This document shows, one piece after another, positions 1 to 64,000 of a DNA stretch of 64,000 nt. The position numbers were made by a program, and so were the translations under genes. Within the stretch, counting starts at the first letter, position 1. Every line of letters starts with the position of its first letter. The stretch spans positions 7,497,175 through 7,561,174 of the forward strand of contig NC_134032.1 of NCBI RefSeq assembly GCF_964204645.1. Direction: 5' to 3'. The notes beneath the pieces are model-generated. The model did no database searches and had not been told where the DNA came from. It saw nothing but the letters and a program-made list of their open reading frames with translations. This stretch comes from Tubulanus polymorphus (taxonomy: Eukaryota; Nemertea; Palaeonemertea; Tubulaniformes; Tubulanidae).

Positions 1-1
1 A

Positions 2-67
2 ACAGAGGCCAAAAAACTAAAAGATGTACAACGACTAATGTCCAAATACTTCTTGCCAGATTATTGA
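2..67 (+). CDS. possible C-terminal end of a truncated ORF
   Basis: An open frame runs in from the window edge and ends in TGA at 65-67, with a charged then aromatic tail ending KYFLPDY. The residue pattern looks protein-like, but only 21 codons are visible. It could be the last exon of a host gene or of a transposon ORF. I do not recognise the family. Confidence 0.2.
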   Translation, partial: TEAKKLKDVQRLMSKYFLPDY

Positions 68-825
68 AGAGTGAAGCAGTTTTCGATTCTTAAATGGGAG
101 CTTTTGTAGATTGGTTATCCCGTAATGATTGTATTCTATGGAATAAGTTTTCTTGTTGCGATAAATTTTTGGATTGCTAGAGATGGTCTTTGCTGAATTT
201 TGGTAATGGTTTTAATAGGAACCAGATTGTGACATGGATGTTTGAATTGTTGAAATGCTGTCCAGTATTCTAATAGATGTGTGTAGTAGCCTATAGAAGT
301 TGTTTGCAATGATGTTTCAGAAGTTATGAATGATGGTTGAAAGATTCCAGCCGGGGCCGAGATGGTTTTGTAAATTGTAGTTAATCAGTGGATCGTTTTA
401 TCTGCATGGTTTGTTGTCGATGTCTTATGCTGTGTACTACTTCGTGTTAGATATTATTTTTGTATTGGGCGTTTTCTGTCATCCAATATGAAATTGATAA
501 TTTTTGGTTCAAATTATAATACATCTATCCGGAATTGGGAAATATTGCGGGAGAGTAAAAGGGGAAATATGAAAGAATTGATGATAACCTTTTTTACCGT
601 GTAAAGTTATAATTAATAATTAAATGATAAGTAATAATTTAGTTTGGCGACAAAGATTAAGTAATCTAAAATGCTAAATTGATTTCGAATTCCAACGTAT
701 GTTGTTTATGTTCAAAGTCTTCGAATGTAATATGGTTTACAGATTTTGATAAATAAATAACTGAACATAATTTCACATATATACGATTTGTTTTATGTTT
801 TAAGGGGACATAGCCAATTTGGCTT
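68..825. other. AT-rich non-coding stretch
   Basis: I see no convincing exon, RNA gene or tandem array here. The sequence is AT-rich with short homopolymer runs. Confidence 0.5.
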
Positions 826-1040
826 TTAGTACGTACATCCAGCCATCATTGTACGCATATTGTTGAAATAATAATTTCTTGTTGTAATTATTATATATGG
901 CAAAAATACATTATCATTATGAACATGGGACTCAACATTGACAAAGTAGACAATTTCATTAGGTCTACCAATCGTAGAACAGTGGATCCAGCCAACGGAC
1001 GGCGAAGGACTCAAGTAACTAAATCGGGGCCGGGTAGAAA

Positions 1041-2443
1041 CCTGTCCTCTCACGGGACAGTATTTAGAATTGGGTTCCTTCACGGGACAGTATTCAAGAT
1101 CGGGTCCTCTCACGGCACAGTATTTAAAATTGGGTTCCTTCACGGGACAGTATTCAAAATCGGGTCCTCTCACGGGACAGTATTTAAAATAGGGTCCTCT
1201 AACGGGACAGTATTTAAAATCGGGTCCTCTCACGGGACAGTGTGTTGAATCGGGCCCGCTCACGTGACATTATTTGAAACCAGGTCCTCTCACGGGACAG
1301 CAAGTTGATTCGGGTCCTCTCACGGGACATTATTTAAAATCGAGTCCTCTCACGGGACAGTGTGTTGAATCGGGCCCTCTCACGGGACAGTGTGTTGAAT
1401 CGGGTCCTCTCACGGGACAGTGTGTTGAATCGGGTCCTCTCACGGGACAGTATTTAAAATCGGGTCCTCTCACGGGACAGTGTGATGAACCGGGTCCTCT
1501 CACGGGACAGTAAGTTGATTCGGGTCCTCTCACGGGACAGTGTGTTGAATCGGGTCCTCTCACGTGACATTATTTGAAACCAGGTCCTCTCGCGGAACAG
1601 TAAGTTGATTCGGGTCCTCTCACGGGACAGTGTGTTGAATCGGGTCCTCTCACGTGACATTATTTGAAACCAGGTCCTCTCGCGGAACAGTAAGTTGATT
1701 CGGGTCCTCTCACGGGACAGTGTGTTGAATCGAGTCCTCTCACGTGACATTATTTGAAACCAGGTCCTCTCGCGGAACAGTAAGTTGATTCGGGTCCTCT
1801 CACGGGACATTATTTAAAATCGGGTCCTCTCACGGGACAGTGTGTTGAATCGGGCCCTCTCACGGGACAGTGTGTTGAATCGGGTCCTCTCACGGGACAG
1901 TGTGTTGAATCGGGTCCTCTCACGGGACAGTAAGTTGATTTGGGTCCTCTCACGGGACATTATTTAAAATCGGGTCCTCTCACGGGACAGTAAGTTGATT
2001 CGGGTCCACTCACGGGACATTATTTAAAATCGGGTCCTCTCACGGGACAGTGTGTTGAATCGGGTCCTCTCACGGGACAATGTGTTGAATCGGGTCCTCT
2101 CACGGGACAGTAAGTTGATTTGGGTCCTCTCACGGGACATTATTTAAAATCGGGTCCTCTCATGGGACAGTAAGTGTTTTCGGGTCCTCTCACGGGACAT
2201 TATTTAAAATCGGGTCCTCTCACGGGACAGTGTGTTGAATCGGGACCTCTCACGGGACAGTATTTAAAATCGGGTCCTCTCACGGGACATTATTTAAAAT
2301 CGGGTCCTCTCACAGGACAGTGTGTTGAATCGGGTCCTCTCACGGGACAGCCAGTTGATTCGGGTCCTCTCACGGGACATTATTTAAAATCGGGTCCTCT
2401 CACGGGACATTGTGTTGAATCGGGACCTCTCACGGGACGGTAA
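1041..2443 (+). repeat. 30-bp GC-rich minisatellite, about 47 units
   Basis: A strict 30-bp unit is built on the constant half CGGGTCCTCTCACGGGACA, followed by a variable 10-mer such as GTGTGTTGAA, TTATTTAAAA or GTAAGTTGAT. Because 30 is divisible by 3, some frames stay open on both strands and give repetitive 10-residue peptides (SGPLTGQ on +, RGPDSTHCPV on -). From about 1500 to 1800 the units are organised as a 90-bp three-unit higher-order repeat containing the variant CGCGGAACAG. The coding potential is a by-product of periodicity: the frames have no conserved ends, and unit variants are shuffled along the array. Confidence 0.95.
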
Positions 2444-2680
2444 CTTGAATCGCAGGTTCCGTTGTAAAATCCTGCGTGAAAAAACGTGCATTCATATCCC
2501 CTATTGTCCCCCTGGCCCTTTATGTATTTATAAATGAAATCAAAATGGAAAATGTAATAATTACAATCGATAGTTGAATTTATTTATTCATAATCGTTAT
2601 AGGCAGAATACATAAGAATATTGGGACTCGAAACCGCTAGCATTGGAATCGACGTTTCATGAAAGAATTCTACATTTGTT

Positions 2681-2708
2681 CCGTGAGAGGGCCCGGGTCC
2701 TCTCACGG
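2681..2708. repeat. palindromic half-unit of the minisatellite
   Basis: CCGTGAGAGG and CCTCTCACGG are exact inverted copies around GCCCGGGT. The right arm is the core of the 30-bp minisatellite unit, so this is an inverted pair of repeat halves stranded 240 bp beyond the array. Confidence 0.75.
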
Positions 2709-2719
2709 GACGCTGCAGT

Positions 2720-3803
2720 TTAACTCATATGAAATTGGTTGATCATGAATACAAGAATAAAGATGGCGTGATAGAGACTACGAAGAAAACTGAAAAGGTC
2801 AAGGTCGATGGAAAACTGGATAAACTGGTTGACATATTCCAAGAAAATTTAGGTCGAAAGTTTTGTCGGCACGTCTTTAACATCAGGCATCAGTACAAAA
2901 CACTGAAAGAGAAAAGGTTTACTTTAGACGAAACTGAATGTCAAATACATATACACTTTAGTGAAAACTATAGCTTAAAATACCATGAGGCAATCCAATC
3001 TACTCATTTTGGAGCATCGAATGCACAGGTAACGCTCCATACTGGCTTAGTTTACACAAAAGAAGAAACAATCTGATTTGCATCTATATCGTATGTGTAG
3101 GCGCCATGACCCATCAGCAATTTGGGCGCACCTATAACCAACTTCGACTACTTATCCCAAACTTTTCCAGGTACCAACAGAGCATATTTTGTATCTGATG
3201 AACCTACAATTCAGTATAAATGCAAGTCAAATTTTTCCTTCTGTCCACTAAACCATATAATTGGAATATGGCCTATGTAAATTGGTCATTTTTAGAAGCG
3301 GGCCATGGAAAGGGGGCTGCCGATTGGATCGGAGGTACCCTCAAGAGAACAGCCGACCGGCTAGTTTCACAAGGGAACAACATTCCTGATAGTAAGACAT
3401 TATTTGAATTGTTGTCGGCGCACAGAAATGTTAAATTATTTTATGTGACCGAGGAGCAGGTGTAGTCATTAGACAGAGATTTAGATAACATCAATTTAAG
3501 ATCAATCCCTGGTTTATGATCCTTTACTCATTGGTAAGTACTGCATTAGTTGAATACGATAAAAAAAACATTTCCGTCCATCATAGAGTTGCTGATGAAG
3601 AGTCAGTCAGGGTAAGCTGCATGCATAAAATTGGTCAAAATAGGTACTGTTGGCCACCAAAGGCTGATAATGATGTTTGGTATGATTATGATGACATAGT
3701 TACTTTAATACCACCACCAGAACCTGTAACAGAAAGGCATTTCCAAGTGAAGCCTGACAATTGGCGGGAGGTTATGACACGATACGAAGAATGGACACGC
3801 TGA
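2720..3803 (+). pseudogene. decayed transposon-type protein gene
   Basis: Three consecutive protein-like blocks lie in three different frames: 2729-3076 (115 codons), about 3183-3465, and 3516-3803. They read as one protein interrupted by frameshifts and stops. Block 1 has HFSENY and THFGASNAQVTLHTG. Block 2 has FVSDEPTIQYK and FLEAGHGKGAADWIGG. Block 3 is a basic/acidic C-terminus with CWPPKADNDVWYDYDD. From memory, blocks like these (SENY, VSD.P..QY, HGKGAAD.GG) recur together in repetitive uncharacterised invertebrate ORFs; the spaced D and E residues suggest an RNase H-like transposase, but that is inference. No intact frame remains, and splicing could explain only part of the breaks. Confidence 0.6.
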
Positions 3804-3830
3804 AATACAAAAATAACTGACAAATATAGA

Positions 3831-3916
3831 TGCATAGCAGCGATAACGGGTTTCTGCCTAATTGATTCATATGTCGAACTGGGAAGCGTACGAAGATTTC
3901 ATCGAAATAATTCTAG
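3831..3916 (+). repeat. dispersed repeat copy (pairs with 37,228-37,308)
   Basis: The segment beginning GCAGCGATAACGGGTTTCTG is about 80% identical by eye to 37,228-37,308, including GAAGATT and AATAATTCT at the end. It is a short dispersed element in direct orientation. The following 3917-4580 holds no gene I can support; the open frames there overlap on opposite strands and show no family signature. Confidence 0.5.
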
Positions 3917-4589
3917 CCCATAACATATGACTGTTGCCAAGAAGCGAAACCTGGGTCAACATTATGCTGGATATGTGGATATTAGGAGTCCATTTGTCAA
4001 AGCATCGAAGCAATCGGTTTATTGCGTCATACCGGTTTTACCGTAGTGTGAACAAATGTGACAGAACGAAAACGCAGAAATTTCCTTATTCGGCCACGTT
4101 GGAAAAGTCGGTTTGATGTTGCAAACGCTCGCAAAGCGGTTTCCTGAACAAAGACGAATTTCCTACAAACCAAAACCGATTTCAAACCTAGCCTTTTGGG
4201 ACTTCGGTGCAGTATTGGACAGGCAACCAGTCTAACCGTCCAATCAGACATACACGCGAGACTCAACTCACATTCAATGAACGGGTTCCGGGCCGCATCC
4301 CCCAAATGACGATTCGTTCGCCACACACGTGTTCGGGAGGATGCGAAAGCGATAAATGACAAAAATGGTCTACGGCGACGGAATAGTGGTTTGAATGGTG
4401 TTTAGAGATAATTACAATAACTGAAGTTGTCGCCCAAACCAGTTTTATCATTAGGTTAACATTCCAAAATCTAGATCCGGGTTTCGGATATGGAAGATTG
4501 ACAATCGAGGATTTGGACAAGTTTAGTGAAATGATGACTTAAACAAACTTTCAAATTAGCGATTTTAGACTTAAGTTCATAGAACATGT

Positions 4590-5036
4590 CAGCACCTACG
4601 ATTTTGTAATTGATTGTGATAACAAATATGCCATGTTACCAATCTAATATGGAATACAAAGTAATTCTACTATTCAATGACCCCTGGTGACCATATGCAA
4701 AACCCAATGACCTTGAAACTCACCACAATAATAGAACATGTCATAACCTACAACTTTGCAATTGATCATGGTAACAAAATATGCCTAGGTACCAATCTAA
4801 TCAGGAAATACTAAGTTATTCTACTATTCAACGCCCCCTGGTGACCATATAGAATAACTAATATCCTTAAATGTCACCACAATCATAGACAATGTCATGT
4901 GCTACAACTTTGTAATTGATTGTGGTAACAAAATATGCTTAAGTATCAAAATAATGTGGAAAAACTTTTTCCCACCTAGTACTGATGATACCAAGATGGC
5001 CGGCAATTATGTCATAATTGGCCGATCAAAATACCG
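4590..5036 (-). repeat. dispersed ~160-bp-periodic repeat, reverse copy
   Basis: Reverse-complement copies of the unit containing CACCAGGGGGCGTTGAATAG and ATGATTGTGGTGAGTTT occur about 158 bp apart. Together with the GGCCATCTTGGTATCATCAG segment, the order matches the large copy at 20,270-21,570 in inverse orientation. Confidence 0.8.
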
Positions 5037-5195
5037 GTAGCCATCTCATATCACCTTCAATCGATAACAAAGATGTAAGTTTGTCGTGAAACATCTATTA
5101 CTATTGTCTCGCAGAGCATAGACACCGACCGTTAAGCCATGTGGAATTGGTATTTTAAGGGCTATTCGGATTACTACAAAACAAGTCTCTGATAA

Positions 5196-5489
5196 ATTTT
5201 TAAAAACTTCATATCAAGGGTATATCGTAGGACTCTTGATGCTCGTGAATTATCATCCCATAATAACAATGAATCCAATTCTGCATGTGCACTAGCACGA
5301 CTGATTACTGATCCAAATATTTTAAACATGACCTTAGAAAAAAACAATTACACAAAACATCAAGTACTTACAGCATCTGAGACGCTTAATTTGAAACGTA
5401 CACTTGCACACTGTGGTTTAAATATATTCCCACCAGCTGCAAGAATCGGCAAAGGAATTGAAGACCGTAGTGACCAGTTCATTCCATGA
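5196..5489 (+). CDS. ATG-less open frame, exon or TE fragment
   Basis: A 97-codon open frame has no ATG near its start and ends in TGA at 5487-5489. Composition is protein-like, with motifs such as ACALARLITDPNIL, HQVLTASETLNLKR and CGLNIFPPAARIGKG. The TATCAAG just before GGTATATCG could be a splice acceptor. It could be an orphan exon or a fragment of a mobile-element ORF. I do not recognise the family. No neighbouring exon was found. Confidence 0.35.
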   Translation: MFKNFISRVYRRTLDARELSSHNNNESNSACALARLITDPNILNMTLEKNNYTKHQVLTASETLNLKRTLAHCGLNIFPPAARIGKGIEDRSDQFIP

Positions 5490-6590
5490 TTAATATCTGG
5501 AAAGAAAGTAATCGAAATAAATACTCGTATACAAGTGTAAACCAGTCCCTTACTAACTACTAAGGCTTTCCAATGGCTCTACACACTACATTGAGGGCCT
5601 AAATCTATTCTAGGTGTATCCCCCAAAAGGCAAGTAGTAGGTAGCCAACAATGATCATTGCTTTGCCGAGTACTCATTTGCTATCATATGTACTCATATC
5701 ATAGTACCACCCAGTGGAAAGGTAACCTTAACTGCAGTTAGACCAAGAAATCATGTCTAACATTCCCTGGTTAGTGGATTCTCACCTTAAATTGCAGTTT
5801 GCTGACATGATTTTTAAACTCTGCTGTCGTTGTCATCGATCCGAGTCGTCAAGTGAACGGAGAACGCGGAAGTAAAATTCCATGGGAAAATCCCTACCAT
5901 TCCTGTCCATATTACGTTGATTTGAGCCAGAAATCCTCAGGAAATGTAGCCAACGTAAATTGATTTACTAATAGAATTAATCAATTGACTCATTTTAGGG
6001 ATCACAGTTCATTTAAGTCCTAAAACTTGCCGTAAATTTGCGATAAATTTAAGCTGAAAATGATTTCAACCATCCGCCATGTTGGCTGCATATTGTCCGC
6101 AGTAAATGACGGATCCGGACTAATTGTAGTCTGAATTCGCGATTAACGGTTGAGTTTGACGCTCGAGGTCGTCCGGTAATTTTTTAGGCTTTTCGGGATG
6201 TACTTTTACCAATGGATTTCAATGCTTTGCGTTATTCTTGTCGCTGTTTAGACCCGGTAATTACACGGGATTAGCCTAATTCATAATACTATACGCAAAT
6301 TCGAAATGGTCAGGCACTGAGTTATATTTCTGACAGAAATGATAATTACGTTTATAAGCTGTTAGTGGTCGAATCTGAGAGGAGTTACATTCTATGAAAA
6401 GATTTTGGCGGGAAAGTGGAAAATTTATAATAATAATAATAATAATCAACAGAATTACAAGGGGTTTCTGCGAAAGCAGCAGAAACCCTAAATATTGGTA
6501 AATTCGTGAGCAAGTTTGTGACTTATTTTCATATTCCCACAAGGCTTTTGTAGGCCCTACTGATACCATCCTCGTTTGCCATAGTTTAAT
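5490..6590. other. non-coding stretch with small ATA tract
   Basis: No gene is seen. A short (ATA)n microsatellite lies at about 6425-6445. Open frames here lack any recognisable domain. Confidence 0.45.
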
Positions 6591-6593
6591 TGC

Positions 6594-7475
6594 CGCCCGC
6601 TGAAGCTCACGCCAACACGAACCCTTTATTGGTCTATTACATCAACCACAAATTCTTGGGCGGACAGGTGAACGCTCAGCGCCCCCCGTCTATATATCTA
6701 GCCAGGGCCGTCGGAACAGGGGCGGCAGGGGCGGCCCGCGCCGCCCCATTTTTTTGCTTAACAAAATTTTTTTCAAAAGCACGCTGTCGTCGTTCTCTGT
6801 ACTAGGTGGTTGGCTCACGACTTCTCGTGCTTCTGTGAATGAGACCGTGAAATGGCCCCTCAACGCATCTCCGGCGATTGAATTTTCAAAATTTTTCCAG
6901 GGGATGGCCCCTAGACCACCCTTCAGAAATAAGCCTCGTGACTTATTCCTTCCGACCGACCGCTCTGCTAGCCAATCAGATGCATTATTTTTACCGCAAG
7001 TTTGCTTGATAAATACCGCGCATCTGATTGGCTAGATATATAAACTGATGGGCGCTGAGCGGGCACCTGTCCACCCAAGAAATCGTGGGCGATGACCAAT
7101 GAAGGGTCATCTTCACCCGTCAAGGGATTCGAACCCACTACGCTGAAGCTGTTCCCCGAACCCCGCCTTGACCTCACGAGTCGTTGGAGTCGTTACTAGC
7201 CGACCAGAATCCGGTCGTACCAATCACAGCGCTTGTAACAAACCCTCAGTAGACTTCTGTTGGTTTTCCCGTTAAATCAACCAATCAGCGAACGTTTTAC
7301 CGAACAAGGAAGTATTTCGCCAATCGATATATGACGTCACGCGCAACAGCACCAATAATGAAATCACGCTTCGTGAGGCCAGGGGGCTGGTGGAAGCGAG
7401 TTCGGGAGTAATACCGGACCCCTGGCAAGCGAGGATGATGAAGGGTTTGTGTTGGCGTGAGCTTCAGCGGGCGTA
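6594..7475. mobile_element. nested foldback element
   Basis: Three inverted pairs are nested. The outer pair at about 6594-6627 and 7441-7475 shares CGTGAGCTTCAGCGGGCG after reverse complement. The middle pair at about 6651-6702 and 7030-7081 shares TGGCTAGATATATA, GGGCGCTGAGCG and CACCTGTCC. The inner pair at about 6970-6985 and 7020-7035 shares CTAGCCAATCAGATGC. Inside the left half, about 6704-6960 is GC-rich (GGGGCGGCAGGGGCGG) and looks like an independent insertion. No transposase frame is present, so this is a non-autonomous foldback or MITE. A diverged relative of its end lies near 16,900-17,035. Confidence 0.7.
7100..7190 (-). repeat. tRNA-like SINE head (B box)
   Basis: On the - strand a perfect pol III B box, GGTTCGAATCC, lies at 7125-7135 in the context GTAGTGGGTTCGAATCCC. 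No good cloverleaf or clear A box was found, so it is a tRNA-derived repeat fragment rather than a tRNA gene. Confidence 0.35.
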
Positions 7476-7529
7476 GACTGGTCGCCTGTCCAATTCTGTT
7501 ACGCCCCAAGTGAGAATACAACCCAAGTT

Positions 7530-9985
7530 GAAATATAGTTGCATCTAAAATCCGAACTCCGCTACGACTGAAACGCTGATGTGTTAGTTAATTAGATGGC
7601 GCCAGCTACCGGTGCAAAAATAGTCGAGGCTCGAATTTATCCTTTTTTCACCAGGTTTTTGAACTGATCAAAACAGTAAGCTCATATCGATATGAAATCT
7701 TTAATTAACTAAAATTCACACCATTCATTCTATATTTAAACTTGACATGGAGTGTCTGATTTTTGGGCATTCCATATCACTTTCCGAGTAGGCATATTAT
7801 AGTGTTCCTGGACCCCTTTTAAAATGTACTCTGAAAAAAGAATATTCTCTATTTTGTTATGTCATTGAAGATTCTCTTCTATGGTTGTGCCAACGCAACT
7901 TCTTCTAATTTTGATTCCATGTGTGAATTTGTATAATTGATTTGCATTTGCAGGTATGAACTTGTATTGAATATTCAAACATTTTTGTCCATTTGAGGAT
8001 TATGAGTGTCCATAGATGGAATCAGGTTTCTTTTTAACGTTTTCATTACACTTTGATGTGTTGTCTTGATGCCTTTCCTAGGGGCATCGTATAATTTTTA
8101 TGGACTTTTGCTTTACTGAAGTCCATTTTTGCTCATGTATGACACGTGCCTCCATTGGTACAAAATAACTTGCGAAAGAAGCTTAGTTTCTCATCTGAAC
8201 TTTCAAAATGTTCAATATTGTAATAATCTCTAACCCTCCTGCACCACCCTCCTGTAAGGTTTGTTAGAACTCTACAGCCGGTAAGTCTTAATAAATCTTC
8301 TTGAAAGTTTGTGTATGAGTTGGAACAGGTAAGAGGTGATATTGAAAATGGTGATCTATCAGCTAGATGATATGTCCAACATGACAGCCATGTCTGCCAT
8401 CTTGAATTTTTCATTGGCACCATACAGCCTGCCAACCTATATTGATTTCCTTGACCCTGGTGTATTAGCAGGTAAGAGGTCTACCCCTATTAAAATTGGT
8501 GACCACCAATTGTCTAATATTGCTGCTATATTATCCAATGTATGATTTTCTTCATTTTCAATAATCATTAGCACTGTCACATGTTATATACCTATAGAAA
8601 TCTGTGACTAATGAGTATACTCTACACCAGGGGAGTTGAAAATTTGAATACACTACTACGTATTAGTCAATTTATATGAAAACCATGTTATGTATTGATA
8701 ATGATGTTAAATGGCCATTTGTCTACAAAGTATATATTGATTCCCCTATGTAGATTCAGTTATTTTCGATTTGAGGAATTTCTATCAACCTCAGGTACAT
8801 GTATATCGTACATAGTTTAAAATGACCCTTGTGTAAAAGATTAATTTTGTGCTGTAATTATCAAAAGTGTCGGAATATTCATTATTGCCATACCACGTAA
8901 CAACCATTGTGGGAATAGATTATTTCTGTTGCATGGCATGTTGTCTCTACTAAGAGTCCTCCATGGTTGTACATCAGGGGACCAGTCAAAAAATGAAAAA
9001 ATAGTTGAGAAAAAAATGTTTCGGTTCTCCATCGTAGGTTTGACACATATGTATTAATGTTGTAGTCATCGAGAATTAATCATATCTCTACAGATTTTGT
9101 GCATATTTACATGTCAATAAAGATATTTTCAAATAAGACCATAGCGTTGTGTTTCCATTGCTGAAAAGGAATAGGATCGATTCGATGCAGCATACTTGAT
9201 TCCTTATACGACTAGGGCCTACATATGTTAAATTCCCCGACATCAATTTCCGAAGTTCACGTTATCGTATTGGGTTTTAGTTCAACATTTTAGTTGAGTA
9301 GTTTATGCATCTATAGTTTTGACTGGAAGACAACACCGTTGGGCAAATATCTCAAATATATAGAAGGAAAAATATCGAATTGTGGTCGGCCCAGACTGCA
9401 GATCGATTCCTATGTACTGCCAAGGCTTCTAATGCAATATCTCGAGGCCCCCACATCGCTGCTGCAGACCAGATCTTTGATGCAGAGCCCAAGATATGAA
9501 TGACCTGTTCAGCTCTACAAATACATTTTCTGGCATTCTATCATATCATTTAATGATAATTACTGAAGTAAAGTACTCGACGTAAGCCCCAATACGAAAT
9601 ATTTTGAAGCATGAATTTATTTTTATTGTTTCAATCATAATATTACATGTAATGCATTCACATCGTGATATTACTTAGCCTAAATGTTTAGAATAGTTAT
9701 TAAGATGAGCGCAACATACATAGCATCAAAATTTAAAAATTCAGCCATCCATTAAACATATTGACTCGTTTTTTAGTGGGGTAACTAAAACACATTTTAA
9801 AAAATAATTTCCAGTGCCGAATCTGTAAGGAGAGATGAAGTGGGGTTTCTTCCGACTTCCTGAGCTATGAATAACTAGTTTTAAAATTTAAAAGTGATTT
9901 CGACGGTTTATCCGAAGTTTAAAAGCCTTGCGTAAGTTGGATCTTTTGGGACCAAGACAAATCTTTCGACTTCGAAAAATTCCGA
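7530..9985. other. 2.4-kb stretch without a supportable gene
   Basis: The short opposing frames at 8133-8435 (-) and 8336-8545 (+) overlap and show no family motif. No tandem arrays or RNA genes were seen. Confidence 0.4.
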
Positions 9986-9989
9986 TTTC

Positions 9990-10254
9990 CAGCCGTTTCC
10001 AAAAACTATACGACTTCCAATTAATTTCTGTAAACGGAAAAATTTAATCCATATCTACAAGAATGATTAAAAACACTGAAATATTTCGGGTTCAATTTTT
10101 CCAATATACTCTCACAACTAGAATAACGACTGTTGACATGTATCATCGATTTACAGCCAGAAAAAAAGGGTCGGAACAGAAAAGAGAAAATTCTGGACCA
10201 TCAGTATTCATGTGATATAAATGTGATCGTGATATAAGCGAGTATCCGACTACG
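9990..10254 (+). repeat. satellite-flanking repeat (related to 41,612-42,620)
   Basis: CATCTACAAGAA, CTGAAATATTTC, CTGTTGACRTGTATCATCG, GGACCATCA and GCGAKTATCCGACT occur in the same order here and at 41,612-41,680 plus 42,331-42,620. The second copy is split by a MITE. This copy runs directly into the 61-bp satellite. Confidence 0.65.
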
Positions 10255-11660
10255 TAAATTCCTTGTTTCTGAGTTGAAATCATCGCCCTTTTATTTCCGC
10301 AAGTGACTTTTTAGGTATTTTCCGAGTTTCTGAGCTGAATTCATCGCCCTTTTAATTTCGCAAGTGACTTTTTAGGTAAATTCCAAGTTTCTGACCTGAA
10401 ATCATCGCCCTTTTAATTCCGCAAACGACTTTTTAGGTAAATTCCGAGTTTCTGAGCCGAAATCATCGCCCTTTTAATTTCGCAAGTGACTTTTAGGTAA
10501 ATTCCGAGTTTCTGAGCCGAAATTATCGCCCTTTTAATTTCGCAAGTGATTCTGTAGGTAAATTCCGAGTTTCTGAGCTGAAATGATCGCTCTTTTAATC
10601 TCGGAAGAGACTTTTTATGTATTTTCCGAGTTTTTGAGCCGAAATCATCGCCCTTTTAATTTCGCAAGCGATTTTGTAGGTTAATTTCGAGTTTCTGAGC
10701 TGAAATGATCGCTCTTTTAATCTCGGAAGTGACTTTGTAGCTAAATTCCGAGTTTCTGACCTGAAATCATCGCCCTTTTAATTTCGCAAGTGACTTTTTA
10801 GGTATTTTCCGAGTTTTTGAGCTGAAATCATCGCCCTTTTAATTTCGCAAGTGACTTTTTACGTAAATTCCGAGTTTCTGACCTGAAATCATCGCCTTTT
10901 TAATTCCGCAAACGACTTTTTAGGTAAATTCCGAGTTTCTGAGCCGAAATCATCGCCCTTTTAATTTCGCAAGCGACTTTTAGGTAAATTCCGAGTTTCT
11001 GAGCCGAAATTATCGCCCATTTAATTTCGCAAGTGATTCTGTAGGTAAATTCCGAGTTTCTGAGCTGAAATGATCGCTCTTTTAATCTCGGAAGAGACTT
11101 TTTATGTATTTTCCGAGTTTTTGAGCCGAAATCATCGCCCTTTTAATTTCGCAAGCGATCTTGTAGGTAAATTCCGAGTTTCTGAGCCGAAATCATCGCC
11201 CTTTTAATTTCGCAAGCGACTTTTTAGGTAAATTCCTAGTTTCTGAGCCGAAATGATCGCCCTTTTAATTTCGCAAGTGACTTTTAGGTAAATTCCGAGT
11301 TACTGAGCCGAAATCATCGCCCTTTTAATTTCGCAGTGACAACCGGGATCACACACAACTCACCAGAACAACAATGGATTCTTTTCAAGAGAGCGATGTC
11401 ACAACGCTACATTTCTGAAGTGAAATCATCGCATTTCACAAGTGATTTAGGTAAATTCTGAGTTTCTGAGCTGAAATCATCTTTTTTTAATTTCGCAACT
11501 GACTTTTTGAATAAATTCCGAGTTACTGTGAGCTGAAATCATTGCCCTTTTAATTTTAATTAAGTGATTTTGTTAGGTACATTCTGAGTTTCTGAGTTAA
11601 TCATCGCCCTTTTTTCACGAGTGTTTGTGTAAATTTAGAGTCTCTGAGCTGGACATCACT
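10255..11660 (+). repeat. 61-bp satellite array, ~22 units with higher-order pattern
   Basis: The unit is about 61 bp: TTCCGAGTTTCTGAGCTGAA, then ATCATCGCCCTTTTAATTTC, then GCAAGTGACTTTTTAGGTAA. Variant monomers (CTCGGAAGAGAC, CCGCAAACGAC, GATTCTGTAGG) recur in the same order about 485-490 bp apart (about 10,390-10,670 and 10,870-11,160), which indicates an eight-monomer segmental duplication. The array is regular to about 11,335, interrupted by about 65 bp of unrelated sequence, then increasingly degenerate to about 11,660. No coding frame persists through it. Confidence 0.93.
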
Positions 11661-12497
11661 AGTTTAATTTCACATTAAGGGATTATTGGTAACTTTCGAC
11701 TCGAGATCTAGAATCATTATAGTTAGTGAGTTCGAGGTTTATACCGTTTGTGAGCTAGGAATGATTACATTTTAACAAAAGGGAGTCGCTTGACGAAACT
11801 AAGACTAGGAATCAACTATCTTAGATTTCAAAAGTTATCTTGATCGCCATCGTACGCCAAAATCTTTCCTCGTTTTATTCCGAGTGAAATAGGAATAAAT
11901 TCCGCTATTGCTATTTTCGGTATGATTCCAAGTCTGTGAGCTATTCAACTTAGGGAAAGTTGGACTTAAATGCCAATTCTAGGAAATTATCTGACCGCTG
12001 ATTATTGTCCCCGAAATGTTTGTATGATCGTCGAATTTATTCATCACATCGGCATACCAAGGACTGCAGTTGTCACCTTGTTGTGTTTTAATATGCAGTT
12101 GAGGTTCGGTCCATATTTACCGTCTGGATTATTTAGAAGAACGGTTTTATGATAAGCCAATAAGGAACTTCATGGTACAGGCTTACTAACGAGGATATCA
12201 TCCACCCTCTAAGCAGTCTTTACTACGTGATACTAAACTATAAATACGTACTACTAATACCGGTACCATTCTATTCTCAGAAGATTGATTTTTCAAAATC
12301 CCAATCACATCATAACTGGGAGATATAAATTGCATTAATTCCAACGAACGAATTGGCGGTTGCGGGGCCACCCAGCGTAGCAAAAATTCAAAAAACAATC
12401 GGATCCACCATCTCGTAATGAATGATTTGGCTTCCGTTTATATAATTTCTTAAGCTTCTACTTCATATGAATTATTTTTCTTCTTTTCCTGGAGAGA

Positions 12498-12548
12498 ACG
12501 ATGATTTGTTTGCGGGCCGCCGTAGGCGGCCCGCAAACAAATCATCGT
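12498..12548. repeat. perfect 24-bp-arm hairpin, 3-nt loop
   Basis: Arms 12,498-12,521 and 12,525-12,548 are exact reverse complements around GTA. The core is TTTGCGGGCCGCC / GGCGGCCCGCAAA, a GC-rich stem in AT-rich surroundings. As RNA it would form a very stable stem-loop. A miRNA-like role is unlikely because the arms match perfectly and the loop is tiny. It may be a foldback end or a replication-slip palindrome. Confidence 0.85.
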
Positions 12549-12654
12549 GCCACCTTTGAAATCTTCAATTTATAATAGTTTGAATACGGGGTGATTGCCA
12601 CTTGGGTTTTGACATCTCTGCGCCACCTGCATTCGCAGTCAGAATAGGACAGGT

Positions 12655-12735
12655 TTAACCCGTCCGCCATCTTCCGCGGAATATACGGATCCAATCAAAT
12701 TTCAGTATTTCATCACGTCAACAATGTAACATGGC
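12655..12735 (+). promoter_or_regulatory. possible housekeeping-type promoter
   Basis: GTCCGCCATCTTCCGCGG near 12,661 and ATGGCCGCC at about 12,731 resemble TATA-less starts, with a GCCATCTT YY1-like element close to an ATG in good context. It precedes the small frame at 12,796-12,996. This is inference only. Confidence 0.25.
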
Positions 12736-12795
12736 CGCCTCCAGAGTGTCTCAATTTACGTTCCATGGACCGCTTTAAAGCCGATTTTTACACCA

Positions 12796-12996
12796 ATGAA
12801 GAAAGAAACTCGACCAAAACTATCAGGTAACGCTTCTCCGGGCACCTGTACTGCGTGTGGCTTTGAAAATATCGATATACAATTCAAGATGTCTCCGTTA
12901 CAGCACCGTCAAAATCTACCCTGCTCGAAGAAACGGTTGTTAATCGACAACAACAACAACGAACTTGAGATGGATAAACCAATCTCTACTGACTGA
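12796..12996 (+). CDS. small hypothetical protein (66 aa)
   Basis: An ATG frame of 66 codons has CTACGFENI, an Asn run (NNNN) and a hydrophilic acidic tail ending DKPISTD. It follows a CpG-richer segment with a promoter-like GCCATCTT element. No domain is recognised. A competing frame beginning at about 12,763 (MDRFKADFYTNEER) ends at CAG|GTAACG, a plausible donor, so the true first exon may use that frame and splice away. No downstream exon was located. Either reading is tentative. Confidence 0.28.
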   Translation: MKKETRPKLSGNASPGTCTACGFENIDIQFKMSPLQHRQNLPCSKKRLLIDNNNNELEMDKPISTD

Positions 12997-12999
12997 CGT

Positions 13000-15450
13000 A
13001 CTGAACTGAACCAGCTATGCAGCAGAGGCCACGACACCGGCAATTTGTCTGTTCACTTAAGATGATTGATTGATTATTCTGAATGTGACACTGGACATTA
13101 GCAGTCAATTTCAGTGTGGTGATAATAACGACAGGTTTCTACTTCACTTCAATGACAATGTCTTTTAAAACTTGTGAACAGTAAATGAATACTTATTTTG
13201 TTCATTGTCTATTTGTAGGTCATTGTGTGTGTTCTGATGTTGATTTACTGAGATACAACTCAGAATTTCTTAAGAATTTAGAAGTTATACGTATTAAATT
13301 GAATGAGCTCAACATGCACAGAATGAATTGTTGTTGATGGTCAGTTTGAAAAACGGATGAAACATGAATTGAAAAGTCAATCCAGGTTTAATTGTTGGTG
13401 ATATGTATTAATTTCAGAAAGTAACGTCAATCACGAATCAAAGAGATTAACGAATCCAGCACTAATCGTCATGAAATTAGATTCCAAATAACGATGAAAC
13501 TCCTTGATTCTGAAACAGTGATGAGGTTTAAAGAGCTGGAATCTATGAATAACTACACGAGCAAGCATGGATTTAGGCCTACTGTCTTGGTCAAGACTTG
13601 GTCTTTGAGATTCGAGTTAAGTTAGAGATATCAGTGTCATTCTGTTGTCACACAATTTGCAATGTCACAAAATACGTATCGTCTTGTCAGGCTGTCTCTA
13701 TATTGAATAAGATTTTGTACTAGAAAGTGGACAATGAATATAGAATGGGAGTAAAAAGAGTTTTTCTTGATGGATTTTATACTTAATTTCTAGCAAAAAT
13801 CATGTTGGTCCATGAGGAGAGGAAAATATTGCGAATATCCAGATGATCTGAATTATTGGTCTTACCCAACTCACTGTCTGTATCGAGAATATAAGTGGAG
13901 ATGCTGCGGTGGAATCAAATATCTGATCTCACAAAACACCGACAAGGAGTTCAACTATTTCCAAACTTTATTCACACTTTTGTGATTTCCACATCATCAT
14001 AAACACAACAATTCACTGAATATATTTCACATACGGTTGAAAAAGAAAGCATGTCCCCTTCGGCCAAGTTCCCTCAGAATGTCTATCACAGCTGATCCCT
14101 TGTTCTTACCTACAAAATGAATAAGTATCAATTCAGTTGTCTGTTTGAATTCCTAGTAAATATCAGCGGATTATTTCGATACTTACAGCAATTAATGCCT
14201 TTTCTTCGGTCTTAAATTTCCTTTTGTTTGCTCTTTACATTTATGATTCATAGATAATCAGCTGATTTACTGTAATCAATCATTCTAGTGCGATTTTGAT
14301 ATTACTCCTAGTTTCGCTTATTCGATGAGACGCCATTTTAACCTGGAAGTAACTCGATACTGACATGTTTGACATGCATCGAAAATGTAAAATGGAGGAT
14401 GGGATCAACCGGTCTCTAACTGATGGTAGAGACCGGCAACCAGTCTACAGTGAGCGGCAATCTAACACTGGCAAGCGAGGATGCGCCCATACATGTACAC
14501 AGACAGCTTGCGTAGTTTGAGTATTTCTTTAAAAACATTCTTGGGTCTTGTTTCTAGTTGTTATAAGTGAAGCCGGCCCGAAACTCGATTAGGAACATTT
14601 TAAAAAGCGAGGCAGAAGGCCTAATTTTCTTGGCAGGGTTATGAACAAGTCGTCAAATCAATCCTTTCCATAATCTTATTTGATTATAGATTTAACGTGA
14701 CGTGCAAATTATGATTAGGAAAATCAAATCTGATTTGACAAGATAAATTCGTTTTAAAATTCAAGCGCACAGCTGCTCGCTACGGAGTGAGAGTCTTATA
14801 GTGATCTACAGTGCTGCACAGGGTTTTTATATATAGTCCTGACCTGACGAGGACGGCGCGGAATACTCGACGCGCGTCTGGAATTGGTAGGACTGGCGGC
14901 GCTGCTTCTGCACTGTCAAAAACGGCCTTCAAAACAAAACAACGGCTCCATAAGAACCCTGACTGAATAAAAACCCTGAATTGATTTTCGTGGCCACTTT
15001 TAGAGCGATGTACGATTAGGAAGACGACAGTAGACCTTTGAACTTTGAACTTTACTTCATTCCTATTGCTCCGAATACTTAACTTACCCGGTACTTACGT
15101 TTTACGGTTTAAAAAGGCCAACAAACATTATAAATCTTAAATCTTATTCTTAGAAAGTAGGCCTATGAAATACATACAATGAAAATGAAGTAGACCGTTA
15201 TTTTTTATCCGGTTACGCTCTTATAAAAGATATTTTGCTGGATCCATAGGCCCTATTTATTATATAGCCTAATAATGACAATGTCAATAAAATCATTTTA
15301 TTAGGTTTAGTGTTAGGGTTTCGATGATAGGGTTAGTGTCAAGAGGTTGAGAAGAGGGTCCAGAGGGTGGGTTCCGTTTCACAACTAGGGATAGGGTTAG
15401 GGTAAGGTGAGGCTAGCCTATATGTAGTTAAAACATTCGGGTGTTGTTTT
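13000..15450. other. long stretch with little support for genes
   Basis: Apart from the candidate terminal exon at 14,027-14,109 I see no gene. Sequence is AT-rich. Around 14,780-14,900 there is a short GC-richer patch without an open frame. Confidence 0.4.
14027..14109 (-). CDS. possible terminal exon
   Basis: On the - strand an acceptor-like tract (TTCATTTTGTAG) is followed by 27 codons (KNKGSAVIDILRELGRR..., ending FFFNRM) and a TGA at 14,027-14,029. The residue mix is protein-like. No upstream exon was found at higher coordinates, and the family is not recognised. It could be chance. Confidence 0.2.
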
Positions 15451-15462
15451 CAGTGAGCTCGG

Positions 15463-15515
15463 TGGTCTGGTGGGATGATGCTGCGCTAGTAATTTACTGG
15501 AGCGGGTTCGAGTCT
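15463..15515 (+). repeat. tRNA-like SINE head (A and B boxes)
   Basis: A box TGGTCTGGTGG at 15,463-15,473 and B box GGTTCGAGTCT at 15,505-15,515 are spaced as in a tRNA promoter. The flanks do not form a clean acceptor stem, so a tRNA-derived SINE is more likely than a functional tRNA. Confidence 0.45.
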
Positions 15516-15754
15516 CGCTCTATACGCTCTATTTTCTCAAACTCTGTTCTCCACATTTCCTTTGAATTTTCTAAGTCGCACACCTCTTAGCGCACGCGCG
15601 GAGTAAATCAGCCAATTAGAGACGATATCCGGCAAAACATCCTTCAGAAGTCGGTGACCGGACCCGGCTAAATAACCACAGCCTAAAATATAAACATCAA
15701 TACAGGACGGTAGGCTACATGAAATATAAACTTTGCCCATTCCCCCCACAGCTG

Positions 15755-15810
15755 GGACTTGAACCCGATGGCACCGCACGACTGCACATTAAAGCAGTAT
15801 GCCACGCCAC
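15755..15810 (-). repeat. tRNA-like SINE head, reverse strand
   Basis: The - strand reads GGTTCAAGTCC (B box, one change from consensus) at 15,755-15,765. A weak A box lies upstream in the GTGGCGTGGCATACTGC segment. It abuts the left arm of the foldback element. Confidence 0.35.
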
Positions 15811-16428
15811 AGGTACTTGAATATGGGCTTTGATAATGGATAAATATTTGATAATTTACCAGCGATACGTTAATCCTACTTTAATAGATCCGCCATGTTT
15901 TATAATAAATTTACCCATGATGCAATGCGCGCCGGTCGTTTAGCTATACTATACAGAAAGGCTGGAAACGATCCTATCTCCGTAATGCTTAAATCTACCC
16001 GCAGTTATCGGGACAGCCGAACACTGCCGATGATTGCCGAAGTACGTCCTTAGTGTCAATTTTAATCCTGAAATATAGGAGCGCCCATAATTTCAATTGT
16101 AGATGATTTTTTGGATGGAAACATTGACACTGTTTTAGCTCCATTAAAGATTTTAAATGGCAACAAAATTGATTTTTGAAAATTCGCGATGCCTCTTCGG
16201 GATTGCTGTGACGTCATCTGTCCCGATAACTGCGGGTAGATTTAAGCATTACGGAGATAGGATCGTTTCCAGCCTTTCTGTATAGTATAGCTAAACGACC
16301 GGCGCGCGTTGCATCATGGGTAAATTTATTATAAAACATGGCGGATCTATTAAAGTAGGATTAACGTATCGCTGGTAAATTATCAAATATTTATCCATTA
16401 TCAAAGCCCATATTCAAGTGCCTGTGGC
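15806..16428. mobile_element. 623-bp foldback element with ~210-bp arms
   Basis: Left arm 15,806-16,016 and right arm 16,219-16,428 are near-identical reverse complements. They match from GCCACAGGTACTTGAATA through ACCAGCGATACGTTAATCC to CGCAGTTATCGGGACA, with very few mismatches. The 200-bp spacer has no open frame. Such arm-dominated elements are typical of non-autonomous foldback or MITE families. The near-identity of the arms suggests recent insertion or arm conversion. Confidence 0.9.
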
Positions 16429-16700
16429 CACGCACGGTGCCAATGGATCTGCCGAGACCCTGATCTAGACACGCGTGGGTCAGATCAGTTTTTATCCTCC
16501 CCCCCCAAAAAAAGTTTTCGGAAAGTAGAGTTACGGAATGCCTCGGTGTTGCCGTTGGTGGCATTTTTGCGGCACGTTTGCCATATTTTATACTAACTGG
16601 CTCCTTACAGGGTAATCTGCACTGTATCTACGTACGGGCATGCGTGAAAGAATGGGGTTAGGGTAAGGTGAGGCTATATAGTAGGAGGCCTAGTGTGCTG

Positions 16701-16751
16701 TGGCTCAGTGGGTAAACCACTCTACTATTTTTACGTTTGGTTTTGAATCCC
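16701..16751 (+). repeat. tRNA-like SINE head
   Basis: TGGCTCAGTGG at 16,701-16,711 is a perfect A box. GGTTTTGAATCCC at 16,739-16,751 is a slightly broken B box. This is a decayed tRNA or SINE copy. GGGGTTAGGGTAAGGTGAGG just upstream repeats a segment at about 15,390. Confidence 0.45.
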
Positions 16752-17532
16752 AATATTGCAATTCAGAATTCTACTGTATTGCGCATGTGCTAACTGTAGG
16801 CCTACTCCATAACCGAAGCTATCGCACTCCATTCACAGACTAAGTAACCTAGATTGCCCAATAAAAGAGGACAGAAATGTCAATGAATCATTGGATTGCC
16901 CGCATCCTCGTTTTAAAGGGTTTGATTGCCTCCTACTGATGCTCTGAAGCTCATGCCAATGCAAACCCTGTTCGCAGAACTTTCATCAGTCTATTGACAC
17001 TGCCCAAGATTTCTTGTCAGGCAGACAGGTATATATATCCTATCTACTAGCCTAATGGGTAAAAAGTGCCGAGCCGCACCTCTCGCAAATTATGTCTATT
17101 TTTGTTTGACATCTCCATACATGGTGTCATACATTGCGAGTTAGAGAGAAGACCAGGTTTGCAAGATGAGAGAGAAGAGAGAACACGATGGGTTATTTAT
17201 AGGACTACAATACTGCTTTATTTCGGTCACACACAGGCTAATCACCTGTACCAGGACTGCACATGTGCATGCTCATATATGATTATTTGAAACCGAGACT
17301 AGGGGGAGTAAAGATCTAGGCTATTGGGTAATTGACATCAACTAAACATAAACATTCTGCTCCCAACAGGATTTAGGAAAACTGGACCATCGTTATTGCC
17401 ATTGGACCATTTTTCCATAGCCAGGCCTGCGTATTTGAGTGATTCTTTTCCAAATTTCTAAACTGTTGAATATATTTCATAGTTTGCCGCACCATCAGTA
17501 CCAGCCACAGCAGCAGCAGATTAGTGTACAGT

Positions 17533-17581
17533 ATGACTGACTGGTATGATTACTCGAACTCAAGTTCAGCATATTTTGTTG
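17533..17581 (+). CDS. ZNF385-like exon 1
   Basis: Starts ATG ACT GAC TGG and ends in phase 1 at G|GTATGT. It encodes MTDWYDYSNSSSAYFV. The split codon (G+AT) joins exon 2 as Asp. A poly-CAG-like tract lies just upstream of the ATG. Confidence 0.7.
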
Positions 17582-20500
17582 GTATGTCTTCTTACTGGAT
17601 CCAGTTCCACAGTTATGGGTTAGAGTTGACAATAACCTGAGATGGAATTGAGTTCATTCTCAATGAGTTAACTGTTGAGTCAAATCTTAACTCACAACTG
17701 AGGAACTGCATTCAGTTCCAATTGTTAGTTAGAGTTATAAGTTAACTTTCGAGTCTTATAATTACTCATGTGTGTACTGTTCCACAGTTGTGAAATAGAT
17801 TTAATTCTAAATTCAGGATCAAGTTTTACAGTTGTGAGTAAGAGTTAGAATTTGATCATTTTCAAGCTTTGAGACAAATCTTAACTCACAGCTGTAGAAC
17901 TGGATCCTGAGGTAACTCATTGATAATGAACTGATGTATACTGTAGTTCTACGACGAAATTGATTCAGAGGTTAAGATTCGGATCTTAAATGTGGAACTA
18001 GATCCTACTGTCTGTCACACATGCTCTCCGTGTGATGTTTTTGTTAATAATCAGATGATGTACCTTAAGCCCATTAGGCCTACATGGACCGAGAAAAAAT
18101 GCCAATCGTCTCACAAACGTTTTTCTATTTTCTGGCTGCGAAAAATAGGCCTAAATCATTCATTTGAGAAATGAATCATTTGTATTTTTATCTCTTCCGT
18201 TTGTAGATTACCATCACAACGCCGACGAGTCAGGGGCCGATTACGGTCGGGTTACGGAGTACTCATATGGGCCGTATGGGCAGAGGCGTAATCCGGGCGG
18301 AGCCGCGGCTGCTGGTGGAGGAGCAGGAGGCCGAGGGTACAGTCCAGACAATGCAGGAGGCTACGACGAATTCGGATGGAAGATAAACTCTGGTACGAGT
18401 TCGTCATCGAACGCGACTGGCAGTGGAGGTAAACGCGGGGCGGGCAGGTCATCTCGCGGTGGGGCCGGACAGAAACGAGTTTTCGGCACCGCGACGCCTG
18501 GCTTCACGAACTATCCGCAGCCGCCGGTGGCAAAAAAAAAGAAAATCATTACGAAACCGTCGAACTGTTCGATGTGCGATGTGATTCTCAATTCGCCGCA
18601 GCAAGCCGAACAGCATTACAACGGAAAAAATCACCTGAAAGCTCTGCGTAAACGAGGATTACCGATTACGCCTGAAAATACTCCCGGATTTAGTGAGTAT
18701 TCAGCCGTTGATGCGTTCAATGATTGCATCTACACCACAGTGCAGTGTAGAAATCAGTGATTGACTTTGTAAGAACACTGCACCATGGTGTATTGATGTT
18801 ATTAGTAGGCCTAATTAGTCTTTATCTCTAAGGAAAGAGGGCAGCGCCTGTCACACCACTTACTAACGATATGCTGCAGTATAGATGCACTAAAGCAATA
18901 TATAGGCCTAACACTGGGATTTTTTTTCAATTTTCGAATTATCTCCAGCATCTTTGGGTATTAATAAGTCAACACTGAAAGGGTTAACTATGTTGCGGCC
19001 AATTCTCTGCTTCCCTTGAAGGTATCGATTGTTTCTGGTTTCCATTTTCCCAGCTTTCAATTAATCGGACAAAATTCATGTTTTTCACTTGTAAAATTCC
19101 GTCTTACCTGGAGCTGCTGCCATGGTTGTTTTGAATGAGGAGGTCAAGCAAACGAAATAATGAGGATGTATGCATACGTTTCGAAACTCCGAATGAAGTT
19201 GAAATTTTATAATTGTTCTTGAAATCTAGACTGCGCAACGCAGATTTGTGATATTGTTTTTCATTTTAAGTAGATGATACCCTAAAATTGTAGTTTTTTT
19301 GCCCTTAAATTTTGCGTGAAGAGTTTCTACGGTATTCACCAACTCACCCTGAAAACTTGGTGCAGTGTTACTGCAGACAGACATTTGATTTGGGATGGCC
19401 TCACAGTCCATAGTTGGTTTTAACTTTTCCATTTGCAGCCGGTACGATCGAATTCGTACCTCCGAAAATCGAAGACCTACCACCGGCAATTGAAACAGCG
19501 CCCCCTGGTGGTGGCGGTGGTGGTGATCAGCAGACGCGCGGAGCCAGCAGCACGGACCCGGTGACACAGGCAGTCATCAATAACGCGCTCGGTAAACTGC
19601 CGACGAAAAAGAAGAAGGAAGTACGCTGCGACGTGTGCCACATTACGCTCACATCGCAGGTACATGCCGACTCGCACTTCAGTGGTGTGAAACATGCGAA
19701 GAAAGTCGTCGCGCTACGGAAACTCGAGGAACTCGGGGAGAACAACGGTAAACTTCTATTGACTAGCTGAATACCCGTCCAATGAATGGCTTTCTCATTG
19801 TGGGCATGGGTGCATTTTTCCCCTCCTCCCCTCTGCATAATCCCGAGTTCTGCTATATTTGTATACGAAATACATTCACTGTAATTGGCCGGGAAGTGAA
19901 TGCTTCAAATGTTCAGAATTCTTGGACCAACCGACCCCCTCAGTTACCTGTCTGTGATCTAATTTCCCAATCCGATATCATTCTCAAAGCTTATGTAATT
20001 GAACGATTAGGTCACTAAACTATGCATCAGCCCCTAGTGCCATTCTGAGAGGCTGCGTAAAGGCCTCCCCCCAAGAGTCATTCTGAGAAGATGTGTATGT
20101 GAAAACACCTGCAATTCACAACTGAAGTACAAATCAGCGCGAGGGAACTGTGTCGTGTACTGTTTTGTTGTGTATCCAAAGTTGGTTAGTAAAATACTTT
20201 ATAGTATGGTACTTTACTGTTAGATGGCAAACACATCTTTTTTGCCCACTTGAGACTTTAGTCCCAGCGGGCTATTGCGTTCACTTTTCGTCCGTCATAC
20301 GTCCGGACGTCCGTCCGTCCGTCCGTAGACAGAATCCAGTTATTTTGGGTAGTTTTGAAGACGCTTCAATGTAATGTCTTGATATTTGGGTTACTCGTGT
20401 ATCTACCCTAGACACATCTTCAGCCCAAAAACTGGCTCTGTCAGAATCAAGATGGCCGACTGGCAGCCATTGTTGTTCACCAAAATCAGCACTTTTTGAA

Positions 20501-23500
20501 CTTTTTGAGGGAAATTTTGAAGGCGCTTAAGTCAATTACCTTGATCTTTTGTATATTTTTTAATCTTCCAAGGGCCCATCAGCTTAAGAAAAATTGGGTT
20601 GATCGGATGCAAGATGGCCGTCCTACGACCTTTTGAGTGCCCAAAAATGTCAATTATGGCCCAAATACTGAGTCCTGTAGCTTCCTACTGGTTCGCCATT
20701 TCTCATTGCAATTTGTGATGGGTATTCTTTGGAAAATGATGTTCTATACCTGGGACAGGTATTTTTCGATCAGCCATTTATGAAGCAATTGGCGGCCATC
20801 TTGGTGTCATCAGTACTCATTCGTAGGTGGGAAAAAGTTTTTCCACATTATATTGATACCTATGCATATTTTGTTACCACAATCAATGGCAAAGTTGTAG
20901 CTTATGACATGGTCTATGATTGTGGTGAGTTTTTAGGACATATGTTATTGTATATGGTCACCAGGGGGCGTTGAATAGTAGAATAACTTAGTATTTCCTT
21001 ATAAGATTGCTACCTAGGCATATTTTGTTACTATGATCAATTGCAAAGTTGTAGTTCATGACATGTTCTATGATTGTGGTGAGTTTCAAGGTCAGGTCAT
21101 TGGGTTTTGCATACGGTCACCAGGGGGCGTTGAATAGTAGAATTACTTAGTATTTCCATATTAAATTTGTAAGGAGGCATGTTTTTTTATCACAATCAAT
21201 TACAAAATCGTAGCTGCTGACATGTTCTATGATTTTGTATATGGTCACCAGGGGGTGTTGAATATTGAAATTGTTAGATTGTTGACCATTGGAAACCACT
21301 TCCCAAGTGGGCATGGTGTCCCTGGACCCCTAGTTTTTTAAAAATATAACCACCAGGGGGTGTTCAAAAGCCAAATGACTTGCCATTTTCATATTGTATT
21401 GGTACCTATAGACATTTTCTAACCACAACCAATTGCAAAATTGTAGCGTGTGACTTATTCTATGATTGTGGTTACTTTCAAAGTCATTGGTTTCTTAAGA
21501 TGTTCACCAGGGGCATTGAGTATTGAAACTTCCTGATTGCTTAACAGTTCAAACCACTTCCCAAGGGGCGTGTTGACCCCGCCCACTAGTTCCCTACTTA
21601 TCTAACTAAATTTGTGACATGAACTGTAAAGAGAGGTATATTTTTTGGTCTTATTTGACTACGAAATAGTTCTTTGAAAAACCTAGAATACAATGAAAAT
21701 AGAACTTTATTGAACTCTAAAATTGAAAAAAGATTTCTCACAGGCAATGCCTTTGGCAAGCAAGCTCCTGTTTTCAAGGTAAACCACTTTGCCCCATGGG
21801 TAATTTATTTCAGATGGTAGCGTTGTCATGGGCAGTAAGACGTTCATTCGCGGCGGAATTATAAATCAAATGACGCAGGATTCCGACGCGGCCCCGACCA
21901 CTGTGTCGAAGAAACAACCCATAACCCAACAAAATACAAACATTGCAACAACAGCGAAACTGACGTCGAATAATTTACCAGACGGGCAGTCGACAGCCAG
22001 CATGCATTACTGTTCCTTCTGTAACCTGTATCTGAATTCAGCACAGCAGTTAGAAGCTCATGACGCGGGTAAGATTTCATCTTGTTAGCCCACACGCCTC
22101 CAACTTTTCGCTCATTACCTCCGGAAGTAGTGCGTTCACTTTTCATCTGTCCATTTGTAGACAAAATCTAGTTTCTAGCCCACATGGGACTAAACGTCCA
22201 AGTAGGCTGTTGTGTTCAATTTTTGTCGGTCCGTAGATAGGAAGTTTTGATGACGTTTCAATGGGTTGTTTGTCTTTATGTTCATGCATGTATCTACCCT
22301 AGAAATTTCTGAAAACTGGCCCAGTCAGATTCAAGATGGCTGATTGGTGGCCATTGTTCACCAAAATCAGCTTTTTACTCATTTTTTGCTACCACATTTC
22401 TTGCTTAACTGCTTGTTAACATGATTACGGTAGTTTTAGTCTTGTGATTAAGTTTAACAACTTAAATGCAGTTAGGCCTACAAAATCATGGTTTCTTTCA
22501 ATTCTGGTTATGATATAAGGCTTAGAGATGTATTTCGGGCACCAAATATTAGACCGGCACTCATTCAGCCAGTGTCTTTCAGTTCTCGCATGGGTTCATC
22601 GTACGCGACTGATATTTTTCCCCACTTATGAATTAAGCCTAGACGTATCGGCCCCACTCCGCGCGGTTGCGCCACCGCGCGGGATTTACGCGAAGCAGCA
22701 GAACACAAACACGGCCACTCTCTCAATTTTCAATGATAGAAATCGTGTGTGCATTTCAATTATTTCGGCTGTTAGGGTTTTAAGGCACAATATAAGTTGA
22801 TGATGTGATATGGCGATGTTAATTAATGATAATTCCGCAGTGAAGCTAGTCACGAACGGTGCCGATTGAGTGTACAGCTGCCAAAAACACTGAAATGTGC
22901 GTAGTTGCGTAACTATTTGCAGTGAATTGCAGACGAAACATGAAGCCTTAACGGCCGTTTAAAAAAAAATTATACCAATCGCAATTGTAAAATAAAAATG
23001 AGATAGAACCTAAGTTAAAATTCTGGCCATTTCTAAAATGTTATTAATTATAATTACTAATTTTTAGTCAGTGCGGAACGTTTACTTTTCCAACAATAAT
23101 GAGGGGTGGTAGGTAGTCATGCAATTCAAGTCATCATTTATTACACGTTACTTCCGTGTTGTTGAAAATCTCGCGAGTCCTGGACCAAACCCCGATGAAC
23201 AATGTGATCTGTGTGCTGGCCACAAATGCACACAGATCACACTACACTACCCATTACACACTCCAGTACCCACAGCTTTCATATATCCATCCAAATATTT
23301 AGTGGCTTTCTTACTGGGTAAGATTAGTAATTGTCATCTGATTTACTTCAACTAAACTTTTAAAGAAAAATGATAAGGATCTTGCCATGTTGACGTGCGG
23401 TGTAGTTTGTGAGTTACAAGCAGTTGGAATAACAGCCAACTTGAAGATCGTAGTCTGAGTAAGGCTGACATTTTTCTAATGATTCTTAATTCAATAACAT

Positions 23501-26500
23501 TTATCATCATTAGTTGAATTCTTTTTTATGGATTTTTGCATTAGCGATCCTTTTTGAAGCCTGATTTTCTATATTTTTTGTTAACTGCGGCACAGGGATG
23601 AGATAAGTGTGCATCGATTACAGTGACTACGTTTGCAATATGGCTAATATTGGCTAACATGCCGCGTTCACTGCGTAAGTTAGGCGGTTATAGGTAAAAA
23701 TCCCCACTTGGTGATTTTTCAAGAACATTTCAAAGCAAAATGTTTTACCAATTTTATTCGTTTGCAATGAGACTGAAATATGTTTGAACTGCGCAATGAA
23801 ATCTTTCGTTTGGATAAATTCTTAAGTAAACTCTTATAATGAAATAAATGGTTAGAGTTAATAAAAATAATGAATTTTTATTTGTGAAATCTTAAAATTT
23901 GAACTGGGATATTTTTGAACTGTGAACTCAACGTTGTGGTGTATTTGTCTGAGCTGTGTGATGCCATGAATTATAAGCAATAATGAACTTTTAATTTGAA
24001 ATATTTTAGATTCAAGCTAGTGTATTGAAACGTACGATGAACCCTTTCATTAACTTTGATTACTTTAAGTACAGTACTAATTTTGTAATAATGAACTGTT
24101 AATGTGTAGAATGTTTTAATTCAAATAGTGTATACTATAGTTTGTATGCTCATGATATCCTAATGGTGTTCCATAGAAAAATATGAATAAAATGGATATA
24201 TGTATCAATAATATGAATAAATGAATCCATGTAATAATGCCAGAGGTAAAAATGCCATAGGCCTAGGTGATTATGCCAGAAGTAAATATGACAAAGCTAA
24301 AAATGCCAGAGGAAAAATCACACCATAGGTAAAAATGTCAGTGGTAAAAATGCCAGAAGGAAATATGAGGAAAATTAAGTGAAGCATTTATTAAGATTTG
24401 ACCTGATATTCTTATTTACACTAGATTTTACGTAATGAAGGCACAGTTTAGATATACATAACATATTCCTATGATAATAAAGATTAAAAAATGAATGATA
24501 GATTTATAAAATAAAGAGAATCACAAATTTATAAAATATTTCTAGATCATTGGAAATTAAAAAATTAATGCACATATTCTCATAATTGAAATCAGAACAT
24601 AGTCATGATATATGACACATTTCTAAATTAATGAATTTTAACAAATGAATGCACAGAGTTTACATAATGAATGCACAGTTCAGATCAAGCATATTTCTAG
24701 GTATAATAATAGGTATGATAGTTAAAATCAAAAAGTTTGCGACAAGTTAGTTTGCTGTAATTCATGACATCAAAGCCAAAATTCGATGAATAGTGTTTCA
24801 GTTTTGATACACTTGTTTCTTAATATCATTGAATCAATTTAACCTTCTGGCATAATTTGCTCTGGCATTTTTACCTCTGGCATTTTTACACCCCTGGCAC
24901 TTTTACCTCTGGCATTTTTACTTCTGGCATTATTACCTATGGCATTTTTACCTCTGGCATTATTACCGCGTACCTAATTAATTGACCTTATGATTGTATC
25001 TACTTACACTACATTCAGAAGGAGGGGGATTTTTACCTACTTTGAAGAATCAGGGATTTTTACTGAGGGGATTTTTACCAACGGGGATTTTTACCGCTAA
25101 CCAAGTTAGGCCTATAGAAAACGTGAGACACAGCACTGGAAGCACGCTTGTCATCATACCATCCGGGTGCACTTGATTTGTCTAAAGGTCAGGTGAGGAC
25201 GTAGTCAGTAACCTGTCTGTGCTTTAATTTATGATTCATTGGATATTTTCACAAACCACACGTGTTGGAAGACCTAAAAGTTTTTCCGATTATGAAAACT
25301 TACCACCAATGATTAGGTAACTGACTAGTGAGGATGTAGGTTTAAATCACTTATAGCTTAGGCCTAAATGGCTTTTAATCCTTCGTATCGTGAAACTACT
25401 AAAACTGGAGTCAGTCGATAAACACAATTTTGTCAGTAACCAGTCTGATTTAATTTCTGCTGCCCTGGAATTTGAAGAGGAGTCTAAAATTCCCATCATC
25501 AAATTTTTGAATTTTTACCTACATTCCGTTCAAGAACATCGTTCTAATAAGAGCCTGTTGCATTGAAAGTTGACACTGACTAAAATCGAGTCCATTTTAA
25601 AAAATTCTTTTCTTGTTGAAGTTTTCTGTGGAAATGTTGAAAAAGTTATGTATATGCAATCCCTCGCCCATCAGCGTCAGAAAAATTGTGTAGATGAGAC
25701 TCACGATGTCGGTCATCTTTCTGTCATATTCCGAAAAACTTACTTCAGGATAACCGATAATGGTAAGAGGTTATCTAACGCATCTAGCTTTTTCAACTTC
25801 TGCCATATCACCAGTAATGTACCTATGTGAAAGCTTGCATTCTTTACGCAACACTTGTTCGTGTTTCAAAATCAGCTTCTGAGCCTTCTTATGATTCTTC
25901 ATAAGTTTCGACAATACGCCGATTCGTCGGTGGAAAAGGGTTATCACATTAGCTTGACCAACCAACACCATTGACTGTTCAATGTGAGAGGACAGCTCAT
26001 TCATGTCTAAATGTAACGCACTTGCCGGAATGTTATTGGCCAACATGCGCCGTGGGGACAAAAGAATCCTCGTTAACTACATCAAACCAACTAAATCACA
26101 ATCAAACAATGAAATGAAATATGATTTATTCATGCATTAATAATAAAAAGAAATTCTCGTATAACTATAAGAATCTAGGCCTTATAGCAGATATTCTTCA
26201 ACTTTTGATTAAGACTAGCAAACCAAAATTCAAGAAAATACTACCCAACCATAACCTAACCAAGATTCAATGAAACAAATATGATAACGATACTTATCCA
26301 TTCTGGGTATCTTCTTTGTGTATCAATTGTTCATTACAAATAATCACTAATTATTTTCAGTCCCGTAGTCGAAACTGCGTAGAAATAGGCCTATAGGAAT
26401 GTAGTCTCGTAGAATGTTGTCACGTAGAAATTACCAACGTCTCGCGCAAAACTAGAAAAAGTTCCCGCGGAACAGAGCAAGACAATATTAGAAACGTCCA

Positions 26501-29500
26501 GTTCCAATATTACTATCGAACACACGCAAGTATCGCCGCGATTTCTGTTGTTGGTTCCAGGAGTGGCGAAAAAATATAAATCACTAAAATTCTCTGTGTC
26601 TGACAGCACTAATTTAGTTCATTCCTCGAATTAGGCATAAATCCATGCCGGATAAATACTTAATACTGGGTTAGAATTGCTAATAAGTCCTATTATTCCA
26701 ATACGAGTAAAATCCCACAATAAAATAATTAGATGATAAAATGTTTATTAAAACATATAAGAAATATTTCGGGTGGTTACTACCACCCTTCTTCAGTCTA
26801 AAATGACATTTTAGACTGAAGAAGGGTGGTAGTAACCACCCGAAATATTTCTTATATGTTTTAATAAACATTTTATCATCTAATTATTTTATTGTGGGAT
26901 TTTACTCGTATCGTTTTATCACGGATATTGTGATCTACCATTGATTCACCTATTATTCCAAGTCAGAAAATAGTGTTAATAGGAATTAACCTTGTTGGCT
27001 TCCTTCTCTTCTAAAACCCAGCTCAGATCTCCCCCGAAAACAACATCACCTGACTCCAGATTCATGATGCAAAAATACTTCCAAGGAAAAATAGTCCCAT
27101 TGGAAGTATAAAATAACATATCAAATTTAGCAAATATTGCCCAAAAATCACTATATTAATCCACTAAATCAACTTCCACCAGTCGATTATATGTATATTC
27201 ATATTCCAAAACAACTCTGTCCTCACTGACCTACTTGAGTACTAGTCTACCTCGATGAAATATATACCACAAAGACCAGGGTCACATAAATGTCCTTCAG
27301 GTTTTCCCCTGACATCATTCACGACCTTCAAAGCCGACAAATGCGGTCCAGTAATGTTCAAAATCTGTTTTTGCACTCTCTTAAGAGCCGAATTGTTCGA
27401 CTTAACAGATTTGGCATCCGAGTCCAGAATATCGAACATTTCGTCGTCAAGCGACGGAACTGCCAACATCTTGTGTTTGGGCACAGGGTTACGATTAAGG
27501 ACACTTTCCTTAATCACAGAGTCTTTCTTGAACTTAGAAAAATACTCCTTAACAAAGCCCCCCAGCTTCGACGGAACTTTGCGATCCCTGTCTTGATCCA
27601 TGAGAGAAAATGGAGTATAGCTTGATGACTGCAATTCAGCTGAGTCGGGTCTGTTATTATTCGGATCACAATAATCTGAGCCTTCCTCCGGCGAGCTTAA
27701 GACTTCATCGCCAGACGATGGCGAACTGTCATCGTCCTCCGAAAAATCAGAGTCCAAAGAATGGATATTGATTACTTTTAGTGTGTTGAATTGACTGCGG
27801 GTGGCAGCAGGAGCTGGATAATACATCATTATACCTATGGAGTGAATGAAATAAAACTAAAAAGTTTAGAATTAATTCCATTGATTTTAGGACTGAGAAG
27901 GTTGTTCAGAAGGTTCTTCAAAGCTATAACGTTCACTGATCATCCGTCTGTTGGTTCGTACATCCGTCCGTCCGTCTGTCCTTCCCTCTATAGATGGAAT
28001 CCAGTTATTTTGGAAAGTTTTGAAGATGCTTCAATGATTTGTCTTGATATTGGGTTAATACATCTACCCCAGACAGATCTTCAGCCCAAAAACTGACCTG
28101 ATCGGAATCAAGATGGCCAACTGGTGGCGATTGTTGTGCACCAAAATCAGCCATTTCACCCATTAGCACTCGGGAATTGCAGTATGCAAAATGTAGTGTC
28201 AATTACTCCTCAGAAAATTCAAGGTGAAATCCAAGTTCATCACGATACCGAATAGCTCATTTGCTGTTTATTTCCATGCATTACAAGTTAGTGTAATTTT
28301 GTAGTAAATAGTCGTGGCTTTTATATGATATAAGATTTGATTAGGTGGGCCACCAAAATCATGTCCTTTTGGCCCCCCGAAATTCATCCAAACTTACTTG
28401 GATTTGAAGTGAGCCCTCAGATGTATCATGTTCAAACTCGAAATACTCGAGAAATTGAAATAGGAGGATGTTGATTTCTGTTTGGTATTTCGAGGACATA
28501 GGTGTGTAGTTTATCATAAGCTATTGGGTTCGAATGCCACTATAACCGTTTTCGTGCAGCATACGAAATAAGTCCCGGGGCGGATTCGGGCAGCTTGAGG
28601 ACTTATAGGCACAGCGGATACGGGCGACTTGAGTGCTAATGGGTTAACACATTTGTTTGATGAATTTTCATTTATGTATCCTCGCCGAGCCCATCATCAT
28701 TTGGAGTAAGAATCCTATGGCCTTTTTACTTTGAATTTAGTTCAATTTAATGAATTACTGAAGTGGTATCTTTATGACCTCCTTATTTGTATTTTTAATT
28801 CTCAAAAATAACTTAGCAACTATCTAAACAAGTAATTCAATTTAATAAGTGTAAGTCGTCAAGTTTGAGTCCCAATTTGTTCTTGCAATTCAATTTGCTA
28901 ATTGTTAGTTGTCACATAACAGAAGTAATCTATATTTTTATGACTTCCTCAGTTGTATTTTCATCTCTTTGAAGATGACTTAATAACTAACTAAACAATT
29001 CATTCACTTTGATAAGTGTAAGTCGTCAATATAATCAATTATCATGGTCCCTACTTAAACAAACTTTAGCTGGTTTGTCCTGTTACTTCCAAGAAATGTG
29101 GATGTAGAGAACTCGTACATAAACGTCTTGAATTCTATCAAAATGTTTGTTGCAAAGTTTCGGCTTAATCTGAATTTCAGGTCAAAAACATCGGAACCAG
29201 GTGAAGAAAGCAGAATTAGCTCAATTGCAGGCGAGTAACCCGGTCAGTGTAAAACCAGTGAGAAATATCAAGCGTGAATTTGTGTGCGACGACTGCAACT
29301 TCGAGTTCAAAACAGATGAATTATTACAACAGGTAAAATTACTGGTACAGTGAAATTCCCTTTAACATGGGTGGATCTAAGAAAATGGAAAGTTTTGGGC
29401 CAGAAGAAAAGAAAAGGCATTTCTCGCATTAAGCAGCCAAGTCAAAGGCCACTTTTGGGGTTCCACATGGTTCCATCCTCTGTTTTAGATATTTTTAGGC

Positions 29501-30422
29501 CAGCCGTAGACTGAGCCTATTACTATACAAATGGAGCGAATTTAAATGACATGGTTTCCAGAGCAAAAACCCTTTGACTGTGCAACTGAGCATATATTCA
29601 TACAAATCATTCATTAACTCATTTAGGACCTCATCAGTTGGACACATCTGTCGTTTCTAGGGGCCACCACTTTAAAATATACAAGAAGAGATGCAGTTTG
29701 GGTCTACGGCAGAACTTCTTCACTTGTAGATTGGTGGAACGCCCTGCCGTCATCAGTCGTAGATTCTCCATCGCTGCAGAACTTCTAAAACTTCTAAAAC
29801 AGACTTGTTGCGCATATGGTAGAATAAAAATAGGTTACACGACTGGCATAGCAAATTTGACCATGCCACCTCGCACCACCTACCCGCAAATTTTTGCGAA
29901 GTGTTACATAACGAAGAAATTTGCAAATCTGATAGAAGTAATTCGATCGGGAGAATGGCCTGTGGCCTAACAGTTCCTGAATCTGATATGATGATATGAT
30001 ATGATTAAAGCATTATCCATTCTCCAAATCCTATAGCTGAATTTTGAAAAAGGAACTCGTTAAAATTTACATGAGCTTTTTCGCAAAAATCTGAACACAA
30101 AAATCAGTTTTATAGAGGCAATTAGAAAGCAAAGACTCCTCTATGATTGGCTTAGCCATAATAGCAGTATTGTCTACCGATTTAAAATTGTTAGATTTAA
30201 AATTGTATTTCAAGATCGATTTCTGAGAAATCTTTAGTTGATTTGGTTTTTAGGCGGAATATTTTCTTTTGTACTATATAACCATGATATTTCATATATC
30301 CCTTTATCAGAGATTGATTTTAGACCCTTAGTTCTGAATTCATAAAACTTTTTTTTCAGCATTTCATGAGCCAACTGCATCAGAAGAAAATACATGAAAA
30401 TTCAGCTGCAATACAGACCTGA
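17533..30422 (+). CDS. ZNF385-like four-finger C2H2 protein, six exons
   Basis: The joined coding exons 17,533-17,581, 18,207-18,692, 19,439-19,747, 21,814-22,068, 29,181-29,332 and 30,360-30,422 give 437 residues. All introns are GT-AG and phases agree at every junction (four phase 1, then one phase 0). A Gly/Ser-rich N-terminus (residues 45-105) and a KKKK patch at about 126-129 precede four zf-met/JAZ-type fingers: C137/C140-H153/H159, C242/C245-H258/H264, C348/C351-H364/H370 and C402/C405-H418/H424. The core pattern C-x2-C...LNS..Q.E.HY.GK.H is that of the ZNF385/ZNF346 family, nuclear proteins that bind structured or double-stranded RNA. Basic linkers could act as nuclear localisation signals. 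The start ATG is the first in a frame with an upstream stop at 17,467; additional 5' exons are possible. Paralogue assignment within the family is not possible by eye. Confidence 0.85.
17585..17960. repeat. dispersed AGTTCCACAGTT repeat
   Basis: Inverted and direct copies of CCAGTTCCACAGTT.TGAGTTAGAGTT and CAAATCTTAACTCACAACTG lie in intron 1. Related pieces occur at about 30,955-31,250, 31,955-31,985 and 63,475-63,590. The pairing of the two halves suggests a MITE. Ends are not sharp. Confidence 0.55.
18207..18692 (+). CDS. ZNF385-like exon 2
   Basis: Acceptor TTCCGTTTGTAG, donor GTGAGT. Encodes the Gly/Ala-rich region, a basic KKKK segment and finger 1 (C-x2-C...H-x5-H). The open frame continues past the donor to 18,760, but that tail has no family similarity and is intronic. 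Confidence 0.85.
19439..19747 (+). CDS. ZNF385-like exon 3
   Basis: Acceptor CCATTTGCAG, donor GTAAAC. Encodes a proline-rich linker, six consecutive Gly, a KKKK patch and finger 2 (CDVCHITLTSQ...HFSGVKH). Phase 1 on both sides. Confidence 0.85.
20270..21570 (+). repeat. 1.3-kb dispersed repeat with ~160-bp internal units
   Basis: It starts near GGGCTATTGCGTTCACTTTT plus a (GTCC)n tract, passes CAAGATGGCC and CACCAAAATCAGC blocks, then has five tandem-like units marked CACCAGGGG at about 20,958, 21,119, 21,247, 21,350 and 21,505. It lies in intron 3 of the zinc-finger gene. Partial copies occur at 4590-5036 (-), 22,120-22,390 and 27,930-28,157. No coding frame survives. Confidence 0.8.
21814..22068 (+). 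CDS. ZNF385-like exon 4
   Basis: Acceptor TTTATTTCAG, donor GTAAGA. Encodes a Thr/Gln/Asn-rich linker and the first half of finger 3 (CSFCNLYLNSAQQLEAH). The last zinc ligand is in exon 5. Confidence 0.85.
22120..22390 (+). repeat. partial copy of the 20.3-kb repeat head
   Basis: Contains GCGTTCACTTTTC, GGAAGTTTTGATGACG, CAAGATGGCTGATTGG and CACCAAAATCAGC in the same order as 20,270-20,500. It sits in intron 4 directly after exon 4. Confidence 0.7.
22642..23317 (+). repeat. inverted 0.67-kb duplication, copy 1
   Basis: Near-identical (about 95% by eye) to 40,541-41,203 in opposite orientation. It starts GACGTATCGGCCCC and ends at TGGCTTTCTTACTGG, where similarity stops abruptly. It includes a CCGCGCGGT/ACCGCGCGG hairpin (22,659-22,682), a 13-bp hairpin GTGATCTGTGTGC/GCACACAGATCAC (about 23,208-23,245) and an open frame from 23,119 with CDLCAGHKC and PSKYLVAF that is preserved in both copies. 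It could be a mobile element or a duplicated exon with a short conserved peptide. Confidence 0.8.
23690..25098. mobile_element. composite foldback element of GGTAAAAATGCC words
   Basis: Outer ends GGTAAAAATCCCC (23,694) and GGGGATTTTTACC (about 25,083) are inverted. Inside, 24,231-24,370 carries repeated GCCAGAGGTAAAAATGCC words and 24,845-24,972 carries the reverse complement set, ending with the inverted TAATAATGCCAGAGG. The middle is very AT-rich. There is no ORF of note (24,994-25,176 is a by-product). The arms are built from short tandem words rather than unique sequence. Confidence 0.7.
25197..25331. mobile_element. short MITE, TAGTCAGTWACCT ends
   Basis: Left end GTAGTCAGTAACCT and right end AGGTAACTGACTAG are inverted. 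The body shares GGATATTTTCACAAACCA with the longer relative at 32,611-33,470. No coding capacity. Confidence 0.6.
25340..26690. other. intronic sequence without genes
   Basis: Within the 7.1-kb intron 4. The overlapping frames at 25,570-25,830 (+) and 25,771-26,061 (-) show no recognisable domain. The - frame has a hydrophilic, helix-like composition and could be a weak fragment. Confidence 0.35.
26701..26911. repeat. perfect 211-bp palindrome with hammerhead-like cores
   Basis: Arms 26,701-26,805 and 26,807-26,911 (105 bp each) are exact reverse complements around a single A. On the + strand the right arm reads CTGAAGA (26,816-26,822), then a 7-bp stem GGGTGGT-AGTA-ACCACCC, then GAAA (26,842-26,845). 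This is the CUGANGA / helix II / GAAA layout of the hammerhead ribozyme core. The left arm carries the same on the - strand. Similar cores mark the ends of Penelope-like elements. Confidence 0.9.
27242..27829 (-). CDS. retroelement-type ORF1 (gag-like) remnant
   Basis: An intact 195-codon frame. The N-terminal half is Ser/Asp/Glu-rich (DSDFSEDDDSSPSSGDE), the middle is basic (KLGGFVKEYFSKFKKD), and the C-terminal half has ALKRVQKQILNITGPHLSAL. The last motif resembles the conserved block of DIRS-like retroelement ORF1 proteins, where a helix with Q.LL...GPL..L is common. That is an inference from memory. It lies antisense within intron 4 of the zinc-finger gene and no RT, RNase H or tyrosine recombinase frame accompanies it, so it would be a 5' fragment. 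It could instead be a host exon. Confidence 0.45.
   Translation of the reverse strand: MMYYPAPAATRSQFNTLKVINIHSLDSDFSEDDDSSPSSGDEVLSSPEEGSDYCDPNNNRPDSAELQSSSYTPFSLMDQDRDRKVPSKLGGFVKEYFSKFKKDSVIKESVLNRNPVPKHKMLAVPSLDDEMFDILDSDAKSVKSNNSALKRVQKQILNITGPHLSALKVVNDVRGKPEGHLCDPGLCGIYFIEVD
27930..28157 (+). repeat. partial copy of the 20.3-kb repeat head
   Basis: Shares CATCCGTCCGTCCGTC, GGAATCCAGTTATTTTGG, TTTTGAAGATGCTTCAATG and ATCAAGATGGCCAACTGG with 20,290-20,480. The right edge coincides with the start of a MITE at 28,158. Confidence 0.8.
28158..28644. mobile_element. MITE with ACCCATTAGCACTC ends
   Basis: Inverted ends ACCCATTAGCACTC and GAGTGCTAATGGGT. Internal segments (ATTACTCCTCAGAAAATT, GATATAAGATTTGATTAGG) match 31,562-31,824 in inverse orientation, so the two are members of one family. 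No coding frame. Confidence 0.8.
29181..29332 (+). CDS. ZNF385-like exon 5
   Basis: Acceptor CTGAATTTCAG after a 7.1-kb intron, donor GTAAAA. It completes finger 3 (GQKH) and supplies the cysteines of finger 4 (CDDCNFEFKTDELLQQ). Ends in phase 0. Confidence 0.85.
29640..29850 (+). pseudogene. LINE (CR1-like) reverse-transcriptase 3' fragment
   Basis: Residues RGHHFKIYKKRCSLGLRQNF are followed, after a one-base frameshift, by WNALPSSVVDSPSLQNF. This is the pattern at the extreme C-terminus of many non-LTR ORF2 proteins (R.GH..KL.K..S.L..R..FF..RV...WN.LP..VV). It lies in intron 5. The short tail of TGATATGATGATATGATATG at 29,981-30,003 resembles the microsatellite tails of CR1-type elements. 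Confidence 0.65.
30360..30422 (+). CDS. ZNF385-like exon 6 (terminal)
   Basis: Acceptor TTTTTTTTCAG. Encodes HFMSQLHQKKIHENSAAIQT and a TGA stop, completing finger 4 with two His ligands. The 3' region (30,430-30,650) contains a degenerate tandem of ACAGGCACATGTGATCTACT. Confidence 0.8.
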   Translation, partial: HFMSQLHQKKIHENSAAIQT

Positions 30423-31561
30423 ATTCTCTACATGAACAGGCATATGTGATCTACTTCTGTTATGGACATGCACAGTGATCTCCTTTTAAAGACAGGCACA
30501 CGCAGCCTACATGTTTCAGGACGGGCACATGTGATCTACTTCTTTTACAGTAATGTAAATGCGACCTAATTGTTTTATGTGATTTACATGTTTTACAAAC
30601 AGGCTCATGTGATTCGGCAGTTCTACCGACAGGTGCAGGAGATGTATATGAACATTGATGTTGACTTGTAGAAAAATCAGTCGTGCATTTTAAAAAAAAG
30701 GTTTTAAGTATAAGTGTTCAAAATGTTGCGGTGATTCAAAGCTGCTCTAGGATTGAGTCCTTGAAATACGTTCCAGTCAAATATAAAACTGAAGGGATAC
30801 ATTAGATGGAGATGGATGTTGTATTTTTTAAAAATAACATATATATATGAGTAGATTGTATACTGTCGATAGTATCCCCTAGCTTTTCAGGGGTTCTACT
30901 GAAATGCTGAAAATTCAAAAAAGTCGAAAATTGTGGATGTAATTGTCAACCAGGGCTCAGTTTTGCAGTTGTGAGTTAGACTTTACTAGTCAAAATTAGT
31001 TCATTTTCAATGAGTTATAACCCTTTCGCTGCATATGCATTTGCGCTGCCTCACCCTACTACATTTTCCAAAATAGCAGAATTTTCAATTTCATTTCATA
31101 CAAAAATTTTCTCACTATAGGTGCATGACGTTTTGAAAACTTTATACGCACAGCTGCAGGTGTCACTCATATGATATTTCAAAAATGTCTTGCACAGCAA
31201 AATGGTTAACTGTTGAGTCAAATCTCAACTGAGAAATTGTAGAACTGGGTCATTTCACATTTAGGTCTTGCGAATATACGGCAAGGTCATTGGAAGTTTT
31301 TACAAATAGTTTCGGGCTCAAAGCTATGAATAGTTTATGTTTTTAGCAATGACCCTTCCTAGTATTTGGCTGAACGCCGATTTAATTTGATTGTTAAGTC
31401 AAACGCTCACGATGTGCATAGAAATGGCATGTTTATCTTGTAAACATTGTTTTCCGAAACCAATTTTTTTGTTTCTTCTAAACTGTTTCAGGGAATCTCA
31501 GGGAAACATTCAGAAACATGTTTCTGTCTCATGTTCCCATGTGTTGTGAGCTTTTGCCTTT

Positions 31562-31824
31562 ACCCATTAGCACTCAAAGCACCTGTGTCCGTCCTGCCTA
31601 TTACTCTCTAAACCCAAATCCACCCTAACACTTTTGGTGGCCCACCTCATCAAATCTTATATTGTATGAAAGCCTTGACTGTTTGCTACAAATAACAAGA
31701 ACTTGTAATGCATTGAAATTAACGGCAAATGAGCTTTTCGGTATCGTGATAAACTTAGATTTTCCCTTAAATTCTCTGAGGAGTAATTCACACTGCATAG
31801 TGAAATTCCTGAGTGCTAATAGGT
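31562..31824. mobile_element. MITE with ACCCATTAGCACTC ends, second copy
   Basis: Ends ACCCATTAGCACTCA and TGAGTGCTAATAGGT. The body is the reverse complement of part of 28,158-28,644. The frame at 31,662-31,844 is a by-product. Confidence 0.75.
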
Positions 31825-32521
31825 TTAGATTGATTACGGGATGAAAAAATGAAAATGAGCTTAGGCCAGTCTTATCTGGGTACCTGTCTTAATCTGCTGT
31901 GATCAATCACAGGATTAAGCTAAGCTCAGCCCAATCTTACTTTCAAGTTTCAACTGTGTGGAACTGGGGACAGTTGTAGATTTCTCCATATAGATTTGGC
32001 ATACCAATGAATCAAAGCAAATTTAACATCCATGTATATCCATGTATTGTTTGAGAAAAAAAATTCATATAGTAAACCATGCCCAAATGGGAAAACCAAA
32101 ATGAATTGATTCTCTGACTTCCTTGATGATTTGTGCATAGATTATTGAGATCAGTAAATTGTATAGTTGTATAGATAGACGAGTGTATATGTATGTACTT
32201 CCCGTGATGAAAATAACCACAAAAAATAAAAGTTCAAGTCTTTTAGTCAGCACTGACTTATGAAAATCTGTTTTGCTCTGCTCTTGGTTTCATTAGTTGA
32301 AAAATATTGTACAGTTCCAATTCAATTCACAGGGCGTAAGTCATCATTTGGAAATTACTGGTGTCATCTCCATTTTTGGAACTTTTTCATATCTGTTTCC
32401 TATTCTTGGATGACGACTAAATAACTAAATAAACAAATAATGACTACATGTATTACTTAATTGAAGAAGTCCTACAATTCGAATTTTATATGAAATAATT
32501 TATTAGAACGAAACCACAACA

Positions 32522-32551
32522 TTTCGGCTGTTGACTAACAGCCATCATCAG
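32522..32551 (-). ncRNA. hammerhead-like core, probable Penelope-like element end
   Basis: On the - strand: CTGATGA (32,545-32,551), a perfect 7-bp stem GGCTGTT-AGTC-AACAGCC, then GAAA (32,522-32,525), followed by a possible short helix III AUG/CGU. Helix I is not evident, so self-cleavage is doubtful. Such motifs occur in the terminal repeats of Penelope-like elements, and no RT is attached here. Confidence 0.55.
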
Positions 32552-32610
32552 GTGGAATGACCAAAAAACAGAAGTAATGTGAGTAATTGGAAAAGTGGGT
32601 TTTCACATCA

Positions 32611-33470
32611 GAGGGCGAGATAGTCAGTAACCTGTCTGTGGTTTAGTTTCACGATCGGATATTTTCACAAACCAGTCAGGAATAGGAAGGTCATTTTTCA
32701 ATGAAATTTTCGTGAGTCAATTTGACTCACGAGTAATTTGCCTGCCATTTCATTGTCTCTTAAGATATCCGTCTAATTTTTGTTGTAATCAACGCACAAC
32801 AGATTCGTAGTTTGTTTGATACCTATATCACCTGACGATCTTAATCCATGTGCAAATCGGCAGTAAAGTGAGAGTAAATTTCCGTCGATTCAACGGCGGC
32901 CATTTTGAAAATTACTGGAGGGTGCTGGCCCCTGTGGACTGAGGCCAGGACAACAGCACAAACTAACGAAGCGAAATGACGAAATTGAAACATTAAGAAA
33001 TCAACACTGATTAACATTTTTCTTCATCCAAAATTTATTATTTCATTATTTATCATGGAAGCACGAAGATTTGAAATACATGTTGGAAAACCATCAAAAA
33101 TAAAAATTGTCGTTTCGTCTTGGAAGTTTTATATAAATCCTTGTAGGTCACATTGTCTATCGTGCCTCATGTATGCAATACAGAGAAATGGCGGCCAATG
33201 GCGGAATTTGTAGAGAAATTAATTAATTACTCAAAAATGATGTTGGTTAATAACTCGAAACATACATAAAATTGGATTATTTCGAAAGGTACCTGTGTTA
33301 GTTCGTGAATTAAGCCATTAATTGTGGACTGAAGTGAATAGAAAGTATATATTTGAAGTGTTACTTTTTTCAACCGTGTTTCGGCCCTTGTCATCCCCAA
33401 CGTTGGTATAAGCCCATCCGATTATAAAAAGCTTACCATCAACGATTAGGTAACTAACTAAGGGCGAGAG
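32611..33470. mobile_element. 860-bp relative of the TAGTCAGTWACCT MITE
   Basis: Left end GAGGGCGAGATAGTCAGTAACC and right end ATTAGGTAACTAACTAAGGG are imperfect inverted repeats. It shares GGATATTTTCACAAACCA and CCGATTATAAAAAGCTTACC with 25,197-25,331. The interior has no coding frame. Confidence 0.6.
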
Positions 33471-33509
33471 GGCCTCAAATCACCACTAGTAATTTTTTTT
33501 CCTAATAAA

Positions 33510-35789
33510 TGGGAGACAGTGAGTTCCTAACAGAAAAAAGTGATGTTAATGAAAATCAATATTATTGTCCATATTGTAAAAAAATACATTGATAAATCAC
33601 ATAACTCTCGACATAAAAAAACTGCAAATCATAAAAAAAATGTTATAGATTTTGAAACTCCAGAAAATTCTAATGAAAGAAAAGAACGTTTAAATGATAT
33701 GTAGAAAGATGAAATTAAATGTGAAGTTTGTAATGAATTTGTAAAAAAACTAAATCTATTTCAAATAAACCTTTTATGGAAAATGTTAGAAATTATATCG
33801 ATTCACTAGAAATAAAAGATACAATTGAAATTTTAGAAACATTACGTAGTAAAATTGGTCCTGCGTCTATAATATTTAGATTTTTTAAAGGAACAACAAT
33901 AGAAGATTATAGTAAATATATTGAAATAATGGAAAAAATAATGGATTTTGTTATAGATGTCGAATATCCAAAAATTAGTATCTCTGGAAAAGTAAGTTTC
34001 ATGAAGTCAGAAGAAAAATGGATTATAATATTCAAACACACTCTGAAGGAATAATTTCAAAAACAGAAAGAAAAGAGAAATTAGAAAAATATTTAATGAA
34101 TTAAAACGTCATATTGAAGAAAGATATTTTGAGGGTTCAGGTTTAACATTGAATGAAATTATATTTTTAGATTTAAATATTTATAATACAAAAAGGAATA
34201 AAGTATCAAAAAGTAATGAAATGTTTACAAATGATTCAAACTTTACAACAGACAAGGATATTGAAGCATCATCTTATATTAAATTACCATTTACAAGAAA
34301 AGCAGTAATAAATGTTCAAAATGAAGATAATAAATGTTTTCTATGGTCAATTATTAGTTGTTTACACCCAACTCAGGAAAATGTTTGTAGAATAACAGAT
34401 TATCGGAAATACGAAACATTATATAAAATTGATCTAACTATAAAAATGATACCTAAAATAGAAAAAGTTAATAATTTTTAATAAATGTATTCGAATTAAT
34501 GCAATTACCAGAGACAAAAGGTGAAAATATTAAAGATTATACATCAGAAGCTTTATATCTAACAAAACATTATGATGATGAAAATGTTATAGATTTATTA
34601 TACTATAAAAAAGATGAAAATGAACATTATATGTGGTAAAAACAAATAGATTTATTCTTTAGAACAGAAAGTGATCACCATCATAAAATTTATCTAATTA
34701 TCTAGAAAATGTTTATCTAAATTTATGTCTGAAAATGCGTTACTAAAAAAAGTATTATGTGATAATAAAGATTTTTGCAAATTTATAATGCCAACAGAAA
34801 AAGATTATGAATTGAAATTTACTAATCATAAATTTAAAAATATAGTGCCATTTGTAATTTATGGGGATTTTGAATCGTTGAATAAAGAATTAACTCGTCA
34901 AGATAGAAAAGAAATATATAACAAAAAGCAATTTTTAAAATCAATGGACAAAGGAAACAAATTAAATGAAGACATAATTCATGACCCACCAATCATAAAT
35001 ACAATTAAAAAAGTTCATCAAAGAGCTGCTGCTAATGGAATTAATATAAAATCAAATTATCCTGAATTATATGAAGGTCAGTATATTTGTTTTAGAGGTG
35101 AAGATGTTGTAAATGAATTTTGTAATGAAATAATTGCATTAGAAAGTGATTTTGCACAATTATTAAGTGAAAATAAAAAAATGATTATGACTAAAGAAGA
35201 TGAAGTTGATTTTAATTATGCATCTCATTGTTGTTATTGTGAAAAACGTTTTTATTCATTTGATAAAAAAGTTAAAGATCGTGATCATTTAAATTCAAAA
35301 TATCGTGGAGCTGCTCATGAAGATTGTAATTTACAAGCTAAAAAAGTAAATTTCGTACCAATATTATTTCATAATTTATCAGGATATGATACTCATCTAT
35401 TTATAAAACAATTATCAGGAAAATTAGGCGTAATTAATCAAGAAATAGAAGAATATAATGCTATAAATGATGCAAATGTAAGAAAATATGATTTCAAACG
35501 ATTAGCTAAGACATCTGAAAATTATATTTCATTTCAATTTGGTTGTTTGAGATTTTTAGATTCTTATAGATGTTTAGCATGTTCATTAGATAATTTAGCA
35601 AAAAGTTTAGTTGATAATGATTTTATAATAACTCAACATTATTATCCAAAACGGGGTTTTACTTTGCAATCGGAAATCGAAGATAGGTATAGATGTGTTT
35701 GGCCAGTTATTCTGTTATTTAATGTCGCTAAGAATGATTTTCTATCTCCCATTTATAAGAAAAAAAAATTAACTTGTGGTGATGAGTGA
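33510..35789 (+). pseudogene. AT-rich type B DNA polymerase relic (Polinton/adintovirus-like)
   Basis: A run of strongly AT-biased, protein-like frames. A C2H2-like finger (YCPYCKK) is near 33,570. Then come 33,776-34,054, 34,149-34,481 (CFLWSIISCLHP) and 34,725-35,789. The last has VIYGDFESL (exonuclease motif I, D and E), paired cysteines CCYCEKRF, then DRDHLNSKYRGAAHEDCN and FHNLSGYDTHLF (exonuclease motif II). This order is characteristic of the N-terminal part of protein-primed B-family polymerases in Polintons, adintoviruses and related elements. The frames are separated by stops and shifts. The palm motifs needed for polymerisation are absent, so it is truncated and dead. Base composition differs sharply from the flanks, consistent with an acquired element. 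Confidence 0.65.
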
Positions 35790-36770
35790 GCAAAAAAAAA
35801 TTACTTGTGGTGTGTGAGGTGTGTGAGTGGTGTGTCGCCCTCTGATCTGAACGCCTGATATTACAATTACTCACTTGGGCCAGAACCTTTTTTTAAATTG
35901 GGTGTACTCTATTTAAATTTTGGCCACCACGGGGCCGACATGAAAAACTACGTTAACAGCCTAGAAGCCGCCAATTGTTGACCGGTTTATTTCAAACTTG
36001 GTACACAGGCTCCACTTGGGGCAGAACCCTATTAAAGATTAAATAGATGCGATTCAAATTATGGCCACCAGGGAAAACAGCCTAGAGGCTGCAACTGTTG
36101 ATCAATTTTTTACACTTTGTACATATTTCGTTAATATCGTTTTATAGAAATAATTGTGGCCTCGATATTTCCAACGCATTAACCACAAATCGTGTAACTT
36201 CACATGTGGCGGTGAACTTCATGGCGGTGGTCATTTTGCCTCATTCTAGTTGATCTTAAAATAGGCATCCAACCTTTTATAGTTTGATTGGTACATTATG
36301 TTTGTTTCTATTGGTCGAATTAACAGAATTTCTTTCGAATAAATTGAAGTACATAATCGGAGAATTCGGGTCCGGTTCACTCAAACTATCTTCCAATCAG
36401 TCTGGACCGGCAAGTAACTGAATGGGGTAAATTCTGTTGGCTGCCTAATTTAATACATCGAGATTGTGGAAATACTTATATTTTAAGGTTGAAGATCATT
36501 TCGTCCATCTTATATTTCATTGGTTGTTTTCCATGTGTAAATGGTCGTTTTCTATCTCGTTGGTAGTCACCAGTCAATCAATCGTAATCCTTACATTATC
36601 ATACAATGACATTTTAATCGTTTCACTGAATTTTTCTTATTCTCTCAATTATGTTCTTAATAAGATTTAAGCTTAATTCTTCTTCGTAACCGACGATGAA
36701 AGTTATTTCAATTCATAGATCTCTCCTAGTATTCCTGGGAAATGAGATGAATTATCGAAATCATACTTTC
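35790..36770. other. non-coding stretch
   Basis: Short direct repeats of CACTTGGGCCAGAACC / CACTTGGGGCAGAACC (about 35,872 and 36,013) suggest a decayed duplication. The hydrophobic frame at 36,464-36,670 shows no family features. Confidence 0.35.
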
Positions 36771-36775
36771 AGAAT

Positions 36776-36850
36776 ATGAATAAGACTCTCTTCATCGCCA
36801 TTGCTTTGTTCATGGCCATTGGAGCCATTGTTGCAGAAGTTAATCTTTAG
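36776..36850 (+). CDS. 24-codon signal-peptide-like ORF
   Basis: MNKTLFIAIALFMAIGAIVA then EVNL and a stop. It has a Lys at position 3, a 15-residue hydrophobic core and an AxxVA-type cleavage site, which is textbook signal-peptide design. An acceptor-like CATACTTTCAG ends three bases before the ATG. It could be the first coding exon of a secreted peptide gene, but the following GTTAAT is a poor donor and no mature-peptide exon was found. Confidence 0.3.
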   Translation: MNKTLFIAIALFMAIGAIVAEVNL

Positions 36851-37227
36851 TTTAATGCAATCCTCTAACTTGTTAACTTGTATTCAGTAATTTGACGAGT
36901 ATATATTTCAAATATATATATTTCCATTTTTTAAGATTAATTACACAAATAAATCTTTTCGGAGTTAAGCTTAGTAGGCCTTGCCGTGACTGAGTCTAGC
37001 GATGCCATCATGTTAGAATCACTGCTGAGGGAGGACGTTACTCGGTACGTCAGGCTACGACCAGAATACCGCCTTACGTCGACCTACAGAACGTCGTCAA
37101 CATGTATTAACACAGGTTTATCGTCAACATACGTCGATCTACATTTGGAGCCGTCAACGCCAGCGAGACTCGTCAATACTGATCCAGATACAAACTTATG
37201 TTTATATTTTCCAAATATAGAAATATA

Positions 37228-37308
37228 GCTGCAAGCAGCGACAACGGGTTTCTGCCTTGCTGGTTTAAATATCGCACTCGGAAGCGGACGAAGATTCACC
37301 AAATAATT
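37228..37308 (+). repeat. dispersed repeat copy (pairs with 3831-3916)
   Basis: GCAGCGACAACGGGTTTCTG through GACGAAGATTCACC and AATAATTCT matches 3831-3916 in direct orientation. It is followed (37,310-37,520) by GTGTTCACACTAGG / TAGTGTGAACGC, possibly the inverted ends of another small element. Confidence 0.5.
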
Positions 37309-37594
37309 CTGTGTTCACACTAGGATTTCAGTACGGTACTGGGCATTCACACTAGGAAATTATTCGAGGCATGTTCGCGGCTTTTTCAGTTCGGTACTGA
37401 AATACGCGGCGTATTAAGCGCGGAATGCGATTCCGCGCCGAAACCCCGATCTCGGTATGGAACTTAAGGAACTTATTTTCTGTAGTGTGAACGCAGATTC
37501 GGCGCGTATTTACATCCGCGTAGTACAAAACACTAAATACTAATTACACTTCCCTCTATTGGCACACCGGGTGACTACTATACTGGGCTTTCTA

Positions 37595-37885
37595 AGTGCC
37601 GAATTGCCGACTCGTAAGTACCGTACTTCGCTGGTGCCGAATCCGATTAATACGCAATGCGATTAATACGCAATGAATTGAAAAACAAGATCTCGTACGT
37701 CCTTGAGTGACATGCAGTAAGTTCGCTAAATATAAAGGACCCGATCCATTGATGCACCAATGTACATTACACAGGATCTTAAAATCAATCCTGGCTTTGA
37801 TAGGTAGCCAGTGAAGCTGCTTGAGAATAGGAGTAATCCTGTCATACTTGCAGCGTCTACAAACGTGCAGCCATGTTTTGGACAG
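37595..37885 (-). pseudogene. LINE reverse-transcriptase C-terminal fragment
   Basis: On the - strand CKYDRITPILKQLHWLPIKA followed by RIDFKILCNVHWCINGSGPL matches the conserved HI.P.L..LHWLPV..RI.FKIL segment near the end of non-LTR retrotransposon ORF2. The frame degrades after residue 75 and there is no upstream RT. It is a 5'-truncated, dead copy. Confidence 0.7.
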
Positions 37886-38428
37886 CACGCTGAAGTCGCT
37901 AAAGTCTAGACGAGACATGACTGACTCGTGAACTAATTTAGCAGTACCGGGCTATTTCAAGTATTTCCTAATACGTCAAAATTTGTAAAGACCAGCGTAG
38001 GTGGATTTACACATTTCCTTGACATGAGTATCCATTGACCATTGACATATTTTTATCTAGACGGTGTAAATACCCGGTGAAACTTAAGCCCGATGTGATT
38101 TTGACAAATGCTTGCCTCATTTACGTCATAGTCATGGCGTAACTGTGGCATTTTATTTTATCTTTTTGTTGATTCGTATGTTTTTATACTTGTAAGGCAC
38201 TGTGATTAATTCAATTAGTACGGCACTCTATAAGAAAATATTATTATGATTACTATTATTCTACATTACTTTCATCAATCTCGTATTTTGTTCCGCTTGC
38301 TTTGAAAATCAGTCTAAAACCATTCTAACGTGTTCATTATTCGGTTGGCCTGTTCCAAAAAGGGAAACTCTAAAGATTGCAATAAAGGTAAAAGCCCTCC
38401 TTTAATGTTAAGGACATTTTAGCGCCTA

Positions 38429-38757
38429 GATTACGGTGGCGGATTTAGCCTACCGCACTTGCCGCTAATGCGGTAGTCAACATTTTTCCTCTAACAACAT
38501 TTTATTTATTTCATGGATGGACTTGACTTAGCTGATTCCTTGGAAAAAAGTACCCATATTAAGATAGGATTTTTCTCTTCCAAAACCCAGGAAATGTCAT
38601 CTCAGCCCTTTAAATTTTTCAAAATTATCTGGGGGAGGATCCCCAAACCGCCCGTAGGCACGTCGTGCCTTCGGCACTCGTATTGCACATCTCGTGCCGT
38701 CGGGTTTCGGTTGCCGAAATGCGGTAGTCATATTATGCCTCTGGATCCGCCACTGAG
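38429..38757. mobile_element. MITE with GTGGCGGATYYAG ends
   Basis: The left end GGTGGCGGATTTAGCC with AATGCGGTAGTCA and the right end TGCGGTAGTCATATTATGCC with GGATCCGCCACTG are inverted. The interior has the CTGGGGGAGGATCCCCAAACC motif common in such elements. A partial relative (GCGCGGATCCAG) begins at about 45,983. The frame at 38,513-38,833 is a by-product. Confidence 0.65.
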
Positions 38758-39390
38758 ATATCAGAACTCAATGCATTTTGTCGGGTGCGTAAAGTGGACC
38801 CGCGACAGCCCTGGCTACGCCGTGATCTATTAGAACTTGATATTTACACGTTGAACCTTATCACGTTAACCCAATAATAATCAGATTTTACATAAACGCA
38901 GTTAAGTGACTCCACACCTCTTACAGTGAACGCTGTACAAATTAGTTAGTATCTTACGACATGAATGCGTGAATTAGTTTCTTCAACCTCGGAAAACATG
39001 TGGATTAGGAGCCACCACACGCGGTTACGACTCTAATTACAATACACGAAACGTTAAACGTTTTTAATGAGATGACGCGTTGCGCATCATAAACCCGTAC
39101 GTATTTCCCAGCTTTTAGATTCAGTCGTCCGCCGACAACGTGGTAACTAAGCTGTATTAAGGACGATGCAACCGATGGAGCTTGTATGAATTCAGTATTT
39201 CACATACGAAAAATTCCTACACGAATTAGATAAGTTGGATTTCCGGCATTTTTCGGAAAATATGAGTTACATCATCACTATTTGGTAAACATTTTGCCAA
39301 AATTATTGTATTTGATATTTTTTGATTAGATAGTAGTTTAATATTTGTTCTAGTGGAATTCAAAATTGTGAGGGGCAAAAACATCTAAGG

Positions 39391-39940
39391 CCACACCAAA
39401 AGAAAACCTTGTTTCTCGCGCCCGATCGACCCGATATTTCGTCGTTTTAAAAAATCAGAATAAAATATCATCGCCTACAGACCCTTTTTCAAAATTTCGG
39501 GTGATTTAAACTTTTTTTCAAAAATATTTATTTGGCCGACCGACTACCACTCTCCATTCTCGTAAATATTTTGTCTTCTTAATCAAATTGTGATGTCGGC
39601 ATTGAGATCAACATCGTAAGAATATCTTATTACGTCGAATTTAACAATTTGATTCTGGAAATGGTACAGCTGTGCTTAGACCACTTTGCTTATCGAGACA
39701 TTGATGGTGACCTTGGATTGTAAAATTCCAGGAATTCCGTGAAATATGTTCAAAATACAGTTTTTATAGTTGATTGTTCAAACACCTCAACTTCCTTTTA
39801 TTATTGTGGTCTACTAGCTGCTAATCATGTTCCTAACTAAAAAAATTTTTCTGTGAAAAGAAAAAAATCCCTACCTACCTACCCATTTTGGTGATTGCCC
39901 CACCCGAGGAACAGGATTTTTTAGTGTGTCCTTTTTGGTG
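39391..39940. mobile_element. Harbinger-like MITE, degenerate copy
   Basis: Starts GGCCACACCAAAAGAAA after a TAA and ends in a decayed GGAACAGGATTTTTTAGTGTG. Internal TTGGATTGTAAAATTCCAGG and GGCCGACCGACTACC match 41,683-42,329 in inverse orientation. No intact transposase. Confidence 0.65.
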
Positions 39941-40540
39941 TTATTTTGACTGAAATTGGTTTTGGAGCCTCAGCATCCCTAGCAACGGGCCTTAGACACG
40001 AAGCGTCATAATGGATAGAATTGTATGAAGCAAGCATTGTAAGGCTCCCCTTAGTTGTTGAATACAGACTGGATCAATGCGTTTAGTTTCAATGTCACGG
40101 AGCTGTGTTAGCTTGAAAATCTCAGATCTTTTTCAGATCTTATGATATTCTCAGTTTAAAAGACATCTATTCATCATGAAATAGATTGAAATACTTGATC
40201 AGTATTCACAAAGCAATAGGAACCAATGAACAGCTATAATGAAGTGAAAAAAGAAAATATTGGGAGGGGGCCTTAAGGGACATTTACTTAGGCCAACCCC
40301 AAAAAACCCAATATGGCCACGCCCATGCCACAGCAAAGTTTTTGTCAATTACTGGCATGGTTATAACCCAATTGGCCATATGAACACTGTAGAAGGGTCA
40401 CATAGTCAGAAGAGTAGGAGAGCAATTCATTTGGCTGGAGCATTAGCCTAGTTTGCCACTCACTTTTAGGTACTATTTGTCTAAAATGTTCAATTTCTCG
40501 CAGTTCATTTTACCGTTTATTTTTACTATTTACTACAAAA

Positions 40541-41203
40541 CCAGGAAGAAAGCCACTAAATATTTGGATGGATATATGAAAGCTGCGGGTAGTGTAGTGT
40601 GTAATGGGTAGTGTAGTGTGATCTGTGTGCATTTGTGGCCAGCACACAGATCACATTGTTCAATGGGGTTTGGTCCAGGACTCGCGAGATTTTCAACAAC
40701 ACGGAAGTAACGTGTAATAAATGATGACTTGAATTGCATGACTACCTACCACCCCTCATTATTGTTGGTAAAGTAAACGTTCTGCACTGACTAAAAATTA
40801 GCAATAATAATTAGTAACATTTTAGAAATGGCCAGAATTTTAACTTAGATTCTCTCTCATTTTTATTCTACAATTGCGATTGGTATAATTTTTTTTAAAC
40901 GGCCGTTAAGGCTTCATGTTTCGTCTGCAATTCACTGCAAATAGTTACGCAACTACGCACATTTCAGTGTTTTTGGCAGCTGTACACTCAATCGGCACCG
41001 TTCGTGACTAGCTTCACTGCGGAATTATCATTAATTAACATCGCCATATCACATCATCAACTTATATTGTGCCTTAAAACCCTAACAGCCGAAATAATTG
41101 AAATGCACACACGATTTCTATCATTGAAAATTGAGAGAGTGTTCTGCTGCTTCGCGTAAATCCCGCGCGGTGGCGCAACCGCGCGGAGTGGGGCCGATAC
41201 GTC
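40541..41203 (-). repeat. inverted 0.67-kb duplication, copy 2
   Basis: Reverse-oriented partner of 22,642-23,317, 17 kb away. The - strand frame ending at 40,533 keeps the same roughly 66-residue reading as copy 1, with only a handful of substitutions and no stops. Both hairpins are also kept. Confidence 0.8.
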
Positions 41204-41611
41204 CAGATTGTGAGAGTTTGGTCTATTGTATTTCTTTTTATGGCCATCTAAAACTCTTAGAATCTATGTAAGAAGTATATTCTTGGTTGTACAACACTCT
41301 CTTGCATATTTAATTAGGTCCAAAATATTGGAAAAAGTCATCGGCGCAATTTGAAAATGAAAATTTTTTTTTTATAAAATAGTATATAATCATAATATAT
41401 AAGTTTTTGGCACTGCAATAGGGTCTTAGTGATAGACATGTGTGTTCATATGTCTGTAATGAGAAATCTTTGCACCGCACCATTTGAAAAATACCTTCTC
41501 TTTCACCTCATTATCATGCCTCATTGGCGTGATTAATTAAGAAAATTATCAGGAAATGTTAGGCAATTCCTATGTTCTATGATGGTGTATAAATGTACCA
41601 TAAGAATTCAG

Positions 41612-42620
41612 TTCGGTAACGGAAAGATTAAAATCAACATCTACAAGAACTGATATAAAATCGCTGAAATATTTCTGGCTTAGGCCACACCAAAAAAACC
41701 TGTTTCTCGGGCGGGGCAATCACCAAACTGGGTTGGTCGGTAGGGAATCTTTTTTTCTTTTTATAGAAAAAAAAAATTTGGGGTATTCTTCTGACAGTGG
41801 GTAGGTCGCCGTAAATAATTTTTTTACGGGACCAAATTTCCAGTTAAAAATATGATTAGCAGCTAGTCGACCACGATAATAAAGGGAAGTTGATTTTTTT
41901 GTATTATATTTCACACTTGGAAACCGTTTATATAAAGAAAAAACATCAAAATCTTGAATAGGCGTATAATATATTGTATACGGAATTCCTGGAATTTTAC
42001 AATCCAAGGTCGCCATCAATATCTGATTAGCAACGTTGTCTGAGCACACAAGTACCATATCCAGAATGAAATTGTTAAATCCGATGTAATAAGATCATGT
42101 CGTCTCGGTGCCGACATCACGATTTCACGAAAAAGAAAAAACTTTTACGAGAATGGAGAGCTTTGTAGTCGGTCGGCCACATATATATTTTTGAAAATAG
42201 TTATTTCATCCACAATTTTGAAATAGGGTCGGTAGGCAATTTTATTTTATTTCGAAAATGATTATTTGAAATGACGAAATATCGGGTCGGTCGGGCCCGA
42301 GAAACAGGGCTTTCTTTTGGTGTGGCCTTATTCATGTATACTAACCACTGTTGACGTGTATCATCGATTTCAAACCAGATACATGGGTTGTAACAGGAAA
42401 GAAATTAATCTGCTATGGGAAGAAATTAGCCCTCCGACTTTCGTTCGGATTTTAACTGATTTTCTATTTTGGGACCCAAGAATCGACAATGAGATAGGGG
42501 AGTTTCCGACTTGTATAATCCGACTTTGGAATAACAGTTCTCTGACAAATACGTAGGAGGAAAAATCAGGACCATCATTATCCATCCGATATTAGCGATT
42601 ATCCGACTTCGGCCGGTTTA
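41612..42620 (+). repeat. satellite-flanking repeat split by a MITE
   Basis: The halves at 41,612-41,682 and 42,330-42,620 together match 9990-10,254. The break is exactly at the MITE (41,683-42,329), so this gives an unoccupied-site reference for that insertion. Confidence 0.65.
41683..42329. mobile_element. Harbinger-like MITE, 647 bp, TTA duplication
   Basis: Terminal inverted repeats GGCCACACCAAAA...TTTTGGTGTGGCC are flanked by TTA on both sides, the TWA-type target duplication typical of PIF/Harbinger. The - frame 41,720-42,058 spans most of the element but shows no DDE transposase features. Confidence 0.8.
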
Positions 42621-43130
42621 GTGTATACAGTTGCTTATTTAAGTATGGGGATGCTGATTTCAAGGAGTGGCTGTCCTTAAGGCGGAGCTTGCGGCAAACA
42701 TGGCGATACAATCTGATTGACGTGTGACGTGACACGGGCCAATATAAAATGATCCAACGCGCGTCGCCTGTTCATCTTCGTGTGCGGGAAATGTAGACAC
42801 AGCTTCGGAGTTCGTAGCTAAAATCTGGACATCCGATATTCGATAATTTTCAAAGCCCAAAAGAAAACCCCAGCTGATTGACAAAAACTGGCGTTTTAGG
42901 TTGATTTTGTAGGATCTGCCGTATATCCGCGAGGTTTTAGTGCGACATCAGAGCGACATTCATCACGTTTTCTATATTGTCTTCTATGACAACAATCCAC
43001 ACTCATAACTTTCGAGGGAATAATCGTTGATTTCATCGTTGATTTACAAACGATTTTGGAAACGACACAGTCTCAGCGCGCGAGCAACACACTGATAATC
43101 TCAAAACATTGACATTCGTGAATTAGAAAG

Positions 43131-44237
43131 ATGAATTCGACTTCAAATTACGCAAATAAAAGTCATCTCCAAGAAGAATACCTCTATGGTTCGTACTGCT
43201 ACTTCTACTTCGTCTATCCTGTAGATTTGGTGAATACTATGAAGCCGTGGGTGAAATGGGTACACGTTATATGCAGTTCGTTCTTCATCGTCTTCGGACT
43301 GATGTCAAATATTGTATCATTTATCGTAATGATGATTCCAAAAATGCGCAAGTGCTCGTTCGCAGTATACCTGGCAGCTTTAGCCATTAGCGACGGATGT
43401 AATTTGATAATGCACGGTATATTCTGGATTAATTTCGTCAGCGGACTTTCGGGTGCACCATTGGCCATCGTGGTCAGTGGTGGATTGGCAAAAACCTTCA
43501 TGAAATATACGAGTTTTTATTTTGCCGCTTTGAGCAGTTGGTTAGTAACATTGATTAGTATTGAACGTTTTATAGTTGTCCGTTTCCCAATGTCGGCTTC
43601 GCGCTTGTGTCGCCGTCGATCGGCATGTGGCGCCACCTGTTGCACGTTTCTCGGCATCCTGTGCGTCATATTAACCGACTGCTCTCTGCGTCCGTGGATG
43701 AACTATGACGCCAGTTGTAGAATACCCAGTCAACGTCACGATTCACGCACTATAGGGGCTCTAATGATTGGCTACCTGCCTTTTATTACCATTACGTTCT
43801 GTTGCGTCAATATAGTGGCGGTTTTGAACAAGCGCAGTACTAACATGCCGATCGCCTCGGTCAAACTGACCAATAACAGAGTCACTCGTCTCATGCTGTT
43901 CGTCATGTTCGTTTTTCTTTTACTGCTATTTCCTACTATAGTTTCTCTTACTCTGGTAGCCGTGCTCCCACACTTACGACAGTCATTGAAGTTCGCATCG
44001 GGTCCGATGTCCGTCATCCTTTGGGAAATAAGCTATTCAGTTAATTTTCTCATTTACGCATTGTCTAGTCGAAAGGTAAGGGAAGCGTTCGTCGAGAAGT
44101 TTTTAGTTTGGTCGACAGATGGTGCTCCTTGTGACAGCCGATTTAGTGATCGAATGAATAAAAAAACAAAAAAGTCCGAAGAGACACCAGTCTCCGCTAC
44201 ACCCGCGACTTACGGTAGTGAACCCGGTGCGAAGTAG
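43131..44237 (+). CDS. class A GPCR-like receptor, single exon (368 aa)
   Basis: Seven hydrophobic segments lie at about 41-69, 78-103, 118-143, 165-185, 207-233, 250-280 and 287-311. Family marks: GLMSN in TM1, LAISD in TM2, IERF at the TM3 end (residues 144-147, in place of DRY), FP in TM6 and NFLIY in TM7 (305-309, in place of NPxxY), then a basic helix 8 (SSRKVREAF). N-glycosylation sites N2 and N9 lie in the short N-terminus; the tail is Lys/Ser/Thr-rich. It would sit in the plasma membrane and signal through G proteins, probably for a peptide ligand as in invertebrate orphan receptors. Oddities: no cysteine at the usual start of TM3, so the standard extracellular disulfide is absent, and there is no CWxP. 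The ATG is the first in frame after an AT-rich leader. Confidence 0.9.
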   Translation: MNSTSNYANKSHLQEEYLYGSYCYFYFVYPVDLVNTMKPWVKWVHVICSSFFIVFGLMSNIVSFIVMMIPKMRKCSFAVYLAALAISDGCNLIMHGIFWINFVSGLSGAPLAIVVSGGLAKTFMKYTSFYFAALSSWLVTLISIERFIVVRFPMSASRLCRRRSACGATCCTFLGILCVILTDCSLRPWMNYDASCRIPSQRHDSRTIGALMIGYLPFITITFCCVNIVAVLNKRSTNMPIASVKLTNNRVTRLMLFVMFVFLLLLFPTIVSLTLVAVLPHLRQSLKFASGPMSVILWEISYSVNFLIYALSSRKVREAFVEKFLVWSTDGAPCDSRFSDRMNKKTKKSEETPVSATPATYGSEPGAK

Positions 44238-44679
44238 AATATGTCATACTTATAGTTTAAGCATGTTTTAACTAAACGCCACCTTGTGTTTGATGTTTGA
44301 GCTGGTGAATTGCCCTGCATAACTCTCGACAACTCCAATCGAGGGTAATTGGTTTCTTGGCTAAGGGGGAATTGGTTAAGTTGTGGTGTTCCAAATGAAG
44401 GTTTGATGAATTCGCAGCGCAATTGACCGTCAATACCTGCCAACCATAACAAGAAAAAGATAATACGCTGGTATTTCTGCATATTATGTAAATTAATCTT
44501 TACAATTATTCCTAACAATTATTATGAGCTTCAATATATTACTTTATTGTCGTTGTCACTTTATGTCCACACTTGAGTCTATTAAAGTTTGGGATTTGGT
44601 GAGCCAAACGTTTTAGCAACACATATCGAATATTTCAATGAATATATAAACAACGTATTCTAAATGTTATCGATGTAAG

Positions 44680-44685
44680 AATAAA
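44680..44685 (+). terminator. candidate polyadenylation signal for the GPCR gene
   Basis: AATAAA lies 443 bp after the stop codon, followed by an AT-rich stretch. It is the first canonical hexamer downstream that I see. Confidence 0.35.
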
Positions 44686-44921
44686 AGCAGATTTATTGGG
44701 AAAATGAATACATGTTCGTAAAGTTAATTTCGATATTTGTATTGTACACAGACAGTTCGGGAATAATGGTCTGACGAAAGCCCGAGTACCAAAAATATTA
44801 GATGAAAAGTATCACTCAAATGGACAAACTGTCGCTATCCTTATAAAAATTGACCGTCAAGACTTCACCAATATGTCGAGGATTTCAGGCAGAGACCATC
44901 GACAGCTTATCACCAACATGA

Positions 44922-45104
44922 ACATCCGGGACAGTCGTGTCATCGCTCAGAAAGTTTGAAAAGCAAGCTAATATTGTTGTAGACAAATTGGCAAAATACT
45001 TTGAAAAGTTCATAAGAGATGGACTTTTACATACATATACAGATAATCAATTGAAAATTATCAATATGGCCAATACAAATGAATTGTTTGGCGGCATAAA
45101 GTAA
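44922..45104 (+). CDS. 60-codon open fragment, unknown
   Basis: The frame opens after a stop and has SSLRKFEKQANIVVDKLAKY, then FEKFIRDGLLHTYTDNQLKI and INMANTNELFGGIK before a stop. It has a helical, protein-like composition but no ATG near the start. It may be the tail of a dead mobile-element gene. On the opposite strand at about 45,150-45,260 another protein-like tail (CIDCETTRKQKIALLKNEAI) appears. I recognise neither. Confidence 0.3.
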   Translation, partial: TSGTVVSSLRKFEKQANIVVDKLAKYFEKFIRDGLLHTYTDNQLKIINMANTNELFGGIK

Positions 45105-46990
45105 TATTATTGTTTTGTGCCAATCACAAAAAGTCCATTTAAACATACACATCTCTCTTAAGCTTTTTAGCTTTGAGAATTGCTTCGTTCTTTAGCAACG
45201 CTATTTTCTGCTTACGAGTCGTTTCACAGTCTATGCAAAGCTCTAATCTGATACGAAATCACTAGAGTATTCATTTATAGTTTCCGGTATCCAAAAATTT
45301 AACTGATACACTGATACAATCTAAAGCATTTACAAACGACGAAGGTGACGTAATCCTGTTGCCTCGGGGAGTCGAATGTGTTTATTCTACGAATGCGGTA
45401 ACTTGGTTTTCGGTACACCGATTTCGCGCAGTTATGTATTCACGGCTCTATTAAAAGATGTCACTGTAAAATTTGGTTTCATGGGTATTTTCCACAATGA
45501 CACAATGTTATGCCAAAATTTATACGTTGACTTAGACTGTTTCTACCTCAATTTTATCTTAAATATATCGTTTCCAATAACTAGTTTGCTTATTCATAGC
45601 TGATTCAAGCTATATGAACTTCTTTACGAAGTGCGCTAATTGTTTGCATTTGGTCCATTCTTAGATTTTCATGCTTTTCTTAAGTGATTTTAAGTTCATC
45701 ATTCTCATCTTGAATTCTATCTTATCTCTTATCAACAGGGTAAAATGCGGCTATCATTATGAAGTTCTTTTGAAATGATTTCGATTTCGATTTTAGTTAC
45801 TAAGGGGAACTGATAATTTATTTTCGTATCCAGATTACCGGCCTCGGGATCAAGAATAGAGGTTACATTTTGATTGTGTTTATAACATCTACATGAGTTC
45901 AGTTTTATTGTCATTACTCGAATTTCATTCCTGTATTTCTGGCTTTCGTCCGAAGCTTCCAGAATCAATTCTGCAGTTTCAGGCGCGGATCCAGGGCCAT
46001 TCCATGACTACAGCACAGTGTAATAAAAAGGGCATCAACTTTAAAAAGGGCAGTATCCTTGCCCGGCCGGTGACGAAGTCGCAAAGCCATAAGGGGGGGG
46101 GGGCTCTGGGGAAAATTTTGAAATGTCATGTTATTTTAATGCATTTTCCGAGCACTTCAGCAACATAGAAGATAAATGTCAACAAGGCACATTGCAAGTG
46201 AATACTGATCATATTCAATGAAAATTTATTAACTCGACAAACCAAATATTTATTTTTACAATCATGATTATTTATGTCATAGAAATATTATAGTGTCTAA
46301 AATTGTCTTTCATTAATCTCAGAATACAACCATGTGGTAGTTTAACCTAGGTTTCCACTCTTAGAACTGTCCCACTCTTATCACAAGTTCGGAAATACTG
46401 CATCAATTGCACATCTATCAACAAAGCTATTGCGTAAAATTTTAACAGAATTGCTTTAAGGTTAGCCGGACTAGGCATATTGCATAATACTTATACAGAA
46501 TTATATATACTTTGACAAGATGATAACAAATCCCAGCTGGTCATTACCAGGGTACACAAATCAATAAAATCTGCTCGGCCATCTTACATGACCACAAAAA
46601 TAGTTCTGATGAAAACATGAATTAATATAATGATTTGAAGATGATCTTCAGCACAGATTCTGGAACCCTCACCATGGACCCCTCTAATACGATCACTATA
46701 TCATTTCAGAATTCAGATGGAATGATTAATACATATAACTATTTGATTCTTTATGTTATAGTTTCTTTATGTTAAAGTTATTTAGACAGATTCTGGAACC
46801 TTCAGCATGGATACCACTTATGCCACAAATTAGTTTTGACTTTATCCATTCTTTTGCATGTGTATGGATATTATAACTGATATAAAAGTGTAAGAACATG
46901 AAAACAAAGGCCTACTATATAACATAACAATTTCTAAAAGTGGCCAATTTCAAATAGAGAGTTGCAATACTCGTAACAAAACATATCTCT
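45105..46990. other. mixed decayed sequence
   Basis: Weak coding traces occur on both strands (45,150-45,968) without a family match. A MITE-like fragment starting GCGCGGATCCAG lies at about 45,983-46,150. The rest is AT-rich and non-coding. Confidence 0.35.
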
Positions 46991-47070
46991 GGAGTTTCAT
47001 AATGTCTACATTACTTTCTCACTCTCTAGCATATATACATGGAAATATAATGAAATTAAACTGGAACGTA

Positions 47071-48890
47071 TTATTCAACATTACCAGCATCTTTATACAA
47101 CAATACATCAAATACATCAACAAATGTCAATCGTCTCCTGTTTCGGGTTGCAAACTTGTTTATGACTACGTCAATGTCTACCTCGGAACTATAGTGCACT
47201 GTCATGAGCGCAAGCCCATTGAGTCGATCCTGTGTCATTGTTGTGCGCATGTAAGATTTCAATCTTCTGAGGACCGAGATCGAGCGTTCACACTCACAAC
47301 TGGTAACAGATATTGTGCCCAGGATACGCAGAGCAGCGGATATGTTAGGAAATGTAACTACTTCAACTACAGGCAGCAGCTTGCGGGGAGACTACTAGGA
47401 ACTGTTTCTTGTTTTTTCCAGTACACGTCCCACAAATGTATCTCAGAGTTAATAGATTTGTAACTAGGGAGATCATCCTAATATTCAACACAAAATTCAA
47501 GAAAATCTTTTTTCCATTCATCACATTTCAAAACGTTGGACAGAAGTACAGAAAAACTCTTGAGGTTTTTTTCTTGCCCAATGAAGAACCTAGTAGTGAT
47601 TTGCTCATGAAGATGGTCAAGGAATGGTATTGATATACTCGACGAAAATATTCTTCGATGCTATCAGCTGGTGCGTTTTCGCGATTCCTTTGCCACAGGT
47701 TCGGGGTTTAGAAATATCAACTTCTAATTTCTCTGCCAATGAACAAGCTTGGTGATACCAGACTAGATGATTAGCACGTAATGAACTAAGGGAGCACTTA
47801 ATAGCTGAATATGTTTGTATGAATTGGCTGCATCTTGCTCGACGTACTGAAGTTTAACAGATAGATTACAAGTCAACTGAATAATTTCTCTAGTTATCAC
47901 AAACGCAACGATAAAGGGGAAGTCAGCTATGTCCTTCCACAGCCCATTGGCCTTACGAGTAGATCCGCTGTTCCAATTACCTCCGACATTGTTTGCAATA
48001 TCGGTAAGTGTTGCTACAACGGGTTCACACGATTCGGTAAATGTTTCCAACACATCGATTCTCTGTACCCATCGGGTTTTGCAAACATCTAGTAACTTCT
48101 TTTTTCGATTCAGGCACAATTTCATTAATTTTTTCATTCAGAAGTTCCTGTTTTTTGCAGTAAATGTAAAGAACCTACTTCATTCACCTAGGGTGTCTAG
48201 CATGTTCCTGATTACCCGTATGGTACAAGCTGCCATTACACATAAATTCAATCTATGTGCAACGAATGAATATAGACTGCATGTTGGTATTTTTCATGTA
48301 ATATGAAAGATAGACCTTTATTCTTCCCTGCAACATTCCCTGCTCCATCATAGCACTGGCCACGACAGTCATTCATATGAAGGCCTAATGAAGTTATAGC
48401 ATTCTCAATGTACTGAGCTAGCTGGTTTCCTGAAACGCCATCAGCACAGTGAATAAAACGATGAAACATTTCTTGGATTTCACCCAAGGTGTCAACATAA
48501 CGCAGAATCAGTGCCAATTGTTCCTTGTTGCTAGAATCCTGAACTTCGTGACCAATCATAGAGAAAAACTTGTTTGCCTTAATATCATCCAATATCGTTT
48601 TCTCTATTTGTTCTCCAACAATATGAATAATTTCATTCTGAACAGTTTTGGAGCGGTAGGTAGCAGAGTTTGAACATGATGCAAAGTGTTGCTGCAATAC
48701 TGTATCAATACTGTATCAATACTGTAGCTTTTGGATATTCCCACCATTGACATTGCTATCATAGCTACTGGAATCATCACGATGGCCTCGATATGGTTAA
48801 TTCTGCCTGCCACAAAATAACACTGTTTCTATGATCGATTTCAGTTCTTTCGATTTTCCTCGATTTGTTTCTGGTGTTGAATGGACATTT
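47071..48890 (-). pseudogene. hAT transposase (DUF4371/ZMYM-type), middle and C-terminal half
   Basis: Read on the - strand from the insertion junction: SIQHQKQIEENRKELKSIIE, then RGHRDDSSS, then 48,697-48,248 (IQ..VGEQI, FFSMIGHEVQDSSNKEQLAL, CRGQCYDGAGNVAGK), then 48,137-47,763 (KTRWVQRIDVLETF), and finally CECERSISVLRRLKSYMRTT with MTQDRLNGLALMTVHY, the hAT C-terminal dimerisation block. Frames are broken by stops and shifts, and a 12-bp tandem ATACTGTATCA lies at about 48,700-48,728. The position where relatives carry the first catalytic Asp (ADE) reads GHE, so it was probably dead or altered even without the shifts. The N-terminal half lies at 61,314-62,299, beyond the 12.4-kb insertion. 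Confidence 0.85.
48885..48890. repeat. target-site duplication, left copy (ACATTT)
   Basis: Identical to 61,314-61,319. It flanks the 12.4-kb element inside the hAT gene. Confidence 0.8.
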
Positions 48891-49250
48891 TATGGTGGCT
48901 GATAAGGGCCAAACGCATTAATTTTTACCCGACCTCGATTATAGAAAAACGCAAAATGAAACCTACAGAGCAAAAACGAAAACTTCGTTTTTGCTACCCC
49001 GCAAAAACGAAATATTATAGCGCAAAAACGAAAATATTCGTTTTTGCTCTATGATTTTTCATTTTTGTGGGGTAGCAAAAACGAAAAAATTAAATTCGTT
49101 TATGCGCCCTAGCAAAAACGAACTTAAGTTTTTGCTACCCGCAAAAACGAAATATTATAGCGCAAAACGAAAATATTCGTTTTTGCTCTATGATTTTTCG
49201 TTTTTGCTCCATAAAATTCGTTTTTGCGCCCTAGCAAAAGTTATCAGTAT
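48891..49250 (+). repeat. left terminal inverted repeat of the 12.4-kb element
   Basis: After the first ~95 bp it consists of alternating GCAAAAACGAA and TTCGTTTTTGC words, so it is self-complementary as well as matching the right end. A segment of about 130 bp (GCAAAAACGAAATATTATAG to CTCTATGATTTTTC) is duplicated within it, making this end longer than the right end. Confidence 0.85.
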
Positions 49251-49347
49251 CGGGTTAGAATTTTGCAAGTCGACTTCATCATGAATCTCAACATCATGAA
49301 TCTCAATCGCGAAACTTCCATCATGCATAATTGATCATATGATTATA

Positions 49348-50471
49348 CAGTAAACTCCTCCTAAACTCACCCGATAATTTCGTCCGACATAGCCGGAATC
49401 CGACTTAGAAGACCAATTTTCTTAAATATTTTGGAACTCATTCATTAAAACTCTTTCCATGAGAACTTCCTGAAAATCAGATCCTGAGACTCTGCGAACT
49501 TTATTTCGAAAAAAAAAATTTTCAAATATGATGATTCAGCTTGTTTCTGATGATCTAGCAATTCTGGGGTCGTTAGGGGCCCCCAAAATGTCAAAAAAAA
49601 TTTTGACCTACTTTCGGGTCATTCGGGTACCCCTACCCCTAACTGCAGCTTCATATTCTCTCTATATATCTCCATTATATCCACTGCGTCATGTATAGAC
49701 ACCGTATACCAGCCGCTGTGTCTATTTATAAAGCTTCCAATTTAGCCCTACTTTGTTTACACAACTTGACCTCAATTCACCGATAATGATCTTCGTGACC
49801 TAGATAGATTTTATTCATACACCCGCCAGCGAACTCGAACAAAAACAAGTCCCGGGGGTTGCCAGGACTACCAGGCATACATACAAGCCGTATAAGCTTT
49901 ATACATTGCCATTTAGACAGTAAGGGGATATATAGGTCATCCAACTGTGACGTGGCGTCACACCCCGCAAAAAACATGCGTTCTGGAGACTGTGTCGTCC
50001 GGTCACAGTTAGCATGGAAAGAGTTTTAAGGACTATGGTTGCTATTATAAGGTTTATTCACTGTAAAAACTGTTGTATACAGAAAAAAACGTAAACAAAT
50101 GATAAAATGTGTACTACATTTTTGGTTGTTTCGGCTTGTATCATCTGTCGGATGTACGATGGATTGGCCCTATCTAAATCTGTAGCCGGGAATCCCCTCG
50201 CCAGCATTCACATGCCGGGTGCGACCTAACATGCCAGCAGTCGTTCTGCTGTCAGCGTCATTTATCCGGGATTCGAACCCATCCGCAGAATTCATTTACA
50301 GTTTGGAACCGTCAGCACCGGCCCTACGAGCATCATTGGTTCGGTCATAAATTGTCAGCATTCACTGGGGGTTACTTTATCTGTATATAGGAAACTGAAA
50401 ATGTTTTCTATATTGCACAGAGTTGAGCTGTTATACGACTCGGCCGGATCCGACTTAGGCAGAGTTTACTG
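49348..50471. mobile_element. CAGT-ended MITE (pogo/Tc1-like), TA target
   Basis: CAGTAAACTC and GAGTTTACTG terminal repeats are each flanked by TA. A subterminal CCGACTTAG.. / CCGACTTAGGC pair is also present. TA duplication with CAGT ends is typical of pogo/Tigger-type elements. No transposase frame. It includes a tRNA-like SINE head at about 50,270-50,340. Confidence 0.75.
50265..50340 (-). repeat. tRNA-derived SINE head
   Basis: A perfect B box GGTTCGAATCC lies on the - strand (50,269-50,279), preceded by GGGCCGGTGCTGACGG. The tail contains GACAGCAGAACGACTGCTGG. The A box is weak. It is a SINE rather than a tRNA gene. Confidence 0.45.
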
Positions 50472-50938
50472 TATGATTATGTTGTGGGTAGGGAAATTAG
50501 GGAAATAAGGTAAAATTCAACCTGAATCGGACAGAGAAGACCCTCGAATCTAAAGAAAATAACATATGAACGTTTCATTTTAGAGATGATATTTTATTTT
50601 GAAATTCATAAAAAACTACAAGTACCTCTAACAGCAATAAAAAAGCGTTCATGAATTTTACTTAATTCGAACCATAATGTAATGTTAATAAAACATGTAC
50701 ACAAAATTATGTGTTGTCATACGAATACGTAATGTTATACGTATTACAAATTACTCGACATAAAATCCAAGTTTGTTTTAAAAACAAGTTTATGACATAG
50801 CGATTGTCTGCATCACCATCACAAGATGCGTAAATGGACGCAACAGTTTCAAAAATTAAAACAAATTACCCGACACCAATTAAAGTTTGGCATTAAAATA
50901 GTCTATGATAGCTTATATTCCCGTAACAAAGGAACGCC

Positions 50939-53678
50939 TTATGAATCTGTAAAGGTGTGACTTGCACCTTTGACAGCATATTCCATGAACATTTTGAAAT
51001 CCTCATAGGTGTTATGCACAGGAATTGACAGAATGTTAGCACAAGTATTAGCGATCGGAAACTCTCTTGTACAGCCCTCAACATCATCAGGATGTCGGAA
51101 CTGTAACGTCAGACTTGGGTTGAATCCCAAAATTGGTATTTCTCCAAGACCGGTGATGAATCTAATCAAATCTGTAAAGCCTTCTGAAAAATAAAGTCGA
51201 TCGTATATATCGTACATTATCGTCCAAACCTCTTCTCAATCTGAAAGATGCAATGTAAGAATTAAGGGCGTAGGAACAGTAAATATCGTCGCAAATTTTA
51301 ATTACATGTATTACATGTTGGTTAACTCTAACCAACTTTTGAGCAACTGGCCCCAGGCTGATATCTAACGTAGCTTACTATGTAAAGTAATTTCGAGAAT
51401 AAAGACTGATTTTTGTCGATGATTACCCAATCCACGTAATTCAATTTAGATATCGTATATCACAAGTGTTATTATCATTTTCAATTTGTCTCAACTTCCC
51501 TATATTCTCCTCCATAATCATTATGTTAGTAAAATGATACTTTACTTACTGCCCTAAGGGTTCACTGAGTCTGTGGATTGTAAAGAACTCGGAGAGTCCT
51601 TTGACAAGCCGTTCTTTCTTCCCGAAAGTGGCAAATGCCATGCTACCAGCGACAGCGACAACATTTTCATACGTCGACATGATCTCATTGAAGGTTTCCT
51701 CATTTGAACAATTGCTAATCTAAATGATACATATAGTTACTGTTTTAGATGTAATGATGAAAATAACGCGATGCAGGTCTTGCATCACCTGCTTTGAATT
51801 GGGAGAGAGGAAATGCAAGCCTCATAATGTTCATTGTCGTGGTATGAAAAACATTGGAAACCTGGACACCACCACATGTAATAGATATAGACCACAGAGC
51901 TTTTCTTCTTATTTTGCTTAATTTATATAGCTATTTAGATTATTCAAGGTAGGCACCATTTCTAAAATATGCTTCTCATCTCCAGCTGCTTTTTCGGAAA
52001 ATCAGTATTCTCTGTCGTGCAGCCGCTTATCATTCCATACATGAAGTCCTTCATGAATGTTAGCAGTGGACCTCGGTGTATTATACTAAACGATATAATC
52101 CGCCCAGCAGCATAATAATATTGTTTGTCGAGCGCTAAAATTGAAGAATACATATTTTAGTACGTTCGTTATTATAGCCACCAATTTTCCAGTAATTCAA
52201 ACTTACCTGCTGCGTTTGAAGTAAGAAACTTTCGGTTTGTTCCCCCGGAAAAAAAGACTGGATTCGCTTAGCTGTTTCATGAACAGGGTTAAAAACTCTC
52301 TGGTTGGTCCACCACCGTCTATCGCATCCTCGCCGACGAACAAAACCTCCAGTCTCTTTCGAGGGCTCCAGTGATTTCGGAGCGCAGCTCTACATCATAT
52401 ATAGAAAACTTCACTTCTGTCCCCAACGTTGATGAAGTTTGACCCATCAATGTATTCATCCGGTTGGAGGGAATTCAAGAGATCTTTCAGTGAAATATTC
52501 TCTTCCATGTCACGTAGTGTAACAAAAGAAGCACCGTCACTGCAAAACAAAGTTGATCAATAGATTATAGAAACTATGTAAAACTTGGCCTATGTAAATT
52601 TCAAAGCTGGTTCTTCGTAAAGAGCTAATCGTTTTGTTGACTATCTACCTTTCAGTGGAAGTGTTCTTGCACATTTCACCAATTTGACCATCATCTCGTC
52701 TGGAATTTTCAGATCCAACGACTGTGGTTAGATTTGTCAGCTGGCCTGGCATCGTTGATTGATTAAGTTCCTGGCTCTGCTTTGTATAAGTCGAGTATTG
52801 GGCAGTTTCATGAACAAGATTAGTAGGATAATCTTCTGGTAAATGCATTGACACAGTAGTTGTTTCGTTATAAGAAAACGATCGATTGGTGCCTCCAGTT
52901 GATTCGAGATTGAGTGGTGAATTTATGTGGCTCGTTCTGGGAGTTGAGTGCAAAGGTTGAGCAGTCTGTATCAAATTTGGTACCGTAGTCATCGAGTACT
53001 GAAATTGCGGCATGGAATAATTGAATGTTGTATGCACTTGACTATTGCTAGATGTCGAGATTAGCGACTGTCGAGAAGGCTGCGCCGTCAGTTGGTTCAG
53101 AGTTGTGAGTGGCCACTGTGACGGTTCGTGACTGTGACTGGACATGGAGGTTGTACTAACATATCCATGAGTGTTAGACTCTGTTAATCGCATCTGACGT
53201 TGCACTCCATTTTGCGGTGGCGTTAACAAGTAAGATGAACAACTATCTACGGCAGGATTCGGCCGTTCGACTGTAGAACGAGACGTCTCCTCATTCGACG
53301 GTGCATCTGATTGTATAGACCTAGTATGTAGGAATAATCGAATTGGATATGTCCTCATTGCAGATATGTATTTCCCCTGAGTAAATAATTCACCATCAAT
53401 ATTCTGGGGCAAAACGTTACCGGTGAAATCGCCAACATACGTAGCTATCTAAATGTTCTATTCTTAAGTTATTGACTGTGGATAGACCCATTGGGAAATT
53501 GTTCAGATATGCTTTGGCTAACCTCTGCATATAACGATGATTTATCAATATCCATATTGACCGTTCCACCACCACGACTTATCGGAACAACATCGTGTTT
53601 CCCATCCACTTTTGCGTGCTTCCAGCCTACCTTCACTTTGCAATTAATTTCAACATAAATCAGTACGGCATGGGCCAA
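50939..53678 (-). pseudogene. HECT-type E3 ubiquitin ligase gene, G2E3-like, decayed
   Basis: Exons read on the - strand: 53,678-~53,480 (KVKVGWKHAKVDG..SRGGGT, a ubiquitin-fold-like N-terminal block), 53,448-52,649 (Ser/Thr-rich linker), 52,539-52,207 (LEVLFVGEDAIDGGGPTREF, start of the HECT N-lobe), 52,134-~51,955 (YYYAAGRIISFSIIHRGP), 51,719-51,550, and 51,183-50,939 (FITGLGEIPILGF, then FPIANTCANIL with the catalytic-type Cys, stop at 50,939). Good splice sites are seen (GTAGAT, GTAAGT, GTAAGT donors). Breaks: an in-frame TGA at 52,395-52,397, a shift at the A-run 52,249-52,255, another near 51,965, and a missing stretch before the last exon. HECT ligases accept ubiquitin on that Cys and pass it to substrates. 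It lies inside the 12.4-kb TIR element, so it is probable transposon cargo. The first exon has no ATG; 5' exons are not found. Confidence 0.75.
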
Positions 53679-54667
53679 CTAAAATAAAATCATAACTTAA
53701 GACGAAATTTTCTATGCCTAGGGTCCCTTAAGACCCCCTTTTTTCGGGGGCCTAGGGCACTTTTAATCAACAGTTTTTGTCCAGGTGTGATTCTACCTCA
53801 GAATCATAGTATTTTATGTGCTGATTCAGAAAATGTAACTTAAGACGAGATTTTCCGTGCCTAGCGCCACTTAAGACACCCTTAAAACCCCCTTATGCTC
53901 CCTTTGAGAAAAATCATCTTTTATCAACGGTTTTCCTTCCATAATTCTCCAATCAATGATTTAATTAAACAGTAAACTAAATTTAAGAACAATAGTTTAT
54001 TTCTGCATAGTTTCTTTCAATTCTTCATGTAACTAAAATTTGCAATTAAAAATCAATCCTTTTACACAGCGTATATTTGTCAGACAAGCCCAAAAATATT
54101 GCTTGGTTTCAGTAACCTACTGTGCCATTAAAGGGCCACCCCGTGATTTGACATTTCTCAATTTTTGGTATATTTACAAAAATCTTGATCTAGATAGGGC
54201 GTCTCGGTCAAACTTATAATTTTGTAACTTTGCACCGGGAATTGTTTATTCTGTTTCAGCTATATATTAGAAAACTGAAAACTATTAAATCAGTATCATA
54301 ATCCATCAATACATCTCAGTCATCATCGATTCATCATCACCTACGTCGTCACTCGCAAGGTCACTATTGTCAATGAGATTTTCCGGACATTGATTACCTT
54401 GAAACATCAGATGTATGCTATTTATTCTTATTTGGTACCATTTATTAAATCTTGATAATTTCTATCAACATGACAAATATTTCTTATTTTGGACATGAAT
54501 TTAGTGTGTTTGGTCTCATTGAATATGAGATGTCCCATTCGTCCTTTCGTAAAATCAACCACTTAGCATTGATACCATTAAACATTCTTTACTATCCAGG
54601 AATATCCAAATTAGGAACAGTTTAACACTCATACACTGGATAAACTTTGATACTCACAAGAGCAAGC

Positions 54668-54696
54668 TTTCACCTACATTCTGTAGGCATCGTCAG
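54668..54696 (-). ncRNA. hammerhead-like core in left Penelope terminus
   Basis: On the - strand: CTGACGA, stem CCTAC-AGAAT-GTAGG, then GAAA. The hammerhead core allows any base at the fifth position of CUGANGA. Helices I and III are not obvious. Confidence 0.6.
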
Positions 54697-54810
54697 GCTT
54701 AATGTGACGTCATCAGATGTTGTTGATGTGACGTCACAGCCGGATCTCGTCAGCTGGTCCGATCTCTCCTGGGTGTCCGTATCGGTCAGAAAGTTAATAA
54801 AATCAAAATT

Positions 54811-57022
54811 TTGGAAAGTAAAGCGTTAAAATTCAGTGACGATGTACACAAACAGTTGCCAGGACAACAACAGCTGATCGAGAGTCATATCGAGGCGACG
54901 CATGCGCGTACGAACCAGGAAGTGAAAACACGACATATCCAAAAATTCAATTCGTCTTATTTCAAAGAAAGAACCTCCAAAGAAGTCAAATTTGGCTACG
55001 GAATGTATCTCGAAATGGGTAAGGAACTGTTCGAACCGTATTTTGTCAGATCCCGAATTGTCTGTTTTGAAGAAAGGCCTTAATTTCGCGGTAACACCTA
55101 AAAAACCGCCGGTTTTCGATTTTGTGACTGCCACTGAATCGGCTTGCCGATCACTCAAACGGAGTGATGCGGACGAACTCAGAGCCAAGGTGTCGAATAT
55201 TATTATCAAAAATAAGGTTGTGAAGGATCAGAACATTAGTAAAGATGAGTTTAAGGCAATTTCTGACCTTAAGAAAGATGAATCCATAGTCATTTTACCT
55301 GCAGATAAGGGACGTGTCACGGTTGTTTTGGATAAATCAGACTATATTGACAAGTGTAACGACCTGTTGAAAGATGAAAACACTTATCAGAAACTTAAAA
55401 GTGATCCTACGAAAAAGTTTAAGAAGGAATTCGTCTCAGTTCTTAAAGATTTGAAAGATAATGGTACGATCCCTCACGATCTCCATAAGAAAATATACCC
55501 GACAACCGATCAACCACCCAGATTTTATGGTTTGCCGAAGATACATAAAGCCAATGTACCTATGAGGCCCATTGTGAGTTCCATTGGCACCATTTCGTAC
55601 GAATGTGCTAAATATTTAGCGATGATTTTATCTCCCTTAGTAGGGAAGACGATACATCATGTTAAAAACTCTACTGAGTTCTGGAAGGAAGTTTGTGGTC
55701 TAGTCATTAATGATGATGAAGAACTACGCTCATATGACGTTTCGGCCCTCTTTACTAGTGTCCCTATAGACAAAGCTCTAGTGATAATTCGCCAAAGATT
55801 AGAGGCAGATGATACTCTTTTTGAACGTTCACACATCGGTATAGATGACATTATTAAACTACTGAGCCTCTGTTTAAAATGTACATACTTCATGTTCCAA
55901 GGTCAGTACTACCTTCAAATCCACGGAGCAGCCATGGGCTCCCCAGTTTCACCAATCGTGTGTAATCTATATATGGAAGACTTTGAACAGAAAGCCATCG
56001 CCACTGCCCTCCATCCGCCACGTATATGGAAGAGGTATGTAGATGATACTTGCACAGTACTTAAGAAGTGTTTTTCTCAGTATTTCACTGACCATTTAAA
56101 CAGCATTGATGATGATATTAAATGGACTACCGAGGGTGAGGTCGAGTTACAGGCTTCGTCACAAGCCGATCTAGAGATTTGCAGTGTAGAGAGGGCTCTA
56201 GCGTTTCTCGACACATATGCGGTCATCAATGAGGATGGGTCGATTCGTACTAAAGTATTCCGAAAAACCACACACACAGACCAATATCTAAATTTCAACA
56301 GCAACCACCCGTTAGAACACAAAAGGGGTGTAGTTAAAACCCTTCTACACAGGGCGGACACCATAGTTAGTGATGATAGTGAGAGACAGTCGGAGAAACA
56401 ACATATTAAGGAGGTTCTCTCATGGAATGATTACCCTAATTGGGTCTTCAACAAAGTCACCATGCTTCCGAAGCCCAAACCTGTAGTCAGAAATAAGCGA
56501 GACACCCAGGCTCCGCGTAAGAGATCGGTCGTAGTACCATATGTGAAGGGCATGTCTGAACAAATCAGACGGGTGATGAAAGACTACAACATTAGTGTGT
56601 ATTTTAAACCGGTGAACACGTTACGCCAGTTATTAGTTAGACCGAAGGACCCGGTACCTAAAGAACGCATTACAGGACCGGTGTACCATGTTAAATGTGA
56701 ATCTTGCGATGCGAGTTATGTTGGTGAAACTGAGCGCTCCTCGAGAGCCCGGTTTGGTGAACACCGTCGACCTAGCTCTATGACGTCAGAGGTATCCCAA
56801 CACATCCATACTGACAATCCTGATCACTCTGTTGATATAGGCAACACAGACATTTTGACGGTGGAACCCCGGTGGTTCGAACGAGGTGTTCAGGAGTCAT
56901 TTTGCATATACCTGAGACACCCCACGCTGAATAAAGACTTTGGGAGATTTGCTCTACCCCCTGTATGGAATAACATCTTTAAGGCAGCAGATGGCGCGCG
57001 GGAGCCTTCACAGACCAGCTGA
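54811..57022 (+). pseudogene. Penelope-like RT / GIY-YIG endonuclease ORF, one frameshift
   Basis: An N-terminal segment starts at ATG 54,811 (KFSDDVHKQL..HIQK). It must shift frame between about 54,933 and 54,960 to continue as the long open frame that ends at 57,022 (ISKKEPPKKSNLAT.., then 676 codons). Domain order in the long frame: RT with GLPKIHK (about 180), YDVSALFTS (248-256, catalytic Asp), GAAMGSPVSP (312-321) and KRYVDDT (YVDD at 349-352), then a C-terminal GIY-YIG domain with VYHVKCESCDASYVGETE near 570-590 and the R..EH signature. This is the standard Penelope-like architecture: target-primed retrotransposition with a GIY-YIG nickase. Apart from the one shift no stops are seen. 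A sequencing or polishing error could explain the shift. Confidence 0.88.
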
Positions 57023-57075
57023 CGAGATCCGGCTGTGACGTCACATCAACAACATCTGATGACGTCACATTAAGC

Positions 57076-57104
57076 CTGACGATGCCTACAGAATGTAGGT
57101 GAAA
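57076..57104 (+). ncRNA. hammerhead-like core in right Penelope terminus
   Basis: CTGACGA at 57,076-57,082, stem CCTAC-AGAAT-GTAGG, GAAA at 57,101-57,104. This copy is in the sense direction of the element's transcript. Hammerhead motifs in Penelope-like terminal repeats are established in the literature. Confidence 0.65.
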
Positions 57105-57354
57105 GCTTGCTCTTGTGAGTATCAAAGTTTATCCAGTGTATTAGCATTGATGGTTCAATTGCCCTAGATTCGCCCATTCGTCATAACAGGAATCAAATTA
57201 ATGCTCCGATTCGTCCTTCATTTGTCCTTTCTGTGTATGGAAATATGTATCTTAAAACGGTATCTATCGTTTACTAGAAAGAAAAAATATCAAAACACAG
57301 GAAATCCATGAAAAGTAAATTTATTTTCGAAACAAACAATTCAGCTCTCAATAT

Positions 57355-58566
57355 CTAGTGGGAAAGATTTTGGTAAAACGCTTTTGTATCCGAATTACTG
57401 ATTACCGGCATTTCTCCCTGACATAAACGCATCAGATCATTGAACTTGTCGGCGCTCAACTTCGGTTTTTCATCGTACGCCGGCACTGGATATAGGATCA
57501 TCTCTACGAAGTTTCGTCTTGACTTTAGATCTAAGGGTGCGAATACGTCATCTTGATGCGACATCTTGAATCCGATTATGCTGGGTGAATCTTTGTTAAC
57601 TTGCAACTCGCGAACTTTTTTCCAATCAATTTCCAACGAGATTCTGCACACTGGTAGCAGATGGCCCTCACTATCTGGAAGAAAGTATTTGATGGTTCTG
57701 GACTTCCGACTGTTTATTTGTTGTCTCATGGATTCATTTGATGTAATGTGAGACTTAATCCAATGGCGCTGTTCTCTCAAATCACCTTTATGCCAATATG
57801 AGAGGAAGATTTGCTCTCTGCGTTCGTTAGTGATACTGTCGCAAACATAGGATTTTTGCAGACATCTTCCTATATTCTTGCATCTATCGCCAATTGCACG
57901 TTTTGATTTAGTGATGTCACTTTTTTCTGTTGAGTATTCAATTCCTCGATTTCTATTTTCTTTCACTAATTTTCTTCTTGCCTTTGATCGTTTTTCTGTT
58001 GGATTTTCTGGAGGAAGGAGGGGTGATATTGGCTCTTGTTCTTCAACTTCTACTATATAGATTTCTGGGGATATTTCGACGTTCATCAACGAATCTTCTG
58101 TCACCGAAGGTTGAGGGTTACAAACTGGGCAATTCTCCTGAGTAAAATGGTTATAACACAGCATGCTTCTGCATGAGTTACATGCAGCAAAAACTTCTTC
58201 TTCGCAACTTTTCAATTCGCACAAACAGACGTTTGTTATATCCCTGAATACAGGACGCTCAGTTTCCTCTGCTCTCTCAGGAGATGGTGGAATATTTTCG
58301 ATATAATTAAACATGTTTACATTTTCATGAGATTCTCCACAATTAGCTTTTAACAGATCTGTCATGGGAACATCGTTATCTTCATCTTCTGAAACTATAT
58401 CAGTATCGACTATTTTTCCGTACCACCACCTTTTGCTCCACCGATAACGAATTCTTGCGCCTATCTTGTATTTGCTGTAACCTTTAACGAGCTCACACTC
58501 GCTTACAGAAACTAGATTTTTGGTGCCATCAGCGTCCCATTTCACAATTAACTCAGACGGTTCCAT
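57355..58566 (-). CDS. 403-aa Tudor-like / zinc-binding protein of the TIR element
   Basis: An intact frame. Residues 5-55 (IVKWDADG...ARIRYRWSKRWWYGKIVD) look like a Tudor/SH3-type fold. Residues 114-149 hold a zinc-ligand cluster (CLC, C, C-x2-C, C-x2-H, C-x2-C) with AACNSCRSMLCYNHF. A basic stretch (193-225) is followed by GDRCKNIGRC and SYWHKGDLREQRHWIKSHI (256-274). The last two blocks resemble a conserved region in uncharacterised, repetitive invertebrate proteins that I associate with transposons (from memory). The C-terminus ends FYQNLSH without a DDE domain. Acceptor TTCATATAG lies immediately before the ATG and donor CAACG|GTAAGT at 58,683, so a 5'UTR intron (58,567-58,682) is likely and the gene looks transcribable. 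Its role is unknown; DNA or chromatin binding for transposition is a guess. It is co-oriented with the HECT gene. Confidence 0.65.
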   Translation of the reverse strand: MEPSELIVKWDADGTKNLVSVSECELVKGYSKYKIGARIRYRWSKRWWYGKIVDTDIVSEDEDNDVPMTDLLKANCGESHENVNMFNYIENIPPSPERAEETERPVFRDITNVCLCELKSCEEEVFAACNSCRSMLCYNHFTQENCPVCNPQPSVTEDSLMNVEISPEIYIVEVEEQEPISPLLPPENPTEKRSKARRKLVKENRNRGIEYSTEKSDITKSKRAIGDRCKNIGRCLQKSYVCDSITNERREQIFLSYWHKGDLREQRHWIKSHITSNESMRQQINSRKSRTIKYFLPDSEGHLLPVCRISLEIDWKKVRELQVNKDSPSIIGFKMSHQDDVFAPLDLKSRRNFVEMILYPVPAYDEKPKLSADKFNDLMRLCQGEMPVISNSDTKAFYQNLSH

Positions 58567-58739
58567 CTATATGAAAATAAGAATATGTATTCAGGTAAAG
58601 TGATACGAATTTCAATATGATAATAAACATTGTATTTAGAAATATCAAAATATACGATTAGGCTCCGTAAAGCAAAACTTACCGTTGTTAGTGTAGATTT
58701 TGTAAAATTCGTTTCACCACAGATGACAAGCAAAACTCA

Positions 58740-60215
58740 ATGACGATGAATGAAATATCCAACAATAGGAAACGTTTTTGAAATTTGTCAGGTTGCTAAA
58801 CGACTCAGTCAAACAGAATCAATAATGAAATGTAGGCCATATCGTTTTTGTTTTTAAATTTCACTCATTCGCCCCACTTGTAGTAGCATTGCAAAATCGT
58901 TACTATAGCAATGCATATTTAACAAAAGGGCGAATGGAACCATTCGCCCTTTTGTGAGAAAGGTAATTGGGCTTAATATTTCATATGACCTTAGTGGATT
59001 TTTAAAAATCGTATTTCCAGTAAGAATAGACATAGAATAGACAAAAATACTTCATAAGGCCATAGAAACCATCCCCATACTGTTCCTGGTGGGCTCAGTT
59101 TAAAACTGTAAAAATTCCCATTCGCCCCTTCGTCCTACTATTGACGATATATCAAATCAAGGTTTTTCAATGTCAGGTGTTGAAGCCGATAAGCGTGGAA
59201 GCGTTTTATCAATTGATTTCGAAGAGGCGGCCTAAAAATCGTTCTAAATTCCGAAATATCGGTAACTAAAGTTTTGAAGTGGGCCGCGGATCACCAGGCA
59301 CCAGTCTTACGGAAAACCGAAAACACTGAATCAGCTGTTCATTATCACCAAACATTTACATCAAACTTAACAGATACAAATCATACTCGCTTATGATGAA
59401 CTTGCTCCATTTTTTACGAGTACAGCCAATTCCTCCCCGAAGCTGAATATTAGACTACACCCTTTGTACGAATTATATATAGGTAAGTGAGCGTTTGACT
59501 GGTACACGCATGATCCGGCGACCCACTTCAAACTTTACTTACTAATATGTCGGAATTCAAACAACTTTTCTAGCCGGCTCTTCTACATCAATTGATAAAA
59601 ATAGGTCCACGTTTATCGGCGTCAATATCTGATATCAAACCACCCCGGTTTAATATATATGATAGGGCCCCATGTGGGGCCCCAATCCGCTAACCCATGT
59701 TTCATAGAAACCCTTAATGTGACACTAGAGTTTAATGTGACACTCAAAGTTTGTTTTCTCGGCATTCTGGCATCAATCTTGTCAGGGCCCTGGCCCCTGC
59801 AATCACATTAATCCTTGCTAGGATTGGGTTTGTAGGTGGGGCCAGAGTCACCAAGGTCCAGATCAAGGCCTAGTTAGGTCATTCCAGCGATCAGCAATTT
59901 AAGGAGAATTTTGACAGCTTATCACTAACCTTTTGCTGCTATGCATTCACCAAGACCAAGGTCCACCAGAATTTTTTCCAGCTAAAAGAGAATACCAATA
60001 GTTAAGCGCTAGTCCATAGGCTTCAATTTTCAGTTGATTAGTTCATAGATTACTAAAATCATAATTACGAAAGGCACAGTTAGGTAGATAATTTAGATAT
60101 TCCGTTTTGACGCTACACATAATTTCAGTGGGCATCATGAGGCTAAAACTTAGGCCTAGGCCTATAAGGCGATGTTCATATCATATCATACATACTCGGG
60201 CATGGGTGAATTAAT
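58740..60215. other. non-coding interior of the 12.4-kb element
   Basis: No gene is seen. A short GGGCCCCA/TGGGGCCC hairpin lies at 59,665-59,682. Numerous AGGCCTA words occur, as across the window. Confidence 0.4.
58922..58955. repeat. perfect 16-bp-arm hairpin
   Basis: ACAAAAGGGCGAATGG and its reverse complement are separated by AA. The ATTCGCCC word recurs nearby at about 58,868 and 59,110, hinting at a small foldback family. Confidence 0.75.
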
Positions 60216-60217
60216 TT

Positions 60218-60802
60218 GTTGAATTAATTTGTTTATTTCGCGAGCGGAACTCAACGGCAGTCCAAACAGCTGCAATGTGGCTGCGACCCCACGCAACGGA
60301 CCCGCAGAATACATTAAGTTCATGAGCTATTGTTTGTATTGGGGTGATAAATTAGTAGTTTGCATAGAGGGAGGGAAGCCAGAGTTCAGGGCAGTGGCTG
60401 AAGTTAGTAAACAACCTACGTAGTTGCTTACGTCGCACACAAGACACTGAATAGAAGATAGGTGAAAGTGACGTGAGTATCTGCGTAGGGTTGCTGGTTA
60501 TAGCGGCAGCCTTGAGCTCTGGTATGGCTAGGAAGTAAACAAGTAATAAACTCGTGACGTATAACATATGTAGAAGTATACCTCACGAGTAACATGAAAT
60601 AAGATAAAAAGGGAGGGTCAGCACAGTAAGGGGGAGAGAGATGCTAGAGTGGCGGAGAAGCCTAAAAATACGAGCTGTAGGAAGGAATAAGAATTGTGCG
60701 GGAAAATAAAGAAAGAACGTAGACCCACGAGAAGAGTTGTTATTATTCCGGAGTCAGAGGGATATCACTTATCGGATTAATCGGAACCAACAACGACAAC
60801 AC
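60218..60802 (+). mobile_element. possible LTR
   Basis: The segment begins TGTTGAATTAATT and ends GACAACA, with AATAAA near 60,706 followed by a GAAGAGTTGTTATTATTCC tract, then GTGGCCCCCACAAC about 18 bp later, which resembles a primer-binding site. No gag/pol follows, so it would be a solo or truncated LTR. The boundaries are a guess. Confidence 0.3.
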
Positions 60803-61087
60803 GAGGGGAGAACGCAACGTGGCCCCCACAACAATTGGTTGAGAAACTCAACCCCACAACATTTGCATCGATAGGCCTAATATAATGTGACTCACCTTGT
60901 CGTCCATCTTTGTACGTACGAAGGCTATGTACAAATAGGTACTGCAAATTAGCGCTTGCTTGGCCTGTCTTTGTCTCCCACGTAGTATAGTATCTAGTAT
61001 GGCTACCTATAGTTACCTACTATATATAAAAATCGATTTGATGAATGACTTGTTTTGTTTCTTTTTTCATTCATCCGCTACGCTACG

Positions 61088-61313
61088 GCGTGGCATGAAT
61101 ACGGGGCAAACTGGCGCAAAAACGAATTTTATGGCGCAAAAACGAAAAATCATAGAGCAAAAACGAATATTTTCGTTTTTGCGCTATAATATTTCGTTTT
61201 TGCGGGATAGCAAAAACGAAAAGTTCGTATTTGCGCGGTAGGTTTCGTTTTGCGTTTTTCTATAATCGAGGTCGTGTGAAAATTATTGTATTTGGCCCTT
61301 ATCAGCCGCCATA
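61088..61313 (-). repeat. right terminal inverted repeat of the 12.4-kb element
   Basis: The reverse complement starts TATGGCGGCTGATAAG and follows the left end through GACCTCGATTATAG and AAAAACGC into the GCAAAAACGAA words. It lacks the internal duplication of the left end. Confidence 0.85.
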
Positions 61314-61319
61314 ACATTT
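61314..61319. repeat. target-site duplication, right copy (ACATTT)
   Basis: Matches 48,885-48,890. Confidence 0.8.
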
Positions 61320-62299
61320 GGATTTCAATGGGAATAGATTTGTTTTCCATATATCTATGGAAATTTAACTCTTTAAAAACAGCATCATGGTGCGTGTCCG
61401 AGTTTGATTGATGAGCGTTTAATGTGCGGACAGCAGTTTGCCAGTCCCTCAATGAAGAGTCTGGATAGTTGAATGCCACCCTTCTCAGTAGATAGTTTTC
61501 CAAAAATACACAAGGACGACAGAATGCACCATCAAGTGATTTTGAATAGCTTAGCCATTTATAGTCATCAAGCCATTTATGCCTGAAAGCACGTGATCCT
61601 TAAGCATCAACCGCAGGTGTTCGAGGGAAGCTATAGTCTAAAGGAGGTTTCCACAGATTGTCAACAGCACTTTTCAATTCTATGTTGGTTAATTCGTACT
61701 TTTTCAGCTTGGTGTACATACAGACATCCTTAGACAGGAATCTCGTTTCACCTGAACTAAAATAAAGTACATTGTGCAATAACTTATATGGAGAATCATA
61801 TGACAAAATACATATATGTAGTGCAATGAAAATCGTTATCGTTGAGTGATTGTTATTCAGGTTCATATCCATGAATGATAAAGACATCTTGCTGGATGTT
61901 TCATTTTTCCACTCATAATTAATTTTGTATTAGAAATCTGGAATGGAATTATTTGAAAAAAGCAGATTTTGCGTTCATGTGACTAACCTGAATATTACTG
62001 AAAAAAATCAAAAGTGCATACCTTGACAAGTAATTGGCATTTTCATCAATTAAAACTGAAGACAGAGGATCTTGATCCGAATCACTTGTAGAATCGTTGT
62101 CACTTAGATCTTCTGCAGCGGATGAAGAATCTGGACCCTGTTCCTCCCTTTCATCATTTTGTCGTGTATCACCATCAACACCAGCATATGTAGAGATGTT
62201 GCATGAAGGTAGGTTTTCTGTAACGGATAGAGATTCAGGGTTTTCCTGCTCAGGAAGTGTACTTTGACCATCTGTTAAACTGGAAAAAATGGTTTGCAT
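61314..62299 (-). pseudogene. hAT transposase N-terminal half
   Basis: Exons on the - strand: 62,299-~62,022 (Ser/Asp/Glu-rich leader, donor G|GTATGC) and 61,751-61,314 (acceptor TTTAGTTCAG). The latter reads WKPPLDYSFPRTP, HKWLDDYKWLSYSKS, then DGAFCRPC, a TTF-type zinc finger with C-x2-C, and LRDWQTAVRTLNAH, ending ...IPIEIQM at the insertion point. An in-frame TAA at 61,600-61,602 interrupts it. Its C-terminal partner is at 47,071-48,890. Together they cover the TTF finger, DDE core and dimerisation block of a ZMYM/DUF4371-type hAT transposase. It could have been a domesticated gene before decay; nothing here decides that. Confidence 0.8.
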
Positions 62300-62950
62300 T
62301 AATAAATACAGCTTTCTTCGCTTGTGCCTTATTGTTCAATTTGCCAGACTATTGTGTACCTTTTGTGAATTTATGCTCCATTAGCTTATGTGCCTTTTGG
62401 GGGAGGGAGCTCAAGCCCTTTTTAACGTTATTCTACAATATTAGCCTGTCTTTTGGACCATACTTTGCTTTACCTGCCTGTCGACGAGAGCGACATAAAG
62501 AAAATTACGACAGTTCTTTAACGCACAAGTTTTATTTCACAGACGAAGATGTGTGGTTCAGTACAAATAAACAAATAATACCGTATTCAAATTAACAAAA
62601 TTAACAAAAATATAGTAGAATTATCTGTAATGTGCATAGTAGGCCTAAATATTCCCTAATTTCTAATTCCAACAGATTTTTTACTTACAAGAACCATGTC
62701 GAGTGTACGTCTAGTGCTGGCAAAAAGCCCCGAATTCTACAACATGACTTAAAATAAAGTTCTACAATACAGTAAACTATACAGGCGTGAATGTGATATG
62801 TATAGCATGAATGTAAATTCACGAAAAGCACGAAATCTAAACAGAATATAGAAATGCAGTATAAATTCAAACAGATCAAACCCTAGAAACACAGTGTGAA
62901 TATCTAATCAAAGCAAACAAGATAATAAAAAAAGAAAAAAAAGTTTAATA
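62300..62950. other. non-coding stretch, includes probable BEL LTR interior
   Basis: Upstream of the hAT remnant. The + frame at 62,257-62,595 overlaps its first exon and shows no domain. From about 62,957 downward on the - strand the sequence starts TGTTACATATTAA, as an LTR would; its far end is not clear. Confidence 0.35.
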
Positions 62951-63092
62951 TGTAACACGGCGCCCCCTTGACGTCTGATACTTGATGACGTCAAAACGTT
63001 ATTTCCTTTCTCAAACACCCTGAATAGAACACGCAATACGATTCATATTAATTTCAAAATGCAAAATGCAGTAACCAATAGAAATGATTCAA

Positions 63093-63215
63093 TTAATCCA
63101 CACTTTCTTCAAGAACAGCAACCTTTGTTACCGGTCTCACAAACTCGGAAGCATTTTTGGTTCTTACTCTAACGACACGAACACGACCATCTGGACCCGG
63201 GCAAACTTCAACCAC
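63093..63215 (-). pseudogene. BEL/Pao pol C-terminal (DUF5641-like) fragment
   Basis: On the - strand VVEVCPGPDGRVRVVRVRTK then EFVRPVTKVAVLEE before a stop at 63,093-63,095. This is the hallmark end of BEL/Pao polyproteins (G.V....PG.DG.VRVV.V.T....RP..KL..L). About 125 bp further, a purine-rich AAGGGGGCGCCG abuts TGTTACAT, the expected polypurine tract and LTR start (62,957). Upstream pol sequence is missing, so it is a 3' relic. Confidence 0.75.
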
Positions 63216-64000
63216 TCATTTTAAAAATTGGTTCAATCGAACAGAATAATATTGGTTCGAACGAAATAAAGTTTGTTGCGACGAAAGAATTTTCAAGCGA
63301 AAGCGAAGTAAACATTAAAAAAAAAAGGAAACCAATTTATAATCTATCATATCATTTAATTCTAACAGATAAACCACATTCGCTTATAACAACAATGTAG
63401 ACACACAACACGCATGAACAATTCTAAGCCAGAATGAAATATACATAATGTCTATTTATTTTCGTCTGACATCGATCCAGTTCCACAGTTTTACGAGTTA
63501 ACTCTGAGTTACTAAGAATCAATTCATTTCCAATGTTTTAAATCTAGAGACCAGAGTCAAATCTTAACTCGGAACTGAGTCCTGGAGAATGACCCATGGT
63601 GTCATCACAAATCCTACGTTTACGTACCATCGATTTGTATTCCTTCAGTTAATGCAGCGATACTCTGTATCACTGAATTCGCAAAGCACGTATTGCCATT
63701 CTATGGTATTGCCTAGGTTCTCCATTATTTGGAACAGTATCGTTAAGTTGTTGACTGGCGATATAATAAATTATCAAATACTAATTCCTGTCGTTGAAAA
63801 CCTGGGTCCGGTGCCCTGTCTGACAGTGGGTATACCCGTGGGAAAACCCGTTTACTATTTAAAGTAAAAATGAGGAAATTCCGCGTTTTTGGAAAATTCC
63901 GCGATTCCGTCTTTCCGCGATATGACAACACCGGTAAATTTCCAGTGTATCGGTAATATGATTTGATGAGGAAAATGGGCTATTAGTAATTGGAAGATGT
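63216..64000. other. non-coding end of window
   Basis: Contains a fragment of the AGTTCCACAGTT dispersed repeat (63,475-63,590). The remaining frames on both strands lack family features. Confidence 0.4.

Follow-up and report, generated by a model that had tools for sequence, protein, structure and literature searches.

Structure of the element and its insertion site

The window, a 64,000-nt stretch of the Tubulanus polymorphus genome (NC_134032.1, positions 7,497,175 to 7,561,174), contains a decayed hAT gene interrupted by a 12,423-bp element with terminal inverted repeats (TIRs), located at 48891-61313 (Table 1). The element termini are TATGG and CCATA, and an exact 6-bp target site duplication (TSD) flanks them. 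A preliminary description had placed the insertion at 48885..61319; this span was borne out, with both TSD copies included in it. The inverted arms, 48880-49067 and 61137-61324, showed 90% identity over 188 nt, a length that takes in 11 nt of flank per side. When measured from the first base of the element, 166 of 188 positions were identical and the alignment was ungapped. The TIR within the element is 177 bp in length, and its two copies are about 90% alike. All 17 copies of the GCAAAAACG and CGTTTTTGC motifs in the window were confined to the two ends of the element.

When the element and one TSD copy were removed, the minus-strand hAT frame continued through the joined site, as had been claimed before. 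A genome search with the joined 109-aa hAT stretch gave 12 matches, the window and 11 others. Three of the 11, hAT paralogues with no insertion, aligned free of stops over residues 2-108, spanning the joint at residues 93-95, and three more spanned it with stops. The joined frame ends 14 residues past the joint, indicating that the hAT gene is broken in itself. No empty hAT site was found by DNA-level search of the genome, and no match to the joined 109-aa stretch was found in Pfam or PDB. The two ends might instead be miniature elements (MITEs) inserted independently, and 17 short copies with such ends do exist in the genome; yet both ends of the window element share one TSD. Since the two ends have a single TSD and a single empty hAT site in common, they came as one insertion, and the TIR element with its 6-bp duplication in the hAT gene is confirmed.

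Table 1. Coordinates of features at the locus (window positions; E values from Pfam matches).
Feature	Position	Strand	Evidence or remark
hAT gene, downstream part	47074..48715	-	DUF4371 at 48251-48715, PF14291, E 1.2e-17
hAT dimerisation domain	47074-47391	-	PF05699, E 1.1e-9
TSD, left copy	48885..48890	.	ACATTT; sequence
TIR, left	48891..49067	.	begins TATGGTGGCTGATAAGGGCC; inverted-arm alignment
Subterminal array, left	48966..49240	.	GCAAAAACG / CGTTTTTGC motifs, 11 copies
HECT E3 ubiquitin ligase, degenerate	50942..53678	-	several exon pieces in differing frames
Dispersed repeat	53643..54409	.	adjoins left edge of unit B; overlaps 5' side of HECT remains
Unit B, DUF7869 transposon fragment	54411..59154	-	homology to C2:17679527-17683099 unit
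Penelope-like retroelement	54574..57140	+	RT ORF 54926-57022; inside unit B
403-aa ORF, DUF7869 transposase	57355..58566	-	N- and C-terminal parts match DUF7869 (PF25273)
Young repeat, about 528 bp, nested	60336..60863	.	at least 35 places at 98-99% among matches listed
TIR, right, with 6 array motifs	61137..61313	.	terminates GGCCCTTATCAGCCGCCATA; inverted-arm alignment
TSD, right copy	61314..61319	.	ACATTT; sequence
hAT gene, upstream part	61320..61599	-	frame across joined site; paralogue alignment

A degenerate HECT gene inside the element

The last exon of the HECT gene matched PF00632 (E 8.2e-11), and the open exon at 50942-51235 is taken here to be the one with the catalytic Cys. The gene aligned in four stretches to P0121, a G2/M phase-specific E3 ubiquitin-protein ligase-like protein of T. 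polymorphus, with exon pieces matching at 38-65%. Both have the HECT domain in common, but the window gene is broken by frameshifts and lacks the segment equivalent to P0121 residues 270-347. A protein search with the HECT query returned five proteins at E <= 0.001.

Insertions nested within the element

The 403-aa protein had been read as Tudor/zinc cargo of the element. It is instead a DUF7869 transposase without its catalytic core: the DDE core, about 350 aa, was lost by an in-frame deletion near 57642-57645. Intact DUF7869 members have an RNase H / DDE fold, as expected of DDE/RNase H transposases: strands 1 and 4 each end in an acidic residue, and a third lies where the last helix begins. 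When the DUF7869 profile was searched against PDB sequences, the best match was a designed protein (E 0.49), and the family did not appear by name in the open-licence literature searched. Unit B, which encodes the ORF, has lost its left end and retains its right inverted end at 59117-59154. The homologous C2 unit is bounded by two inverted copies and terminates in CGTCARTAGTAGGACGAA, a sequence internal to the window element. Comparison of copies suggests that unit B is separate from the window element and nested within it, with its own ends. Most likely the 403-aa protein is the transposase of this second transposon and not cargo of the element.

Unit B is itself interrupted by a retroelement with an 11-bp duplication, TTAGCATTGAT, at 54563-54573 and 57141-57151. 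The site is uninterrupted in the C9 and C2 copies of unit B, which shows the nesting. The RT ORF matched RVT_1 at E 2.2e-4, under Pfam's cut-off, and reverse transcriptases in PDB at E 5e-4. Like Penelope-like elements, it has a single RT ORF, with 132-bp inverted repeats on either side; we take it to be one, with a presumed GIY-YIG part. It is a nested passenger outside the main finding. The dispersed repeat (query 152-918) had many genomic matches at about 88-95%. The young repeat is missing from a second copy of the element, C5:11080730-11090165, whose sequence is continuous over the site, which shows that it too is nested. Much of the 12.4 kb is the Penelope-like element and repeats, and the window element is several stacked insertions.

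Relatives elsewhere in the genome

The C5 copy has the same ends and HECT, without unit B or DUF7869. Two relatives, C1:4406522-4416409 and C1:21785906-21794736, have facing TATGG ends around an open HECT frame of 632 aa. Their ends are identical across the 75-79 bases read, and their TSDs, AATATG and TAAAAC, are exact 6-bp duplications. By these identical ends, exact TSDs and the open HECT frame, the C1 relatives are younger and recent-looking. The window element shares the first 20 terminal bases with a C1 relative, and the subterminal sequence diverges beyond. The HECT gene reported at the outset is a genuine gene of the lineage, also present in the C5 copy and the C1 relatives. Six open HECT copies were found in all, at least two of them tied to TATGG ends.

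One C1 relative, read in part, has exons of an integrase-core domain (PF24764; 87 bits, E 1.7e-24 when spliced), and as far as it was read the PF24764 and HECT genes lie tail to tail. A PDB search with these exons gave nothing under E 0.76. Genome-wide, 3 of 32 PF24764 loci lay within 5 kb of a HECT locus, against 0.056 expected (C1:17443565-17445272, C6:16476991-16480685 and C6:16897745-16899345), in the same orientation as in the C1 element. Among the matches listed, no 0-mismatch ends were adjacent to the one on C1.

Pairing of the end matches gave 17 short two-ended copies of 249-641 bp; MITE-like elements with ends of the window type therefore exist in this genome. At the eight two-ended sites read, the window included, the TSD was exact in four, matched at 5 of 6 positions in two and was absent in two. 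A matching 6-bp TSD was missing at the C5 copy and at the short copy in L006.

The window copy and its superfamily

Six-frame Pfam scans covered most of the interior, 50000-54700 and 57100-61300 on the minus strand and 49200-54700 and 57100-61300 on the plus strand; elsewhere single ORFs were scanned. Neither these nor a genome scan found a PF24764 remnant in the window, and tblastn of the relative's exons against the whole window gave a best E of 1.0. No TET/JBP gene was found in the stretches scanned. PHROGs and phage collection searches gave nothing informative. With no PF24764 found, a decayed HECT gene and later insertions, the window copy is an old non-autonomous derivative.

According to PMC12730594, IS3EU elements are characterized by a 6-bp TSD, TIRs of over 30 bp and TAYGG..CCRTA ends; that source and PMC10045372 group IS3EU with GingerRoot. 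The window element agrees with these elements in its exact 6-bp TSD, long TIRs (over 30 bp) and TATGG..CCATA ends. An integrase-like DDE transposase, as autonomous IS3EU elements encode, is present in the C1 relative read in part, and none was found in the window copy. As the window copy lacks a transposase, its assignment rests on termini, TSD and relatives. The preliminary description had proposed a new lineage or a non-autonomous derivative, outside the standard superfamilies. Its second option stood; the first fails at the superfamily level, since the ends fit IS3EU and an integrase-core transposase is encoded by relatives that share the terminal sequence. Placed by the published signature, the element is probably IS3EU-type and not a new superfamily.

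Discussion

We consider it likely that the window element is an old non-autonomous copy of IS3EU type and that the second gene of its lineage encodes a HECT E3 ubiquitin ligase. The element entered the hAT gene as one unit, duplicating 6 bp. Most likely the transposase of its relatives worked in trans at the TATGG ends, with the subterminal GCAAAAACG array as a possible recognition site, and inserted the element with a 6-bp stagger. The HECT protein may assist by tagging some protein, of the host or of the transposon, for degradation. The window copy, with its transposase absent and HECT decayed, would then have acquired the DUF7869 transposon, the Penelope-like element within it and repeats.

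DUF7869 and HECT lie on the same strand between the same ends, and the DUF7869 fold resembles that of a DDE transposase, so that the 403-aa protein might be the element's own transposase and the two genes might belong to one TATGG-ended lineage. This is unlikely. Neither HECT nor TATGG ends accompany the DUF7869 stretch in the C2, C14 and C9 copies, the C2 unit is bounded by inverted ends of its own, and the C5 copy pairs ends and HECT without DUF7869. Furthermore, the window itself is the one DUF7869 locus of 58 with a HECT locus within 10 kb, and none of eight DUF7869 loci examined was flanked by TAYGG ends with a 6-bp TSD. On copy comparison, the C2 ends and the locus distances, this candidate transposase was rejected. 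A weak HECT-like fragment (E 4e-6) was seen at C8:6139629-6139838, 5 kb beyond a DUF7869-like element.

A one-time capture of HECT as chance cargo by a MITE-like element, rather than a standing gene of the lineage, would agree with the short length of most paired relatives and with the DNA-level search, in which the window HECT stretch matched well in the C5 copy only, plus one match at 72%. We regard it as hardly probable, because HECT lies between the same ends in the C5 copy, two C1 elements have open HECT frames between TATGG ends, and PF24764 and HECT are paired at three further loci. Large size and a 6-bp TSD could also point to a new superfamily or a relative of Polintons, and this is the most remote reading of all: the ends match the IS3EU signature and a relative has the integrase-core transposase. 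Polinton/Maverick core genes include protein-primed DNA polymerase B and the packaging ATPase. As the preliminary description had noted, no Polinton core gene is visible; none appeared among the Pfam hits for the listed ORFs or for most of the interior, scanned in six frames, and a Polinton was rejected.

PMC12730594 and PMC10045372 describe fungal TET+ IS3EU families with an alpha-kinase as second gene in opposite orientation. The lineage described here likewise has a protein-modifying enzyme as second gene in opposite orientation, but a HECT ubiquitin ligase replaces the alpha-kinase, and in the window copy the transposase is gone. No description of IS3EU together with HECT, nor of a G2/M E3 ligase jointly with transposon and transposase, was found in the open-licence literature searched. 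What is new here is the pairing of a HECT ligase, as second gene, with a transposon of IS3EU type; the superfamily itself is known. On balance it seems probable that animals have an IS3EU-type lineage with a standing HECT second gene at the alpha-kinase's place, which would turn host protein degradation to its own use and be the source of many HECT fragments in the genome.

An apparent cargo gene in a 12.4-kb element proved to be another transposon's broken transposase, which calls for caution in reading such elements. If the proposed lineage is real, a ubiquitin ligase joins the enzymes that accompany the transposase in cut-and-paste transposons. The recent-looking C1 elements offer material for testing the role of this accessory gene, and invertebrate gene models of HECT 'G2/M phase-specific E3 ligase-like' proteins may be transposon genes.

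Boundaries and hAT target of the element

The window spans C8:7497175-7561174 of the assembly. The left boundary of its element reads ACATTT followed by TATGGTGGCTGATAAGGGCC, and the right boundary reads GGCCCTTATCAGCCGCCATA followed by ACATTT. The inverted arms are 90% identical over 188 nt with 11 nt of flank counted in; taken from the element's own termini, they give 166 ungapped matches of 188. When 48891-61313 and one ACATTT were taken out, a 109-aa open minus-strand hAT frame spanned the joint, with a stop 14 residues past it. With ACATTT on both sides and the frame open across the joint, the boundaries claimed in the preliminary description were confirmed. The joined stretch had 12 matches in the assembly (267.8 Mb, 77 contigs), the window and 11 others. 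Alignment over residues 2-108 was stop-free in three of the others (C41:91329, C39:24015 and C10:6672079; 39-42% identity), and three more spanned the joint with internal stops. No empty hAT site was found by DNA search of the assembly. The element was inserted as a single unit with a 6-bp target site duplication (TSD).

Terminal sequences and other copies

Arrays of GCAAAAACG/CGTTTTTGC make up the subterminal stretches of the element. All 17 copies of the array motif in the 64-kb window were located within the two ends, with 11 on the left and 6 on the right. The left-end query gave at least 139 matches in the genome (40 of 112 candidates scored), and pairing of the matches listed gave at least 17 short copies with both ends, 249-641 bp in length. 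With one mismatch allowed, TAYGGYGGCTGATAAG occurred 924 times in the genome versus 22 for the reversed control.

TSDs were tallied at eight two-ended sites, excluding L003, L004 and L039, which showed a single end each. Exact 6-bp duplications flank four: the window element (ACATTT), C1a (AATATG) and C1b (TAAAAC), two HECT-carrying relatives on C1, and L007 (GTATAG). Five of six bases match at L005, whose right terminus is missing 3 bases, and at L008, while no TSD was present at L006 and the C5 copy (C5:11080730-11090165). At C5:11080714-11080745 the 16 bases that open the terminus are present twice, in tandem. The same 16-bp end spacing was seen, among the first 100 places listed for TAYGGYGGCTGATAAG, at C1:21434477/21434493, C1:3102430/3102446 and C2:9356278/9356294. 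Aberrant excision, or re-use of an end, may have left such tandem ends.

HECT and integrase-core genes

The HECT pieces of the window lie in three frames and match P0121, a G2/M phase-specific E3 ubiquitin-protein ligase-like protein of T. polymorphus, in four stretches at 38-65%; P0121 residues 270-347 have no counterpart in them. This HECT copy is a pseudogene. The C5 copy is bordered left and right by TATGG ends; it resembles the window element (about 81-96%) at the ends and at element positions 1136-1662, 1989-2327, 3616-3794 (HECT region) and 10315-11211, with no match from 3795 to about 10256. The final HECT exon of the C5 copy is open.

Of the 85 hits in the genome-wide HECT scan, six lie in equal-scoring 632-aa open frames. 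Among the first 100 places listed for TAYGGYGGCTGATAAG, facing TATGG ends flank at least two of the six, C1a and C1b, and stand 9,888 and 8,831 bp apart. At each side 101 bases were read, and the two ends of either element agree fully over 75-79 of them. C1b carries integrase-core exons on the plus strand in the 2.9 kb left of the minus-strand HECT gene. Taken singly these exons fall below the Pfam cut-off; spliced, they match the integrase-core domain PF24764 at 87 bits (cut-off 26; E 1.7e-24; profile 63-173). By our own motif reading of the spliced exons, 36 residues separate the second D (DAGTEN) from E (RIERWW), the same spacing as in integrases. An integrase-core gene and HECT lie, in a relative, between the same terminal sequence as in the window element.

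For co-localisation, 40 PF24764 hits were reduced to 32 loci and 85 HECT hits to 47. HECT lies within 5 kb of three of the 32 (1.0, 3.0 and 0.9 kb; 0.056 expected; Poisson P about 3e-5, presuming an even spread that transposons do not have), always with PF24764 plus and HECT minus. A fourth locus, 8.2 kb away, differs in orientation, giving four within 10 kb versus 0.112 expected. The count is conservative because C1b, each of whose exons is too short, is missing from the PF24764 scan.

Probable nested DUF7869 transposon, and repeats

Unit B (54411-59154), a DUF7869 transposon fragment, is most likely nested in the window element. Its C9 and C2 copies show no interruption at the site of 54574-57140. 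The 528-bp repeat is missing in the C5 copy, and the dispersed repeat occupies the expected place of the left end of unit B and the HECT 5' side.

Layers of the window element and DUF7869-like copies elsewhere
Feature	Position	Characteristics
Presumed Penelope-like element	54574-57140	11-bp duplication; interrupts unit B
Young repeat, ~528 bp	60336-60863	at least 35 copies at 98-99%; near element's right end
Dispersed repeat	53643-54409	many copies, about 88-95%; internal 48-nt direct repeats
DUF7869-like copy, about 4.04 kb	C4:16758768-16762805	within L028-L035
DUF7869-like copy, about 4.04 kb	C10:8799302-8803339	within L028-L035
DUF7869-like copy, about 4.04 kb	C2:10163292-10167328	within L028-L035
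DUF7869-like copy, about 4.04 kb	C8:6130531-6134621	within L028-L035

The four DUF7869-like copies elsewhere, of a transposon with a 720-aa open frame and inverted ends CTGCCCTAGCATGATAAAAGGCAG, are 98.4-99.9% alike and flanked by 4-bp duplications (CACT, TATT and AATT exact; CACG/CACT in the fourth). This transposon was copied recently. The Pfam family DUF7869 (PF25273), not found by name in the open-licence literature searched, looks like a DDE transposase family because of its RNase H fold, invariant acidic residues and mobile copies (alignment A2, model m6fe9f4dc8a2b).

HECT lies within 10 kb of one of 58 DUF7869 loci, the window itself (0.20 expected), and none of the 58 is near PF24764; one C75 hit is omitted from this set of loci and adjacent fragments are merged. 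A weak HECT-like fragment at C8:6139629-6139838 (L035:7629-7838; E 4e-6), missed by the genome-wide scan, counts against separation of DUF7869 and HECT; a DUF7869 hit is about 7 kb away, in an element that does not include the fragment.

Superfamily and proposed mechanism

The preliminary description judged the interior genes foreign to the standard DNA-transposon superfamilies and raised the possibility of a new lineage. The TATGG..CCATA ends, the 6-bp TSD and the integrase-core gene in a relative indicate that it most likely belongs to IS3EU. Two sources give IS3EU 6-bp TSDs, TIRs >30 bp and TAYGG..CCRTA ends (PMC12730594), and TA..TA termini (PMC10045372). Fungal TET+ IS3EU families carry a transposase and an alpha-kinase in opposite orientation, like the integrase-core and HECT genes of C1b. 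IS3EU together with HECT was not found in the open-licence literature searched; what is new in the finding is the HECT partner. The window copy would have been mobilised in trans, perhaps with binding at the subterminal array; more speculatively, the role of HECT might be linked to degradation.
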